A stretch of DNA of 44,340 nt from a virus. The position numbers were made by a program, and so were the translations under genes. The notes below the pieces were generated by a model that was given only the letters and a program-made list of their open reading frames with translations, ran no database searches and was not told the origin of the DNA. The stretch lies in the IMG/VR virus record IMGVR_UViG_3300021170_000034, positions 1 through 44,340 of that record; one strand, given 5' to 3'. This document shows positions 1-44,340 of this stretch, one piece after another. Position 1 is the stretch's first letter. Every line of letters begins with the position of its first letter.

Positions 1-1
1 C

Positions 2-397
2 TTCAACGGCTACGGGACGCCAGACTACAAACCCGTGGCGTTCAACGGGACCGCCGAACGGCGATTGCGCGAGAGCATCAAGAATAGCGGCGGCTCGTGG
101 TTCAACGTCGCCCACAGCACGACTAGCGGCAAAGGGCAAAACCCGGATGGGCGCAAGACGAACGGCGCCCCTCACGTCCGAGACGGCGAAGCTCACACGA
201 AGCATCTGACCAACCCGCTCGAGCATGAAGGCGTCAAGCAGCGCGGGAGCGGCCGGGAGTGGTTTGCTGGCGACGGCAAGATCAGCCGCATGACATCCTC
301 CAAATCGCCAGCCCGCAAGATGGCGAGTGCCATGATCGCGAAGATTCCGCTGCCGCTCAGCCGGTACATCGCGGCGACCTACAGGCCGCAGCAGTGA
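2..397 (+). CDS. 5'-truncated CDS, possibly the C-terminus of a DNA methyltransferase
   Basis: The reading frame is open from the left edge (base 2) to a TGA at 395-397, so the start lies outside the window. About 131 residues are visible, polar and rich in G, S, K and H. I do not firmly recognise it. The last 25 residues (an AMIAKIPLPLSRYIA stretch) faintly resemble the closing GNxVPxxLAxxIA motif of cytosine-C5 methyltransferases, but the Gly-Asn pair is missing. It lies just upstream of the early gene cluster and on the same strand. The methyltransferase idea is a weak inference; the open frame and its stop are directly visible. Confidence 0.5.
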   Translation, partial: FNGYGTPDYKPVAFNGTAERRLRESIKNSGGSWFNVAHSTTSGKGQNPDGRKTNGAPHVRDGEAHTKHLTNPLEHEGVKQRGSGREWFAGDGKISRMTSSKSPARKMASAMIAKIPLPLSRYIAATYRPQQ

Positions 398-446
398 CTT
401 CCGATCAGGGCATGTAACAATTCGTGATTAGCGCATATTGCACTAC

Positions 447-461
447 AGCGCAAAATGCGCT
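447..461. repeat. Short perfect palindrome upstream of the early genes
   Basis: AGCGCAAAATGCGCT forms a 6-bp inverted repeat with a 3-base centre, in the 112-base gap between the truncated first gene and the first complete early gene. A related half-site (GCGCA) lies at 431-435. Its position suits an operator for the early cluster, but I cannot pair it with a convincing promoter. Confidence 0.25.
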
Positions 462-509
462 ACGTAACGTCATCAGCAAGGGCAATGGTGCCCGGCGATG
501 GAGAGACAG

Positions 510-722
510 ATGCAGAGCCACGATTATAAGGGCTACCGACTGAGGGTAGTGCCGACCGGCATGACGAAGCTGACCACGACCGTCAGCGTCTACTGGCCGG
601 GCTGCTTCCTCAATCCGCTCTACCGCACCACATCGCTCGACAAGGCCATGCGCTGGGTCGACGCCTACATCAAGGGCGAGCAGTGGGCGCAGGACACCAA
701 GCTTCCGGCGCAGGTGGGGTGA
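510..722 (+). CDS. Hypothetical early phage protein
   Basis: A 70-residue protein of unknown function, with alternating basic and aromatic residues (start MQSHDYKGYRLRVV). An in-frame ATG exists at 498, but the GGAGAGACAG at 500-509 is well placed as a ribosome-binding site for the ATG at 510, so I chose 510. The opening HDYKGYRLRVV resembles the ITYKGIPIVRK opening of the next gene, so the two may be distant relatives of one small-protein family. Confidence 0.65.
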   Translation: MQSHDYKGYRLRVVPTGMTKLTTTVSVYWPGCFLNPLYRTTSLDKAMRWVDAYIKGEQWAQDTKLPAQVG

Positions 723-725
723 GCC

Positions 726-926
726 ATGGCCATCACCTATAAGGGCATCCCGATCGTTCGCAAGGGCGACGGGCTCCATTACCGGATCGGTTGGATGCAG
801 CGCGGACCGTTCGAGCACTATCAGGCGGCTCAGGACGATATCGACGAGCACATGATCGACCACGACGACGAGAACATCTACGGGCTCGCGTCCGTGCGGC
901 AGTCCATCGAGGAAGATCGCAAGTGA
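726..926 (+). CDS. Hypothetical acidic early protein
   Basis: A 66-residue protein that starts three bases after the previous stop. It has an N-terminal beta-like segment (ITYKGIPIVRKGDGLHYRIG) and an acidic C-terminal half rich in D and E. No known domain is recognised. Its stop overlaps the GTG start of the next gene (GTGA), which indicates translational coupling. Confidence 0.7.
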   Translation: MAITYKGIPIVRKGDGLHYRIGWMQRGPFEHYQAAQDDIDEHMIDHDDENIYGLASVRQSIEEDRK

Positions 927-1117
927 CCCCCAACCAATATCGCGCCGCGCTCGACAAGCTGGGCCTATCCCAGGTCGGCGCGGCGCGGCTGTTCGGGGTG
1001 AACGAGGCAACGTCTCGCCGCTGGGCGGCGGAAGGCACAGAGGGAACGGTCGTCATCCTTTTGCGCCTCTTGCTCGCCGGCAAGATCACGGCGGCAGACA
1101 TCGATAAAGTGCGATGA
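923..1117 (+). CDS. Small helix-turn-helix DNA-binding protein
   Basis: A 64-residue protein that starts at a GTG overlapping the preceding stop. The segment LDKLGLSQVGAARLFGVNEA followed by TSRRWAAEG has the shape of a Cro/C1 (XRE)-type helix-turn-helix: helix 2 is SQVGAARLFG and the recognition helix is NEATSRRWA. The rest of the chain is a short hydrophobic helix that could dimerise. Proteins of this size often act as phage regulators. The fold is a pattern-based assignment; the operator and targets are unknown. Confidence 0.7.
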   Translation: MTPNQYRAALDKLGLSQVGAARLFGVNEATSRRWAAEGTEGTVVILLRLLLAGKITAADIDKVR

Positions 1118-1139
1118 CGACGTATCGAAGGACACGAAA

Positions 1140-1679
1140 ATGAGTACGATCGCAGCCGAGAGACCCACCACCTACCTTATCGAACTTGTGAAGGCAGAGG
1201 GTCTCGCCAAGGGCGAGCGCGCCATCATGGTCAACGGTGTCAGATGGGGACGCACGCGCGTCAACTATCATGGATGCCACGGACAAACACACACCTTCGA
1301 GCAAGAAGAGGGCGACGAACTCGAAGAGCGGCCGGGCACCCGCTACCCCGGCAAGGTCTCGGTTAGATCGGAAAACCGCCGCCACGCGCGCATCCGCGCG
1401 ATCGGCCGCGACGAACCGCCGGACTGGAAGCCAACCGAGCAACTCGTTCTTGAGAAGGTCCGCGAATTAGTCGCTGCAGGTCGTTTGCGCGATCCCTCAA
1501 TTGTACGGTCCGAACACGAGGCGGCTGCGGCGCTCTATCGTAAGCGCTCCGCAGAACGCGAAATCGAAGAGCAAGCGGAGTTTCGTCGTCGAGCCTGCGA
1601 GGCGCTGCGCATCAACGATGAGACGAGCGAAATGGTTGACCGCGTCGTCGCGGCAATGAGGTGGGCGCAGACCCAATAG
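1140..1679 (+). CDS. Hypothetical early protein, 179 aa
   Basis: The N-terminal half (about 1-80) is polar with scattered aromatics. The C-terminal half is a long, highly charged, E/R/A-rich helical region ending near MVDRVVAAMRWAQTQ. No catalytic motif or known family is recognised. It begins 22 bases after the HTH gene and precedes the dCMP deaminase, so it belongs to the early plus-strand transcript. Confidence 0.65.
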   Translation: MSTIAAERPTTYLIELVKAEGLAKGERAIMVNGVRWGRTRVNYHGCHGQTHTFEQEEGDELEERPGTRYPGKVSVRSENRRHARIRAIGRDEPPDWKPTEQLVLEKVRELVAAGRLRDPSIVRSEHEAAAALYRKRSAEREIEEQAEFRRRACEALRINDETSEMVDRVVAAMRWAQTQ

Positions 1680-1711
1680 GTTCACGGATACGGTATCGCT
1701 AGGAGAGCAAA

Positions 1712-2188
1712 ATGAGCGAACGTTGGGACAATCACTTTCTGCAACTCGCCTTTGATAACGCGCGCATCTCAAAGGACCCGTCGACGCGCGTCGGCGCCGT
1801 TATTGTCGGTCCTGACCGCGAGATACGGTCGACAGGATTCAACGGCTTCCCACGCGGCATCGCCGACACGCCGGAGCGATTGAACGACCGTGACATCAAG
1901 TTGCGTTTGGTCGTGCACGCCGAGATGAACGCCATCCTCAATGCGGCGAGGGTCGGCATCCCCTTGAAGGGCTGCACGCTGTACCTCGCGGCGACGGATG
2001 CCAGCGGCGACGTGTGGGGCGGGTGCCCGTGCACGCGCTGCACGGTCGAGATCATCCAGGCCGGCATTACGGAAATCGTTTCGCGCCCTCAGAAAGCCGC
2101 ACCGTCGCGATGGCACGAGGACATTGCCTTCGCGCGCACGCTGGTTGATGAGGTCGGCATCAAGTATCGCGAGATTGGCGTTCGCTGA
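1712..2188 (+). CDS. Deoxycytidylate (dCMP) deaminase
   Basis: A 158-residue member of the zinc-dependent cytidine/deoxycytidylate deaminase family, which converts dCMP to dUMP and feeds thymidylate synthesis for phage replication. Zinc and catalytic residues are visible: H69-A-E71 within VVHAEMNAI, and P106-C107-x-x-C110 within GGCPCTRC. The N-terminus (RVGAVIVGPDREIRSTGFNG) is typical of dCMP deaminases, and the length is normal for the family. A purine-rich AGGAGAGCAAA precedes the ATG. This is the only clear nucleotide-metabolism gene in the window. No thymidylate synthase is seen, so dUMP or a modified pyrimidine could be handled by host enzymes or by genes outside the window. Confidence 0.93.
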   Translation: MSERWDNHFLQLAFDNARISKDPSTRVGAVIVGPDREIRSTGFNGFPRGIADTPERLNDRDIKLRLVVHAEMNAILNAARVGIPLKGCTLYLAATDASGDVWGGCPCTRCTVEIIQAGITEIVSRPQKAAPSRWHEDIAFARTLVDEVGIKYREIGVR

Positions 2189-2210
2189 TCCGACAACACG
2201 GAGAACATAG

Positions 2211-2567
2211 ATGCGCGGCGGAATGACGGGTGGGATGGTGATTGCGGTGCATGAGGCACGCGATGCCTGCAAGGGTGAGCCCGATCTTGTGAAGCGGATC
2301 GAGAAGGCGATGCGCGCCACGCGAAATCACTGGATGGAAACGAGCGAGGATGCTCAATTCCGTTCCGCGCTCGCTGCCGCAATGCTCGAATCCGACGATG
2401 CAGACAAAGACCGTATCACGCGGTCAATGGCTCAGCTTCGCAAAGTGAGCGCAGTTATAGGCGCTCTGCAGGCTGGCGTTCCGGTCGATTTCGAGAAGAT
2501 GGCAGAGGACAAGCCCGTCGATGACATTTTGCCGCTCAGCAGGATGTGGCACGATCTCGCGGCTTAA
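2211..2567 (+). CDS. Hypothetical helical early protein
   Basis: A 118-residue protein predicted to be mostly helical and charged (EARDACKGEPDLVKRIEKAM, then FRSALAAAMLESDDADKDR). No recognisable domain. It sits 22 bases after the deaminase in the same orientation. Function is unknown. Confidence 0.65.
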   Translation: MRGGMTGGMVIAVHEARDACKGEPDLVKRIEKAMRATRNHWMETSEDAQFRSALAAAMLESDDADKDRITRSMAQLRKVSAVIGALQAGVPVDFEKMAEDKPVDDILPLSRMWHDLAA

Positions 2568-2592
2568 TACGTTCGGATACAGGACATCAACG

Positions 2593-3006
2593 ATGCGCAC
2601 CGTAGAGAACAGTCCATTCGTGCCAGGCGCGCGCGTCGCCATCTCGGACTTTCATGGCGACAACTACCGCGAGGCTTTCGTCGAGAAAGTCTACAAGAAC
2701 GGCAATTTCACCCTACGGGATAGCACGCGGCAGTGGCGCCCGTCGTCATGGATGCCACATGGGGAAGATCGACCAAGGTGGTCCGCCTCAGAGAGGGGAG
2801 AGCGCATGCGGTTCAGCCGCCGCAATCTCAAGATTTGGGATAGCACGACGGACGCTGAGATCACCGAGGCTCGGGCGTTTGCGGCGCGGCTACACAAGCG
2901 GCGCGAGCTGCGCGACCGCTTGGCATCTATCCCTGACGCCGCCCTGACGGACGCCATGCTGGCGCAGATCGAGGCCGCGCTTCCGGCGAAAGAGGCAGTC
3001 ACATGA
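2593..3006 (+). CDS. Hypothetical early protein with an SH3-like N-terminus
   Basis: A 137-residue protein. I chose the ATG at 2593, because the longer upstream frame overlaps the previous gene and looks non-coding. The N-terminal segment (FVPGARVAISDFHGDN then YREAFVEKVYKNGNFTLRD) reads like a small beta-barrel (SH3/KOW-like) domain. The C-terminal part is helical and charged. Its stop overlaps the next start (ATGA). Function is unknown. Confidence 0.65.
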   Translation: MRTVENSPFVPGARVAISDFHGDNYREAFVEKVYKNGNFTLRDSTRQWRPSSWMPHGEDRPRWSASERGERMRFSRRNLKIWDSTTDAEITEARAFAARLHKRRELRDRLASIPDAALTDAMLAQIEAALPAKEAVT

Positions 3007-3182
3007 ACTCCGCAGAGCGCATCACCGGCGGCTACTCGATCCACGCGGCCGAGATCGACGTGGGACCGCACGAGCATCACTGGCGCGTCGTCAAGTGCGA
3101 TGGCGAGCGCGACGTGTGCGAGTGCTCGAAGTGCGGAAAGCAAGCGAACTTCGCTTGCAACTTTGACGACGAATACGCTTAG
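3003..3182 (+). CDS. Small zinc-ribbon-like protein
   Basis: A 59-residue protein coupled to the preceding gene by an ATGA overlap. The C-terminal half carries the cysteines C-E-C-S-K-C-G-K-Q-A-N-F-A-C plus an upstream Cys and a His pair (HEHHWRVVKC), a likely single zinc site. Partner and role are unknown. Confidence 0.65.
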   Translation: MNSAERITGGYSIHAAEIDVGPHEHHWRVVKCDGERDVCECSKCGKQANFACNFDDEYA

Positions 3183-3203
3183 TGAACAACAGAGGAGACT
3201 ACG

Positions 3204-3377
3204 ATGCCCCGCAAGCGATATGATCCCGTACTGCCGAAGCACGTCGAGCCTGCGGCCTTCGCCGCGCGCCTCGATCCGCACCGCCGGCAGCTCGCCGCGT
3301 TCGATCCCGTCAAACGCCAGGCGCCGCCGAACGGCCACGGTGCCGAGCCGTCGACCGACTATCTCATCGCTGAATAG
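3204..3377 (+). CDS. Hypothetical small basic protein
   Basis: A 57-residue protein starting MPRKRYDPVLPKHVEP, with a good ribosome-binding site (AGAGGAG at 3191-3197). It is proline-rich and probably poorly structured. No family is recognised. Confidence 0.55.
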   Translation: MPRKRYDPVLPKHVEPAAFAARLDPHRRQLAAFDPVKRQAPPNGHGAEPSTDYLIAE

Positions 3378-3400
3378 TCGGCATACGTAGCAGGTTAGCG

Positions 3401-3724
3401 ATGGGCAAGGTCTATTCGAGCGAGGGCTGCGCCGACGCCATGGTGGCAGACGGCGAGGCCGCAACATACGAAGCGGAGCGATACATGGCACGCTGCAAGG
3501 AATGCGACGAGCACATTCGCGAAGTCGCCATGCTCGCCGATCAATGTGCGTTCTGGGCCTACCAAGCGAAATGGTACTACGCGAAGGTTCATTGCAAGCA
3601 GAACTACGACGACCTGCCTCGCGCAATGCAGGACAGCATTGCGGAGGCGTTCGAGCGTGCACGCATCGCCGAGAATGCGGAGCGCATCGGCAATATCGAT
3701 CCCGCACACGAGATCGGTTCATAG
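3401..3724 (+). CDS. Hypothetical early protein with several cysteines
   Basis: A 107-residue, mostly helical protein with cysteines at GCADA, ARCKECDEH, DQCAF and HCKQ. The CxxC within ARCKECDEH could bind metal, though spacing to the others is irregular. The aromatic run FWAYQAKWYYAKVH is notable. No known family. Confidence 0.65.
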   Translation: MGKVYSSEGCADAMVADGEAATYEAERYMARCKECDEHIREVAMLADQCAFWAYQAKWYYAKVHCKQNYDDLPRAMQDSIAEAFERARIAENAERIGNIDPAHEIGS

Positions 3725-3738
3725 ATGGCGAGTTAGCG

Positions 3739-3936
3739 ATGGTGTGCCAAATACTTCATACGCGAGATTCGGAGAATGGGCGGGACCGCGAGCGTCGGAC
3801 ATGGCACCGCCTTTCCGTGTTTGAGGCAAAAGCTTTCGCCGACACACTTCCAGTCCGCGGCAACCGGCGAGGCCGTGTCAAGATCGTGAACCTCGATACC
3901 GGCGAGGTAGTCCGTGACGATCCACCAATCGAGTGA
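3739..3936 (+). CDS. Hypothetical early protein, 65 aa
   Basis: A 65-residue protein from the ATG at 3739, 14 bases after the preceding stop. The basic middle (SENGRDRERRTWHRLSVFEA) is followed by a beta-hairpin-like end (GRVKIVNLDTGEVV). Unknown function. The following 169 bases (3937-4105) contain no convincing gene. Confidence 0.5.
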   Translation: MVCQILHTRDSENGRDRERRTWHRLSVFEAKAFADTLPVRGNRRGRVKIVNLDTGEVVRDDPPIE

Positions 3937-4105
3937 CATTCTAGACGTGGACAAATCGGGTGTTGATCGCAAGTAGCCGAAGCTCGCCGACGAGTGAACA
4001 GTTAAAGGCTGCACCGTATCGAGCACCGAGAGGGTTGTAGGTCCCGCAGGCGAATACGCAGGAGCCCGACATAGTGCTTAGGGTTATCAAATCCGAGGAT
4101 CGCAA

Positions 4106-4273
4106 ATGAGCAAGCTTGCGAAGCTGGATCGCTACCGGGAAGTAACGCCGCTCTCCGATGTCCCCGACAAGGATTTGCGGCTAGTGCTCGTTGCGCTGCT
4201 CGACCACTTGGGCGTCGAGATCGTGCGCGAGGCAACGCCGGACTACACGAGCTATGAGGTTCAGCGACGATGA
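4106..4273 (+). CDS. Hypothetical early protein, 55 aa
   Basis: A short helical protein (MSKLAKLDRYREVTPLSDV onward) preceded by the purine-rich tract GAGGATCGCAA. Its TGA overlaps the next ATG by four bases. It is the first of an unbroken run of six coupled small genes reaching 5582. Confidence 0.6.
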   Translation: MSKLAKLDRYREVTPLSDVPDKDLRLVLVALLDHLGVEIVREATPDYTSYEVQRR

Positions 4274-4551
4274 CTCGGCTGACAAATAGGGAAGTCGATG
4301 AGATTGTGGCTGGCCGCGATCCGATCTTCAATCCGAAGGCTGGCGATGTCGTGCGCTCGCAGTACCCGAGCATCGGCGAGCGCCACGTCACACACGTTAC
4401 CGATTGTGGCATCAGCTACGAGCGCCGTCGCCCAGGGCTACTTACCCAACAAGGCTACTGCCTTCCTGTCATCTGGACAAAGTGGTGTCGATCGCATCGC
4501 GTGGTGATCGTAGAGCGTGCTGACGGTGTTTCGGAGGACCCTACAAAATGA
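4270..4551 (+). CDS. Hypothetical early protein, 93 aa
   Basis: A 93-residue basic protein, coupled at both ends (ATGA overlaps). The middle section (NPKAGDVVRSQYPSIGERHV) followed by alternating hydrophobics suggests a small beta-rich domain. No motif allows a function. Confidence 0.6.
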   Translation: MTRLTNREVDEIVAGRDPIFNPKAGDVVRSQYPSIGERHVTHVTDCGISYERRRPGLLTQQGYCLPVIWTKWCRSHRVVIVERADGVSEDPTK

Positions 4552-4790
4552 ACGTGCTCGACGAACTGAAAAGGGTCCAGCGCCTCGGCGGCGATACCTA
4601 TTCGTCAGCGGAGGTCATCGGGATCGTCGGCCGCGCGAAGGACGAGATCGAGCGGCTGCGGACCTACATCCAAGCGCTTGACGGCAAGCACATCGGCACG
4701 CGTGCCGATGGCGGCAAAACCTTCATCGACGAAGGCATCATTGTCGCGTCCGATGTGTGCGGCAATGAGCAGTCAGAGAAAAGCAAATGA
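4548..4790 (+). CDS. Hypothetical early protein with an N-terminal helix
   Basis: An 80-residue protein. Residues 1-45 look like two amphipathic helices (MNVLDELKRVQRLGG; VGRAKDEIERLRTYIQALDG), possibly a short coiled coil, followed by a small beta segment. Coupled by ATGA to both neighbours. Unknown function. Confidence 0.6.
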   Translation: MNVLDELKRVQRLGGDTYSSAEVIGIVGRAKDEIERLRTYIQALDGKHIGTRADGGKTFIDEGIIVASDVCGNEQSEKSK

Positions 4791-4963
4791 GCATCAAGTT
4801 CGCCGCGCGACCCTATGTTCTGACGGAAAACTCCGAACTAATCCGGCTCCACCACGGAACGGACTTCGAAGGACGGAACTTCGCGATCGACGCGATCGAC
4901 AAGATTTGCAACGGCGAGGTTGGCGTCGAAGTCTTTAAACCGGAGAGCAGCGATAAACCATGA
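4787..4963 (+). CDS. Hypothetical early protein, 58 aa
   Basis: A 58-residue protein (MSIKFAARPYVLTENSELIR onward) with ATGA overlaps on both sides. No recognisable domain. Confidence 0.55.
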   Translation: MSIKFAARPYVLTENSELIRLHHGTDFEGRNFAIDAIDKICNGEVGVEVFKPESSDKP

Positions 4964-5232
4964 CCAAATTTCATCCGGTGCAAACGCAGGACTTTGTTCG
5001 CCCGCATCTCAAGCCAGTTGTGCCGGAATCTTTGGCCTTGCGGGCTTACGAGGTATACTGCCACGTTTACAGCCCGCAGCCTGCAATGGTCGATCTTGAG
5101 GGCCGCGGTTGCCGTGGTGGGTTCAGCATAGGGGAGCTGCTCGGCTTTCTCTATGCTCGGTCGTTCCCCAAGGAAGAATGGGCGGCGCGTTGGCGTGAGG
5201 CTTGTGAGCGCCCATCCGAGGATAAGCGATGA
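4960..5232 (+). CDS. Hypothetical early protein, 90 aa
   Basis: A 90-residue protein with an aromatic N-terminal half and a segment GFSIGELLGFLYARSFPKEE followed by WAARWREACE, probably two helices. Coupled to both neighbours by ATGA. Unknown function. Confidence 0.6.
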   Translation: MTKFHPVQTQDFVRPHLKPVVPESLALRAYEVYCHVYSPQPAMVDLEGRGCRGGFSIGELLGFLYARSFPKEEWAARWREACERPSEDKR

Positions 5233-5582
5233 CTGACGCATATCAATGGGAGAATGGCTGGACTTGCCCAGTCTGCAAGTTAACTCGTTCAAACGATGAC
5301 GATCCTTGCATTCCTGGACTACCAGGCGTGAAATACGCTTGCTGCGGTCACGGTGGCATGGGGATAAACGAAGGCTATCTCTATTTTGAGAACGGAGTTC
5401 GGATCGGAATGATCGTCACGTCAATTTCATACGACGATGGAAAAGCCCGCATCGACGTTCCAGATCGGGCGAGGGTTGCCCTTGAAGGCATATTCAAAAT
5501 AGCGCGCGATTCCCGTGTCTCTAGTGAGATGGTGGGAATCGCAATTCGGAACCATCTCGCGCAGTGCACTCATGGGCAATAA
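5229..5582 (+). CDS. Small protein with a Cys-rich N-terminus
   Basis: A 117-residue protein whose first 40 residues hold cysteines at about positions 13, 16, 27, 38 and 39 (WTCPVCKLTR, then KYACCGHGG). This suggests a zinc-binding knuckle. The rest is a beta-rich segment and a final helix. It is the last gene of the coupled early run and sits directly upstream of the HNH endonuclease. Function is not known. Confidence 0.65.
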   Translation: MTDAYQWENGWTCPVCKLTRSNDDDPCIPGLPGVKYACCGHGGMGINEGYLYFENGVRIGMIVTSISYDDGKARIDVPDRARVALEGIFKIARDSRVSSEMVGIAIRNHLAQCTHGQ

Positions 5583-5590
5583 GAGAATCG

Positions 5591-6082
5591 ATGCCTAGCT
5601 GGTGCAGCAAAGAGGTCTACGAGCGGCTTTTTGCCGAGGTTGCCGCGCGCGACGGCATGAGTTGTCATTGGTGCAAGCGACCAGTGGTGCGGCACAAGAC
5701 GCCGAATGGCCGTCAGGTGCCGAGGGATACGGCAACCCTTGATCACGTCGTCGAGATTTTCAACGGCGGGGCCATGCTCGATCCGGCCAATCTCGTCATT
5801 GCGTGCTTTAACTGTAATTGCAATGTGCGGTCTGGCAAACTCTCACGGGAGATCGCCCTCGGGCTGCGGGTCGCCAAAGGGAAGCCGGCGAAGACAGCGG
5901 TAGGGACGCGCGGCAGGCGCCGTCGTCGGCGGCTGATTCAGCGGAGCGCGCTTGACGACGTTGCGAGGTGGGATACCGCGATGCGGCTAATCACTAGCGA
6001 GCCGCGTAATCGCATTCCCAAGCCGCAGCTTTCGGCCGAACAAACCGCAGCACTTCTTCGCGATGGCGGCGCAGATAGATGA
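5591..6082 (+). CDS. HNH endonuclease
   Basis: A 163-residue protein of the HNH nuclease superfamily. Visible motif parts are the first zinc pair C25-x-x-C28 (MSCHWCKRP), the catalytic D51-H52 (TATLDHVVE), the Asn-containing ANLVIACFNCN segment and the second pair C72-x-x-C75. After the domain comes a very basic tail with seven arginines in a row. I chose the ATG at 5591 because the frame upstream of it overlaps the previous gene. HNH proteins in phages act as packaging nucleases, free-standing homing enzymes or intron-encoded endonucleases. This one is far from the terminase and outside the two capsid introns, so a free-standing mobility enzyme is plausible but unproven. Confidence 0.88.
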   Translation: MPSWCSKEVYERLFAEVAARDGMSCHWCKRPVVRHKTPNGRQVPRDTATLDHVVEIFNGGAMLDPANLVIACFNCNCNVRSGKLSREIALGLRVAKGKPAKTAVGTRGRRRRRRLIQRSALDDVARWDTAMRLITSEPRNRIPKPQLSAEQTAALLRDGGADR

Positions 6083-6094
6083 TCGGCTCTGAAA

Positions 6095-6349
6095 ATGGCT
6101 GACCCGACGAACTTCCGCCGTGAGCGGATCGAGAAGCTTCTGCACGAGCTTCGCTATGAAGTCGAGCGCGGCATGCTCGAAGGTGACATCGACGAAACCA
6201 TGGGCTTCGATTTTTATGTCCCGCTGAGCCGGGCAATCCCCGATGGCGTCGTTCGGTGCATCTTCCGCACCCGGCCAATCCACCGCGTCGAAATGCCTAT
6301 GGATGCGATCCAGCCGCGACTGCGGTTAGTTTCGAGCGACAAGAGATAA
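6095..6349 (+). CDS. Hypothetical early protein, 84 aa
   Basis: An 84-residue protein with an N-terminal charged helix (FRRERIEKLLHELRYEVERG) followed by a short beta-rich half. It lies 12 bases after the HNH gene. Unknown function. Confidence 0.6.
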   Translation: MADPTNFRRERIEKLLHELRYEVERGMLEGDIDETMGFDFYVPLSRAIPDGVVRCIFRTRPIHRVEMPMDAIQPRLRLVSSDKR

Positions 6350-6353
6350 GCGC

Positions 6354-6803
6354 ATGCCAAAAACGATCGAACAGAATTTCGCGGACTGGGAGGGAAATGC
6401 CTTCGGGTTTGGATATGGCACGGGCGAGCCTCACACACTGCGCGCGCTCAAGAGTTTTTTTGATGCGCTCGGAACGCGCAACGGCGATCACTGCTATGAA
6501 TACGAAAAGCTAGAAGAAGCCCTCACGGCGCCCGTGGCGTGGCTGCTGATCAACGTCCTCTGCCGGCATGGCGTGGACGTGATCGAGTATGGCACTTCGC
6601 CGCGCTACGGCTGGCTGACCGCAGAGGGCATCGCGCTGAGGGACTTCATCAAGGATCGCACGGTCGGCGAGTTGGTGGATATCTGCTGCGGCCGCACACA
6701 GGACGATGACGTGTGCTATCCCGACGCGTGCAATTGCGGTCCGGGCGGCTATCAGGAAGGCGTCAAGTGCCAGAACCCGTTCTGGCCGGGGCATCACCCG
6801 TAG
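6354..6803 (+). CDS. Hypothetical protein with a Cys-rich C-terminus
   Basis: A 149-residue protein and the last plus-strand gene before the convergent minus-strand lysis block. The C-terminus is unusually rich in cysteine (DICCGRTQ, DVCYPDACNCG, KCQNPF), suggesting metal binding or disulfides. The central part (LLINVLCRHGVDVIEYGTSP) looks like a compact alpha/beta unit. No family recognised. Confidence 0.65.
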   Translation: MPKTIEQNFADWEGNAFGFGYGTGEPHTLRALKSFFDALGTRNGDHCYEYEKLEEALTAPVAWLLINVLCRHGVDVIEYGTSPRYGWLTAEGIALRDFIKDRTVGELVDICCGRTQDDDVCYPDACNCGPGGYQEGVKCQNPFWPGHHP

Positions 6804-6826
6804 CGCTCACTGATGCTGGATCCCCG

Positions 6827-6858
6827 CCGCTACCCGCTACCCGCTACCCGCTAACCGC
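6827..6858. repeat. Tandem heptamer repeat at a convergent gene junction
   Basis: Three perfect copies of CCGCTAC (6827-6833, 6834-6840, 6841-6847) are followed by two degenerate copies (CCGCTAA, CCGCTGC). The block sits in the 47-base gap between convergent genes and runs into the stop codon and last codons of the minus-strand peptidase gene. It is probably a replication-slippage tract. Confidence 0.8.
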
Positions 6859-7537
6859 TGCGCCAGCGCGCGCGCCGGTGCTGCGCATGCCGCGCCCGAT
6901 GCCCGTGCCCTCCGCCGCCATGGACGAACCGCGCCCCGAATTCCCGGCTCCCCGGTGCCCAGCTCAGATGGATGTGCGCCATGCGTGCGGCGTCGGTCGA
7001 CACGCCGCCCGGCCAGCCCTGCAGATGCGCATAGGCGCAGGCATAATTCGGCCCCGCGATGTCGGCCGCTTTATGAAAGCCGTGTAGGGAGGGGATATTG
7101 GTTCCCGCCACGCGCGCGCCAGGACGGAAGGTGCTGATGGCGCGGAAGCCCGGGCAGGCGCCGGCAATCTCCTCGATCTTCGCAATGAGTTCGCCCGGCA
7201 ATCCGGCGAGCGAGGCCCCGATGCCGCGCAGCGCGGGCGAGGGCGCGTTATTCGGCGTCACGTCGCGCCGGACATAGGCCCCGCGATGGAGGCGCCCACG
7301 GGCCGCGTAATGGCGCGGCGAGGGCGTGCGGGTCACGCTCGAGAATTGTGGCATTGCGCCGCCGCAGCGGGTACGCCCGTCGTTGTCGAAGATCATGATG
7401 GTGCAGCCGGTCGCGGACGGTGCTGGCGCGTGCGCGACGCGGACATGGTTGTAGTGCCGATGGGCGCGAGCCTGCGCCGGCAGTGCGAAAAGAAAGAAGG
7501 CAAGCGCGGCCAGCGCCGCAAGAAGACGGATTTGCAT
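6851..7537 (-). CDS. Secreted M15-type (D-Ala-D-Ala carboxypeptidase-like) peptidase, lysis candidate
   Basis: A 228-residue protein with a signal peptide (MQIRLLAALAALAFFLFALP, cleavage near AQA). After a variable linker, residues 105-205 carry an M15-like zinc peptidase signature: SLHGFHKAADIAG with H152 and D159 as ligand candidates, and AHIHLSW with H188/H190. The surrounding HLQGWPGGVSTDAAR matches a protein type I know from Bradyrhizobium-like bacteria. The usual SxHxxGxAxD pattern is slightly changed (F at the Gly position). The predicted role is cleavage of peptidoglycan peptides in the periplasm. It is the last gene of the minus-strand lysis block. It could instead be a host-derived envelope modifier. 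Confidence 0.75.
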   Translation of the reverse strand: MQIRLLAALAALAFFLFALPAQARAHRHYNHVRVAHAPAPSATGCTIMIFDNDGRTRCGGAMPQFSSVTRTPSPRHYAARGRLHRGAYVRRDVTPNNAPSPALRGIGASLAGLPGELIAKIEEIAGACPGFRAISTFRPGARVAGTNIPSLHGFHKAADIAGPNYACAYAHLQGWPGGVSTDAARMAHIHLSWAPGSREFGARFVHGGGGHGHRARHAQHRRARWRSG

Positions 7538-7697
7538 TGCGAGGAATTCCCCGTGCTGTTGAAGATGACGCGGCTACAAGAATTGGTTCACGAGAGGGGA
7601 GCGTGTCGGGCGGGTGCATGTGCGGTCACCCGGGCGCAGAGCAGCGCCGCTGCTGAGCCCGACGATGGCGCCAGCCGTGTTCGGCACTGCAAGGACC

Positions 7698-8057
7698 TCA
7701 TTGTCTTCCCCTCCTGTCCTTGAGGATCGCGATATCGTTCTCGTTTTTGCGCACGCGCTCCTCGAGCTTCTGCTGCGCGGTCTCGTTCGCCGCCGCCTCG
7801 CGCTGCATGTCGGCGCGCAATACGTGGCGGGTTTCCTGCGTCTGCGCGTCCACATAGGTGCGTCCAGCCGCGAAGCGCTCGGCCATGCGCCATGACGCAC
7901 CGACCGCGCCGACGATCGCGCCGCCGCAGGCGATCAGCGCGGCGACCACAGCCTGAATCCACGCCGGAAGATCGCCATTGGTTTGCGTCAATTTCTCCCC
8001 CAAACCCACAGCAGCGCCACCCGGGTCGGAATCGGTGCCGTCACCGTCCGGCACCAT
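7698..8057 (-). CDS. Membrane protein with coiled-coil tail (holin or spanin candidate)
   Basis: A 119-residue protein with one clear transmembrane segment at about 33-53 (AWIQAVVAALIACGGAIVGA) followed by a charged heptad-rich helix (ETAQQKLEERVRKNENDIA). This anchor-plus-periplasmic-coil layout is typical of inner-membrane spanins and of some phage membrane proteins. The start overlaps the end of the preceding secreted-protein gene by 17 bases. The 160 bases between its end and the peptidase hold only doubtful short frames. Confidence 0.7.
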   Translation of the reverse strand: MVPDGDGTDSDPGGAAVGLGEKLTQTNGDLPAWIQAVVAALIACGGAIVGAVGASWRMAERFAAGRTYVDAQTQETRHVLRADMQREAAANETAQQKLEERVRKNENDIAILKDRRGRQ

Positions 8058-8313
8058 TGGGTGCCCCGCTGGTGTCGACGTGCATTTGCAGCGGATCGAT
8101 CACGACGCGGATCGTGAAGACGCGCCGGTTGCGCTCGACCGTGACGCCGCTGATCGCGTAGCGGGCTTCGCCCACGGCGAATATCTTGCCGCGGTTGAGG
8201 CCGCCCGCCGCGAGCGCCGCGCGCATCAGCTCGAGCGAGAGCGGCGGCGAGAGCTCGGCCGCCTGGGCCGGCGCCGCCAGCACAAGCGCCAGCAGCGCGG
8301 CGCCTCGGATCAC
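8041..8313 (-). CDS. Small secreted protein
   Basis: A 90-residue protein starting at a GTG that overlaps the preceding stop (GTGA). The N-terminal signal peptide is clear (IRGAALLALVLAAPAQAAE). The mature part of about 70 residues has a beta-rich look (FAVGEARYAISGVTVERNRR). No known family. It is coupled to the genes on both sides, so it is probably made together with the lysis functions. Confidence 0.65.
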   Translation of the reverse strand: MIRGAALLALVLAAPAQAAELSPPLSLELMRAALAAGGLNRGKIFAVGEARYAISGVTVERNRRVFTIRVVIDPLQMHVDTSGAPNGAGR

Positions 8314-8609
8314 GGGCCGGCATCCTGTGCGGTCGCGGCGGCAGTCGCCGTGTCGAAGGCGGCGTCGAGGGCTGCTTCCTGTGTATCGAGTTGGTCGAGC
8401 TGGGCCGGAGTGACGACGCCGCTCGATCGCAAGGCCGTGATCATGTTGCGGATCGGCTGGGCCAGCGCTTCGCCAACGTCGACGGCGAGCGGCACCGCCT
8501 GTTCGATGATGCCGATGATGTTGGTGACCTCCGCGGCGGAGGCGCCGGCAATGATGCGCGGCAGGAACGTGGCGAGAAGCTGCAGGATTTGGACGATGAT
8601 GGCGCTCAT
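8310..8609 (-). CDS. Hypothetical amphipathic protein
   Basis: A 99-residue protein starting MSAIIVQILQLLATFLPRII. It has hydrophobic stretches at 2-24 and 28-45 and an acidic helical C-terminus. The longer frame upstream lies inside the lipoprotein gene, so the ATG at 8609 is used. It may associate with the membrane. Function unknown. Confidence 0.65.
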   Translation of the reverse strand: MSAIIVQILQLLATFLPRIIAGASAAEVTNIIGIIEQAVPLAVDVGEALAQPIRNMITALRSSGVVTPAQLDQLDTQEAALDAAFDTATAAATAQDAGP

Positions 8610-8623
8610 GATGGCGTTCCTTT

Positions 8624-9022
8624 TCACTTGCTCGCAAACAGCGCTGAAAGCGCCGACGTGGTGTTGCCGAGATCGTTGTAGACCGTAACGAGGCTGATGC
8701 TCGCGCCGGGATTGGCGCGCAGCGCCGCCTTGAGCCCATTGCGGTCGGCACGGCCGGCGCGGATCAGCGGGATCGCCTTGGCCGTGATGGCGGGATCCCG
8801 GCAGATGGTCGGACCAGTGCCGCAGCGCGGCAGATTGAGGTAGTCGGTCGCGATGGCCTCGATCGAGTCGAAGGCGTTGATGGCCACCACGACCGCCTGC
8901 GGCGGCACTACATTGCCGGTCGCAATCGAGAAGAGGGACTCGATCTTTTGCACCTCGGCGCAGCCGCCGAGGGGGACAAGAAACGCGAGCGCGCAAGCGC
9001 CCGCGAGGATGAGTTTGCGCAT
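8624..9022 (-). CDS. Phage lipoprotein
   Basis: A 132-residue protein with a lipoprotein signal (MRKLILAGACALAFLVPLGG followed by C21; lipobox L-G-G-C). The mature part is helical (QAVVVAINAFDSIEAIATDY). It could be an outer-membrane lipoprotein acting in lysis (an o-spanin-like role) or in superinfection exclusion. It lies inside the lysis block, 14 bases upstream of the preceding hypothetical gene. The lipid anchor is well supported; the role is inference. Confidence 0.75.
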   Translation of the reverse strand: MRKLILAGACALAFLVPLGGCAEVQKIESLFSIATGNVVPPQAVVVAINAFDSIEAIATDYLNLPRCGTGPTICRDPAITAKAIPLIRAGRADRNGLKAALRANPGASISLVTVYNDLGNTTSALSALFASK

Positions 9023-9068
9023 GGGGTAGGTTCTCCGGGTTTGGTTCTGGTGAAAGTTTCGGTCGGCG

Positions 9069-9167
9069 TTATCCTCTGAATGTCATATGCCACAGGGCGC
9101 CGCCGACATACCAAGCGCCCAATGCAAGCAGACCGATGGCTATTGCCGCGACAATCCATCCCCACAT
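9069..9167 (-). CDS. Tiny single-span membrane protein
   Basis: A 32-residue protein, nearly all one transmembrane helix (MWGWIVAAIAIGLLALGAWY), with an aromatic and basic end. It is preceded by a GGAG-type ribosome-binding site (minus-strand AAAGGAGTCCGTCAA). One of several micro-membrane genes in this block. Confidence 0.6.
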   Translation of the reverse strand: MWGWIVAAIAIGLLALGAWYVGGALWHMTFRG

Positions 9168-9180
9168 TTGACGGACTCCT

Positions 9181-9588
9181 TTACGTCTTGTTCGGTACTG
9201 CGATCGAAGCGGCGATCGACGTTCCGGCCTGCACGACGGTCGGACCCGGGACGGATGCCGCGAGAGCCCGGCCTTCCGGCGTCTGCGTCGTGATGACGCC
9301 GGCAACGCCCGAGCCCGGGACGGTCGCGAGCGCGCCGACTGCTGCGACCTGATGGCTGGTGCTCGCCGTGTAGGCCGCCCATATTCCCGACAGGACGGTG
9401 ACCAGCGTGCCGACGCCCGTCGCGATGCTGGCGACGCCGGCCCCGATCTGCGAAAGCGCGTCGTTGATCTTGCCCGCCTCGTCGCCGCTGATCAGGTGCA
9501 TGACGGACGCAAACGCGACGATGCTCGCCGCGGCGGTAAGAACGTGGCGCCCGGCCGCTATCACCTGTGCTTGCGATGGGGTTTGCAT
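9181..9588 (-). CDS. Membrane protein, holin candidate
   Basis: A 135-residue protein. Residues about 10-37 and 47-73 are hydrophobic helices (HVLTAAASIVAFASVMHLIS; VASIATGVGTLVTVLSGIWA) separated by a short charged turn, followed by a soluble beta-rich C-terminus. Two membrane spans beside endolysin-type genes make it a fair holin candidate. I chose the ATG at 9588, because the longer frame overlaps the next gene and a ribosome-binding site (minus-strand AAAGGAAAAATAAAC) precedes 9588. Confidence 0.7.
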   Translation of the reverse strand: MQTPSQAQVIAAGRHVLTAAASIVAFASVMHLISGDEAGKINDALSQIGAGVASIATGVGTLVTVLSGIWAAYTASTSHQVAAVGALATVPGSGVAGVITTQTPEGRALAASVPGPTVVQAGTSIAASIAVPNKT

Positions 9589-9608
9589 GTTTATTTTTCC
9601 TTTGGTTG

Positions 9609-9758
9609 TCAATTCCACGCACGCACGAGGAAGATCACCAGCACCACGACAGCGGCGGCGAACACGAGCCACGCTTTGCCGCCGACGATGATCGCGAGGA
9701 TTAGCGTGGCGATCACGGCGAGAAACAATGCGATCAGGATTTGGAAGGCGGCGGGCAT
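9609..9758 (-). CDS. Small two-span membrane protein
   Basis: A 49-residue protein, MPAAFQILIALFLAVIATLI onward, almost entirely hydrophobic with a KAW turn in the middle. The predicted hairpin of two transmembrane helices suits a pinholin-like or antiholin-like peptide. It is too short to assign further. Confidence 0.6.
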   Translation of the reverse strand: MPAAFQILIALFLAVIATLILAIIVGGKAWLVFAAAVVVLVIFLVRAWN

Positions 9759-9910
9759 GGTTCACCTTTCACAGCGCGATGAACGCGCGCACCAGGAAGT
9801 AGCCGACGCCCGCGACGACCAGCAGCACACCTGCGCCCGCCATCATGATCGTGAGCGGTGAGGACGAGGGCGATCCCGCCCGCGATGGCGGCGAGTGCAA
9901 GCCATTTCAT
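9734..9910 (-). CDS. Doubtful small membrane ORF overlapping two neighbours
   Basis: The frame begins with a convincing transmembrane-like stretch (MKWLALAAIAGGIALVLTA), but its basic second half overlaps the 25-residue gene at 9769-9846 in another frame and runs into the 49-residue gene. Only the first third looks like protein. It is recorded as a possible micro-gene. Confidence 0.3.
   Translation of the reverse strand: MKWLALAAIAGGIALVLTAHDHDGGRRCAAGRRGRRLLPGARVHRAVKGEPCPPPSKS
9769..9846 (-). CDS. Tiny membrane peptide
   Basis: A 25-residue frame (MMAGAGVLLVVAGVGYFLVR then AFIAL) that is one complete transmembrane helix. It lies between two other micro-membrane frames, with no recognised family. 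Confidence 0.4.
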   Translation of the reverse strand: MMAGAGVLLVVAGVGYFLVRAFIAL

Positions 9911-10080
9911 GGTGTGGCTCCATTCGGTTGCGCAGGCACCATCGGCGCACCGTTCATTGATCGGATCACCGTTGCTATCTGTGCGGCACGCAGATTGCCT
10001 TCATGGTTGCCGTCAAGCTCGTTTTCGGCCGCGACCGCGCAGCGCTCGATGACGGCATCGCGTTCCTCGATCGTCATCAT
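9907..10080 (-). CDS. Hypothetical soluble protein, 57 aa
   Basis: A 57-residue helical, charged protein (MMTIEERDAVIERCAVAAEN onward) with a proline-rich tail. The start overlaps the stop of the 21-residue membrane peptide gene. Function unknown. Confidence 0.55.
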   Translation of the reverse strand: MMTIEERDAVIERCAVAAENELDGNHEGNLRAAQIATVIRSMNGAPMVPAQPNGATP

Positions 10081-10142
10081 CGGTAAAACAGGCCGATGAC
10101 GAGAAACCCTAAGATAATGGCGAAGACCAAGCCCCAGCTCAT
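10077..10142 (-). CDS. 21-residue membrane peptide coupled to the endolysin candidate
   Basis: The frame MSWGLVFAIILGFLVIGLFY-R is one transmembrane helix. Its ATG overlaps the stop of the glycoside-hydrolase-like gene (ATGA), and its own stop overlaps the next ATG. This double overlap argues that it is translated. Confidence 0.5.
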   Translation of the reverse strand: MSWGLVFAIILGFLVIGLFYR

Positions 10143-10888
10143 GATCCGCCTCCCGCTTGGCGATCGGGCGGCGGGACGATCGGCGCAGTCGCGACGGACA
10201 CGGCAGGCTTCGGTGCGGGCGGCGCAGGATGATCGGGCGGTGCGGGCGGCATCGCCGCAGCGCCGGCCGCGGCACCGAACGGCACGAATGCGCCGATGTC
10301 CGGCCCCTTGCCGGTCACGTCGAGATGCTCGGCATCAGGGTCGGTATCGAGGCCCGCAACGGGCGTCGGCAGCGCCTGCTTGAGCTCGTAGCGGCCGGCG
10401 GCGGCGGACGCCTTGCTGCCGCGGAAGCCGGTCGAGTCGGTGAGCCAACGCGCCACGATGACGCCGGCCGAAAAGAGCTTGTCGAGCATCCACCCCGACG
10501 CGTAGCCGCCGCAGCGGTAGGGCGCGATGGCGTCGCGGAAGGCGACAAATGCGTCTCGCGTCGGGCCGAAGATCGCGTCGGTCGTGTCCTCGTCAGCCGT
10601 GTACCAGATGATCGTGCCGGCGGGCGCGCCGAGCTGCTGCGCGCGCTTCTTGGCGTAGACGCCATCCCGGTGCCCGACATCCGCGCCGCGCGGGCGGCCG
10701 TTGACCTCGTAGACGAGCGCGAGCTGCAGGCCCACCGCCGCGATGGCGCGCGCCTCGGCGTCGCTCACGCATTTGTCCTGTCGCGCGGGCGGCGCCGCGA
10801 TATAGCGGATGTAGGTGTCATACCCGGCTGCCTTGAGGCGATCGTAGTGGCCGCGGGTGTCGCGGTTGGTGTCGAGGATGTGGGGCAT
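10139..10888 (-). CDS. DUF1906-like glycoside-hydrolase-fold protein, endolysin candidate
   Basis: A 249-residue protein whose first 190 residues resemble the DUF1906/Rv2525c-like glycoside hydrolase-like domain (TIM-barrel fold, related to GH25-type muramidases). Typical segments are the opening ILDTNRD, then YDTYIRYIA, LALVYEVNGR, IIWYTADEDTTDAIF and APYRCGGYASGWMLDKLF. The acidic residues in VYEVNG and YTADEDTT are catalytic-site candidates. The last 60 residues are an A/P-rich low-complexity tail. There is no signal peptide, so release would need a holin. The ATG follows a GGGAGA ribosome-binding site. Muralytic activity is inferred from the fold and the surrounding membrane genes. Confidence 0.75.
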   Translation of the reverse strand: MPHILDTNRDTRGHYDRLKAAGYDTYIRYIAAPPARQDKCVSDAEARAIAAVGLQLALVYEVNGRPRGADVGHRDGVYAKKRAQQLGAPAGTIIWYTADEDTTDAIFGPTRDAFVAFRDAIAPYRCGGYASGWMLDKLFSAGVIVARWLTDSTGFRGSKASAAAGRYELKQALPTPVAGLDTDPDAEHLDVTGKGPDIGAFVPFGAAAGAAAMPPAPPDHPAPPAPKPAVSVATAPIVPPPDRQAGGGS

Positions 10889-10991
10889 GATGTTCTCCCG
10901 AGCAGTTGATGAATTCTCGCGGCAGCGGGCCGTAGCCGACCGGCGGCCACGGCGGGATGAAACAGGCGAGGATCAGCAGGAGGGGCTTCAT
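10818..10991 (-). CDS. Possible small exported protein overlapping the endolysin candidate
   Basis: A 57-codon frame whose start overlaps the preceding stop (ATGA). It begins with a signal-like MKPLLLILACFIPPWPPVGY and becomes H/P/R-rich where it overlaps the endolysin gene by 71 bases in another frame. LILAC loosely resembles a lipobox. Such an out-of-frame lipoprotein gene would suit a spanin pair, but the evidence is thin. Confidence 0.4.
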   Translation of the reverse strand: MKPLLLILACFIPPWPPVGYGPLPREFINCSGEHHAPHPRHQPRHPRPLRSPQGSRV

Positions 10992-11158
10992 GCGGCCTGC
11001 TTTGCCGCAGGCTGCTGCACCGCGAACGGCTCATACCAAGCCTGTATCCCGTCGCCGGCCGCATCGCGCGCGGCGGTGTTGGCGTCGATCTCGCGCGCGA
11101 AGACGCCGACGACGCCGCGCCCCTGTTTGGTCTCGACCATCACCACGAAGACGCTCAT
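10988..11158 (-). CDS. Hypothetical small protein, 56 aa
   Basis: A 56-residue protein (MSVFVVMVETKQGRGVVGVF onward) with a ferredoxin-like beta-alpha look. Coupled to the upstream membrane protein by ATGA. No family known to me. Confidence 0.6.
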   Translation of the reverse strand: MSVFVVMVETKQGRGVVGVFAREIDANTAARDAAGDGIQAWYEPFAVQQPAAKQAA

Positions 11159-11337
11159 GGGAGTTGTTCTTTCTCGCGATGCACCTTGAGCCAATCGAGG
11201 CTCTTAGGCAATGGCTCTTTCTTTTCTTTCTGTGCACGGTCGTAGCCGTCACGGTCGCCGCGCAGCCAGCCGCCGAACCAGGCGAGGCCGTGCGTTCCGA
11301 GAAGGGCGAGAACGAGGGTGAGGTCGGCTTTGCTCAT
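11155..11337 (-). CDS. Small membrane-anchored protein at the head of the lysis block
   Basis: A 60-residue protein with one hydrophobic helix (ADLTLVLALLGTHGLAWFGG) and a strongly charged C-terminus (YDRAQKEKKEPLPK). Start chosen at MSKADL, because upstream sequence in frame is Arg/Pro-rich and unlikely to be coded. It is the first gene of the minus-strand lysis block. Confidence 0.6.
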   Translation of the reverse strand: MSKADLTLVLALLGTHGLAWFGGWLRGDRDGYDRAQKEKKEPLPKSLDWLKVHREKEQLP

Positions 11338-11617
11338 GTGGTTTTTCGGATTTGCGGCCTGCCGCGCCGTAGCTCGAAGAGCGTAGGCGGGACAATGAAC
11401 GCGGTGCGGACGCACGCGAGTCACAGTAAGCAGGCGCAGAGCAAGGTGCAAAACTTTGCAGAGCGGGCCGGGCGCAACTCCGGCTTGTCTGCCCGATTCA
11501 CACGGGCGTCTCCCCCTTGGCATGAGGGCGCTTCTATAAGCTCACGACTTTAGGCGACTGCCTTTCGTGCCACCTACTCGGCTTCATCCGTCAACCGCGT
11601 GTCTGCTTTCCACGCCG
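11338..11617. other. 280-base region without a convincing gene between lysis block and repressor
   Basis: Short frames exist on both strands, but none has a plausible start, ribosome-binding site or sensible composition. The region presumably carries the promoter for the minus-strand lysis block. I could not find a good -35/-10 pair. It contains one arm of a 16-bp inverted repeat (11451-11466). Confidence 0.5.
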
Positions 11618-11633
11618 CCGCTCTGCAAAGTTT
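11451..11633. repeat. Perfect 16-bp inverted repeat flanking 151 bases
   Basis: The left arm at 11451-11466 (AAACTTTGCAGAGCGG) is the exact reverse complement of the right arm at 11618-11633 (CCGCTCTGCAAAGTTT). The right arm overlaps the last bases of the ribbon-helix-helix gene. The enclosed 151 bases are non-coding. The arms may be paired operator sites, ends of a small element, or the stem of a large RNA hairpin. Confidence 0.8.
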
Positions 11634-11787
11634 AGCTCGTTCGTTTCGCCGCGATCTCGACCATGCGCCGGATGGCCTCCGGCCGCCCCGGCAAGTCGTC
11701 CTGACGGCGCCGCCAATCGTCGATCACCGCGAGCAATGCGGCCTGCAGCCGCACCTGTACGGGCGTCCCGATTTCGGACGCCCGCAT
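11632..11787 (-). CDS. Ribbon-helix-helix DNA-binding protein (Arc/CopG-like)
   Basis: A 51-residue protein from the ATG at 11787, which has GAGAGA just upstream. A longer start at 11829 is possible but lacks a ribosome-binding site and would cover the divergent promoter. The pattern is that of an RHH dimer: a beta strand TPVQVRL, helix AALLAVIDDWRRRQ, a loop and a second helix GRPEAIRRMVEIAAKR. RHH proteins bind operators as dimers through the strand. Its divergent position from the plus-strand ATPase pair suggests a repressor of that promoter, possibly autoregulated. Confidence 0.75.
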   Translation of the reverse strand: MRASEIGTPVQVRLQAALLAVIDDWRRRQDDLPGRPEAIRRMVEIAAKRTS

Positions 11788-11815
11788 CTTTTCTCTCGGT
11801 TTCGTGGTTGCACGG

Positions 11816-11845
11816 TTGACAGGCGCCATGAGGGCGTGCTATCAC
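11816..11845 (+). promoter_or_regulatory. Sigma70-type promoter for the plus-strand ATPase operon
   Basis: A perfect -35 TTGACA at 11816-11821 is followed after 18 bases by TATCAC at 11840-11845 as the -10. It lies in the gap between the divergent RHH gene and the plus-strand gene at 11919, with a predicted start near 11852. The spacer holds GC-rich symmetric sequence (GGCGCC) that could be an operator. Confidence 0.6.
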
Positions 11846-11918
11846 AGAAATACGCGGCGGGCAAGCGTCCCTGAGAAAGTCACTTGCCCGCCGCAAGACC
11901 AGGAACACGGAGATCAGG

Positions 11919-12314
11919 ATGTCCCTAGCCTTTTGCGCATCTACACCGATTCGGCCGCCCGCGGCCAATCTCAACCCCCTCGATACCGCAATCCACAACG
12001 CCGGACGCAAGCTGTGCGGCCTGATGATGACCCGCCTCGTCGGCGAGGCCGACAAGGGCGACGCGCAGGCGCTCACCCGCGATCTCCTCGACATCGCCAA
12101 GATCGTGGATGATGCGCTCCTCGAGATCGGCCGCGAGGCCAAGGTGCATTTCGGATCGGATGTCGATCTCACCCTCTTCTGCGATCAGCTTTCCGGCGCC
12201 TTGGAAGGCAACGCGACGCATACGATCTGCGCGGCCGTCGAGGCGCGCGAGGAGGAGTTGGGCGAGGCGATCGATCCGGACTGGCGGTTCAAACACCGCC
12301 GCGCGGTCGCCTGA
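11919..12314 (+). CDS. Hypothetical protein upstream of the ATPase
   Basis: A 131-residue, mostly helical acidic protein (RKLCGLMMTRLVGEADKGDA; LTRDLLDIAKIVDDALLEIG). No known motif. It is the first gene of the operon driven by the promoter at 11816 and lies 41 bases before the P-loop ATPase, so a role in phage recombination or replication is possible. Confidence 0.7.
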   Translation: MSLAFCASTPIRPPAANLNPLDTAIHNAGRKLCGLMMTRLVGEADKGDAQALTRDLLDIAKIVDDALLEIGREAKVHFGSDVDLTLFCDQLSGALEGNATHTICAAVEAREEELGEAIDPDWRFKHRRAVA

Positions 12315-12355
12315 TTTTTCCACAACCGTCACCCACACACAAAGGAACCAACGCC

Positions 12356-13591
12356 ATGACTCTGTTCGCACCAGCCCACAACGAAGCCGCCTATCTCAAG
12401 ATGGCCCTCATGGGCTTCCAGGGATCGGGCAAAACCTTCACCGCAACCGAGACCGCGATTGGTCTCGTGCTGCACATGCGCGAGTTGGGCTTGCCCGACG
12501 CCGGCAAGCCCATCGCGTTCGCCGACACCGAGAAGGGCAGCGATTGGATTTTGCCGCGCGTCAAGAAGGCGGGGCTTTCCATGATCACCGCCAAGACGCG
12601 CGCATTCTCCGATCTGCTCGCGCTCGTCAACGAAGCGGAGGCGTCCGCGTCCGTGCTGCTGATCGACTCGCTTACGCACTTCTGGGTCGAGTTGACCGAG
12701 ACCTACTGCGCCCGCAAGGCGGCCGAATACAATCGGTCGGGCTACCGCCTGCAGTTTCAGGACTGGGCGTTCCTCAAGGCGGAGTGGCGCAAGTTCACCG
12801 ACCGCTTCGTCAATTCCAGCCTGCACATCATCGCGGCGGGCCGCGCCGGCTACGAATTCGACATGGTCGAGGACGAGGACACCAAGAAGAAGCAGCTCGA
12901 AAAGACCGGCATCAAGATGAAGGCCGAAGGCGAGATGGGATACGAGCCTGACTTGCTCGTCCTCATGGAGCGCCGGATGAACCTCGACACCAAGTCGGAC
13001 GAGCACATGGCCCACGTCATCAAGGACCGCTCGACCTTGCTCGACGGCAAGGAATTCCCCGATCCGACCTTCGCGTCGTTCCTGCCGCACATCAAGTGCT
13101 TGAACCTCGGCGGGCGCCAGCTCGGCGTCGACACGACGCGCACCAGCGCCGGGATCATTCCGAGGGGCGAGCCGCGCGACAACCGCGCCACGCAGCGCAA
13201 GATCGTGCTCGCCGAGATCGAGGACTTGCTCACGACGCACTATCCGTCAACGGGCGCCAAGGACAAGCAGGCAAAGATCGGCCTTATCCGCAAGCACTTC
13301 AACGCCTCGTGGGTCGAGGTCGAGGAGGTCATGCCGCTGTTCGATCTGCGCGCCGGCTACGACGCGCTCCACGTGGAGCTCGAAAAAGCACCCTCGCGCT
13401 ACCACGCCGCCGCCGTGAGCCCCACGGCGCCCGCGCGCACGACGCTGCGCGAGGAGATCAACGACAGCCTGCCCGATCACTCGGCACCGCCAGCCGCGAC
13501 CGAGGCTACCCCCGGCAACAGCATGGGCGAGTTGATGCGCGCCTACGGGCACGTCAACCACGCCGAGGTTCCCTACTTGCTGGCAACGTAA
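12356..13591 (+). CDS. P-loop (RecA/AAA_24-type) ATPase, probable phage recombination or replication protein
   Basis: A 411-residue protein with a RecA-like nucleotide-binding core. The Walker A motif is G20-F-Q-G-S-G-K-T27. A beta-strand IAFADTEKG (about 56-64) corresponds to the AAA_24/RecA second strand. Walker B is SVLLIDSLTHFW around D106. The core continues with LHIIAAGRAGYEF. The C-terminal 130 residues (YPSTGAKDKQAKIGLIRKHF onward) form a separate helical domain. Phage proteins with this core include Sak4-type single-strand annealing partners and AAA_24 proteins near replication genes. Here it is longer than typical Sak4 proteins. It is the last gene of its operon and ends just before a strong hairpin. 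Confidence 0.8.
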   Translation: MTLFAPAHNEAAYLKMALMGFQGSGKTFTATETAIGLVLHMRELGLPDAGKPIAFADTEKGSDWILPRVKKAGLSMITAKTRAFSDLLALVNEAEASASVLLIDSLTHFWVELTETYCARKAAEYNRSGYRLQFQDWAFLKAEWRKFTDRFVNSSLHIIAAGRAGYEFDMVEDEDTKKKQLEKTGIKMKAEGEMGYEPDLLVLMERRMNLDTKSDEHMAHVIKDRSTLLDGKEFPDPTFASFLPHIKCLNLGGRQLGVDTTRTSAGIIPRGEPRDNRATQRKIVLAEIEDLLTTHYPSTGAKDKQAKIGLIRKHFNASWVEVEEVMPLFDLRAGYDALHVELEKAPSRYHAAAVSPTAPARTTLREEINDSLPDHSAPPAATEATPGNSMGELMRAYGHVNHAEVPYLLAT

Positions 13592-13607
13592 GCGTGGTGT
13601 GAGGCGC

Positions 13608-13641
13608 CCGCGCGGGAGGGCTTTCCTGGACTCCCGCGCGG
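13608..13641. terminator. Bidirectional hairpin terminator between convergent operons
   Basis: Perfect 11-bp arms CCGCGCGGGAG (13608-13618) and CTCCCGCGCGG (13631-13641) with a 12-base loop lie in the 60-base gap between the stop of the ATPase gene and the stop of the minus-strand tail-fibre gene. No long U tract follows on either side, so efficiency without Rho is uncertain. Confidence 0.7.
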
Positions 13642-13651
13642 TCGGCTTTGC

Positions 13652-15268
13652 CTAAGCCATCCGCTCGCGCACTTCGACATACGAACACAGCGACCCGCCA
13701 AACTTCCGCGCCGCCGAAGTCCCGTTGAACGTCTTGGTCGTCGCCCCGGTCGTGCCGCCTGCATATATTTTCATGGTGGTGCTGCTCAACGTCGCGGCAA
13801 GAAGATTATGCCTGAGATAGGCCGGATACAAATTGATAGAGCTGGACGAGAGTTGCATCGTCGACGCCGAGAGCGCCGTGGCGTTGGAATCCTGGATCAG
13901 GAACATCGCAATATCGTCTGCGGTGCCGGATGCCGACCAAAACCCCATGGACTCGACTTCGAGAATATTAGCCGACGACGTCGGGGTGATGGCCTGCGAC
14001 ATATATTGGTCGCCGCCGCTCGTGGTCGGAACATTGTCATTGAAAGTGAAGGTGCTCGACCCCGTCGCCGCCGCCCCCGTCTCGTTCCTCGGATTTTGGA
14101 TCAAGTCCCCCGGCAGCGGCACCATGCCGGCCTGGAAGAGCTGCAGCCGCACCGGCGAGGCATTCCACGTCCCTGCGGTCGCGAGCGTCCCGCCGACCTC
14201 CCATGTCGCATAGCCGAGCGCCAGATACGGCTTGGAGGTTCGCGCCGTTGTCGAATAGGCGACGCCGGCCGAGGCCGCGCCCGCGACTGCCGAGGTCGAG
14301 ATGATGCCCCAGCCGCGCAGCGGGTAGACGTACATGCCCGACAGCAGCGCATTGATCACGAACAGCTCGACCGTGCCGGCATTGTCGAGCGCGCCGATCC
14401 AGATGCGCCCCGGCGTCGAATTGGAGAATCCCATCGCCTGCCCGGACGGGATCGTGACCGACAATGCCGCCGTGACGGCGCGGATCGTATAGTCGCCGGT
14501 GCCGACCGTGACATCGCGGAACAGGAAATACACCGGATCGGCTGCGGTCGGATCGGCGCCCGCGAGCGTCTTGATCGCGAAGGTCTCGGCGTTGCCGGTG
14601 TGGCTCTCGACGATCGTGCCGTTGATCATCACGGCGCCGAACGGGATTGCGTCGTTGGCGAGCTTGGGCAGCGTCACCGCGTTGGCGGCGATCTGTGCCG
14701 TATTGACCGAGCCGGCCGCAACCGTGACCGGATTGAGCAACTCCCAACGCGTGTTGGCGAGATTGTAGCGCAGGATGGTCTCGGCCAGATTGCCGGCGAT
14801 GTCGCCGGCGACGAGGGCCGTGCCGCCGAGCTTGGTGATCGTGTGCGCCGTCACGGTGCCCGAGTTCGGCGTGAACGTCGGCGTCGTCGTCGCGTTCGAC
14901 GCGCCCGCCCGCAAGCCGCACAGCTGCCCGTCGACCAGCACCGTGATCGCGGGCGTATAGCTCGCCGTGATGGCGTCCGCGGTGCCGCCCGCGACCGCCC
15001 AACTCACCACGCCATTGACGACCTGCCCGACCGATGCGTAGTCGCTCCTCGCCTGGCCGTCCTGCACACCGGTATGGCGAAAGCCGTTCATCGGCAGGTT
15101 GGCCGTGGCGCTCCCCTGCCCATCTCTTGTGAGGCAGTTGCCGAAGCCGTTCGCCGTGATATCGTTCGCGTCGGCGTCCATCCGGCTCGACGAAATATCG
15201 AGCCCGGCCGCCTTGTCGGCGACCCAGGAATAGAGCCGGTTGAAGACGCCGCCGCCTGACCAGGACAT
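13652..15268 (-). CDS. Tail fibre / receptor-binding type protein
   Basis: A 538-residue protein opening MSWSGGGVFNRLYSWVADKA, then RMDADANDITANGFGNCLTR, a beginning common to podovirus tail-fibre-type proteins that sit at the distal end of late operons. The rest is beta-rich with repeated small residues (GTADAITASYTPAI; NATTTPTFTPNSGTVTAHTI), typical of trimeric fibres. The C-terminus (AGGTTGATTKTFNGTSAARK) may be the tip domain. It is the last gene of the long late minus-strand region. A large opposite-strand open frame (13808-15259) is a GC-driven shadow. Confidence 0.7.
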   Translation of the reverse strand: MSWSGGGVFNRLYSWVADKAAGLDISSSRMDADANDITANGFGNCLTRDGQGSATANLPMNGFRHTGVQDGQARSDYASVGQVVNGVVSWAVAGGTADAITASYTPAITVLVDGQLCGLRAGASNATTTPTFTPNSGTVTAHTITKLGGTALVAGDIAGNLAETILRYNLANTRWELLNPVTVAAGSVNTAQIAANAVTLPKLANDAIPFGAVMINGTIVESHTGNAETFAIKTLAGADPTAADPVYFLFRDVTVGTGDYTIRAVTAALSVTIPSGQAMGFSNSTPGRIWIGALDNAGTVELFVINALLSGMYVYPLRGWGIISTSAVAGAASAGVAYSTTARTSKPYLALGYATWEVGGTLATAGTWNASPVRLQLFQAGMVPLPGDLIQNPRNETGAAATGSSTFTFNDNVPTTSGGDQYMSQAITPTSSANILEVESMGFWSASGTADDIAMFLIQDSNATALSASTMQLSSSSINLYPAYLRHNLLAATLSSTTMKIYAGGTTGATTKTFNGTSAARKFGGSLCSYVEVRERMA

Positions 15269-15273
15269 TCGTG

Positions 15274-15564
15274 ATGACCCTGCCTATGATCCTGCCGCCG
15301 AAGAAATCCGAGTTGATCGTCATTGAGCGGCAATTGCCGACCGCGCCAAGATTACGGGCGGCCTCGCCGCCGCGCGTCGTGCGCAACGCCGGATTCGGGA
15401 TGCTGACCTGTCTCTATGTCTGGCTGATCAGCGATACGATCGCGACCAAGACCGACACGCCGCTTGCGATCTTCGCCTTCGCGGCATTGCTCGCGTGGGG
15501 CACTACTGCGCTTGGCCGGGCTGCGATCCGCTGCCTTGCCGCGACATTGCGCTATTGGCGATGA
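15274..15564 (+). CDS. Opposite-strand small two-span membrane protein
   Basis: A 96-residue plus-strand frame in the only sizeable minus-strand gap of the late region (15269-15502). It has a basic N-terminus and two hydrophobic spans (FGMLTCLYVWLISDTIA; PLAIFAFAALLAWGTTALG). The start may be the GTG at 15271 or the ATG at 15274, and AGGA precedes both. It begins five bases from the divergent tail-fibre start and its end overlaps the convergent upstream gene by 62 bases. The composition looks coded, but a lone plus-strand gene inside this operon is unusual. Confidence 0.5.
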   Translation: MTLPMILPPKKSELIVIERQLPTAPRLRAASPPRVVRNAGFGMLTCLYVWLISDTIATKTDTPLAIFAFAALLAWGTTALGRAAIRCLAATLRYWR

Positions 15565-17725
15565 GGCGGCCGAGGCTCGACATGGACGGTGTGAGGCCGG
15601 GCTGCCCGAGGCGGGCCGCGCGCGCGCCGTAGTTCGCCAAGAGCCGCACCAAATCCGGCACCTGATGCGCCGGCGTCGTCATCATCGAACCGATCGCGGC
15701 GCGGGTGTTCTCCATGCCCGTATTGCGCATGCCCTCCAGGGCGCCGGTGATCGCCTTGTGCGCATAGCCCATGATGTTGGCTTGTGGCGGCGCCGCGACG
15801 GATGGCGACTCGGTGTCCTTCTGCAACTGCTGGCGAACCGCCGTGCGCGAATTGCGCGCGATGTTGTTCGTCGTGTTCTGGAAATGCGTCTCGGCCGCGA
15901 TGCGGTTGTCGATCGCCTGCGCGGCATCATTGCCGAACATCGCCGCGATCTTCTCGCGGTTCTGATTTGTGTCGAGGATGCGGCGCGCCGCGGCGCCGTC
16001 GTTCCTCGCCGTGTCGATCACCCGGTCGATCTCGCGCCGCACGCCGGCGCGATACATCGTCTGCTCGGGCATCGAGAGGTTGTTGTAAACGTCGGTCATC
16101 TCCTCGGGCAGCAGCTTCGTGCCGAGCGCGCTGCGGCCGTTCTCCAGCGCCTCGAGAAGCTGCGGCTTCTGCGCCGCGACCTTGCGCGCCTGCGCGTAGG
16201 CGCCGCCGGTCTGTGCATCGAGATTGTCGCGCAAGGCGTTACGCGCATTGATGAGGCCGCCGAGATCGGCCTTGTCGGCGCTGTTGAGCTCCGACGTTCC
16301 GCCGCTTTTCATATAGGAGTTGATGCGGCGGTCCATATCCTTCTTGACGTAATCCCAGTAGCGCAGGCTCGTCTGCGCCGCTGGCGTCACGTCGTCGGCA
16401 ATGTGATAGCCCGGACCCTGCAGGATCGTGTTCGTCTGCGGCGGCGAGGTAAGTTTCTCGCCATACTGCTCGGCGAGCGTCGTCGCATTCTTCATCGCCG
16501 CAGCGACCGCCGGCCGGCTGGTGATGTCGCCCGGCACGTTGATGACCGGATGCGCGGCCATTAGATGATCATAGAGGGGCTTCGCATGCGCATCGACGAT
16601 GTTGCTCACCCGGTTGGTGAGGTCGACCACGTCGGGCGCCGCGCCCATGTGCGTGTCGAGCGTGTCCTTGATGCGCGCCGCCGTCGCATCCCCGAAATTC
16701 CCGGTGCGGCCCTCGACCGCGTTGAGCACGGTATTTTGTCCGGCGCCCGGCTGCGTCGCAATCGCTTCGGCGCGGCCCTGCAACTGCCGCCCGGCATCGA
16801 GCATCATGCCTTCCGGGCCGAGATCGGCCATGCGCGCCGCGGCCGATGCCGGCGTCACCGCATCGTTGCGCACGTCCTGCCCCACGCGCGCGACCGCACC
16901 GCGCGTCACCGGCGCACCGATGAGGTCGCCGATCTGCGCCGCCGTGCTGCCCTGCGCGCCCAAGGTTGCGGCCTTCGCGGCGCCCGCATGCGCCAATTGT
17001 GACACCTGCCCGGCGCCGAGCGCGCCCAGCATACGCGCCGGAGTTTCCAGCCATGTACCAGCGAACCGATCGCCGAGGAATTGCGAGCCGATGCCCGGCG
17101 CGACCGCACCCTTGAGCAGGTTCATCGCCATGCCCTCACCGCCCGTCAAGGCAAGCGGGGCGAAGCTCGTGATCGTCTTGGCGTAGCGGCCCACATCGGT
17201 CTTCGGCTCGTAATCCGGCACGCCCACCTTCGTTGCCACATCCGAGACCTTGTCGTAAGTCGGAAAGGGATTGACCGCGCGCCATGCGTCGAGGAACGAT
17301 GGATTTGCCGGAACTTGTGTGCGCAGATACGGCGGGACATTGTGTCGCATCGATTCCGGAATCTGCGCGGGTAGGGGAGCATCAACGGGCGCTTGCGGCG
17401 CGCCATGCGGCGAAAGCGTCGAGAGATGAGATTCCGGGGCCGCAAGATCAATGAGTTTCTGGATTCCTCTCCCCGCGAGATCGACGATATCGCCAGGCAT
17501 CGACGGAATCATAAGCCCGCCACTACGCAAGCCGGCCGCCGCCGACAATCCGACATCCGCCGCATCGCCATGCGGTGCAACCGGCGTCGCCGATGGCGTC
17601 GCCTCCCAATTTGCTTCCCACGGATTGATGACCGAAGCAGCACCAGCAGCAGCAGGCGCGCCAGGCGCCGCGCGCGAGGTCGCGGGCGCGCCCCAGTCGA
17701 GCTGCCAGGGTGGCTTGTCGGTCAT
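15503..17725 (-). CDS. Large virion protein, ejection/internal protein candidate
   Basis: A 740-residue protein, chosen from the ATG at 17725 that overlaps the upstream stop (ATGA). Residues 1-120 are A/P/G-rich and disordered. From about 200 on it is helical with small hydrophobic patches (MAMNLLKGAVAPGIGSQFLG), then long charged helices (LINARNALRDNLDAQTGGAY; YNNLSMPEQTMYRAGVRREI). Its size, alanine-rich helices and place between tail fibre and tail genes suit the DNA-ejection proteins of short-tailed phages. No sequence motif proves this. No lytic transglycosylase site was recognised. Confidence 0.65.
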   Translation of the reverse strand: MTDKPPWQLDWGAPATSRAAPGAPAAAGAASVINPWEANWEATPSATPVAPHGDAADVGLSAAAGLRSGGLMIPSMPGDIVDLAGRGIQKLIDLAAPESHLSTLSPHGAPQAPVDAPLPAQIPESMRHNVPPYLRTQVPANPSFLDAWRAVNPFPTYDKVSDVATKVGVPDYEPKTDVGRYAKTITSFAPLALTGGEGMAMNLLKGAVAPGIGSQFLGDRFAGTWLETPARMLGALGAGQVSQLAHAGAAKAATLGAQGSTAAQIGDLIGAPVTRGAVARVGQDVRNDAVTPASAAARMADLGPEGMMLDAGRQLQGRAEAIATQPGAGQNTVLNAVEGRTGNFGDATAARIKDTLDTHMGAAPDVVDLTNRVSNIVDAHAKPLYDHLMAAHPVINVPGDITSRPAVAAAMKNATTLAEQYGEKLTSPPQTNTILQGPGYHIADDVTPAAQTSLRYWDYVKKDMDRRINSYMKSGGTSELNSADKADLGGLINARNALRDNLDAQTGGAYAQARKVAAQKPQLLEALENGRSALGTKLLPEEMTDVYNNLSMPEQTMYRAGVRREIDRVIDTARNDGAAARRILDTNQNREKIAAMFGNDAAQAIDNRIAAETHFQNTTNNIARNSRTAVRQQLQKDTESPSVAAPPQANIMGYAHKAITGALEGMRNTGMENTRAAIGSMMTTPAHQVPDLVRLLANYGARAARLGQPGLTPSMSSLGRLIANSAMSRQGSGSQPGQAQ

Positions 17726-19269
17726 TGGCCGCCCTTGCCGCCCTGGTTGACCTGCTCCCACGATTTCGGATCGCGCGGATTTCCGCCCAGGAAGCGGTGA
17801 CCGCTGACGACGCTGCCGACCGCCGGCACCGGCGTGCCACCCGTGTTCGCCACGCCGGGCGCGCCTTGGCCGCTCGCACGCGCCGCCGCGATCTCATCGC
17901 GCATCAGCTTGCCGGTAAGCGGATTGGTCAGCCCATGTGCCTTGAAATAATCCGCCTCGACCTGCGGCCACTTGTCCCAATTGTGCTTGTCCATCGCGAG
18001 CCGCGACAGGTCGAGGTCCTGCTGCGATTGCTGGCGCAGCACATTGATCAGCGCGAAGGTGCCCTGCGGGCTCGTGACGAGGCCTGGATTGTTACGCATC
18101 CAGATATTGAACTCGCTTTGCGTCGGGCGGCCCGTCATCGCCTTGGCGGAGGCGGACGCGAGCTGTGCGTTCATCTTGGAAATGATCTCGGTCTCGGGCA
18201 GGCCCTTCTTGAGCCAATCGACGTTGATGCCCATGCCGGCGAGCGCTTCGCGGCCTTTGAGGATCGACTCGGCGAAGGGACCGGTAATCACGTTCGGTCC
18301 GCCGGTGCGCAACGCCGATTCCATCGTGTCAAGCGCATTGAGCTTGTCGTAAGTGGCCTTGCCGCCGCCAGTGATGCGCTCGCCGATGACCGTGCCGAGC
18401 GCCTTGTTGGCTTCGCCGTAAAGCTCCTGCTGCCCCTTCACGCTGCCTTCGAACTCCGGCGTCTTGACCGGCTCGCCGGTGACACCGGCGAAGCGCTGCG
18501 CAAAATTGTCCGCACCGACGCCCGCGGCCGGCGCCTGACCCGGCACATGGATGCCCGCCGCCGGGCCGCCGACGACCTGCTCGTCCGGCGGACGTACTAC
18601 GCCCTGCGGGCCGCCCGGCTGGATCGCGGCGCGCGTCGCCGCGGTCGCCGGAATCCGCACCGGCCCGTTCGGCCCCTGCACCACGACATCGCCGCCGCCC
18701 TCGTAGGGCGCTTGCACGGCTTTGGTCGCTCCGGCGCGCGCGATCAATGCCGGATTCTCGGCTGACGCAATCCCGCCCGCCCGCGCGATCAGCGCCGGAT
18801 TTTTCGCCGCCTCGGCCGCCGCGGCGGCGCCTCCGGTGTTCGCCGCCGCCGGCGCCGTGCCCGGGACCGGATAGCGCAATTCCTCGCCCGGCTTGACGCC
18901 CTTCGCCTCGCCGAGGAGCAGCAGCGCCTTGGGGTATTGTTGCAGCGCCACCATGCGCGCATACGGGTCAGGGCTCTTAAGCGCTCCTTGCAGCGGATGG
19001 TCCTGCGGCAGCGAGCGTGACGCCGCGTCCGCCGCATTGCCATAGATACCCTGGAGCTGCCCGGTCGCGTCGCTCATGATCTTGGCGCCCGCAAGCGCCT
19101 GCCCGAGACGGCCGAGCGCCTGCATCGGATAGGCCGGCGCAGTCGAGATGCCTTGCTGCGTCATCGCTTGGGCGAGCTGCAGATCGGGCGCGATCTGCGC
19201 CATGGCCGGGTCCATGGCGACACCGGCCGCGTTGCCGGACAAGAGCATGGTTGCGAGATCGGATGCCAT
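17722..19269 (-). CDS. Virion protein, ejection/internal protein candidate
   Basis: A 515-residue protein rich in Ala, Gly and Gln. The N-terminal 150 residues are helical with QALAGAKIMSDATGQLQGIY and YARMVALQQYPKALLLLGEA. A low-complexity proline/glycine linker (about 150-260) follows. The C-terminal half is amphipathic helical (QSEFNIWMRNNPGLVTSPQG). It is coupled to the next gene by ATGA and is probably one of a set of three or four co-assembled internal proteins. Function inferred from composition and position only. Confidence 0.6.
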   Translation of the reverse strand: MASDLATMLLSGNAAGVAMDPAMAQIAPDLQLAQAMTQQGISTAPAYPMQALGRLGQALAGAKIMSDATGQLQGIYGNAADAASRSLPQDHPLQGALKSPDPYARMVALQQYPKALLLLGEAKGVKPGEELRYPVPGTAPAAANTGGAAAAAEAAKNPALIARAGGIASAENPALIARAGATKAVQAPYEGGGDVVVQGPNGPVRIPATAATRAAIQPGGPQGVVRPPDEQVVGGPAAGIHVPGQAPAAGVGADNFAQRFAGVTGEPVKTPEFEGSVKGQQELYGEANKALGTVIGERITGGGKATYDKLNALDTMESALRTGGPNVITGPFAESILKGREALAGMGINVDWLKKGLPETEIISKMNAQLASASAKAMTGRPTQSEFNIWMRNNPGLVTSPQGTFALINVLRQQSQQDLDLSRLAMDKHNWDKWPQVEADYFKAHGLTNPLTGKLMRDEIAAARASGQGAPGVANTGGTPVPAVGSVVSGHRFLGGNPRDPKSWEQVNQGGKGGQ

Positions 19270-19272
19270 GGC

Positions 19273-19896
19273 TCAGGCCAACGCCAAGAGGGGAAGAAGA
19301 TCGGCGAGCGAGAATGCGCCTGCATCGGCCCCTGCCGCCGCGCCCGCGCTCGCCAGCGCGTCCGTTCCGGCACCAGCCCCAAGGCCTGCCGCCACACTGT
19401 CCGCACTACCAGCAAGCCCGCCTGCCCCGGCCAGCCCGAAATCGCCCGCGATGCTCGGCGCAGCGCTCGAGCCCATGAGGCTTGCCAGCGGCCCGGACAT
19501 GCTCGCATCGGCGCCCGCAAGCCCCGGCTGAGCCGCAAAGGCTCCGGGCGAGATGCCGAGCGACTGTCCGCCGGTGAGGATGCCGCCGGTATCGCCGCCG
19601 CCCGTCACCGCCGCCAATGGCGAGGCCGTCACCCCGCCCGGCGTCGCCGCCGCGGCCGGCGTGCCGCCGAACAGCTTGCTTGCGGCGGGGCGACCGAACG
19701 CAAGAACGCCGGCGCCGCCGAGCCCCGCAAGGCCACCCCAAAACGCGTTCTGCTTGGCGATCTGCGCTTGATAGTTTTTCTCGGCCACATCGCTCGCGAG
19801 CTGATATGCACCGACGACGTTCGTCGGATTGACCGACGACGGCACCGGATTGACCGAGCCCTGATAGGCGAGCGCCTGTACGAGCGGAGAGACCAT
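19273..19896 (-). CDS. Glycine/alanine-rich virion protein with a membrane-like segment
   Basis: A 207-residue protein starting MVSPLVQALAYQGSVNPV. After a helical N-terminus (SDVAEKNYQAQIAKQNAF) there is a hydrophobic Gly/Ala stretch (WGGLAGLGGAGVLAFG) that could span a membrane. A long A/G/S-rich tail ends in SLADLLPLLALA. Small internal virion proteins that form the ejection channel in podoviruses have similar helical, membrane-active character. The ATG at 19896 lies one base past the upstream stop. Confidence 0.6.
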   Translation of the reverse strand: MVSPLVQALAYQGSVNPVPSSVNPTNVVGAYQLASDVAEKNYQAQIAKQNAFWGGLAGLGGAGVLAFGRPAASKLFGGTPAAAATPGGVTASPLAAVTGGGDTGGILTGGQSLGISPGAFAAQPGLAGADASMSGPLASLMGSSAAPSIAGDFGLAGAGGLAGSADSVAAGLGAGAGTDALASAGAAAGADAGAFSLADLLPLLALA

Positions 19897-19897
19897 G

Positions 19898-20611
19898 TCA
19901 CGCACCCCCGCCGATGCCGGCGCCCGACGTGAGCGCGGCAAGAAGCATCATCGGATTGAGTTGCTGCTGCTGCTGCAGGTTGACGCCCTGCTGCTGGCCT
20001 TGCAGCGCGAGGCCGAAGTTCTGCCCGGCGATTTGTGAGCCCTGCCCGATCGCGTTGCCGCTCGCCGCCTGGTAGGCTTGCGTCTTGGAATTGTTGAAGT
20101 TCGTCATCGCGTTGTTATAGGCATCCGAGCCGACCGGGATGCCCTGGCGCGACAACTGATCGGTCAAGTCCTTCTGCTGCTGCGTCCACTGCGGATCAAG
20201 GAAACCTTTCTGCTCGCCATAGACCGCGTTGGCGACGGTCGGATCGAACGCCTGCGGCCCCGCGTTGGCGATCGTCGCATTGGCGCCGCCGTTGATGTTG
20301 AGCGGAGAAACCTGCGAGCCGCCCTGCTGGATCGACGGCAACACCTCGTTCGCAAGCGTCTGCTGGCCGCCGAGCAACTGGTTGCCCAGCGGGGAGAGCT
20401 GCGTATTCTCGGTATATTGCGGAACGAACTGCCCGCTCGTCGGATCGGTATAGCCGCCGGACTGGTTGAACGTGGTCGAGCCGCCCGGACCGGTGCGGTT
20501 GACGTTGTTCAATTCCGACTGCGCGACCGCGGTCCCGATATTGGTCCCGGTCTGTGCCTGGGCGACCTGCACCGGATTAGGGGCGGGAGGCGGCGTTGCG
20601 CCTTTCGACAT
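19898..20611 (-). CDS. Gln/Asn-rich virion protein
   Basis: A 237-residue protein from MSKGATPP (20611). The longer upstream frame overlaps the acetyltransferase and is not coded. The N-terminal third is disordered and P/T/G/Q-rich. The middle carries DPQWTQQQKDLTDQLSRQGI, and the C-terminal helix is strongly Gln-rich (GLALQGQQQGVNLQQQQQLN). Proteins with this pattern are common next to ejection proteins in short-tailed phages. Exact role unknown. Confidence 0.6.
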   Translation of the reverse strand: MSKGATPPPAPNPVQVAQAQTGTNIGTAVAQSELNNVNRTGPGGSTTFNQSGGYTDPTSGQFVPQYTENTQLSPLGNQLLGGQQTLANEVLPSIQQGGSQVSPLNINGGANATIANAGPQAFDPTVANAVYGEQKGFLDPQWTQQQKDLTDQLSRQGIPVGSDAYNNAMTNFNNSKTQAYQAASGNAIGQGSQIAGQNFGLALQGQQQGVNLQQQQQLNPMMLLAALTSGAGIGGGA

Positions 20612-21044
20612 GTGGTGCTTCCTCTGCAAGCCAGCGGGCCGCGTCGCGCGCGAAGAGCCCGTAGGAGACGGCGTCCCCGGTCGGCAAAGCCTCCGGGTGA
20701 TAGCCTTCTTGCTTGAATCCGAGGCGGCAGAGGAAGGCCCTCGCGGGCTGGTTCGTGGCCCCGGTAACGGCGGTGATGCGTTTGCACCGCAACTGAACGA
20801 AGGGATAGCGCAACAACGGACCGATCGAGCGGCGGATTTCGCGGACGGCGCCGCGATCATGAGGCGCGCGATCGGTGACGAAGGTTACTTCGATATTGGG
20901 GTGACGGTATTGGTTGTAGACAGCCGCCGCGATGATGTCGTTTCCGTAAGAGACGCCGATTGCGACGCAGGGGCCGAAGTCGGCAATGCCGATGCGCTCG
21001 CCGGCCCAACGCGCGAGCGCGCGGTCATGGCCGAAGATGAGCAT
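20577..21044 (-). CDS. GNAT-family acetyltransferase-like protein
   Basis: A 155-residue protein that fits the GNAT fold: beta strands FGPCVAIGVSYGNDIIAAAV and IEVTFVTD, then RGAVREIRRSIGPLLRYPFV and the C-terminal motif VTGATNQPARAFLCRLGFKQ with EGYH, matching GNAT motif B (xxNxxAxxLYxxxGF). The classical Q/RxxGxG/A acetyl-CoA loop is weak (DRAPHDRGAVRE). Similar GNAT proteins are often coded beside the internal proteins of podoviruses, where the substrate is unknown. Its end overlaps the next gene by 35 bases. Confidence 0.75.
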   Translation of the reverse strand: MLIFGHDRALARWAGERIGIADFGPCVAIGVSYGNDIIAAAVYNQYRHPNIEVTFVTDRAPHDRGAVREIRRSIGPLLRYPFVQLRCKRITAVTGATNQPARAFLCRLGFKQEGYHPEALPTGDAVSYGLFARDAARWLAEEAPHVERRNAASRP

Positions 21045-21243
21045 TCGGATAGTGGGCGATATAGGTTCCAGTGTGCCACACTCTTCCGCCAGCTTTGATC
21101 GATGTACCTTTTCCGATCACGATCTGGCAGGTATCCGCACTCTTGAAGCGGTAGCCACGCGGCGTCATCGGGTGGAGATGCGCAATCGCATGCCCCAACG
21201 CGCGATAGTCGCGCTTCGGAATTATCTCGAAGGCCTCTTTCAC
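21025..21243 (-). CDS. Hypothetical small protein between tail and GNAT genes
   Basis: A 72-residue protein. I chose the GTG at 21243 because it overlaps the upstream stop (GTGA). It has an alpha/beta look (EAFEIIPKRDYRALGHAIAH; DTCQIVIGKGTSIKAGGRVW) and ends 20 bases inside the GNAT gene. Unknown function. Confidence 0.6.
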   Translation of the reverse strand: MKEAFEIIPKRDYRALGHAIAHLHPMTPRGYRFKSADTCQIVIGKGTSIKAGGRVWHTGTYIAHYPNAHLRP

Positions 21244-22784
21244 AGCGCCTGCCCCTCTTCGAACTTCAAGTCCGTCCGCATCCATAGCACTGGATTATTC
21301 GCCGCGACCTTGAGCCCGATGCCGATCGCGGTGCCCTGCCCGCCGGCGATGTGCCATTGCGTCGTCACGTTCGCTTCGCTCGACCAGGGCGAGGTATCCC
21401 ATGGGCTAATATCCCATGGCGAGCCGACCGCCGATATCACCAGCGCGTCGCTGATCGCGAGATCGCCGTAGTCGAAGCCGAGCGAGAACGTGATCCCCTG
21501 CGCGCCCATGGTCGAGATGACGGGCCGCGCCGCCGTTGCTCGCTTGCGCTGTGGGTCTTCGAACGTGTTCCACGCCTGCTGCGCGACCGCGTTGACCGGC
21601 CCGAGATTGTCGAGGTTGCCGGTGTCGGCCGCATAGACGATGCCGCCCGCAGCGCCGAAATAAAGCGCGTCCTTGTAGAGGCCCCAACAATACGCCGGCA
21701 TGTTGCGGAAGCGGCACCAAGGGTTGATCCCGTTGGGATCGACGACGCCGGTGTTGCACACGTGCTGATCGAACGAGCCATCCGGATTGGGCACGTTGAA
21801 GATCAGCCGCCGGCCGCGCGGATAGTACAGCGCCTGCCAGCCGAACGCGGATGAATTAGCCTTGACGGCCGCCTGCACCGCCGTTGAAACCTTCGAGCGC
21901 GGCGGCAACTGCCCGAGTTTCAAGGCGACGAGTTGCTGCTGTAGCGGCACATGATCGTCCGCCGTGGTCAGAAACGCTTCCGCGCCATAGTTGCACACCG
22001 CCCGCGCCGAGACCGGCGCACCGAGCCGGTAGCGGCCGATCTGCGTCCAGTTGTTCGCGTTCGACGGGTCATTGCCAAAGAACATGATCACGTCGCCCGA
22101 CGACATCATGAAGGCGATATAGTCCTGCACGCCGTTGCCGCCGTCGTGACTGAAAGTCGTCGCCGCGATCACGTTGCCGCCGCGCGGCGCGTAGGCCGAA
22201 AGATCATAGAACGACAGCGCGCCGGAGATCGAGTTGAGCGGTGCGAAGTAGAAACCGGTCGAGTTGTTCGCCCAGGCAAAGAGGCGCTGCTGGTACTGGC
22301 GCCAGCCGATCAACGTCGAGAGTGTGACGCCGGTGAACGCCGCATTGGCAAACGACGTGCCGTCGTAGACCTGGGCTGTATCGACGCCATTGGCGAAAAA
22401 CGTCCGCGACAGGAACGACTCGGTCTGCCATTGGTCGCTAGCGAATCCGGTCGCGAGCGCCGCGCCGGCCGCGCCGCCGGCCGAGATATCGTAGAAATTG
22501 CCCGATGCCGCCGCGATCAGCTTGCGCGTCGCGCTGGCGTTGAACTCGGCCAGCGTCTTGACCGGCGCCGAGCCGACGCCGGTTGCAAACGACGCAAACC
22601 CGTTGCGCACCACGCAGCCGCCCGCGTCGGGGTACCAGTTGTCGAGCGTCACCGCGTCGAGCGGGTCCATCGCATCAAGCGCGTCGCGCGTATTCCAACC
22701 CTTGACTGGCGAGGCGACCGATTGCGGCTGGACGACCGGCTGGCTTGCGAGCTGCAAGCGCTGATCGCGGGTTAGGAGTTTCAT
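21240..22784 (-). CDS. Tail/head-stabilisation structural protein
   Basis: A 514-residue protein from MKLLTRDQRL (22784), with GTTAGGAG as ribosome-binding site. The N-terminal segment SPVKGWNTRDALDAMDPLDA then VTLDNWYPDAGGCVVRNG is a hallmark I know from phage structural proteins just after the head-tail connector. The remainder is beta-rich with repeated motifs (FNASATRKLIAAASGNFYDI; YQQRLFAWANNSTGFYFAPL; GLYKDALYFGAAGGIVYAAD) consistent with a beta-propeller such as P22 gp10-type stabilisation proteins. The comparison with gp10 is inference from repeat pattern and position. Confidence 0.75.
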   Translation of the reverse strand: MKLLTRDQRLQLASQPVVQPQSVASPVKGWNTRDALDAMDPLDAVTLDNWYPDAGGCVVRNGFASFATGVGSAPVKTLAEFNASATRKLIAAASGNFYDISAGGAAGAALATGFASDQWQTESFLSRTFFANGVDTAQVYDGTSFANAAFTGVTLSTLIGWRQYQQRLFAWANNSTGFYFAPLNSISGALSFYDLSAYAPRGGNVIAATTFSHDGGNGVQDYIAFMMSSGDVIMFFGNDPSNANNWTQIGRYRLGAPVSARAVCNYGAEAFLTTADDHVPLQQQLVALKLGQLPPRSKVSTAVQAAVKANSSAFGWQALYYPRGRRLIFNVPNPDGSFDQHVCNTGVVDPNGINPWCRFRNMPAYCWGLYKDALYFGAAGGIVYAADTGNLDNLGPVNAVAQQAWNTFEDPQRKRATAARPVISTMGAQGITFSLGFDYGDLAISDALVISAVGSPWDISPWDTSPWSSEANVTTQWHIAGGQGTAIGIGLKVAANNPVLWMRTDLKFEEGQAL

Positions 22785-22921
22785 GCGCCGATAATCCAAC
22801 CGTCCGCGATTGCCGCGGCGAGGCCATAGCGAAACCATTCCCGTTCGATCGGATCGTCGAATTGTGCCGCCCAATGAGGCATCGCAAGAAGGCAATCGAC
22901 TATTGCAAAGGACACAAACAT
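22781..22921 (-). CDS. Hypothetical 46-residue protein
   Basis: A short frame, MFVSFAIVDCLLAMPHWAAQ onward, ending DGWIIGA. Its stop overlaps the ATG of the structural gene (ATGA), and it fills the gap after the connector gene exactly. It is aromatic and amphipathic. Confidence 0.5.
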   Translation of the reverse strand: MFVSFAIVDCLLAMPHWAAQFDDPIEREWFRYGLAAAIADGWIIGA

Positions 22922-22934
22922 TACAATCCCCCCG

Positions 22935-23873
22935 TCACATCCCAAACCCGGTCTCGGGCAGATTCCATGGCCCGATCAGCGTGAGATTGTTGTTGCCGGC
23001 GGTCAGATCGAGGATCGCGGCGCCGCCGTCGCGGGCGACCGCCTTCGATACCTCGCGCTCGTATTCGTCGAGCTCGTCCGCATAGGAGAAGCCCAGCCGC
23101 TTCATCACGCGCCAGCGCGTGCCGAGCATCAAGAGGTCTTCGTCGAGCAATCCCGTATCAGTATCCGCGAGCCATTGCGTCTGCGGCGTGCCGCCCGACG
23201 ACTGGCACCAGGCGTTCGATACGTATTCGAAGACAAGCGCCGAACCGTTGTCGGTCGGCACCGGATCGATCGAGAGAACCGTATTGCCGCCCTCGCGGCG
23301 GAAGCGGAAGCGCCGCTGGATCGAGGCGCGGCCGATGACGCTCGACTTGTAGAGCTGCCACTGCTGCGGCGAGAGCGGCCCGCGCATCGACCAGAAGCGC
23401 GAGCGATCCCAGAACGTGTTGTCAAGCGGATGATGAAAGTCGGAGGGCAGTGCGTAATCGGACTGCCCGAAATTGAACGTGCCCGCCCCGGTCTGCGTCG
23501 CCTTGGTGTTGAGCGTCACGGTCGAGGAGGTCGTCGCGGTCACGATCGAGTTGTTGGCGACGCCCGTTCCAAACGCGTACCACGTATTGGCCGCAATCGC
23601 CGAGATGCCGGAGAGCCCGGAGATCACCGCGACGCCGCCGGCGCCCGTATTGGCAATCGAGCCCGTCTGCGCCGCGACCGCGGCTGTGACAAAATCATAC
23701 TCTTTGATGCTCGCGACCCATCCACCCTCGGGCCGCTTGTACAGCGACTTGCCGGCGAGTTGCGCCGCCGCGAGCGTGCGCGTCGCGGTCTCGTCGGAAT
23801 TGCCGACGAAGGCGGTCGGCACCGCGATGGCGAGGTCTTGCAGCGCAAGTGTGCAGATGTCGATGAGCGCCAT
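22935..23873 (-). CDS. Head-tail connector / tail-tubular-A-like protein
   Basis: A 312-residue protein. The start MALIDICTLALQDLAI and the later YALPSDFHHPLDNTFWDRSR and VLSIDPVPTDNGSALVFEYV, then LTTRWRVMKRLGF-like GTRWRVMKRLGFSYADELDE, follow the pattern of phage connector proteins (T7 gp11 and P22 gp4 analogues). An inserted beta domain (about 65-135, S/T/A/G-rich) interrupts the helical core. It would attach below the portal. It lies downstream of decoration and small head genes, as expected. Confidence 0.75.
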   Translation of the reverse strand: MALIDICTLALQDLAIAVPTAFVGNSDETATRTLAAAQLAGKSLYKRPEGGWVASIKEYDFVTAAVAAQTGSIANTGAGGVAVISGLSGISAIAANTWYAFGTGVANNSIVTATTSSTVTLNTKATQTGAGTFNFGQSDYALPSDFHHPLDNTFWDRSRFWSMRGPLSPQQWQLYKSSVIGRASIQRRFRFRREGGNTVLSIDPVPTDNGSALVFEYVSNAWCQSSGGTPQTQWLADTDTGLLDEDLLMLGTRWRVMKRLGFSYADELDEYEREVSKAVARDGGAAILDLTAGNNNLTLIGPWNLPETGFGM

Positions 23874-24065
23874 CTATCGCTTCTTCTTAGGTTTTGTCGC
23901 ACCACCCTTGCGGCCCTGCGCCGCAAAGCCGAACTCGGCGCGCGCTGGCAGCTTGCGGCCCTTGGTCGCCGCATCCCATTCGGCGACCTTCGCTGGCCCG
24001 CCGAGGGCTTTCTCGCCGGCCGGCGTATGGCCCCATGCCTGCTGCGCGCGTGAACGAAACGGCAT
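23874..24065 (-). CDS. Small basic phage protein
   Basis: A 63-residue protein, MPFRSRAQQAWGHTPAGEKA onward, ending in a lysine-rich tail (GGATKPKKKR). The opening matches a widespread small phage protein type (MPF-S-AQQ-W) of unknown role, found near head genes. Its ATG overlaps the upstream stop. Confidence 0.65.
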   Translation of the reverse strand: MPFRSRAQQAWGHTPAGEKALGGPAKVAEWDAATKGRKLPARAEFGFAAQGRKGGATKPKKKR

Positions 24066-24319
24066 CAGCGGTCGTTCCGCTTGGCGAGCCGCTTTTCGAG
24101 CGTGCGACCCTCGGGCGTCGCCTTGCGCTCGCCGATGCCGGGATATTTCGCGTGCACCTTGGCGCGCACCTTCGCCTTCTCGGCCGGTGAGCCGTTCGCG
24201 GACACGCGCGAAAGCGCGGCGCGCGCGTGCGGCTTGTCCTCGATCGGATAACGGCCGCCCGGCAGCGCGAAGTTCTTCGGGGCGATGCGGTCGCGGCCCT
24301 TGGCGGTGAGTTTGGCCAT
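24065..24319 (-). CDS. Small basic phage protein (DUF6582-like)
   Basis: An 84-residue protein, MAKLTAKGRDRIAPKNFALP, then RYPIEDKPHARAALSRVSAN and KVHAKYPGIGERKATPEGRT. The LPGGRYPIEDKPHARAALSR segment is characteristic of a common phage family that I believe is catalogued as DUF6582. Function unknown. It is probably a head-associated protein. Confidence 0.7.
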   Translation of the reverse strand: MAKLTAKGRDRIAPKNFALPGGRYPIEDKPHARAALSRVSANGSPAEKAKVRAKVHAKYPGIGERKATPEGRTLEKRLAKRNDR

Positions 24320-24320
24320 G

Positions 24321-24587
24321 TCAGTTCGCTTTTCGACCTTGCGCGTCGAGGATCGTGGGCTTGCGCTTCTGCATGTCCACGACCTCCTTTTCGAGACGCC
24401 GCACGCGCATATCAAGATTGCCGATCACTTCGACGGCGCACGTCAAGGATTGATCGAGCCGCGTACAGAAGGCGAGAAGATTTGCGACCACGTCATCCAT
24501 ATTTTCCGGCGGACCGGCCGCCGCAGCCCCTGCGGCAGAGGGCCGCGGCCACGTGATGACGTTGTCGGTTTCCTTCTCTTCGCTCAT
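24321..24587 (-). CDS. Coiled-coil hypothetical protein
   Basis: An 88-residue protein with a low-complexity N-terminus (PSAAGAAAAGPPENM) and a C-terminal coiled coil (NLDMRVRRLEKEVVDMQKRK). The start overlaps the upstream stop (ATGA). No function recognised. Confidence 0.6.
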   Translation of the reverse strand: MSEEKETDNVITWPRPSAAGAAAAGPPENMDDVVANLLAFCTRLDQSLTCAVEVIGNLDMRVRRLEKEVVDMQKRKPTILDAQGRKAN

Positions 24588-25372
24588 GCAGTCGTTCCCG
24601 TCCCGACGAGTTCGCCTTGCGCCGCCGGCTGCTGTTCCGTCGCGCCACGCGGGCCGCTGCGCTTGCGCCTGGGCGCCACGTCGAGCGCGGCGAGCGAGGA
24701 TTCCGCCGGCGCCTCCGCGGGCAGCCCCGCCCGCGCCATCGCGATCGGGTCGGCATGGCTCGGCACCGCTGCGGCAATCGGCGAAGGCGCGTTGCGCATC
24801 GCCTGCAATTCGCCATAAACGCGCTCGAGCAGCGTGCCCTGTTCCTCGACCTTGCGGGTGAGCGCGTCGATCTGCTCGTCCTTGCGCCGGTTGTCGGCGT
24901 CAAGCCGGACATTGAGCGCGTTCGCCGCCGCATCGTCGAGAAACGCCTTGGCGAGATCGCGCAACCGCATGCCGCCCATGCCGATCTTCTGGGTGGCGAG
25001 ATCGGTCATCGCGGCGACATGCTCGACCGTCATGAAGCCGAGTGCCTTCAACTCGAGCACCATGGCGCGCTTGAGAAGAGGCCACTGCTCGAGGGGCGTG
25101 CCGTCGACCGCGATCTCCATGCCCTTCTTGAAGCGCTCGTATTCGTCGGGCCAGCGTTGGATGTGTTCCTGCGTCACCCGCGCGACCGGCCGCGTCTGCG
25201 GATTGCCCGGCATGATGATCTCGACGCGCTCCTCGGTGCGAAAGATCGGCCTCCCCTGGCGCTCGGTCGCGACATGATCCTGTACTTCCGCGGTATGGAA
25301 GCGCGGATAGTTCCTCGCCCCATCGGAACCGAATGAATTCGTGCGCGTGAACGCGCCGTTTTGCACAGTCAT
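24584..25372 (-). CDS. Hypothetical head-region protein with coiled coil
   Basis: A 262-residue protein. The N-terminal 75 residues are beta-rich (VQDHVATERQGRPIFRTEER; VEIIMPGNPQTRPV). The middle has a helical unit LKALGFMTVEHVAAMTDLAT that looks like a small helix-hairpin domain. A coiled coil (DALTRKVEEQGTLLERVYGE) precedes an A/P-rich tail. It resembles proteins I have seen beside decoration genes, but I cannot name its role. Confidence 0.65.
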   Translation of the reverse strand: MTVQNGAFTRTNSFGSDGARNYPRFHTAEVQDHVATERQGRPIFRTEERVEIIMPGNPQTRPVARVTQEHIQRWPDEYERFKKGMEIAVDGTPLEQWPLLKRAMVLELKALGFMTVEHVAAMTDLATQKIGMGGMRLRDLAKAFLDDAAANALNVRLDADNRRKDEQIDALTRKVEEQGTLLERVYGELQAMRNAPSPIAAAVPSHADPIAMARAGLPAEAPAESSLAALDVAPRRKRSGPRGATEQQPAAQGELVGTGTTA

Positions 25373-25399
25373 TTTGCTTGTCCTGTTGCGGAGCCGGAA

Positions 25400-25762
25400 T
25401 TACGGCCCGGAGATGTTGAACGTGATGCCGAGGTCGCTCGGCCAGCATGTCGCGCCGCTACCGGCGGCGACTGTTGCACCGACACCGGCCGCAAGACCGA
25501 TGAAATTCGCCGACGCGGACGGCGGATAGATCGTGAGCGTATTCGGCCCGGCATTGTAGACATACGCCTGGTCGAAATCTCCCTGCAATTGCACGCCGCC
25601 GCCGATCGAACTCGTCGTGACGTTGGAGTTGTTGCCGGCAAGCACGGTCGCGGTCGCCAGCGTCGTGCCTGCCGCCGTGACGGACGAGGTCGGATCGAGG
25701 CCAAGCTTGTTCGCCTGCGAGGCCGGCATCCCGGTCGCCATCAATTCTGCCTTGGTAGCCAT
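25400..25762 (-). CDS. Head decoration-type structural protein
   Basis: A 120-residue protein from MATKAELMATGMPASQANKL (ribosome-binding site AGGAGAATCC). The rest is a beta-sandwich-like chain (ATATVLAGNNSNVTTSSIGG; AYVYNAGPNTLTIYPPSASA) with S/T/G/N-rich strands. The strand pattern resembles the gene at 39944-40291 (IYNAGTVLVFV). Probably an exposed virion protein. Confidence 0.6.
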   Translation of the reverse strand: MATKAELMATGMPASQANKLGLDPTSSVTAAGTTLATATVLAGNNSNVTTSSIGGGVQLQGDFDQAYVYNAGPNTLTIYPPSASANFIGLAAGVGATVAAGSGATCWPSDLGITFNISGP

Positions 25763-25794
25763 TGAGGATTCTCCTGTTGGATGGCGGGTGACTG

Positions 25795-26310
25795 TCAGGT
25801 GATGGCGCCCTGCGCGAACGGGCGCTGGATGATCGCCTGCACGGTCGCGGTTGCCGAGGCCACGGTCGCCGCATTGACGCTGATGCAATTGACGACCTGC
25901 TTGCCGGCCGACGCGGTCGAGGAGACCGAGCCTGCGGTCGCCGAGAGATAGAGCGGCACCGCCGGGCTGATCTTGGTCGCGGTCTTCGCGATCTTGGCGA
26001 CGCCGCCGATCTGATACCAACTGTAGCTCGTGGTTGCCGTGTTCGCTGTCATCGACACGGCGAGTGGTTGGTTCTGGTTTGCCGTGTGCGGCGCGAGCGT
26101 CACGGTCTTCGCCAGCGGGTTGTAGGTCACGAGCGATCCGACCGCGAGCGAGGCAACGCCGGGCAGATAGATGAACTCGCCCGCGCCCTGCCCGGACGCG
26201 GTATCGATGCCGCGCACGATCATCCCGACCTGTACGGTGCGCGCCGCGCTCGCATCGATATTGGTGAAGTCGACGACGCCCTGGAACGTCTCAGCCGGCT
26301 TGAAGGCCAT
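25795..26310 (-). CDS. Capsid decoration-type protein, copy B
   Basis: A 171-residue beta-rich protein with a strong ribosome-binding site (AAAGGAGAATCCA). From about residue 43 to the end it is clearly homologous to the protein at 28311-28835: GEFIYLPGV, GSLVTYNPL, LAPHTANQ, VPLYLSATAGSVSSTASAGK and ATVQAIIQRPFAQG all have near-identical counterparts. The first 40 residues differ. Proteins directly after the major capsid gene with this composition usually decorate the capsid. It overlaps the end of the glycosyltransferase gene by 20 bases. Confidence 0.7.
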   Translation of the reverse strand: MAFKPAETFQGVVDFTNIDASAARTVQVGMIVRGIDTASGQGAGEFIYLPGVASLAVGSLVTYNPLAKTVTLAPHTANQNQPLAVSMTANTATTSYSWYQIGGVAKIAKTATKISPAVPLYLSATAGSVSSTASAGKQVVNCISVNAATVASATATVQAIIQRPFAQGAIT

Positions 26311-27751
26311 TGGATTCTCCTTTGCTCATCTCGTGCGCTATGGTGGGCAACAGCCCGTCGCCGTGGACAAAGAGGATTGCGTCGGCATCGGCGAGCAGCC
26401 GCGCAAGTTTCTCGAATTTCTGCGCCTGGACGTACATCGCGTAGGACGAACGAAAATGCCGACCCGCGCAAATTACCTTGATGCGGCGCTTCTCCGGATC
26501 GTTCTCGTCCTGCGGATAGGCGTGTGCCTGCCCGTCGTCGGCATCGGAGGAGTCATAGCCGTAAAGATGAATCTCGCGATAGCCGAGCGCATAAGCCATC
26601 GAGATCGCGACGAGGCCGGACGTGGTGCCGCCGCCAATCAGGTCCGCCGTCGTGCCGGGCGGGATATGATCGACGAGACCATCGGATGCGGTATGAAGAA
26701 CGTCCACGTCGCGAAACGCGAGGTGCTCGAAGAGGCTCGGATGACATTGCGAGGCGAGGATGTAACGATGCGCGGAAAACGTGCGCACGAATTCGAGGTT
26801 TTCCGGGCGCGGATCGATGATGACCTGATAATCCGCCGTGACGCCGCGCTCGTTCAAGAAACGCGCAGCATTGTTGAGCGCAAAAACCGTATGCCGCGCG
26901 TCGGAATGCCCTTTGATGAACGGCACGTGGCTTTTGAGCGACGGGCCGCCGCCGACAAGGACGGCAATCCCGGTGTGGGCCGGATTACCTTTGAGCCATG
27001 GGAGCGGGCGCCGCGAATTGATCTCGATATGGCGGAAGAGTATTTCATCGGACGTGTTCGGCAGCGCCTGGATTTGCTGGATTTCCGACGAGACGAAGCC
27101 GGCAGGAATCTCCGACGCGACCGTCTCGCCCTCGACGCGCCAGTGCGTCTCGATCCATTCGACATCCGGCAGCTCGTGCGGCTTCTCGTGGCCGTGGAAG
27201 TAGACGATGCGCGCATCGCGCAGCCCGTGATGCTTCGCATCGCCCTTGAAGCTCACGACGTGGCCAGGAAAGAGTATGTCGATGACCTTATGCGGCTGTG
27301 CCCGCATCCAGTCCATGTCGTTCTCGCCGGACCAGGTCTCGTAGACCTTGCGTTGCCCGGCCGGCACCAACGCGACGCCGTTGCACACCGTCGTCGAATG
27401 GAACGGATCGCGCGGCAGCGCTATCGTGTTCGAGTTGAGGCAATAATCCGCGAGATGGTCGATGTTTCCGGTGACGACCGTGTCGAGCCCGACAAGGATC
27501 ATCGGCTCATCGAGGCGGTAAGGCTCGATGCACGCACCGTAAGCCGGCGGCGCCGAATCGATCAGGATTTGCAGCACGTCGCGACCGCCGAGGTCGCGGC
27601 GGCGATCGGTGAACAGCACAAACCGGTGTGGCCGCGTGAGGTTGCGCGCGAAGCCGTCGAACAACTTCATCACCCACGACTCGTCGTAGCAGCACGAGAA
27701 GTCGCGGGAGAGCGCATTGGCGTGCCATAGCAGCGTGACGATATTCAGCAT
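26291..27751 (-). CDS. Glycosyltransferase fused to a DUF115/Maf-like domain
   Basis: A 486-residue two-domain protein. Residues 1-200 look like a nucleotide-sugar glycosyltransferase of GT-A type (opening LNIVTLLWHANALSRDFSCC; MILVGLDTVVTGNIDHLADY near 84-103; CNGVALVPAG). The usual DxD motif appears as GLD, so the first acidic residue is missing. Residues 260-480 match the DUF115/MptE-like domain found in Maf flagellin-glycosylation proteins: VLVGGGPSLKSHV at about 264-276, DYQVIIDPR, and IGGGTTSGLVAISMAYALGY followed by REIHLYGYD. It probably transfers a sugar to a virion or host surface protein. It starts inside the end of the acyltransferase gene, so the two are coexpressed. Confidence 0.85.
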   Translation of the reverse strand: MLNIVTLLWHANALSRDFSCCYDESWVMKLFDGFARNLTRPHRFVLFTDRRRDLGGRDVLQILIDSAPPAYGACIEPYRLDEPMILVGLDTVVTGNIDHLADYCLNSNTIALPRDPFHSTTVCNGVALVPAGQRKVYETWSGENDMDWMRAQPHKVIDILFPGHVVSFKGDAKHHGLRDARIVYFHGHEKPHELPDVEWIETHWRVEGETVASEIPAGFVSSEIQQIQALPNTSDEILFRHIEINSRRPLPWLKGNPAHTGIAVLVGGGPSLKSHVPFIKGHSDARHTVFALNNAARFLNERGVTADYQVIIDPRPENLEFVRTFSAHRYILASQCHPSLFEHLAFRDVDVLHTASDGLVDHIPPGTTADLIGGGTTSGLVAISMAYALGYREIHLYGYDSSDADDGQAHAYPQDENDPEKRRIKVICAGRHFRSSYAMYVQAQKFEKLARLLADADAILFVHGDGLLPTIAHEMSKGESNGLQAG

Positions 27752-28311
27752 ACGATCCGCATCCGTCTTTCGCGCCACTCCGGCTTGATCTTGACCAGCG
27801 CGCCATCGCGCCGCAGTAGAAAATTCGCCGGCACGTCTTTCTCGACGACGGTGCCCGCCGCGATCATCGCATCATCCCCGATGGAGATCCCCGGCAGGAC
27901 GACGGCGTTCGCACCGATGCCGACACCCGAACCGACAACGACCGTCCAACGCCCGCGCGTGAACGCGCTCACGTCGAAGCCGCGCTTGTGCGCTGCCGGC
28001 CAGCGGTCGTTGCAGATCGTGACGTTCGGCCCGATGAAGCAATCGTCGCCGAAGCGAAAGCCCGGCCCCATCGCAACACCCTGCGAGACGATGCAGCGGT
28101 CGCCGAACGCAGGTCCGTCGAGCGTGGCGCAGCTCGCCACATTGCAGTCCTCGCCGAGGATCGTGCCGCGGATCACGCTCGCAAACTGCCAAATCTTAGT
28201 GCGCGCACCGACGCGCGCATTGGAGACGAATGCACGTTCGTGAATGAACGCGCTCGGATGAACGAGAGGAGACGGCCCACGGGCCGCCTCCGTTGTTGTG
28301 AGCGTCGACAT
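27745..28311 (-). CDS. Left-handed beta-helix (hexapeptide-repeat) acyltransferase
   Basis: A 188-residue protein built of hexapeptide repeats: VGARTKIWQFASVIRGTILG, EDCNVASCATLDGPAFGDRC, FGDDCFIGPNVTICND, GSGVGIGANAVVLPGISIGD and DAMIAAGTVVEKDVP. This is the trimeric acyltransferase fold (WbpD-like sugar N/O-acetyltransferases), usually acetyl-CoA dependent. The likely substrate is a nucleotide-activated amino sugar, to be used by the adjoining glycosyltransferase. Start at 28311 (MSTLTTTEAA); the upstream decoration gene's stop overlaps it by one base. Confidence 0.88.
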   Translation of the reverse strand: MSTLTTTEAARGPSPLVHPSAFIHERAFVSNARVGARTKIWQFASVIRGTILGEDCNVASCATLDGPAFGDRCIVSQGVAMGPGFRFGDDCFIGPNVTICNDRWPAAHKRGFDVSAFTRGRWTVVVGSGVGIGANAVVLPGISIGDDAMIAAGTVVEKDVPANFLLRRDGALVKIKPEWRERRMRIVC

Positions 28312-28835
28312 CAAGTGGTCTGACCCTGCGCGAACGGCCGGTTGATCAGCGCCTGGATGGTCGTCGTGGCCGACGCGACCGTTGCGGCATTGACCGTGAT
28401 GCAGTTGAGCAACTGCTTGCCGGCCGACGCGGTCGACTGGACCGACCCGGCGGTCGCGCTCAGATACAGCGGCACGTTGGGCGAAGTCTTGCCGCCGGTG
28501 ACGCGCTTGATCACCGCCGCGCCGCCGATCTGATACCACGCGTATCCGGTCGTCGACGTGTTGGCCGCCATCGCCACAGCCACGGGCTGGGCGAGATTGG
28601 CCGTATGCGGCGCAAGCGTCGTCGTCTTGTTGAGCGGATCATAGGTGACCAACGATCCGATGGCGGTCGAGCCGACGCCGGCGAGCCAGATGAACTCGCC
28701 ACCGTGGTAGGTGGTCTGGTCCATCGCCGTGATGATCTCGCCCGGCAGCACCGGCTGGTAGACGTTCGCAGCCGACGCGACGATGGCGCCGATCGGGGGA
28801 AGCCCGAAGCGGGGAGAAGTCGGAATCCAAGCCAT
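28311..28835 (-). CDS. Capsid decoration-type protein, copy A
   Basis: A 174-residue beta-rich protein, the first gene after the major capsid gene. The ATG at 28835 has GGGAGGAGAACA upstream. The frame extended further right is inside the capsid gene and not coded. From GGEFIWLAGVGSTAIGSLVT to RPFAQGQTT it parallels the protein at 25795-26310 with roughly two thirds of residues identical by eye. The N-terminal 40 residues (IPTSPRFGLPPIGAIVASAA) are different. It presumably binds the capsid surface. The duplication suggests two decoration sites or domain swapping. Confidence 0.7.
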   Translation of the reverse strand: MAWIPTSPRFGLPPIGAIVASAANVYQPVLPGEIITAMDQTTYHGGEFIWLAGVGSTAIGSLVTYDPLNKTTTLAPHTANLAQPVAVAMAANTSTTGYAWYQIGGAAVIKRVTGGKTSPNVPLYLSATAGSVQSTASAGKQLLNCITVNAATVASATTTIQALINRPFAQGQTT

Positions 28836-28849
28836 GTTGTTCTCCTCCC

Positions 28850-30558
28850 TTATGCGCCGATGCCGCCCTGCAGGAACCGGTTCGACATGGCCACATTGCC
28901 GGCCCAGGCAATGAGCTTGACCATGGCGTCCTGGTTCACTGAGAAGCGATCGGGATCGAGCGGCACCATGTCCCTGTCCTTGTGCGGGCGCAGGAACAGA
29001 TACTCGCAATTGAGCAAATACATCGTGCTCGCCGGCGCGCCCGAGCCCGAAAGCCAGGAACCGCCGGAGCCCAGCGTCGTGACGTTGCCGGTCGAGTTGC
29101 CTTGGAAGCCGCCGTCGTAGACGACATCGGCGTCCATGAACTTGAGCGAGGCGAAGCCCGCCATGCCATTGCGATCGTCGGTGATGCGCTGGATGGCCTG
29201 GAGAGATTCCCAGTAGTAGCGGAAGTACACGTTGTCGGCGATAAAGAGGTCCGGACGGTCAGCCTGGCGCGCCTGCGCGAGCCATGCCCGGTTCATCATC
29301 GTCTGGATCGTCGCGGCGCCAGCCGTGAGGCCCGCCGACGCGAACGATTGCCACGCGTTCTCCCAGAAACCCCACACCGACGAGTCGATGCCGCCGATGG
29401 TGCCGGAGTTGTTGGTCGCCGAGACGAGGAGCTGCAGACCGCCGATCTGCTTTCCCCCGTCTGCTGTCAGCAGTGTTATCGCATCGGCTCTTTATCCGAT
29501 GCTTCTATGCGTCACCGCATAGGTCAGACTATATCTTCGCTTCGGTTGAAGCGTCGGGAGCTCGTGGGCGGATTATTCTTTCGTCACCGCCTAGTCGTTA
29601 CACCTTCCGCACCTCTCGCCTTTTGGGCTTCATGCGCGGCTTGGCTCGGTATTGTCTCTGCGGCCAATATTTCCGCCAAATCAAAAGCTCAACAAACCCG
29701 CCTTTGGTTTTTCGGAATATTGGCTGTTCGGAGAGTTTCACCGAATTCACCCGATTTTACAACGGCACAGTCACGCGGCGAGCGCGAAAGTTGGTCTACC
29801 GTTGGAGTAGCAGTCGTTGGAGAGATTGTTCTGCATCGTGCGCTCGGCGTTGCCGATGCGCGATTCGAGCAGATCGATCATCTTCTCTTTTCCGGAATTC
29901 TGGAGCATTTCCAGCCCGGAGATGGAAACCGCCGCCGCAGCCTGGGCGATCGGGTATTGTGCCGCGGTGAACACGTCCGACGGCGTGATGTTGAGGATGT
30001 CGTAGCCGGAATACCGCTTGTAGGTGCCGTTTTCCGAGTCAGGTTTGTTATCGCGCGGCTCTTTATCCGCGCTTCTGCACGTCGCCGTGCAGCTCAGACT
30101 ATCTCATCATCCCGTAAGGATGTCGGGCGCTCGTGGGCGGATTATTGTTGGGACTCACCGCCTAGTCGTTACACCTTCCGCGCTACCATTTCCCGGCGCG
30201 GCTTGGCTCGGTATTGTCTCCGTGGCATCTTCTTGATAACCAGCCGCTCCTGTGCGAGCGCGCGATACACAGATATGCGCCCAACAAGTTTGGATGGTTG
30301 ATCGAAGATGATATTAACGCCGGAGAGTTTCACCGAATTCACCCGATTTGCGCTCGTGGCTTACGCCGCGAGGGAGCTAATAGCTAACTCGATCTCCTGC
30401 ACGATCGCCTGACCGCCGTCGAAGGACTTGATCTTGCCCTTCTCGCGCAGCCGGCGAAGCAACGCGTTGTTCTTCGTGACGTTGTCCGCCAGCTTGCGCG
30501 AGCGGTTGTAGAGCGTGGTCGTGGTGATCTCGCTCCAGTTTGTGTTGGGCACGGTCAT
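28850..30558 (-). CDS. Major capsid protein, split by two group I introns
   Basis: Three exons on the minus strand: 30558-30387 (172 nt), 30039-29798 (242 nt) and 29467-28850 (618 nt). Joined, they code 343 residues: MTVPNTNWSEITTTTLYNRS at the start, GGQAIVQEIE-Y-SENGTYKR across junction 1, then SISGLEMLQNSGKEKMIDLL, YSNG-TADGGKQIGGLQLLV across junction 2, and GIDSSVWGFWENAW onward. The joined sequence has the flow of a known phage major-capsid family in which an EIEYxENGTYxRYSGY run and GGKQIGGLQ are continuous. Unspliced RNA would stop after 65 residues. A good ribosome-binding site (AAAGGAGATATC) precedes the ATG, and the scaffold gene lies directly upstream. Junctions were chosen because both end exon 5' sides in U, end the intron in G and keep the frame. 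Confidence 0.88.
29468..29797 (-). ncRNA. Group I intron 2 in the major capsid gene (330 nt)
   Basis: The 5' exon ends CAACGGU (29804-29798), which pairs with the internal guide GCCGUUG (29766-29760) over 7 bp with the required U-G pair at the splice site. Core blocks follow: a P/P4-type region at 29757-29729 containing AAUUCGGUGAAACUC, a Q-like AAUACCGAGCCAAGCC at 29658-29634, an R-like ACGACUAGGCGG within 29610-29584, and the S element AAGAUAUAGUC (about 29536-29526). A 3' hairpin CUAUGCG-GUGA-CGCAUAG (29522-29505) has a GNRA loop. A second hairpin, GCAUCGG-AUAAAGAG-CCGAUGC, spans 29502-29481. The intron ends in G29468. No ORF of useful size lies inside, so it would need a maturase or endonuclease from elsewhere or self-splice alone. 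Confidence 0.88.
30040..30386 (-). ncRNA. Group I intron 1 in the major capsid gene (347 nt)
   Basis: The exon end GAGU (30390-30387) plus U30386 pairs with the guide AGCUC (30378-30374), giving a U-G pair at the splice site. A P2-like hairpin (CUCGCGGC-GUAA-GCCACGAG; GNRA loop) follows. The core blocks match intron 2 exactly over 29 bases (30349-30321), 25 bases (30220-30196), 27 bases (30181-30155) and 18 bases (30146-30129). The S element reads GAGAUAGUCUGAGC near 30104-30091. The 3' hairpins are CUGCACG-GCGA-CGUGCAG (30092-30075) and GCGCGG-AUAAAGAG-CCGCGC (30072-30053). The intron ends in G30040 (CCUG|AC). No ORF is encoded. The stems differ from intron 2 by compensatory changes. Confidence 0.9.
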
Positions 30559-30601
30559 GCGGGATATCTCCTTTCATGACCGGGGTTGATGGGAAGAGGC
30601 G

Positions 30602-31891
30602 CTACGGCGCCGAAGCCTCGGCGGCGTTGGCCTCCAGCTCTTCGCGCAGCGAGCGCTCGGTCGCGCGTCCTTGCCGCGGAGCCGGGCCACTGCCTGGGGC
30701 TCCCGTCACTGACGAGCCTGCCTTGCGTGCTGCTGCCGCTTTGGCCCTGGCCTCGGCGTCCGCTTTTTCCCGCTGAGCCTTGGCCGCCGCTTCGCGGGCG
30801 GCGTCCTTGGCTGCGTTCATGGCGTCGCGCGTCGAGGGGTTTGCCCACACGGCGGTTTCATAGAGCTCCGCGAGAGGAGGCACGGGCTCTTTGGCTGCGA
30901 TGGCCGCGGCGGCGAGGCGAGCCATGATGGACTCGACCTCGTCGAAATGCGGGTGCAGCGGATTGCCCTTGCCGTCTTCGGCGCTCTTGAAGGCTTCGAT
31001 CTCGCTCATGACGCGCGTCTCCGCCTCGCGGCGGGTGTGCTGTGCGGCGTCGAGATCGCGCTGGTCGCGCTCATTGAGGCGACCTTCGATGTGATCGAGG
31101 CGGGCGAGCTTTTCGACCACCTCGGCGGGAAGCTGGATATGCGTGCCGTCGCCGTTCGGCTTGACGGCTTCGAGTTCGCCGCCGCCGGCGCGGCGCTGCT
31201 CGGTCGGCGCGAAGCCGAGCGCGGCGAGAATCTTGCCCGGGTCGATGCGGTAGCCCTTGATGATGCCGGCGATGACGTTGGGCGCATCGGCGGGATTCAT
31301 CAGCCGCTGCTCGACGTTAGCCCAAGCCTGGATCATCGACGACTTGGTGAATCCAGCGGCCTTCATCTTGTCGGCCCAGGGCTCGAAGAGCTTGTCGACC
31401 GGCTCGTATTCCTTGCGCTGGGCCGCGACTTCCTGCGTCTTGCGCGTGAAGGCGGCTTCCATCTCCTTGTGGCGGCGCAGGATCAAGTCCTGCCCCTCGG
31501 CCGGAAGCTTGGCGAAGGTCTCCTTGTCCTTGGCCGACCACTTGCCGGTGAGCGCGGCTTTGGCCGTCTTATCCGCCTCGGCCTTGGCGGCTTTGTCGTC
31601 GGCCGGCTTGGTCTCGGCCGCCGTGCCGGCTTCGCCTTCGGGCTTTTCCTCGGGCGGCTCTTTCTTGTCTACGGGCTTCGCCGCAGCGACCTTCGTCTCG
31701 GGCGCGGTCTCACCTTCCGGCTTCGTCTCGCCCGCCGGTTTCTCTTCCTTCGGCTTGGGCTCCGCGCGCGCGGCATCGGCCGCCGCAGTCGCTGCGGTTT
31801 CCTCCGATGTCGCAATCGCGGATGCGAGTGCCGAGCGGATATCGTCGGCTGGCTGGCCTTCGCCAGTGCCGGTTACTTCTTCGTCAGCCAT
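30602..31891 (-). CDS. Scaffolding protein
   Basis: A 429-residue protein immediately upstream of the capsid gene. The first 150 residues are very acidic and low-complexity (repeats of K/P/E/A/T such as PKPKEEKPAGETKPEGE), followed by KWSAKDKETFAKLPAEGQDL and ILRRHKEMEAAFTRKTQEVA, a helical middle, and a basic helical C-terminus (AAREAAAKAQREKADAEARA). This layout (disordered acidic start, coiled helices, basic C-terminal capsid-binding part) and the gene order portal-scaffold-capsid are typical of phage scaffolds. It should act in prohead assembly and leave before packaging. Confidence 0.82.
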   Translation of the reverse strand: MADEEVTGTGEGQPADDIRSALASAIATSEETAATAAADAARAEPKPKEEKPAGETKPEGETAPETKVAAAKPVDKKEPPEEKPEGEAGTAAETKPADDKAAKAEADKTAKAALTGKWSAKDKETFAKLPAEGQDLILRRHKEMEAAFTRKTQEVAAQRKEYEPVDKLFEPWADKMKAAGFTKSSMIQAWANVEQRLMNPADAPNVIAGIIKGYRIDPGKILAALGFAPTEQRRAGGGELEAVKPNGDGTHIQLPAEVVEKLARLDHIEGRLNERDQRDLDAAQHTRREAETRVMSEIEAFKSAEDGKGNPLHPHFDEVESIMARLAAAAIAAKEPVPPLAELYETAVWANPSTRDAMNAAKDAAREAAAKAQREKADAEARAKAAAARKAGSSVTGAPGSGPAPRQGRATERSLREELEANAAEASAP

Positions 31892-31908
31892 GGATGCTCC
31901 GAATTCAA

Positions 31909-32256
31909 CTAATGACGCGAGCCGGTGTTCGACCCGAAGTCGCCGAGCGCGCGGCGGATGTCGTTGACGCGGTCGCCGCGCGCCTGCTGCGGCGAGGGCG
32001 CATCGCTGGGCGCCGGGCCGCGCTCGTTGCCGACCTCGACATAGCCGTTGCGCTGCAAGAATTCGCGATGCTGGCGGCGCCCCGTGATGACTGGCCGCTT
32101 GCCGCCGCAGGCCACGTCGGACGCAACCGCGCGATAGGGATCGAGATCGGAGATCACGCCGCGCGGACGCGCGCGCTTTTCCGGCTCGGGATAGTTGCCA
32201 CCGTCGCGGATTTCGATGATGCAGTCCATGTCCTTATCGTAGCGAAAACGCGGCAT
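31909..32256 (-). CDS. Conserved phage hypothetical protein
   Basis: A 115-residue protein, MPRFRYDKDMDCIIEIRDGG, NYPEPEKRARPRGVISDLDP and GRRQHREFLQRNGYVEVGNE. I recognise this pattern from small proteins between portal and scaffold genes in phages with this capsid type. Role unknown. Its ATG overlaps the upstream stop by one base. Confidence 0.7.
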   Translation of the reverse strand: MPRFRYDKDMDCIIEIRDGGNYPEPEKRARPRGVISDLDPYRAVASDVACGGKRPVITGRRQHREFLQRNGYVEVGNERGPAPSDAPSPQQARGDRVNDIRRALGDFGSNTGSRH

Positions 32257-32474
32257 CAGGTTTCGTCCTCGTCCGGCGGACCCGCCATCGCATTCATCAG
32301 CGCGGCGGCGAGTGTCTGCCGGCGCAGCGTCTTATTGGCGCCGGCCTTCTCCAAGGCATCGATATGCAGCGCCGCCGTCCAGCGCTTGCCGCCGCGTGCG
32401 ATCGTGTAGAAGCAGGTGTGCGATGGCGCATCGAAGCGCGTCGCGACGATCTCGGTGTCGAGGTTGATGGTCAT
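32256..32474 (-). CDS. Hypothetical small protein
   Basis: A 72-residue protein from MTINLDTEIVATRFDAPSHT. The N-terminal half is beta-rich, the C-terminal half is a helix (KTLRRQTLAAALMNAMAG) with an acidic end. It is coupled to the zincin gene by ATGA and to the next gene by a one-base stop/start overlap. Unknown. Confidence 0.6.
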   Translation of the reverse strand: MTINLDTEIVATRFDAPSHTCFYTIARGGKRWTAALHIDALEKAGANKTLRRQTLAAALMNAMAGPPDEDET

Positions 32475-33535
32475 CGCGTGGTCGCTCTTGCGGGACTCAA
32501 GGTTTGCAATTCGTCCGGCACGTCCTGCGTCAGCCATGGCGGCTTTGCCATCCGCTCTTGCGGTGTCATCCACAAACGCGCCTCGACGTTGCGCGCTTCG
32601 ACCTCGGCGGCATTGCGCATGTAGGCGATGTGAGTGAGGCCTCGCACCGCATCGTCGCTCGCGCCGGGACCGAGAATTTTGCGTGCTTCCTCGGCGTAGC
32701 CGCGCATCCCGGTGCCACTTTCAAAGCCCTCAATCTGCTGAATGGGATGCTGCAGCTCGTGTGCCGTTACCCAACGCATCATGTTAGGATCGGTTGCCCG
32801 CACATTGACGCCGCCGTCGAAAAGGCCGCCCGGATTTTTCCCTACAAGCTTAACATCAGAAACCATGTTCTTGAATTGAGGATATGCCGCCGCAAGTGCT
32901 GGATGCTGGATCACTGAATCCATTCCAGAAATGCCGGCGCCGGTTCCGGGAATGACCCGCAGGCCAGTGTCGGGAATTTCATGTTTCCAATTTCCGTCGA
33001 CGCCCCGATACCAGCCAGTGGCCGGCCAGATTTCCTCGCGCGGCACGCCTTTCGCAGCCATCTCCTGCGCCATATCCAGCATATTGCGATCGGCTGTCAG
33101 AGCCTTCGGCCCCGCGAACATACCGACCGAGCCGGCCGGAGCCGCACGAAACATCGTGCCCGGCGCCGCCATGCTCATTGCCAGCCGTGTCGATGTCTCG
33201 ATCGCCGGAATGCTGAAGTTTCCGGTCTCATGGTCGATCGGGTCCGTGTGCATCACGGTGTCGGCGGTGTCGCCGATGAAGTTGCCGGCGGCGAGTGCGC
33301 CGCGTGCCGGCATGGTGGCGAGGCGATAAGCGCTGTTGGCCAACGCGCTCGGGTCTTGTGTGTATGCGGCACTCACTGCCGGGCCGGTATCCAATCCATA
33401 TTGCGCGAGCCGATAGGCTTGCTGTTGTGCGGGCGCCGCGCCCCCGAGCCGTTGTAGCAAACTCAACAGAGGCGGTTGCGCCTGCAAATCGCGCGGGAGC
33501 GAGCCGAGCGGAATGCCTGATGCGTCATCGGGCAT
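32471..33535 (-). CDS. Putative zincin metallopeptidase with LPD23-like domain
   Basis: A 354-residue protein next to the portal gene. The segment MLDMAQEMAAKGVPREEIWP followed by ATGWYRGVDGNWKHEI is a pattern I associate with large polyvalent-protein domain LPD23. It is followed by VTAHELQHPIQQIEGF, in which H-E-L-Q-H is an HExxH zinc-binding site, and later RNAAEVEARNVEARL, which may supply a third ligand (Glu). The N-terminal 150 residues are hydrophobic/alanine-rich and resemble the internal virion proteins. It may be an ejected or prohead peptidase. Family assignment is from memory of the motif order. Confidence 0.7.
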   Translation of the reverse strand: MPDDASGIPLGSLPRDLQAQPPLLSLLQRLGGAAPAQQQAYRLAQYGLDTGPAVSAAYTQDPSALANSAYRLATMPARGALAAGNFIGDTADTVMHTDPIDHETGNFSIPAIETSTRLAMSMAAPGTMFRAAPAGSVGMFAGPKALTADRNMLDMAQEMAAKGVPREEIWPATGWYRGVDGNWKHEIPDTGLRVIPGTGAGISGMDSVIQHPALAAAYPQFKNMVSDVKLVGKNPGGLFDGGVNVRATDPNMMRWVTAHELQHPIQQIEGFESGTGMRGYAEEARKILGPGASDDAVRGLTHIAYMRNAAEVEARNVEARLWMTPQERMAKPPWLTQDVPDELQTLSPARATTR

Positions 33536-33536
33536 T

Positions 33537-35987
33537 TTACGTCAGCCTCGCCGCGTCCCCGCTTTCCAGATGCGTCATGCGCACGGCCGCCATGGCGTCC
33601 TGCTTGGCGCCGCGCTGGGTATCGAGGGCGAGCCGCTCGCGGTCGGTCTGCGCCTGCACGGCCGCCTTTTCGCGCTCGATCGCTTGTGCCGTGGCGTCGC
33701 GCTGCTGCGTCGCTGCCAGTTTCTCGCGCTCGATCTGCTCGCGCCCTTGCGTCTCGCGCTCGCGCTGCGCCAGAGCCTGCGAGCTGTCGGCCGCCGAGCC
33801 CTTGCCTTGCTGCGGCTGCTGGCTCGGATGTGGTGGCATCTGCGCGATGGCGTCAAACGCCTTCTCGATCGTCTCCTCGAGCGAGCGCGCGACCGGGAAG
33901 CCGCGCACGCCGAACAGCGCCACTTCTTTGGCAAGCGACGCCAGCGCCGGATTGCCCTGCGCCATCGGCACGATTTGCTCCATCAGCGGCACGAACTCGG
34001 AGAGGAAATCGGTCCGCGCTTTCTTCTCGGCCTGCTCGTCGGGCGCGATCGTCGAGTCAGCCTCGATATCGATGCGGAAGCCATGGATGCCGTCGTCCTT
34101 GATGAGTTGGACGGCTTGGTCGAACTGGTCCTGCTTCTGCTTGTTCGCGGCCTCGATCGCATGGACCTGCTGCGCCATCTGCTGCCACTTGGCGAGCGCC
34201 TGCTGATAGGCGACGACCTGCGGATCGGGCGGCGGTTGCGGGGCCTGCGGCGACCCGCCGGCGCTATTGGGTGCGCCCGGCGGCTGCGGTGCGCCATTCA
34301 TCGCCGGCGCGCCGGGTGTTTGTTGTGGGGCCTGCTGCGGCTGCTGCTGCGCCGCCTGAATGCGGGCGAGAATGCTCTGCACCGGCTCGGCTGGCTTGGG
34401 CGGCAGTTGTGGCACCGGCGCGAGCTGCGGAAACCCAGTGATCAGAGAGATCGTCTTCGCCGAGAAGTGCTCGGCGATCACAGCACCCATAAGTCGCAAT
34501 AGATCGCGGGCCAGGCGGGCCACGTCCTTTTGCTGCGGCGTGATGCGCCGGGTCGAGAACACGGCCTTCAATTCCTGCGCGCCCAGCGTTTCGTCGGGCT
34601 GCGTCATGCCGCGCATGATGTCGCCGATGCCGGTGATCTCGTAAAGGATTGCCTTGACTCGGTCGCGCGCGTTGTAGAGTTGCAGCAGCGTCTCGGCGAT
34701 CTGCTGGATCGGCAGCCACTCGATGAAAGTCTTGAGGCCGCCCTTGTCGGCCCAGTTCTGCCAGTCGCCGACCGGGATCAACCGGTTGTCGGTACCCGGG
34801 TCCATTAATTGACTGAGCACAGTCTTCTCGTCGCCCGGATAGACGCCGGCGACGCGCAGCGCGGTCGTGAGCTTGTCGATGCGCGCCGTGAGGTGGTCGA
34901 GTTCGCGCGCCTGGTCCTGATACTCGATGTAGTCCGGAACCGGGATGCGCTTGTCGTTTGTCGTCGTCGCAAGCAGCGGATCGGGGTTGGCGAAGAAATC
35001 CGGTAGGCGTAGTGGATCATCCTTCTTATCGAGGACGATGTCGGGTGTCGCCGGTGCGATCCAGATCACCTCGCGCTTGCCCTTGTCCCAATACTCGCGG
35101 ACCTCCGCCTTCTTGTAGAGATCGGGCGGTACGTCCTTGCCGTCCCTGTCCTTCTCGGGCGAATGTGCCGGCGCGTAGTCGAGGTTGACCAGTTTTCCCT
35201 TGCGCTTGCCGAAACGCTTGATGAGTTCATCGCGTGTGAGATACGCGCGGTAGCGCACCCACGGCACCTCGGCCCATTGCCGGGCGGGGCCTTCGCGATA
35301 GTCCTCCCAGAAGACATACTGCGCGACGACTTCCTCATATTCGACCTCGCGGGCGTGTTCCTCGCCGCTTTCGTCGTCGCCCGCATTGTCGATGTCGCTG
35401 CCTTCCTCCTCGCGCCCGGTGTAGTCGGCATCCTCTTCGGCGAGCGCCGCCGCTTGATCCTCGCCCTCGCCTTCATCCTCCGCGGCGGCGGGCGTGGTCT
35501 CGCCTTGCGTCTTCGTGTCGGAAATCTCCTCGCCGAAGTGCGGCACGTAGAGCACGCGCGCAACGCCGCGTCCCGGTAGGAGCCGATCCTCGACCACGGA
35601 TTTCATCACCGCGTCGAAGTCGAAAGCCGAGGCCGAATAGGAAAGGCATCGCTCGAGCAACTGCGCCGCAAAGCGCGCGACCGGCGCCTGGTCCTTGAAG
35701 CGGCGGTCAACGTCAGGCTTGGGCGTGCGCGCGTAGAGCGTCGGCTTGAGCGTCTGCACGTTCGACCACAGCACATTGAAGCGATGCAGGCCGCTCATCT
35801 GCTCGCCGCGATCGTCGTCGCGGTAGCGCTTGACGATCTCGCGCGCCTGCTTGACCCACTTGCGCTCTTCCTTCTCGGCGATTTCCTCCTGCGCCATCCA
35901 ATAGGCATAGGTCGCCGCCTCGCCCGTGCCGAGATCGCTCTCGGTCTCGATGCGTTCTCCGGCCGATGCGGCGACAACGTCGACCAT
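33537..35987 (-). CDS. Portal protein
   Basis: An 816-residue protein from the ATG at 35987 (a TTG precedes it). Portal-like features are the N-terminal helices (EERKWVKQAREIVKRYRDDD), FNVLWSNVQTLKPTLYARTP, RCLSYSASAFDFDAVMKSVV, a clip/wing region with long acidic insert (about 175-215), and the stem-like segment AILYEITGIGDIMRGMTQPD, ETLGAQELKAVFSTRR. The C-terminal 250 residues are Q/P-rich then a long coiled helix (EREKLAATQQRDATAQAIER), like the barrel of P22-type portals. It forms the dodecameric ring for packaging and ejection. Its size is large but normal for this P22-like type. Confidence 0.87.
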   Translation of the reverse strand: MVDVVAASAGERIETESDLGTGEAATYAYWMAQEEIAEKEERKWVKQAREIVKRYRDDDRGEQMSGLHRFNVLWSNVQTLKPTLYARTPKPDVDRRFKDQAPVARFAAQLLERCLSYSASAFDFDAVMKSVVEDRLLPGRGVARVLYVPHFGEEISDTKTQGETTPAAAEDEGEGEDQAAALAEEDADYTGREEEGSDIDNAGDDESGEEHAREVEYEEVVAQYVFWEDYREGPARQWAEVPWVRYRAYLTRDELIKRFGKRKGKLVNLDYAPAHSPEKDRDGKDVPPDLYKKAEVREYWDKGKREVIWIAPATPDIVLDKKDDPLRLPDFFANPDPLLATTTNDKRIPVPDYIEYQDQARELDHLTARIDKLTTALRVAGVYPGDEKTVLSQLMDPGTDNRLIPVGDWQNWADKGGLKTFIEWLPIQQIAETLLQLYNARDRVKAILYEITGIGDIMRGMTQPDETLGAQELKAVFSTRRITPQQKDVARLARDLLRLMGAVIAEHFSAKTISLITGFPQLAPVPQLPPKPAEPVQSILARIQAAQQQPQQAPQQTPGAPAMNGAPQPPGAPNSAGGSPQAPQPPPDPQVVAYQQALAKWQQMAQQVHAIEAANKQKQDQFDQAVQLIKDDGIHGFRIDIEADSTIAPDEQAEKKARTDFLSEFVPLMEQIVPMAQGNPALASLAKEVALFGVRGFPVARSLEETIEKAFDAIAQMPPHPSQQPQQGKGSAADSSQALAQRERETQGREQIEREKLAATQQRDATAQAIEREKAAVQAQTDRERLALDTQRGAKQDAMAAVRMTHLESGDAARLT

Positions 35988-35990
35988 CAA

Positions 35991-36185
35991 TCACCTTACC
36001 GTGGCGCGCCAGACACGGATCAAAACAACTACGCGCCAATACCAGTTCGGCCGGCGCATATTGATCCACCAAGACCGCAGTTCGACATATCGTCGCCAAG
36101 CCCATGATGGCTTATAGTCGCGCGATGTCATGATAACATCGCCGTTGCGGCAATCCGGATCGTCGTAGTAGTGCCAGCGCGCCAT
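35991..36185 (-). CDS. Hypothetical Trp-rich basic small protein
   Basis: A 64-residue protein (MARWHYYDDPDCRNGDVIMT onward) with ten Trp residues and a strongly basic C-terminal half (RSWWINMRRPNWYWRVVVLI). It may contact membrane or nucleic acid. It ends three bases before the portal ATG. Unknown. Confidence 0.55.
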   Translation of the reverse strand: MARWHYYDDPDCRNGDVIMTSRDYKPSWAWRRYVELRSWWINMRRPNWYWRVVVLIRVWRATVR

Positions 36186-36464
36186 TCATTCACCCTGCAC
36201 GATGACCTTGCCGACTAGCAGGAAGTTTTCGAAAGGACAGGTTTCCGAGACCGGCAGCGAGAAGCCCCGCGCCCGCATGCGTTCCTTCATCTCGGCGCGG
36301 CCGGCGAGAAAGAGCTCGGACGGGACCTCGAAGAAATCATGCGTCTGCCAGGCGGGCCGCTCGCGCAGGAAGCGCGTGATGGTCTCAAGTGCGGGCAGGG
36401 GCGGCGCGAGGGTGTTCGCCTCGGGCGGGGCTGGCCGCGGCGCAACGGACTTGCGGACCGGCAA
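36186..36464 (-). CDS. Hypothetical protein with probable TTG start
   Basis: A 92-residue frame whose first codon is TTG, two bases after the upstream stop. No ATG occurs before residue 57. The N-terminus is P/A-rich, then ALETITRFLRERPAWQTHDF and FEVPSELFLAGRAEMKERMR, a mixed alpha/beta segment. No recognised family. Confidence 0.55.
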   Translation of the reverse strand: MPVRKSVAPRPAPPEANTLAPPLPALETITRFLRERPAWQTHDFFEVPSELFLAGRAEMKERMRARGFSLPVSETCPFENFLLVGKVIVQGE

Positions 36465-36466
36465 GG

Positions 36467-36907
36467 TCAGCCGCCGGCCTTCTCCGGCACCTTCTCGCCG
36501 GATTTGGCGGTACGCGCACCCCTCGCCTCCGAGCGCTTCTCGCGCGCCTCCTCGGCCTTGCCGTGGATGGTCTCGATCTCGTTGCGAAGATTCTCGCGCT
36601 CGCGCGCCGGCTCCTCGCCCTCGTGTTCCATGCCGGCTCGGCTCAGGCGTATGCGGGCCGAGTGGCGGTCGCCGTGCTCACCCGACTGCACCTCGGCATG
36701 CTCGACGTGGCCCTCGCCGGAAAACTCGACGCGGTCGCCGTGCTTCATCTTGCCGGCGTCGAGGCCCATGTTCTTGAGGTGGTGATGGTCGAGGTTGACG
36801 GACACACCGTCGTGGTCGCCGTCCTCGGCAGTCGCCGGGATCGAATAGCGGGTCTCGTCGGCCTCGCGATCGGCCTTTGATTTTCGCATGGGGTGGAGCT
36901 TGGGCAT
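36467..36907 (-). CDS. Capsid-staple-like / head-associated protein
   Basis: A 146-residue hydrophilic protein. The central VSVNLDHHHLKNMGLDAGKM and KHGDRVEFSGEGHVEHAEVQ recall the phage family described as capsid staple proteins (lines such as LNLDxxxLxxLGLxxxPxVGDxxxxxAxAxVxxV). The last 50 residues are a highly charged helix (ENLRNEIETIHGKAEEAREK). The family match is tentative and based on pattern. Confidence 0.55.
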   Translation of the reverse strand: MPKLHPMRKSKADREADETRYSIPATAEDGDHDGVSVNLDHHHLKNMGLDAGKMKHGDRVEFSGEGHVEHAEVQSGEHGDRHSARIRLSRAGMEHEGEEPARERENLRNEIETIHGKAEEAREKRSEARGARTAKSGEKVPEKAGG

Positions 36908-36927
36908 GACAGCGTATCCAGTCTTTT

Positions 36928-37221
36928 TTAAGTAACGGATGTGGCAGGTTCTTTGGCATTCAGAACTGCGTCGGCAATCTCGATAATGTCCCCGCTCGTG
37001 ATCGCAAAGTCGCGGCGCCCGTTAAGCACGCGCATCAGCGTCGCATGCTCGCCGTCCTCAAGCGTCGCGCCTTCCGGCGGAGCACTCTCGAGTTTCTTTA
37101 GCACCTTGAGGCGATCACGCATCTCACCGAGGTCTTGTCCGGCCGGTGACGTGCGCAACATCGAAACCAGAAAGTCCTTTGCCGCAAACTCGCCATGCCG
37201 GCCGAATGGAATAAACTTCAT
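36928..37221 (-). CDS. Hypothetical small protein next to tail fibre
   Basis: A 97-residue helical protein (MKFIPFGRHGEFAAKDFLVS; LGEMRDRLKVLKKLESAPPE). It lies between the large tail fibre and the staple-like gene. Unknown function. Confidence 0.6.
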   Translation of the reverse strand: MKFIPFGRHGEFAAKDFLVSMLRTSPAGQDLGEMRDRLKVLKKLESAPPEGATLEDGEHATLMRVLNGRRDFAITSGDIIEIADAVLNAKEPATSVT

Positions 37222-37243
37222 GATTTATTCATCCTCTTGGCAA

Positions 37244-39934
37244 TTACTGCCACGTAACGATTGCCGCGGCGGCCGGAGTCTTTGGCTGCTTCCAGCCTGC
37301 TCCGTCGTAAATCCAAAACTGATGATTGGTCGTGTCGTAGACCATGGGTATGGACCCGGTATAACTCGTGGCCGGGGTGCCAGTTGGTGTGCCGGCGCAT
37401 GTCTGCATGTAAAAAAAGCCGAGCGTGGCGTTTGTCGCAATTGCCGAACCTGTGCCGACCACGACGTTCTGCCCGCTGTCGATCGTGAGGCCTGTGGTGG
37501 TGGCAATAGCATTGACTTTTGCAGTACGAAATAGCAACTTGCCCGGCATGCTCGTTGACGAGAAGTTGCCATCGGCGAGTGCCTGAAAGATAGCCGAGGT
37601 GCCCGTATAGTCCGTGCCATTATCACCGTAAAACTGAAAACTGCCGAGGCCATCGCCGGATTGTACTGCGCTGAACGTGCCGGGCGCAGCGCCGCGCGAA
37701 CTGCCAAAATTAAACAATGATCCACCGCCGCCCGGCGCCGTGTAACGCAATGCCGTTATCGACGCAGCGACACTGCTTCCGGCCAGCTGCCAATTAGAAG
37801 TTATACCACTGCCGCCCCCTGCACCAGCGACAACGATTGGCGAGGTAAGCCCTTGCAAATAGGTGCCATTCGGAACGGAAACGATCGGCGTCGCATTGTT
37901 CGGCGTTACAACGATTGCATCGATCAATGTATTTGTCGCAGCGGAGAGCGATTGAATCTTAAAGTTCCGCGGCGTCTGCGCCGACTCGGCGTCCCATACG
38001 TAGTTTGCGGCGAGCGTCCAATCCCGGTTGCCGTTGCCGGTCAACGGGTAGTTCATCGAATTGACGTGGATGAAGCGGTTGAACCTGAAATATTCGTCCT
38101 GCTGACCGAACGGCCCATCCGAACCAGTCAAGGGCGCCGAGCTTTCCCAAAGCTCATAATAAATGCAATTTGCGTCTGCGATCGTGCGCCAATAGCCGTA
38201 GTCGACGCGGCCGATCGAATAGGCGCTGGTGTTGTCGGGCGCAGGCGAGAAGTTGCTGCCCGAGATGGTCGCGACCTTGGTCGAGCCAACATAGGAGGCG
38301 ATCTGCCGGACCTGTCCGTTTCCGGTGCCGCCCGTGATGGTCACGGTCGCGTTGACGTATTTCGAGAAGTTGTTGACCGCGCTCGCACCCGCCCGTAGCG
38401 TAATGGTTGTCGCGCTGCCGGCCTGTGCCGTCCCGGTTTCGTAGCCGGTCGAGTCCGTGCTGATCCAAGTGAGTTGCGGTCCGCCGCTTTGCAGCAGCAA
38501 AGGCCCTTGGTTATTGACGGTCGAAAGTGCCGGAACGTTGCCAGACATGGTAACGCCCGACGAGAACGTGTGGAAACCGCTCCATGTCGGCACGATTGAT
38601 TGCGAAAGTGCCGGAGCGCCGTCCGAGCGCATTGCCGTGGTGGCAGAGCCGTTGACGGCGGTAAGCCCGATCGTCGCGCTCGGGTTGGCGAGGGCGCCGG
38701 CTCCGAGCGTCGCCACCGTCGCATAGGTGCCATCGCCGCGCAGGAATGTCGTGGTGTTGTTCGGCCAGGCCGGCAGCGCGCCCGACAATAACGCCGTCGC
38801 CGGGTTGACCATGGCGGTGAGCTGCGCCTGGGTGAGCGCGATCGGCGCGGCCGGCGCGCCGGTATTGTTGCCGATGACCGAGTTGGCGGCGAGGTTCGCC
38901 ATCTTGGCGAGGGTGATGGCGGAGTTCGCGATCGTGAGCGCCCCGCTGCCCGCAAGCGTCGCATCGCCGGAGATCGCCGTGAATGCAGGGTCGGCGCCGG
39001 CGCCCTGGTCGATTAGCGCGCGACCCGCCGTCCCGATCGTCGCGAACGCGACGTTGCCGGTGCCTTCTCCCAGCAGGACCGCGTGTGCCGTGAGCGTGGC
39101 CAATCCAGTGCCACCATGCGCGGCGGAAATCGGATCGGCGATGAACGCGTAGGTGCCGGCGCCGGTGCGCTGAAGAAATCCCGTCGAGGCGAAGCCGGTG
39201 ATGTTGTCGAGCAGCGTGCCAGAAGCCGATCCACCGCCAGTGCCGCCGCGCACAACCGTAAGAGTGCTGGTCCACCCCAGCGTGAGGTTCTGCCCGGCAA
39301 TTGACGCCGTGACATTGGTGTCGTTCGTGACCGCGAGCGGCACGCTTGATGGTAGATCAGCCGCGACGATCGCGCGAAAACTCGGCGCAACGGCTCCTCC
39401 TGAGGAGGGCCCCGCATAGACAAGATTGGCGTTCTGTGCGGCCTTCGTCACCGTAACAGTCGGATTATTTCCGCTTGTCGGTGAGCCGACGACGACGAAC
39501 TCCGCCGGCATCGCCAGCGTCAGCGTTTCCATCTCGTTTGCCGATGCGAAATAGGAGATGGCGAAGGTCAACGCGCTGGTGCCGGGGATAATCTGTCCGT
39601 TCGTCGGGGTCGTCGTGCAGCGGTAGGCGATTCCTCCATTCGCCGTTCCGCTCGTCACAAGGACTTGGCAACCCTGCGCCCACTGCGTCTTGTCATTCGC
39701 GTCGAGACAGCGCGTCCACGTCCCCGAGTTCGTATCATAGAGCCCGTTCTGGACTGCGTTCGTATTGTCCTTGACCAGGATGCGCAGATTGCGCGGATCG
39801 CCCGCCGGATATTGCCCGACCACGACGCCATCAATCGTCTGCTGCCCCGAAAGCAGGATATTCGATCCCGTCGTCGCGACCGCGACCGGATTGAACCAGG
39901 CGTCTTCCGGCAGGTTGGTGCCGAGGATGCGCAT
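37244..39934 (-). CDS. Large tail fibre / surface protein
   Basis: An 896-residue protein. The first 130 residues (MRILGTNLPEDAWFNPVAVA; SGQQTIDGVVVGQYPAGDPR; NGLYDTNSGTWTRCLDANDK) form an N-terminal domain I know from tail-fibre-like phage proteins. The middle is made of Gly/Ala/Thr repeats with AHGGTGLATLTAHAVLLGEG, a common fibre shaft motif (HGGTGxxTLTxxxVLLGxG). A carbohydrate-binding-like section (YWRTIADANCIYYELWESSA) follows. The C-terminus ends in a beta-rich TSYTGSIPMVYDTTNHQFWI cap. It is early in the late operon, near terL, unlike the fibre at 13652, so the phage has two fibre-type proteins. Confidence 0.78.
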   Translation of the reverse strand: MRILGTNLPEDAWFNPVAVATTGSNILLSGQQTIDGVVVGQYPAGDPRNLRILVKDNTNAVQNGLYDTNSGTWTRCLDANDKTQWAQGCQVLVTSGTANGGIAYRCTTTPTNGQIIPGTSALTFAISYFASANEMETLTLAMPAEFVVVGSPTSGNNPTVTVTKAAQNANLVYAGPSSGGAVAPSFRAIVAADLPSSVPLAVTNDTNVTASIAGQNLTLGWTSTLTVVRGGTGGGSASGTLLDNITGFASTGFLQRTGAGTYAFIADPISAAHGGTGLATLTAHAVLLGEGTGNVAFATIGTAGRALIDQGAGADPAFTAISGDATLAGSGALTIANSAITLAKMANLAANSVIGNNTGAPAAPIALTQAQLTAMVNPATALLSGALPAWPNNTTTFLRGDGTYATVATLGAGALANPSATIGLTAVNGSATTAMRSDGAPALSQSIVPTWSGFHTFSSGVTMSGNVPALSTVNNQGPLLLQSGGPQLTWISTDSTGYETGTAQAGSATTITLRAGASAVNNFSKYVNATVTITGGTGNGQVRQIASYVGSTKVATISGSNFSPAPDNTSAYSIGRVDYGYWRTIADANCIYYELWESSAPLTGSDGPFGQQDEYFRFNRFIHVNSMNYPLTGNGNRDWTLAANYVWDAESAQTPRNFKIQSLSAATNTLIDAIVVTPNNATPIVSVPNGTYLQGLTSPIVVAGAGGGSGITSNWQLAGSSVAASITALRYTAPGGGGSLFNFGSSRGAAPGTFSAVQSGDGLGSFQFYGDNGTDYTGTSAIFQALADGNFSSTSMPGKLLFRTAKVNAIATTTGLTIDSGQNVVVGTGSAIATNATLGFFYMQTCAGTPTGTPATSYTGSIPMVYDTTNHQFWIYDGAGWKQPKTPAAAAIVTWQ

Positions 39935-39943
39935 GCGGGCGCG

Positions 39944-40291
39944 TCAGCTCGCCCCGCCGACGCCCGGCGTGAAATAGACATCGCATGATGTCGTGGTCGA
40001 GGAGAGCACCGCAACGCCGGTCTTGCCCGCAGGCTGGGGATTCTGAATCAGGATCGAGGCGCCCGCTGCAAGCGGGATATCGGCGGCGGTCGCCGCGATT
40101 GACGCCTGCGCTTCCGATGATGAGCGCACGAAGACGAGCACGGTGCCGGCGTTATAGATGCGTAGCACCGCCCCTTCGAGGCCCGTGGAATCGACCGTGC
40201 CGGCGACGCTCGTCGGCGTGTTGTTCGCCGTTACCTTGACGGTCTTGCCGGCGGTCGCACCGGTCTGCGGCGAGAATGCGTTGGTCGTCAT
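39944..40291 (-). CDS. Beta-rich structural (decoration-like) protein
   Basis: A 115-residue protein from MTTNAFSPQTGATAGKTVKV. The chain alternates short strands (AVLRIYNAGTVLVFVRSSSE; GASILIQNPQPAGKTGVAVL), an Ig-like or beta-sandwich pattern with S/T/G-rich loops. It lies directly before the fibre gene. Similar strand order occurs in the protein at 25400-25762. Confidence 0.6.
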   Translation of the reverse strand: MTTNAFSPQTGATAGKTVKVTANNTPTSVAGTVDSTGLEGAVLRIYNAGTVLVFVRSSSEAQASIAATAADIPLAAGASILIQNPQPAGKTGVAVLSSTTTSCDVYFTPGVGGAS

Positions 40292-40494
40292 CGGCTCGCC
40301 CTCTTGTCGAACTTGCGGCACCACATGGCCGGAAAGATACGGCCCTCGACGAGCTCACAGCCGTGCGCGGCGTAGTGGGTGCAGATGCCGCAGTGCTCGG
40401 CCTTGGTGCCGTGCGCGTAGCCGACCTCGGCCTTGGTGAATTTCTCGCCGGTGTGGTTGACGAGCGCGGCCGAGATGTCGGAGGCGCGGGACAT
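40288..40494 (-). CDS. Small Cys4 protein between terL and structural genes
   Basis: A 68-residue protein with C35-x-x-C38, C46 and C59 (AEHCGICTHYAAHGCELVEG, then FPAMWCRKF). The spacing suggests a metal site (zinc or possibly iron-sulfur). It overlaps the next gene by ATGA and ends the packaging gene pair. Such small Cys4 proteins recur in phage head regions, but the role is unknown. Confidence 0.65.
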   Translation of the reverse strand: MSRASDISAALVNHTGEKFTKAEVGYAHGTKAEHCGICTHYAAHGCELVEGRIFPAMWCRKFDKRASR

Positions 40495-40497
40495 GGG

Positions 40498-41901
40498 TCA
40501 AATCCTCGCGTCTTGCCGGCGCGCCTGTGCGGCCTTCCACACTTCGTCGATCGTCATTTCGGTCGCGCCGCGGATGGGCTCGTCGGCCGCGATCGGCGGC
40601 GGCAGCTTCCAGCAGAGCGAGAGATAGCGCCACGCATCGGCGCTGTGGCTTGCCCAGTTGTGCGCCGGCGTCTTCTTGAAGACGCGCGCCTCGCGATCCC
40701 ATTCGGCCTTGTAGTCGCGCAGCGCGTCGAGGCCCTTGGCGCAGCGCTCGGTGTCGAACCGCGCGAACGGGATGGTTCGCCGCGCCGCGTTGATTCCGTC
40801 CATCAGCTTCTGATCGGGCGCGAGCGCGGGCTTGCGGCCGATCTTCTTGCCTAGCTCCTGCAGCGTCTCGATGCGGGTGCGCGCGCCTGGCGCGCCGGGC
40901 TCGCGGACCTTGGCGTCGTGCGGCACCCAATCGACGCCGCGATAGTCGCGATCCTTGAACCAATCGCAGAAGTGATCGAAGCCGACGCCATTCTGCTCGT
41001 AGTGGTCGACCACGTTGATGATCGCGCGGCCGTTCGCGTCGGCGCCGAGCTGGAAGCACCACACCGCCATCGCGTCGTCCACGCCGATGTCCCAGGCGGC
41101 ATGCACCGGGAAGCGCTTATCAACATCGATCTTGCGGATGCGCCCTTCGCGCTCGGCGGCGGCGAGTTGCTTGCCCCAATAGGCGCCGAGCACGGCCGCC
41201 TCGAACGAGCAGTAGTATTCCTGCTCGATCAGCGCATCGCCGGCATCATCGCCGAAGATCGCGTGATATTCCTGCCGCTGCGCCTCGACGAGATGCTTGG
41301 GGAATCCGGTGTCATCGACCGTGAGCGTCTGCGCGTGCCAAGTCTTGTTGGCGAGCGCCATCTTGTGGGTCGTGTAGGCGTGGTTGCGCCCACGGCTCGT
41401 GGTGATGAACACCGCCCAGCCGCCGTTCTCGGCGAGGATCGGCGCGAGGTAGGCCCAGGCGGTAGGGTCGGACAGCGCCCATTCGGAGAGCACGATGCCA
41501 GCGGGCGGCGCGCCGACGGCGGCGTTGTAGCGATCGGAGCCGACTACCTGCCAGGTCGAGCCGCACTTGAAGCGGATGAACATCTCGTCATCGACGGTGT
41601 TCGCCCGCAGCTCTTGCGGGAACGCCTCGTCGATACGGCGCACGCCCGTGGTCGGATTGACGGCGCTCCAGATTGCCTTACGGCCTTGGGCAAACTCGGG
41701 GAGCATATGCCAGTAGGTCGCGACCCGCTTGTGCGCGGCGACGGCCGCCCAGTGCAGGCAGACATCGTCCTTGCCGGAGCGCCGATGCCAGACTTCGCTT
41801 GCCCGCGTGCCGCCGCCCTCGAGATAGCACCACAGCGGCATCTGGTGCGGCCGCGGCCGCCAGCCGCTATGCGGGAGCGTTACCTCGAGGGGGCTGGACA
41901 T
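40498..41901 (-). CDS. terL: Terminase large subunit
   Basis: A 467-residue packaging motor from MSSPLEVTLP (41901); the longer frame lies inside terS. The ATPase has a Walker A-like WHRRSGKDD (about 38-46), Walker B with catalytic Glu in AGIVLSEWAL (E140), and a coupling TTSRGRNHAYTTH motif. The nuclease domain carries AWDIGVDDAMAVW (first Asp about 270), a DAKVREPG segment and a final HSADAWRYL motif with an acidic residue. It translocates and cuts DNA at the portal. It starts 35 bases inside terS. The length is normal for headful-type TerL proteins. Confidence 0.95.
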   Translation of the reverse strand: MSSPLEVTLPHSGWRPRPHQMPLWCYLEGGGTRASEVWHRRSGKDDVCLHWAAVAAHKRVATYWHMLPEFAQGRKAIWSAVNPTTGVRRIDEAFPQELRANTVDDEMFIRFKCGSTWQVVGSDRYNAAVGAPPAGIVLSEWALSDPTAWAYLAPILAENGGWAVFITTSRGRNHAYTTHKMALANKTWHAQTLTVDDTGFPKHLVEAQRQEYHAIFGDDAGDALIEQEYYCSFEAAVLGAYWGKQLAAAEREGRIRKIDVDKRFPVHAAWDIGVDDAMAVWCFQLGADANGRAIINVVDHYEQNGVGFDHFCDWFKDRDYRGVDWVPHDAKVREPGAPGARTRIETLQELGKKIGRKPALAPDQKLMDGINAARRTIPFARFDTERCAKGLDALRDYKAEWDREARVFKKTPAHNWASHSADAWRYLSLCWKLPPPIAADEPIRGATEMTIDEVWKAAQARRQDARI

Positions 41902-42436
41902 CGGAGAATTGCACGATTTTGACGACGAACGGCTGCGCGGCCTGCTGCCCGGTTGGGTCGGTGAGCGCCGTTTTGTTGACCGATTTGAAGCCGTGCATGT
42001 CGCGGAGCTGAGCGAGCGCTTGCAGGGCATTGTCGCGGTCGAAATCGGTGAGCAGTCCGGTCTCGCGATCGAACTTGAAGCCGGCGACGATCACGCCGTA
42101 AGGCGAGGACTTGACCTTGCTCCAGTCGATTTCGGGCTGCTTGGCCGCGATCGTGCAAAAGTCAAAGATGTTGCCGAAGGCGGCGAGCTCGAGCCGCTCC
42201 GCGATGCGCTCGCGCTTCGCCGCCAGCATCTCGTCGGTCTGACCGAGCGTGCGCAGGTAGCGGATGCGCGCCTGCACCCGCGGTGAGCGCTCCCACTTGG
42301 TGGGCGCGCCGTTATTGACCGCCTTCTCGCCCGCGGCGCGCCGGCATGCCTCGGTCGGCGTCAGGCCGCATGAGCGCTCGAACGCGTAGGTTTCGCGCGG
42401 CTCCGGCAGCGCCAGACTGGGATCACGCTTCGCCAT
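41867..42436 (-). CDS. terS: Terminase small subunit
   Basis: A 189-residue protein directly upstream of and overlapping terL. The N-terminal helices (LPEPRETYAFERSCGLTPTE; ACRRAAGEKAVNNGAPTKWE; PRVQARIRYLRTLGQ) fit the HTH DNA-binding domain of TerS proteins. The central helix (MLAAKRERIAERLELAAFGN) would oligomerise, and the C-terminal beta segment (QPFVVKIVQFSD) is typical for TerL contact. It recognises the packaging initiation site. Upstream lie a promoter and hairpin element, so terS heads the late transcript. Confidence 0.88.
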   Translation of the reverse strand: MAKRDPSLALPEPRETYAFERSCGLTPTEACRRAAGEKAVNNGAPTKWERSPRVQARIRYLRTLGQTDEMLAAKRERIAERLELAAFGNIFDFCTIAAKQPEIDWSKVKSSPYGVIVAGFKFDRETGLLTDFDRDNALQALAQLRDMHGFKSVNKTALTDPTGQQAAQPFVVKIVQFSDVQPPRGNAPA

Positions 42437-42484
42437 GGGATTCCGAAAGATTCCGCCTCGTCAAGATTGTGCCGCAGTTTGCGA

Positions 42485-42542
42485 AACGCTGCGCGGCGGG
42501 GGACGACGGGGGAGGGGGTGGATGGGACCGCCGCGCAGCGTT
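42485..42542. repeat. 15-bp inverted repeat with a G-rich (potential quadruplex) loop upstream of terS
   Basis: Perfect arms AACGCTGCGCGGCGG (42485-42499) and CCGCCGCGCAGCGTT (42528-42542) enclose a loop with four G runs on the plus strand (5, 5, 5 and 3 G between 42498 and 42526, separated by 5, 1 and 5 bases). This satisfies the usual G-quadruplex pattern. The predicted minus-strand transcription start falls on the right arm, so terS mRNA would begin with this hairpin. It may be a leader regulator, terminator or packaging site. Confidence 0.75.
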
Positions 42543-42546
42543 CCTA

Positions 42547-42575
42547 TAAATAGCGAAGCCCCGCAGCGCATTCAA
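42547..42575 (-). promoter_or_regulatory. Sigma70-type late promoter ahead of terS
   Basis: On the minus strand TTGAAT (42575-42570) and TATTTA (42552-42547) are separated by exactly 17 bases. The start would be near 42540, about 105 bases before the terS ATG. No other good promoter was seen for the whole late region. Confidence 0.6.
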
Positions 42576-42679
42576 GCGCGGCGAGGCCGATTTGGGGTGC
42601 CGGTAACCCGGAAGGAAGAAAGCATGCGCGGCCATCGGCGTGACGTTGCCGTGACGGATGCGTGACGCGGACGTGACGA

Positions 42680-43351
42680 TTACGGGAGCTTGGCGACCTG
42701 ACGCACTTCCAACTCGACCGGGGTTGGCCGTCCGAAGATGTCAACAGCAACCTTGATTCGGGTGTCCGGGTCAATGGCCTCGATGGGCACGTCGGCGAGC
42801 TTTTCCACCGTGCCGTAGAACGACGCGAACGGGCCGTCTTCGACGCGCACGCGCTCGCCGAGCTTGAAGATGTGCTTGGATTTTGTCTTGCCCGGGATTG
42901 CGCCGTCGATCTCGTTGGCCTTCAATTCGTCGATCAGGCCGTCCGCGATCGGCGCCGGCAGATCGCCGTTGCAGTGCAACCCGATGATCCCGACGAAGCC
43001 GAAGATGTCGCGCCACAGGCCGCCTTCGATATCGAAGCGCACGAACATATAGCGCGGAAAGAACGGCACCGTCTGCGGGCGCATGATGGTCATGTCGGCG
43101 CGGCGCTGGCTTGCGGTGAGCTTGCGCTTGGGAACCGCGCGCATCTCGCGGACCTGCGGGTAGTAGGCTTCGAATCCGCGATCCTTGAGCCAATCCTGCA
43201 CGCGCTTGTCCGATTTGGCGGCGCATTGGAGCAGATACCAGCGCATGTCGTGCGTCCTGTGAACTCGTCTCCGCTCGCGCTCGCGCTCGGTTGCCTGCTG
43301 CGCCGCCAGATTTGCCAAGGCCATCGCCGCGCTCGGAATTGCCATGCCCAT
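42680..43351 (-). CDS. Phage NusG-family transcription antitermination protein
   Basis: A 223-residue frame. From residue 36 (MRWYLLQCAAKSDKRVQDWL) it matches the NGN domain of NusG proteins, including FFPRYMFVRFD and GLHCNG (compare PxxFPGYxxV and VxxFxG). The C-terminal KOW motif reads FKLGERVRVEDGPFASFYGT, which normally contacts NusE (S10) or Rho. Residues 1-35 are an Ala-rich, basic extension; an internal ATG at 43246 could be the true start. NusG paralogues such as RfaH promote readthrough of long operons, so this one likely helps late transcription through the 29-kb structural region. It lies just upstream of the late promoter. Confidence 0.88.
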   Translation of the reverse strand: MGMAIPSAAMALANLAAQQATERERERRRVHRTHDMRWYLLQCAAKSDKRVQDWLKDRGFEAYYPQVREMRAVPKRKLTASQRRADMTIMRPQTVPFFPRYMFVRFDIEGGLWRDIFGFVGIIGLHCNGDLPAPIADGLIDELKANEIDGAIPGKTKSKHIFKLGERVRVEDGPFASFYGTVEKLADVPIEAIDPDTRIKVAVDIFGRPTPVELEVRQVAKLP

Positions 43352-43365
43352 GCGTCCACCCTGTT

Positions 43366-44196
43366 TTAGAAATTGCTGACCTCGCGGGATTCTTCGGGGG
43401 TGAGGGCGGCGGGGGGATCGGGGCCGGAAGGCGGAAAGAGGGTCGGAAAATACCAGCCGACGCGGAGTTTACCGTCGATGACGTAGCGCGAAAAAAGCCT
43501 TGGGTTATGCGGCTTGAAGCCCCATCGCGGCGTCGTCCAGGCGTCCCATGCTCGCGTACCGACGAATACGCAAACCGGAGCGCTCTTGCGTCGTGCGTCC
43601 TCTGCCGCTCGATTTTGTTCCTCTTCCTCGAATGCCTCTTTGCGCCACCCCGCGGGGGGCGCCGCGCGCGCTCTTGGTTCTACTCCTGACGGTTCAAGGG
43701 AGTCTTGCCGTGTGCCACCATTGGCAGTCGGTCCGTGTGCCACGGTGGCAGTCGGCGGCGACTTATCCACAGGCTCGCCGGTAAATTCACCGTATGCCAA
43801 ATTGGCAGTCGGTTCATCTACATGAACGCTAGATGATGGGTCGGTCTCGGCCTCGGTCGCTTGATCTTGCGGCTCGTCATCGGAACCTTCGGATTCAGCC
43901 TCGGCCCAGTTCCACGCCGCGGAGGCGCGATCGAACAGGAGCCAATAATCGTTGGCGCGCTGCTTGCCGTCGTTGCCGCGACGGTTGAGCGCGCGGACGT
44001 AGCCGTTGCGGCGCAGCGCCCCAACGTAGCGGTAGACCGAGCGCAACGAGGTCGACGCCTCGCGCGCGATCGTCTCGGCCGCCGGCCAGCAGTGCCCGTT
44101 GGTGTGGTCGGCATGGTTCGCGAGCGACACCAGGACGAGCTTTGCGGTCCCGGGGATGTCCTGCTCAAGCGCCCATGCGACGGCTTGGATGCTCAT
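43366..44196 (-). CDS. Helix-turn-helix replication initiator-type protein
   Basis: A 276-residue protein. The N-terminal 75 residues form an HTH_36-like winged helix (GTAKLVLVSLANHADHTNGH, then CWPAAETIAREASTSLRSVY and RYVGALRRNGYVRAL), common in phage replication initiators. A long disordered acidic/proline-rich linker (about 95-200) holds the origin repeats described separately. The C-terminus (FVGTRAWDAWTTPRWGFKPH onward) is a second folded part. Lambda O and similar initiators also carry the origin inside their own gene. The start overlaps the end of the methyltransferase gene (ATGA). Confidence 0.78.
   Translation of the reverse strand: MSIQAVAWALEQDIPGTAKLVLVSLANHADHTNGHCWPAAETIAREASTSLRSVYRYVGALRRNGYVRALNRRGNDGKQRANDYWLLFDRASAAWNWAEAESEGSDDEPQDQATEAETDPSSSVHVDEPTANLAYGEFTGEPVDKSPPTATVAHGPTANGGTRQDSLEPSGVEPRARAAPPAGWRKEAFEEEEQNRAAEDARRKSAPVCVFVGTRAWDAWTTPRWGFKPHNPRLFSRYVIDGKLRVGWYFPTLFPPSGPDPPAALTPEESREVSNF
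43710..43813. repeat. Iteron array with DnaA box, putative replication origin
   Basis: Three copies of a 21-22-base element ending TTGGCAGTCGG or GTGGCAGTCGG lie at 43710-43731, 43735-43755 and 43792-43813. Each holds a short palindrome TGCCA-N3/4-TGGCA. Between copies 2 and 3 is TTATCCACA (43763-43771), a perfect DnaA box. The array lies inside the disordered linker of the HTH gene. Confidence 0.75.
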
Positions 44197-44340
44197 AGCT
44201 CAAGCGCCCCCTGCTTGAGCGGAGGCGGCTTTTCGATAAACATGTCGGTCTGACGCGTGGCTTCCTCGATGCGGCGACATGCGATGTCGAAGTATTTTTC
44301 TACCCTTTCGATACCGATGAATCTCTTTCCCCGCGCCGCC
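44193..44340 (-). CDS. DNA methyltransferase, C-terminal end only
   Basis: The open frame runs in from the right edge and ends at the TGA at 44193-44195 (overlapping the next ATG). The 48 visible residues read AARGKRFIGIERVEKYFDIA, then CRRIEEATRQTDMF. The pattern RxFIGIExxxxYFDIACRRI is the hallmark end of the N6-adenine/N4-cytosine methyltransferase (N6_N4_Mtase) fold, where the SAM-binding helix follows the GIE strand. The catalytic DPPY-type motif and the rest lie outside the window. In phages such enzymes protect DNA against host restriction. Confidence 0.85.
   Translation of the reverse strand, partial: AARGKRFIGIERVEKYFDIACRRIEEATRQTDMFIEKPPPLKQGALEL

Follow-up and report, generated by a model that had tools for sequence, protein, structure and literature searches.

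Introns in phage capsid genes, and several introns within a single phage gene, are already known. The major capsid gene of mycobacteriophage LittleE carries an intron whose splicing was demonstrated by RT-PCR in 2013 (Pope et al., PMC3706429). It is likely a group I intron that follows a U at the end of the exon and itself ends in G, as do the introns described here, but it is single, is 819 bp long, contains an endonuclease gene and comes from a different phage group. The orf142 gene of Staphylococcus phage Twort has three group I introns, two of them highly similar and of subgroup IA2, and undergoes exon skipping (cited in PMC10136302). Twort is like our locus in that a single gene harbours more than one related group I intron; the gene and the phage are different. 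The third system that bears on this locus is the ssrA tag, which in E. coli has the sequence AANDENYALAA; its terminal Ala-Ala is the main determinant of recognition by ClpXP, YALAA suffices on GFP, and Ala tails are also among the ClpXP signals (PMC7652416).

The sequence analysed here, an IMG/VR virus record of 44,340 bases (the window), carries on its minus strand, at 30558-28850, a tailed-phage gene for the major head protein, divided into three exons. Exon 1 (30387-30558) comprises 57 codons plus one nucleotide (57.3 codons), exon 2 (29798-30039) is 242 nt long (80.7 codons), and exon 3 (28850-29467) holds 205 codons and the stop. When joined they give a single frame of 343 amino acids, or 344 codons counting the stop (172+242+618 nt), and this product matches the major head protein profile phrog_9953 over its full length (residues 2-341, E=2.2e-109). 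All 80 of 80 residues of exon 2 are in register with relatives, and the best relatives reach 84% identity in exon 3. The portal protein gene (phrog_12082, E=1.5e-174) lies upstream on the same strand at 33537-35990, in the context of a head module, and no second capsid gene is present in the window. Just downstream of the capsid gene (26291-28539, minus strand), genes for a glycosyltransferase (phrog_1962) and a hexapeptide-repeat protein stand between virion genes. A deoxycytidylate deaminase-like gene (PF00383) is found at 1712-2188 on the plus strand.

The junctions 30387/30039 and 29798/29467 are the best of those considered. Seventeen uninterrupted relatives (72-87% identical) are continuous through the equivalents of EYSENGT and YSNGT, with no insertion, and across the first junction the spliced window agrees with one uninterrupted relative (L006) at 35 of 36 nt. 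A preliminary description of this DNA had proposed the same two junctions and a 343-residue capsid protein, and had named in advance a lack of continuity in homologues as a result that would refute it. The continuity of the relatives confirms its coordinates, with the frame kept, and the phrog_9953 match bears out its product; the 65, 67 and 175 aa that it gave for the three pieces are lengths of open reading frames (the 65 aa being confirmed) and not of exons. An alternative 3' site for the second intron, 3 nt upstream, would add a Leu (YSNG-(L)-TADGG), and was dropped because this residue is absent from all 17 uninterrupted relatives. Purifying selection acts on each of the three exons, with dN/dS of about 0.09-0.14; for the whole gene dN is about 0.09-0.16 and dS 0.66-1.5.

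Both inserts match the Rfam group I intron model RF00028 over its full length in cmscan searches, above the gathering threshold of 50 bits. For the first (I1; 30040-30386, minus strand, 347 nt) the match spans 30395-30075 with 78.2 bits (E=2.6e-18), and for the second (I2; 29468-29797, minus strand, 330 nt) it spans 29790-29505 with 57.0 bits (E=5.8e-12); no other Rfam match in the window exceeds threshold. The borders, GAGU/...G/AC in I1 and CAACGGU/...G/ACAG in I2, provide a U.G pair at the 5' splice site and a terminal G in both. The preliminary description was thus right in recognising two group I introns with these terminal features in the capsid gene, and its condition that a covariance search should score above threshold is fulfilled. 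In I2, where the pairings were read from the sequence, P1 has 7 bp (CAACGGU/GCCGUUG) ending in U.G, and the chosen 3' site allows a P10 of 4 bp (ACAG/CUGU). In I1, P1 is shorter, with 4 exon base pairs plus intron pairs, and no P10 is evident by eye; P2 (with a GUAA loop), P9 and P9.2 are predicted to fold. A GGCGG...CCGCC hairpin occurs in both introns, a P7.1/P7.2 hairpin between P7 and P3 being a trait of subgroup IA, for which no subgroup model was applied. No endonuclease ORF of note lies inside I1 or I2, so that the criterion for a homing intron is unmet. Far from both, at 5564-6082 on the plus strand, is a free-standing HNH endonuclease-like ORF (PF01844, E=4e-5), which might work in trans against alleles that lack an intron, although there is no evidence for this.

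We consider it highly likely that the inserts are a pair of small group I introns from one lineage, both without an ORF, which remove themselves, splicing itself being inferred from the sequence. Each would fold as a guanosine-dependent ribozyme and excise itself by two transesterifications, and the three exons would thereby be joined in the 343-aa frame; this rests on anatomy and homology. Skipping of exon 2, unlike the skipping in Twort orf142, would shift the reading frame, and the splice sites of these two similar introns must therefore be matched faithfully. Automated ORF calling does give separate frames here, as it would if the inserts stayed unspliced and the gene were dead or yielded three separate peptides. 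Against that stand the two RF00028 matches, the exact continuity of the exons, purifying selection across all three and the lack of a second capsid gene; these rule out a chance resemblance or a broken gene, and a persistently unspliced gene is extremely improbable.

The two introns are related. Their cores have identical blocks of 29 and 27 nt in common, and compensating changes separate them in P8, P9 and P9.2. Among ten related introns, both partners have changed in 12 of 14 pairs of P9/P9.2, and pairing is kept in 96% of the alignment cells as against 73% in shuffles, none of 500 shuffles scoring as high. Further afield, the 3' domain of I2 is 82-84% identical over 65 nt to the TerL intron of Streptococcus thermophilus phages, and the core of I1 is 85% identical over about 90 nt to the recA intron of Bacillus phage SP-15; these introns lie in other genes and their read-through tails are not degron-like. 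A search with a 23-nt core string found 11 contigs, eight with an intron in the window's capsid family and two (L083, L084) with one in a different capsid family. Viral contigs contained no match to the exact 27-nt P3-P4 string of the window, and searches of 84,980 genomes with two core patterns were likewise negative. Many late genes carry the wider core, several capsid families being prominent; a lineage restricted to capsid genes was rejected, as this core is also found in tape measure, tail sheath, tail fibre, head morphogenesis, polymerase and PhoH genes. On one contig (L305, minus strand) the intron P9 motif occurs twice, at 908-938 and 1461-1491, with a spacing of 553 nt, which may reflect a double intron within a gene that is unidentified.

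The identical core stretches, the absence of an ORF from both introns and their pairing, with weak support, in one of two trees would fit an origin of one from the other by transposition within the gene, for example by reverse splicing into a new site. We think this, as against two separate arrivals, possible but less likely than not: the sister pair has support of only 47/36 and is lost when more rows are included, and both introns fall within a clade of 41 introns (support 97/82), 30 of which are from the window's capsid family.

Relatives of the capsid gene, gathered by searches with exon 3 and exon 2, show that it is a recurrent intron target overlooked by ORF-based annotation. Most relatives are continuous and about 1 in 8 is split. 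Intron borders in these were placed, by inference, where the protein alignment was best and the exon ended in U and the intron in G. There are about 15 insertion positions in the family, which in the residue numbering of the window include 27/28, 62, 63, 66, 69-71, 85, ~143, ~154, 164, 171, ~291 and ~299; the window's own sites, 58 and 138, were seen nowhere else among the relatives. At least six other contigs (L031, L120, L149, L191, L264 and L265), some closely related to one another, carry two or more insertions in the capsid gene. RF00028 scored above threshold for six capsid introns (in L029, L031, L045, L086, L089 and L120) and for one more, of L265, with weaker matches for some others. 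Translations by inspection indicate that inserts of several relatives hold GIY-YIG-, LAGLIDADG- or HNH-like ORFs. Introns at residue 27/28 (in L020, L031, L067, L085, L091, L173, L188, L198 and L265) often contain a GIY-YIG-like ORF; those of L020, L031, L067, L085, L173, L188 and others lie in the same capsid gene and belong to the same core family (the 97/82 clade) as I1 and I2, from which they differ in site, in the GIY-YIG-like ORF and in an immediate stop. Twelve introns at this site stop at once, mostly as GTT/TAA, so that no residues are added. Elsewhere in the family (L264, 1-168, and L235, ~3820-3860), P7 appears to read GAGCA/UGCUC in place of GACUA/UAGUC, a natural case of compensation within the helix that binds guanosine.

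The preliminary description, correct as to the introns, had overlooked how both read-through frames end. Translation of exon 1 into unspliced I1 gives ...EIELAISSLAA-stop, the intron contributing ISSLAA and a UAA that lies inside the GUAA loop of P2 (30361-30381, minus strand), and translation of exon 2 into unspliced I2 gives ...YSNGRPTFALAA followed by a stop, the tail being PTFALAA (29771-29794, minus strand), to be compared with the YALAA of ssrA. In both introns the in-frame stop falls within about nine codons of intron entry and upstream of the ribozyme core, and both tails (SLAA and FALAA) meet an ssrA-type criterion of C-terminal Ala-Ala preceded by Leu. Ribosomes that entered an intron before splicing, as we infer they may, would meet this early stop, and the codons ahead of it, -SLAA or -FALAA, would mimic the ssrA degron. 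The truncated products would have 65 residues for I1 and about 146 for I2 if I1 had already been spliced; ClpXP would then clear them instead of letting fragments join assembly, an inference for which the only support is enrichment at the sequence level. Such a tail resembles the ssrA tag in its C-terminal -LAA or -AA, and would differ from it in being encoded in cis at the intron 5' end, not added by tmRNA or RqcH.

To read the tails of the relatives, the capsid profile was used to set the exon frame. Among the distinct introns of the capsid family that do not stop immediately, 8 of 22 end in LAA and 10 of 22 in AA, the two without LAA being FAVAA (L062) and FARAA (L065). When the frames of these introns were shifted, LAA stood at the end in 0 of 68 and AA in 1 of 68 (Fisher, 4e-6 and 1e-6). 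The background was 0.14% LAA and 1.5% AA over all stops in GC-rich loci, and 0.5% and 2.7% over ORF ends; the P-values for enrichment lie between 4e-6, by Fisher test against shifted frames, and 1e-13, by binomial test. Counted by site, LAA is found at 6 of 16 (P 7e-8). The counts are not independent, since the introns are related, and the test is not fully blind, as the window and some relatives had already shown the pattern when counting began; both lower these figures, and the effect remains. The codons vary (Leu CTC, CTT, TTA and CTG; Ala GCG, GCC and GCT; stops TAA, TGA and TAG), as do the RNA contexts. At site ~291 of L235 the tail N-AANDDLPHGLAA, ending in a stop and including AAND at its start, is encoded directly after the splice site. 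This insert has no group I match in Rfam, and is called a putative group I intron only by a P7-like GAGCA/UGCUC, a P9-like hairpin and exon continuity.

VPLAA tails occur in L083 and L084, of another capsid family, and in L315, and a VKLAA tail in L111, of a tape measure cluster. Outside the capsid family LAA is rare, being found only in L111 and L083/L084 among about 80 read-through ORFs, most of which are not confirmed exon frames. A degron as a general rule for phage group I introns is not supported, as LAA is missing from the introns of streptococcal TerL and SP-15 recA and from the majority of the others sampled. Other introns of the capsid gene have tails in -LH, -VH or -G, or stop immediately. 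A second class of tails, with Leu, Val, Ala or Phe followed by His and the stop, is seen in L120 (5291-5548 and 5781-6036), L086, L029, L191 and L196, with the stop apparently in a hairpin loop. In the two introns proven by RT-PCR, the read-through ends are WNSVATAAA-stop (LittleE capsid) and SDDLAAAAA-stop (Baka tail), which resemble the Ala tails among ClpXP signals (PMC7652416); in the accessible portion of PMC3706429 we found no discussion of the LittleE read-through tail.

That these tails are shaped by RNA and not by the peptide has to be weighed. The introns would splice all the same, the LAA-stop would be a by-product of a GC-rich P2 with a GUAA or GUGA loop, and selection would act only to place an in-frame stop that spares the ribozyme. 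In about half of the introns with such tails the stop is indeed formed by the URA of a GURA loop that caps P2, and it sits in the loop of a GURA-capped hairpin in I1 and in L265, L107, L065, L083, L315, L323 and L324. The sequence GC-GURA-GC favours Ala before the stop, and part of the AA signal could therefore be RNA structure; by inspection, the His tails also seem to have their stop in a hairpin loop, and the introns are related by descent. However, no GURA hairpin is predicted at the stop in I2, L045, L259, L031, L235, L062, L084 or L111, in all of which LAA or VAA is nevertheless kept; a GURA loop accounts for the last Ala at most and not for Leu-Ala-Ala; Leu is specified by four types of codon; and the tail of L235 starts with AAND. 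We regard the RNA-structure account as possible, though not probable. Selection on the peptide itself, with the degron as part of the explanation and protease action inferred, seems to us somewhat better than an even bet on these sequences. Our most far-reaching reading, that group I introns in phage capsid genes, and in some tail genes, have evolved a cis-encoded copy of the ssrA degron at their 5' end that marks proteins translated from the precursor for ClpXP, we put at a probability of about 0.55.

The preliminary description called the two-intron capsid gene striking. The gene is real, and the adjective has to be tempered because a capsid intron was shown in LittleE in 2013 and introns are common among the relatives. 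What appears to be new is the pattern of intron-encoded, degron-like tails, as the open-access literature yielded nothing relevant on introns in combination with degrons or tags of the ssrA type. The pattern touches a long-standing question, namely how a self-splicing intron is tolerated in the gene that supplies most of the virion while ribosomes trail the polymerase. Two measures are suggested by the sequences: translation would stop before it reaches the ribozyme core, and a degron would immediately precede the stop. If this is true, the peptides read through from introns would be under selection, the 5' ends of introns could be annotated by their tails, and phages would be imitating tmRNA tagging. 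The intron would in effect bring its own quality control, and so could be tolerated in a gene that is highly expressed and whose truncated product might poison assembly.
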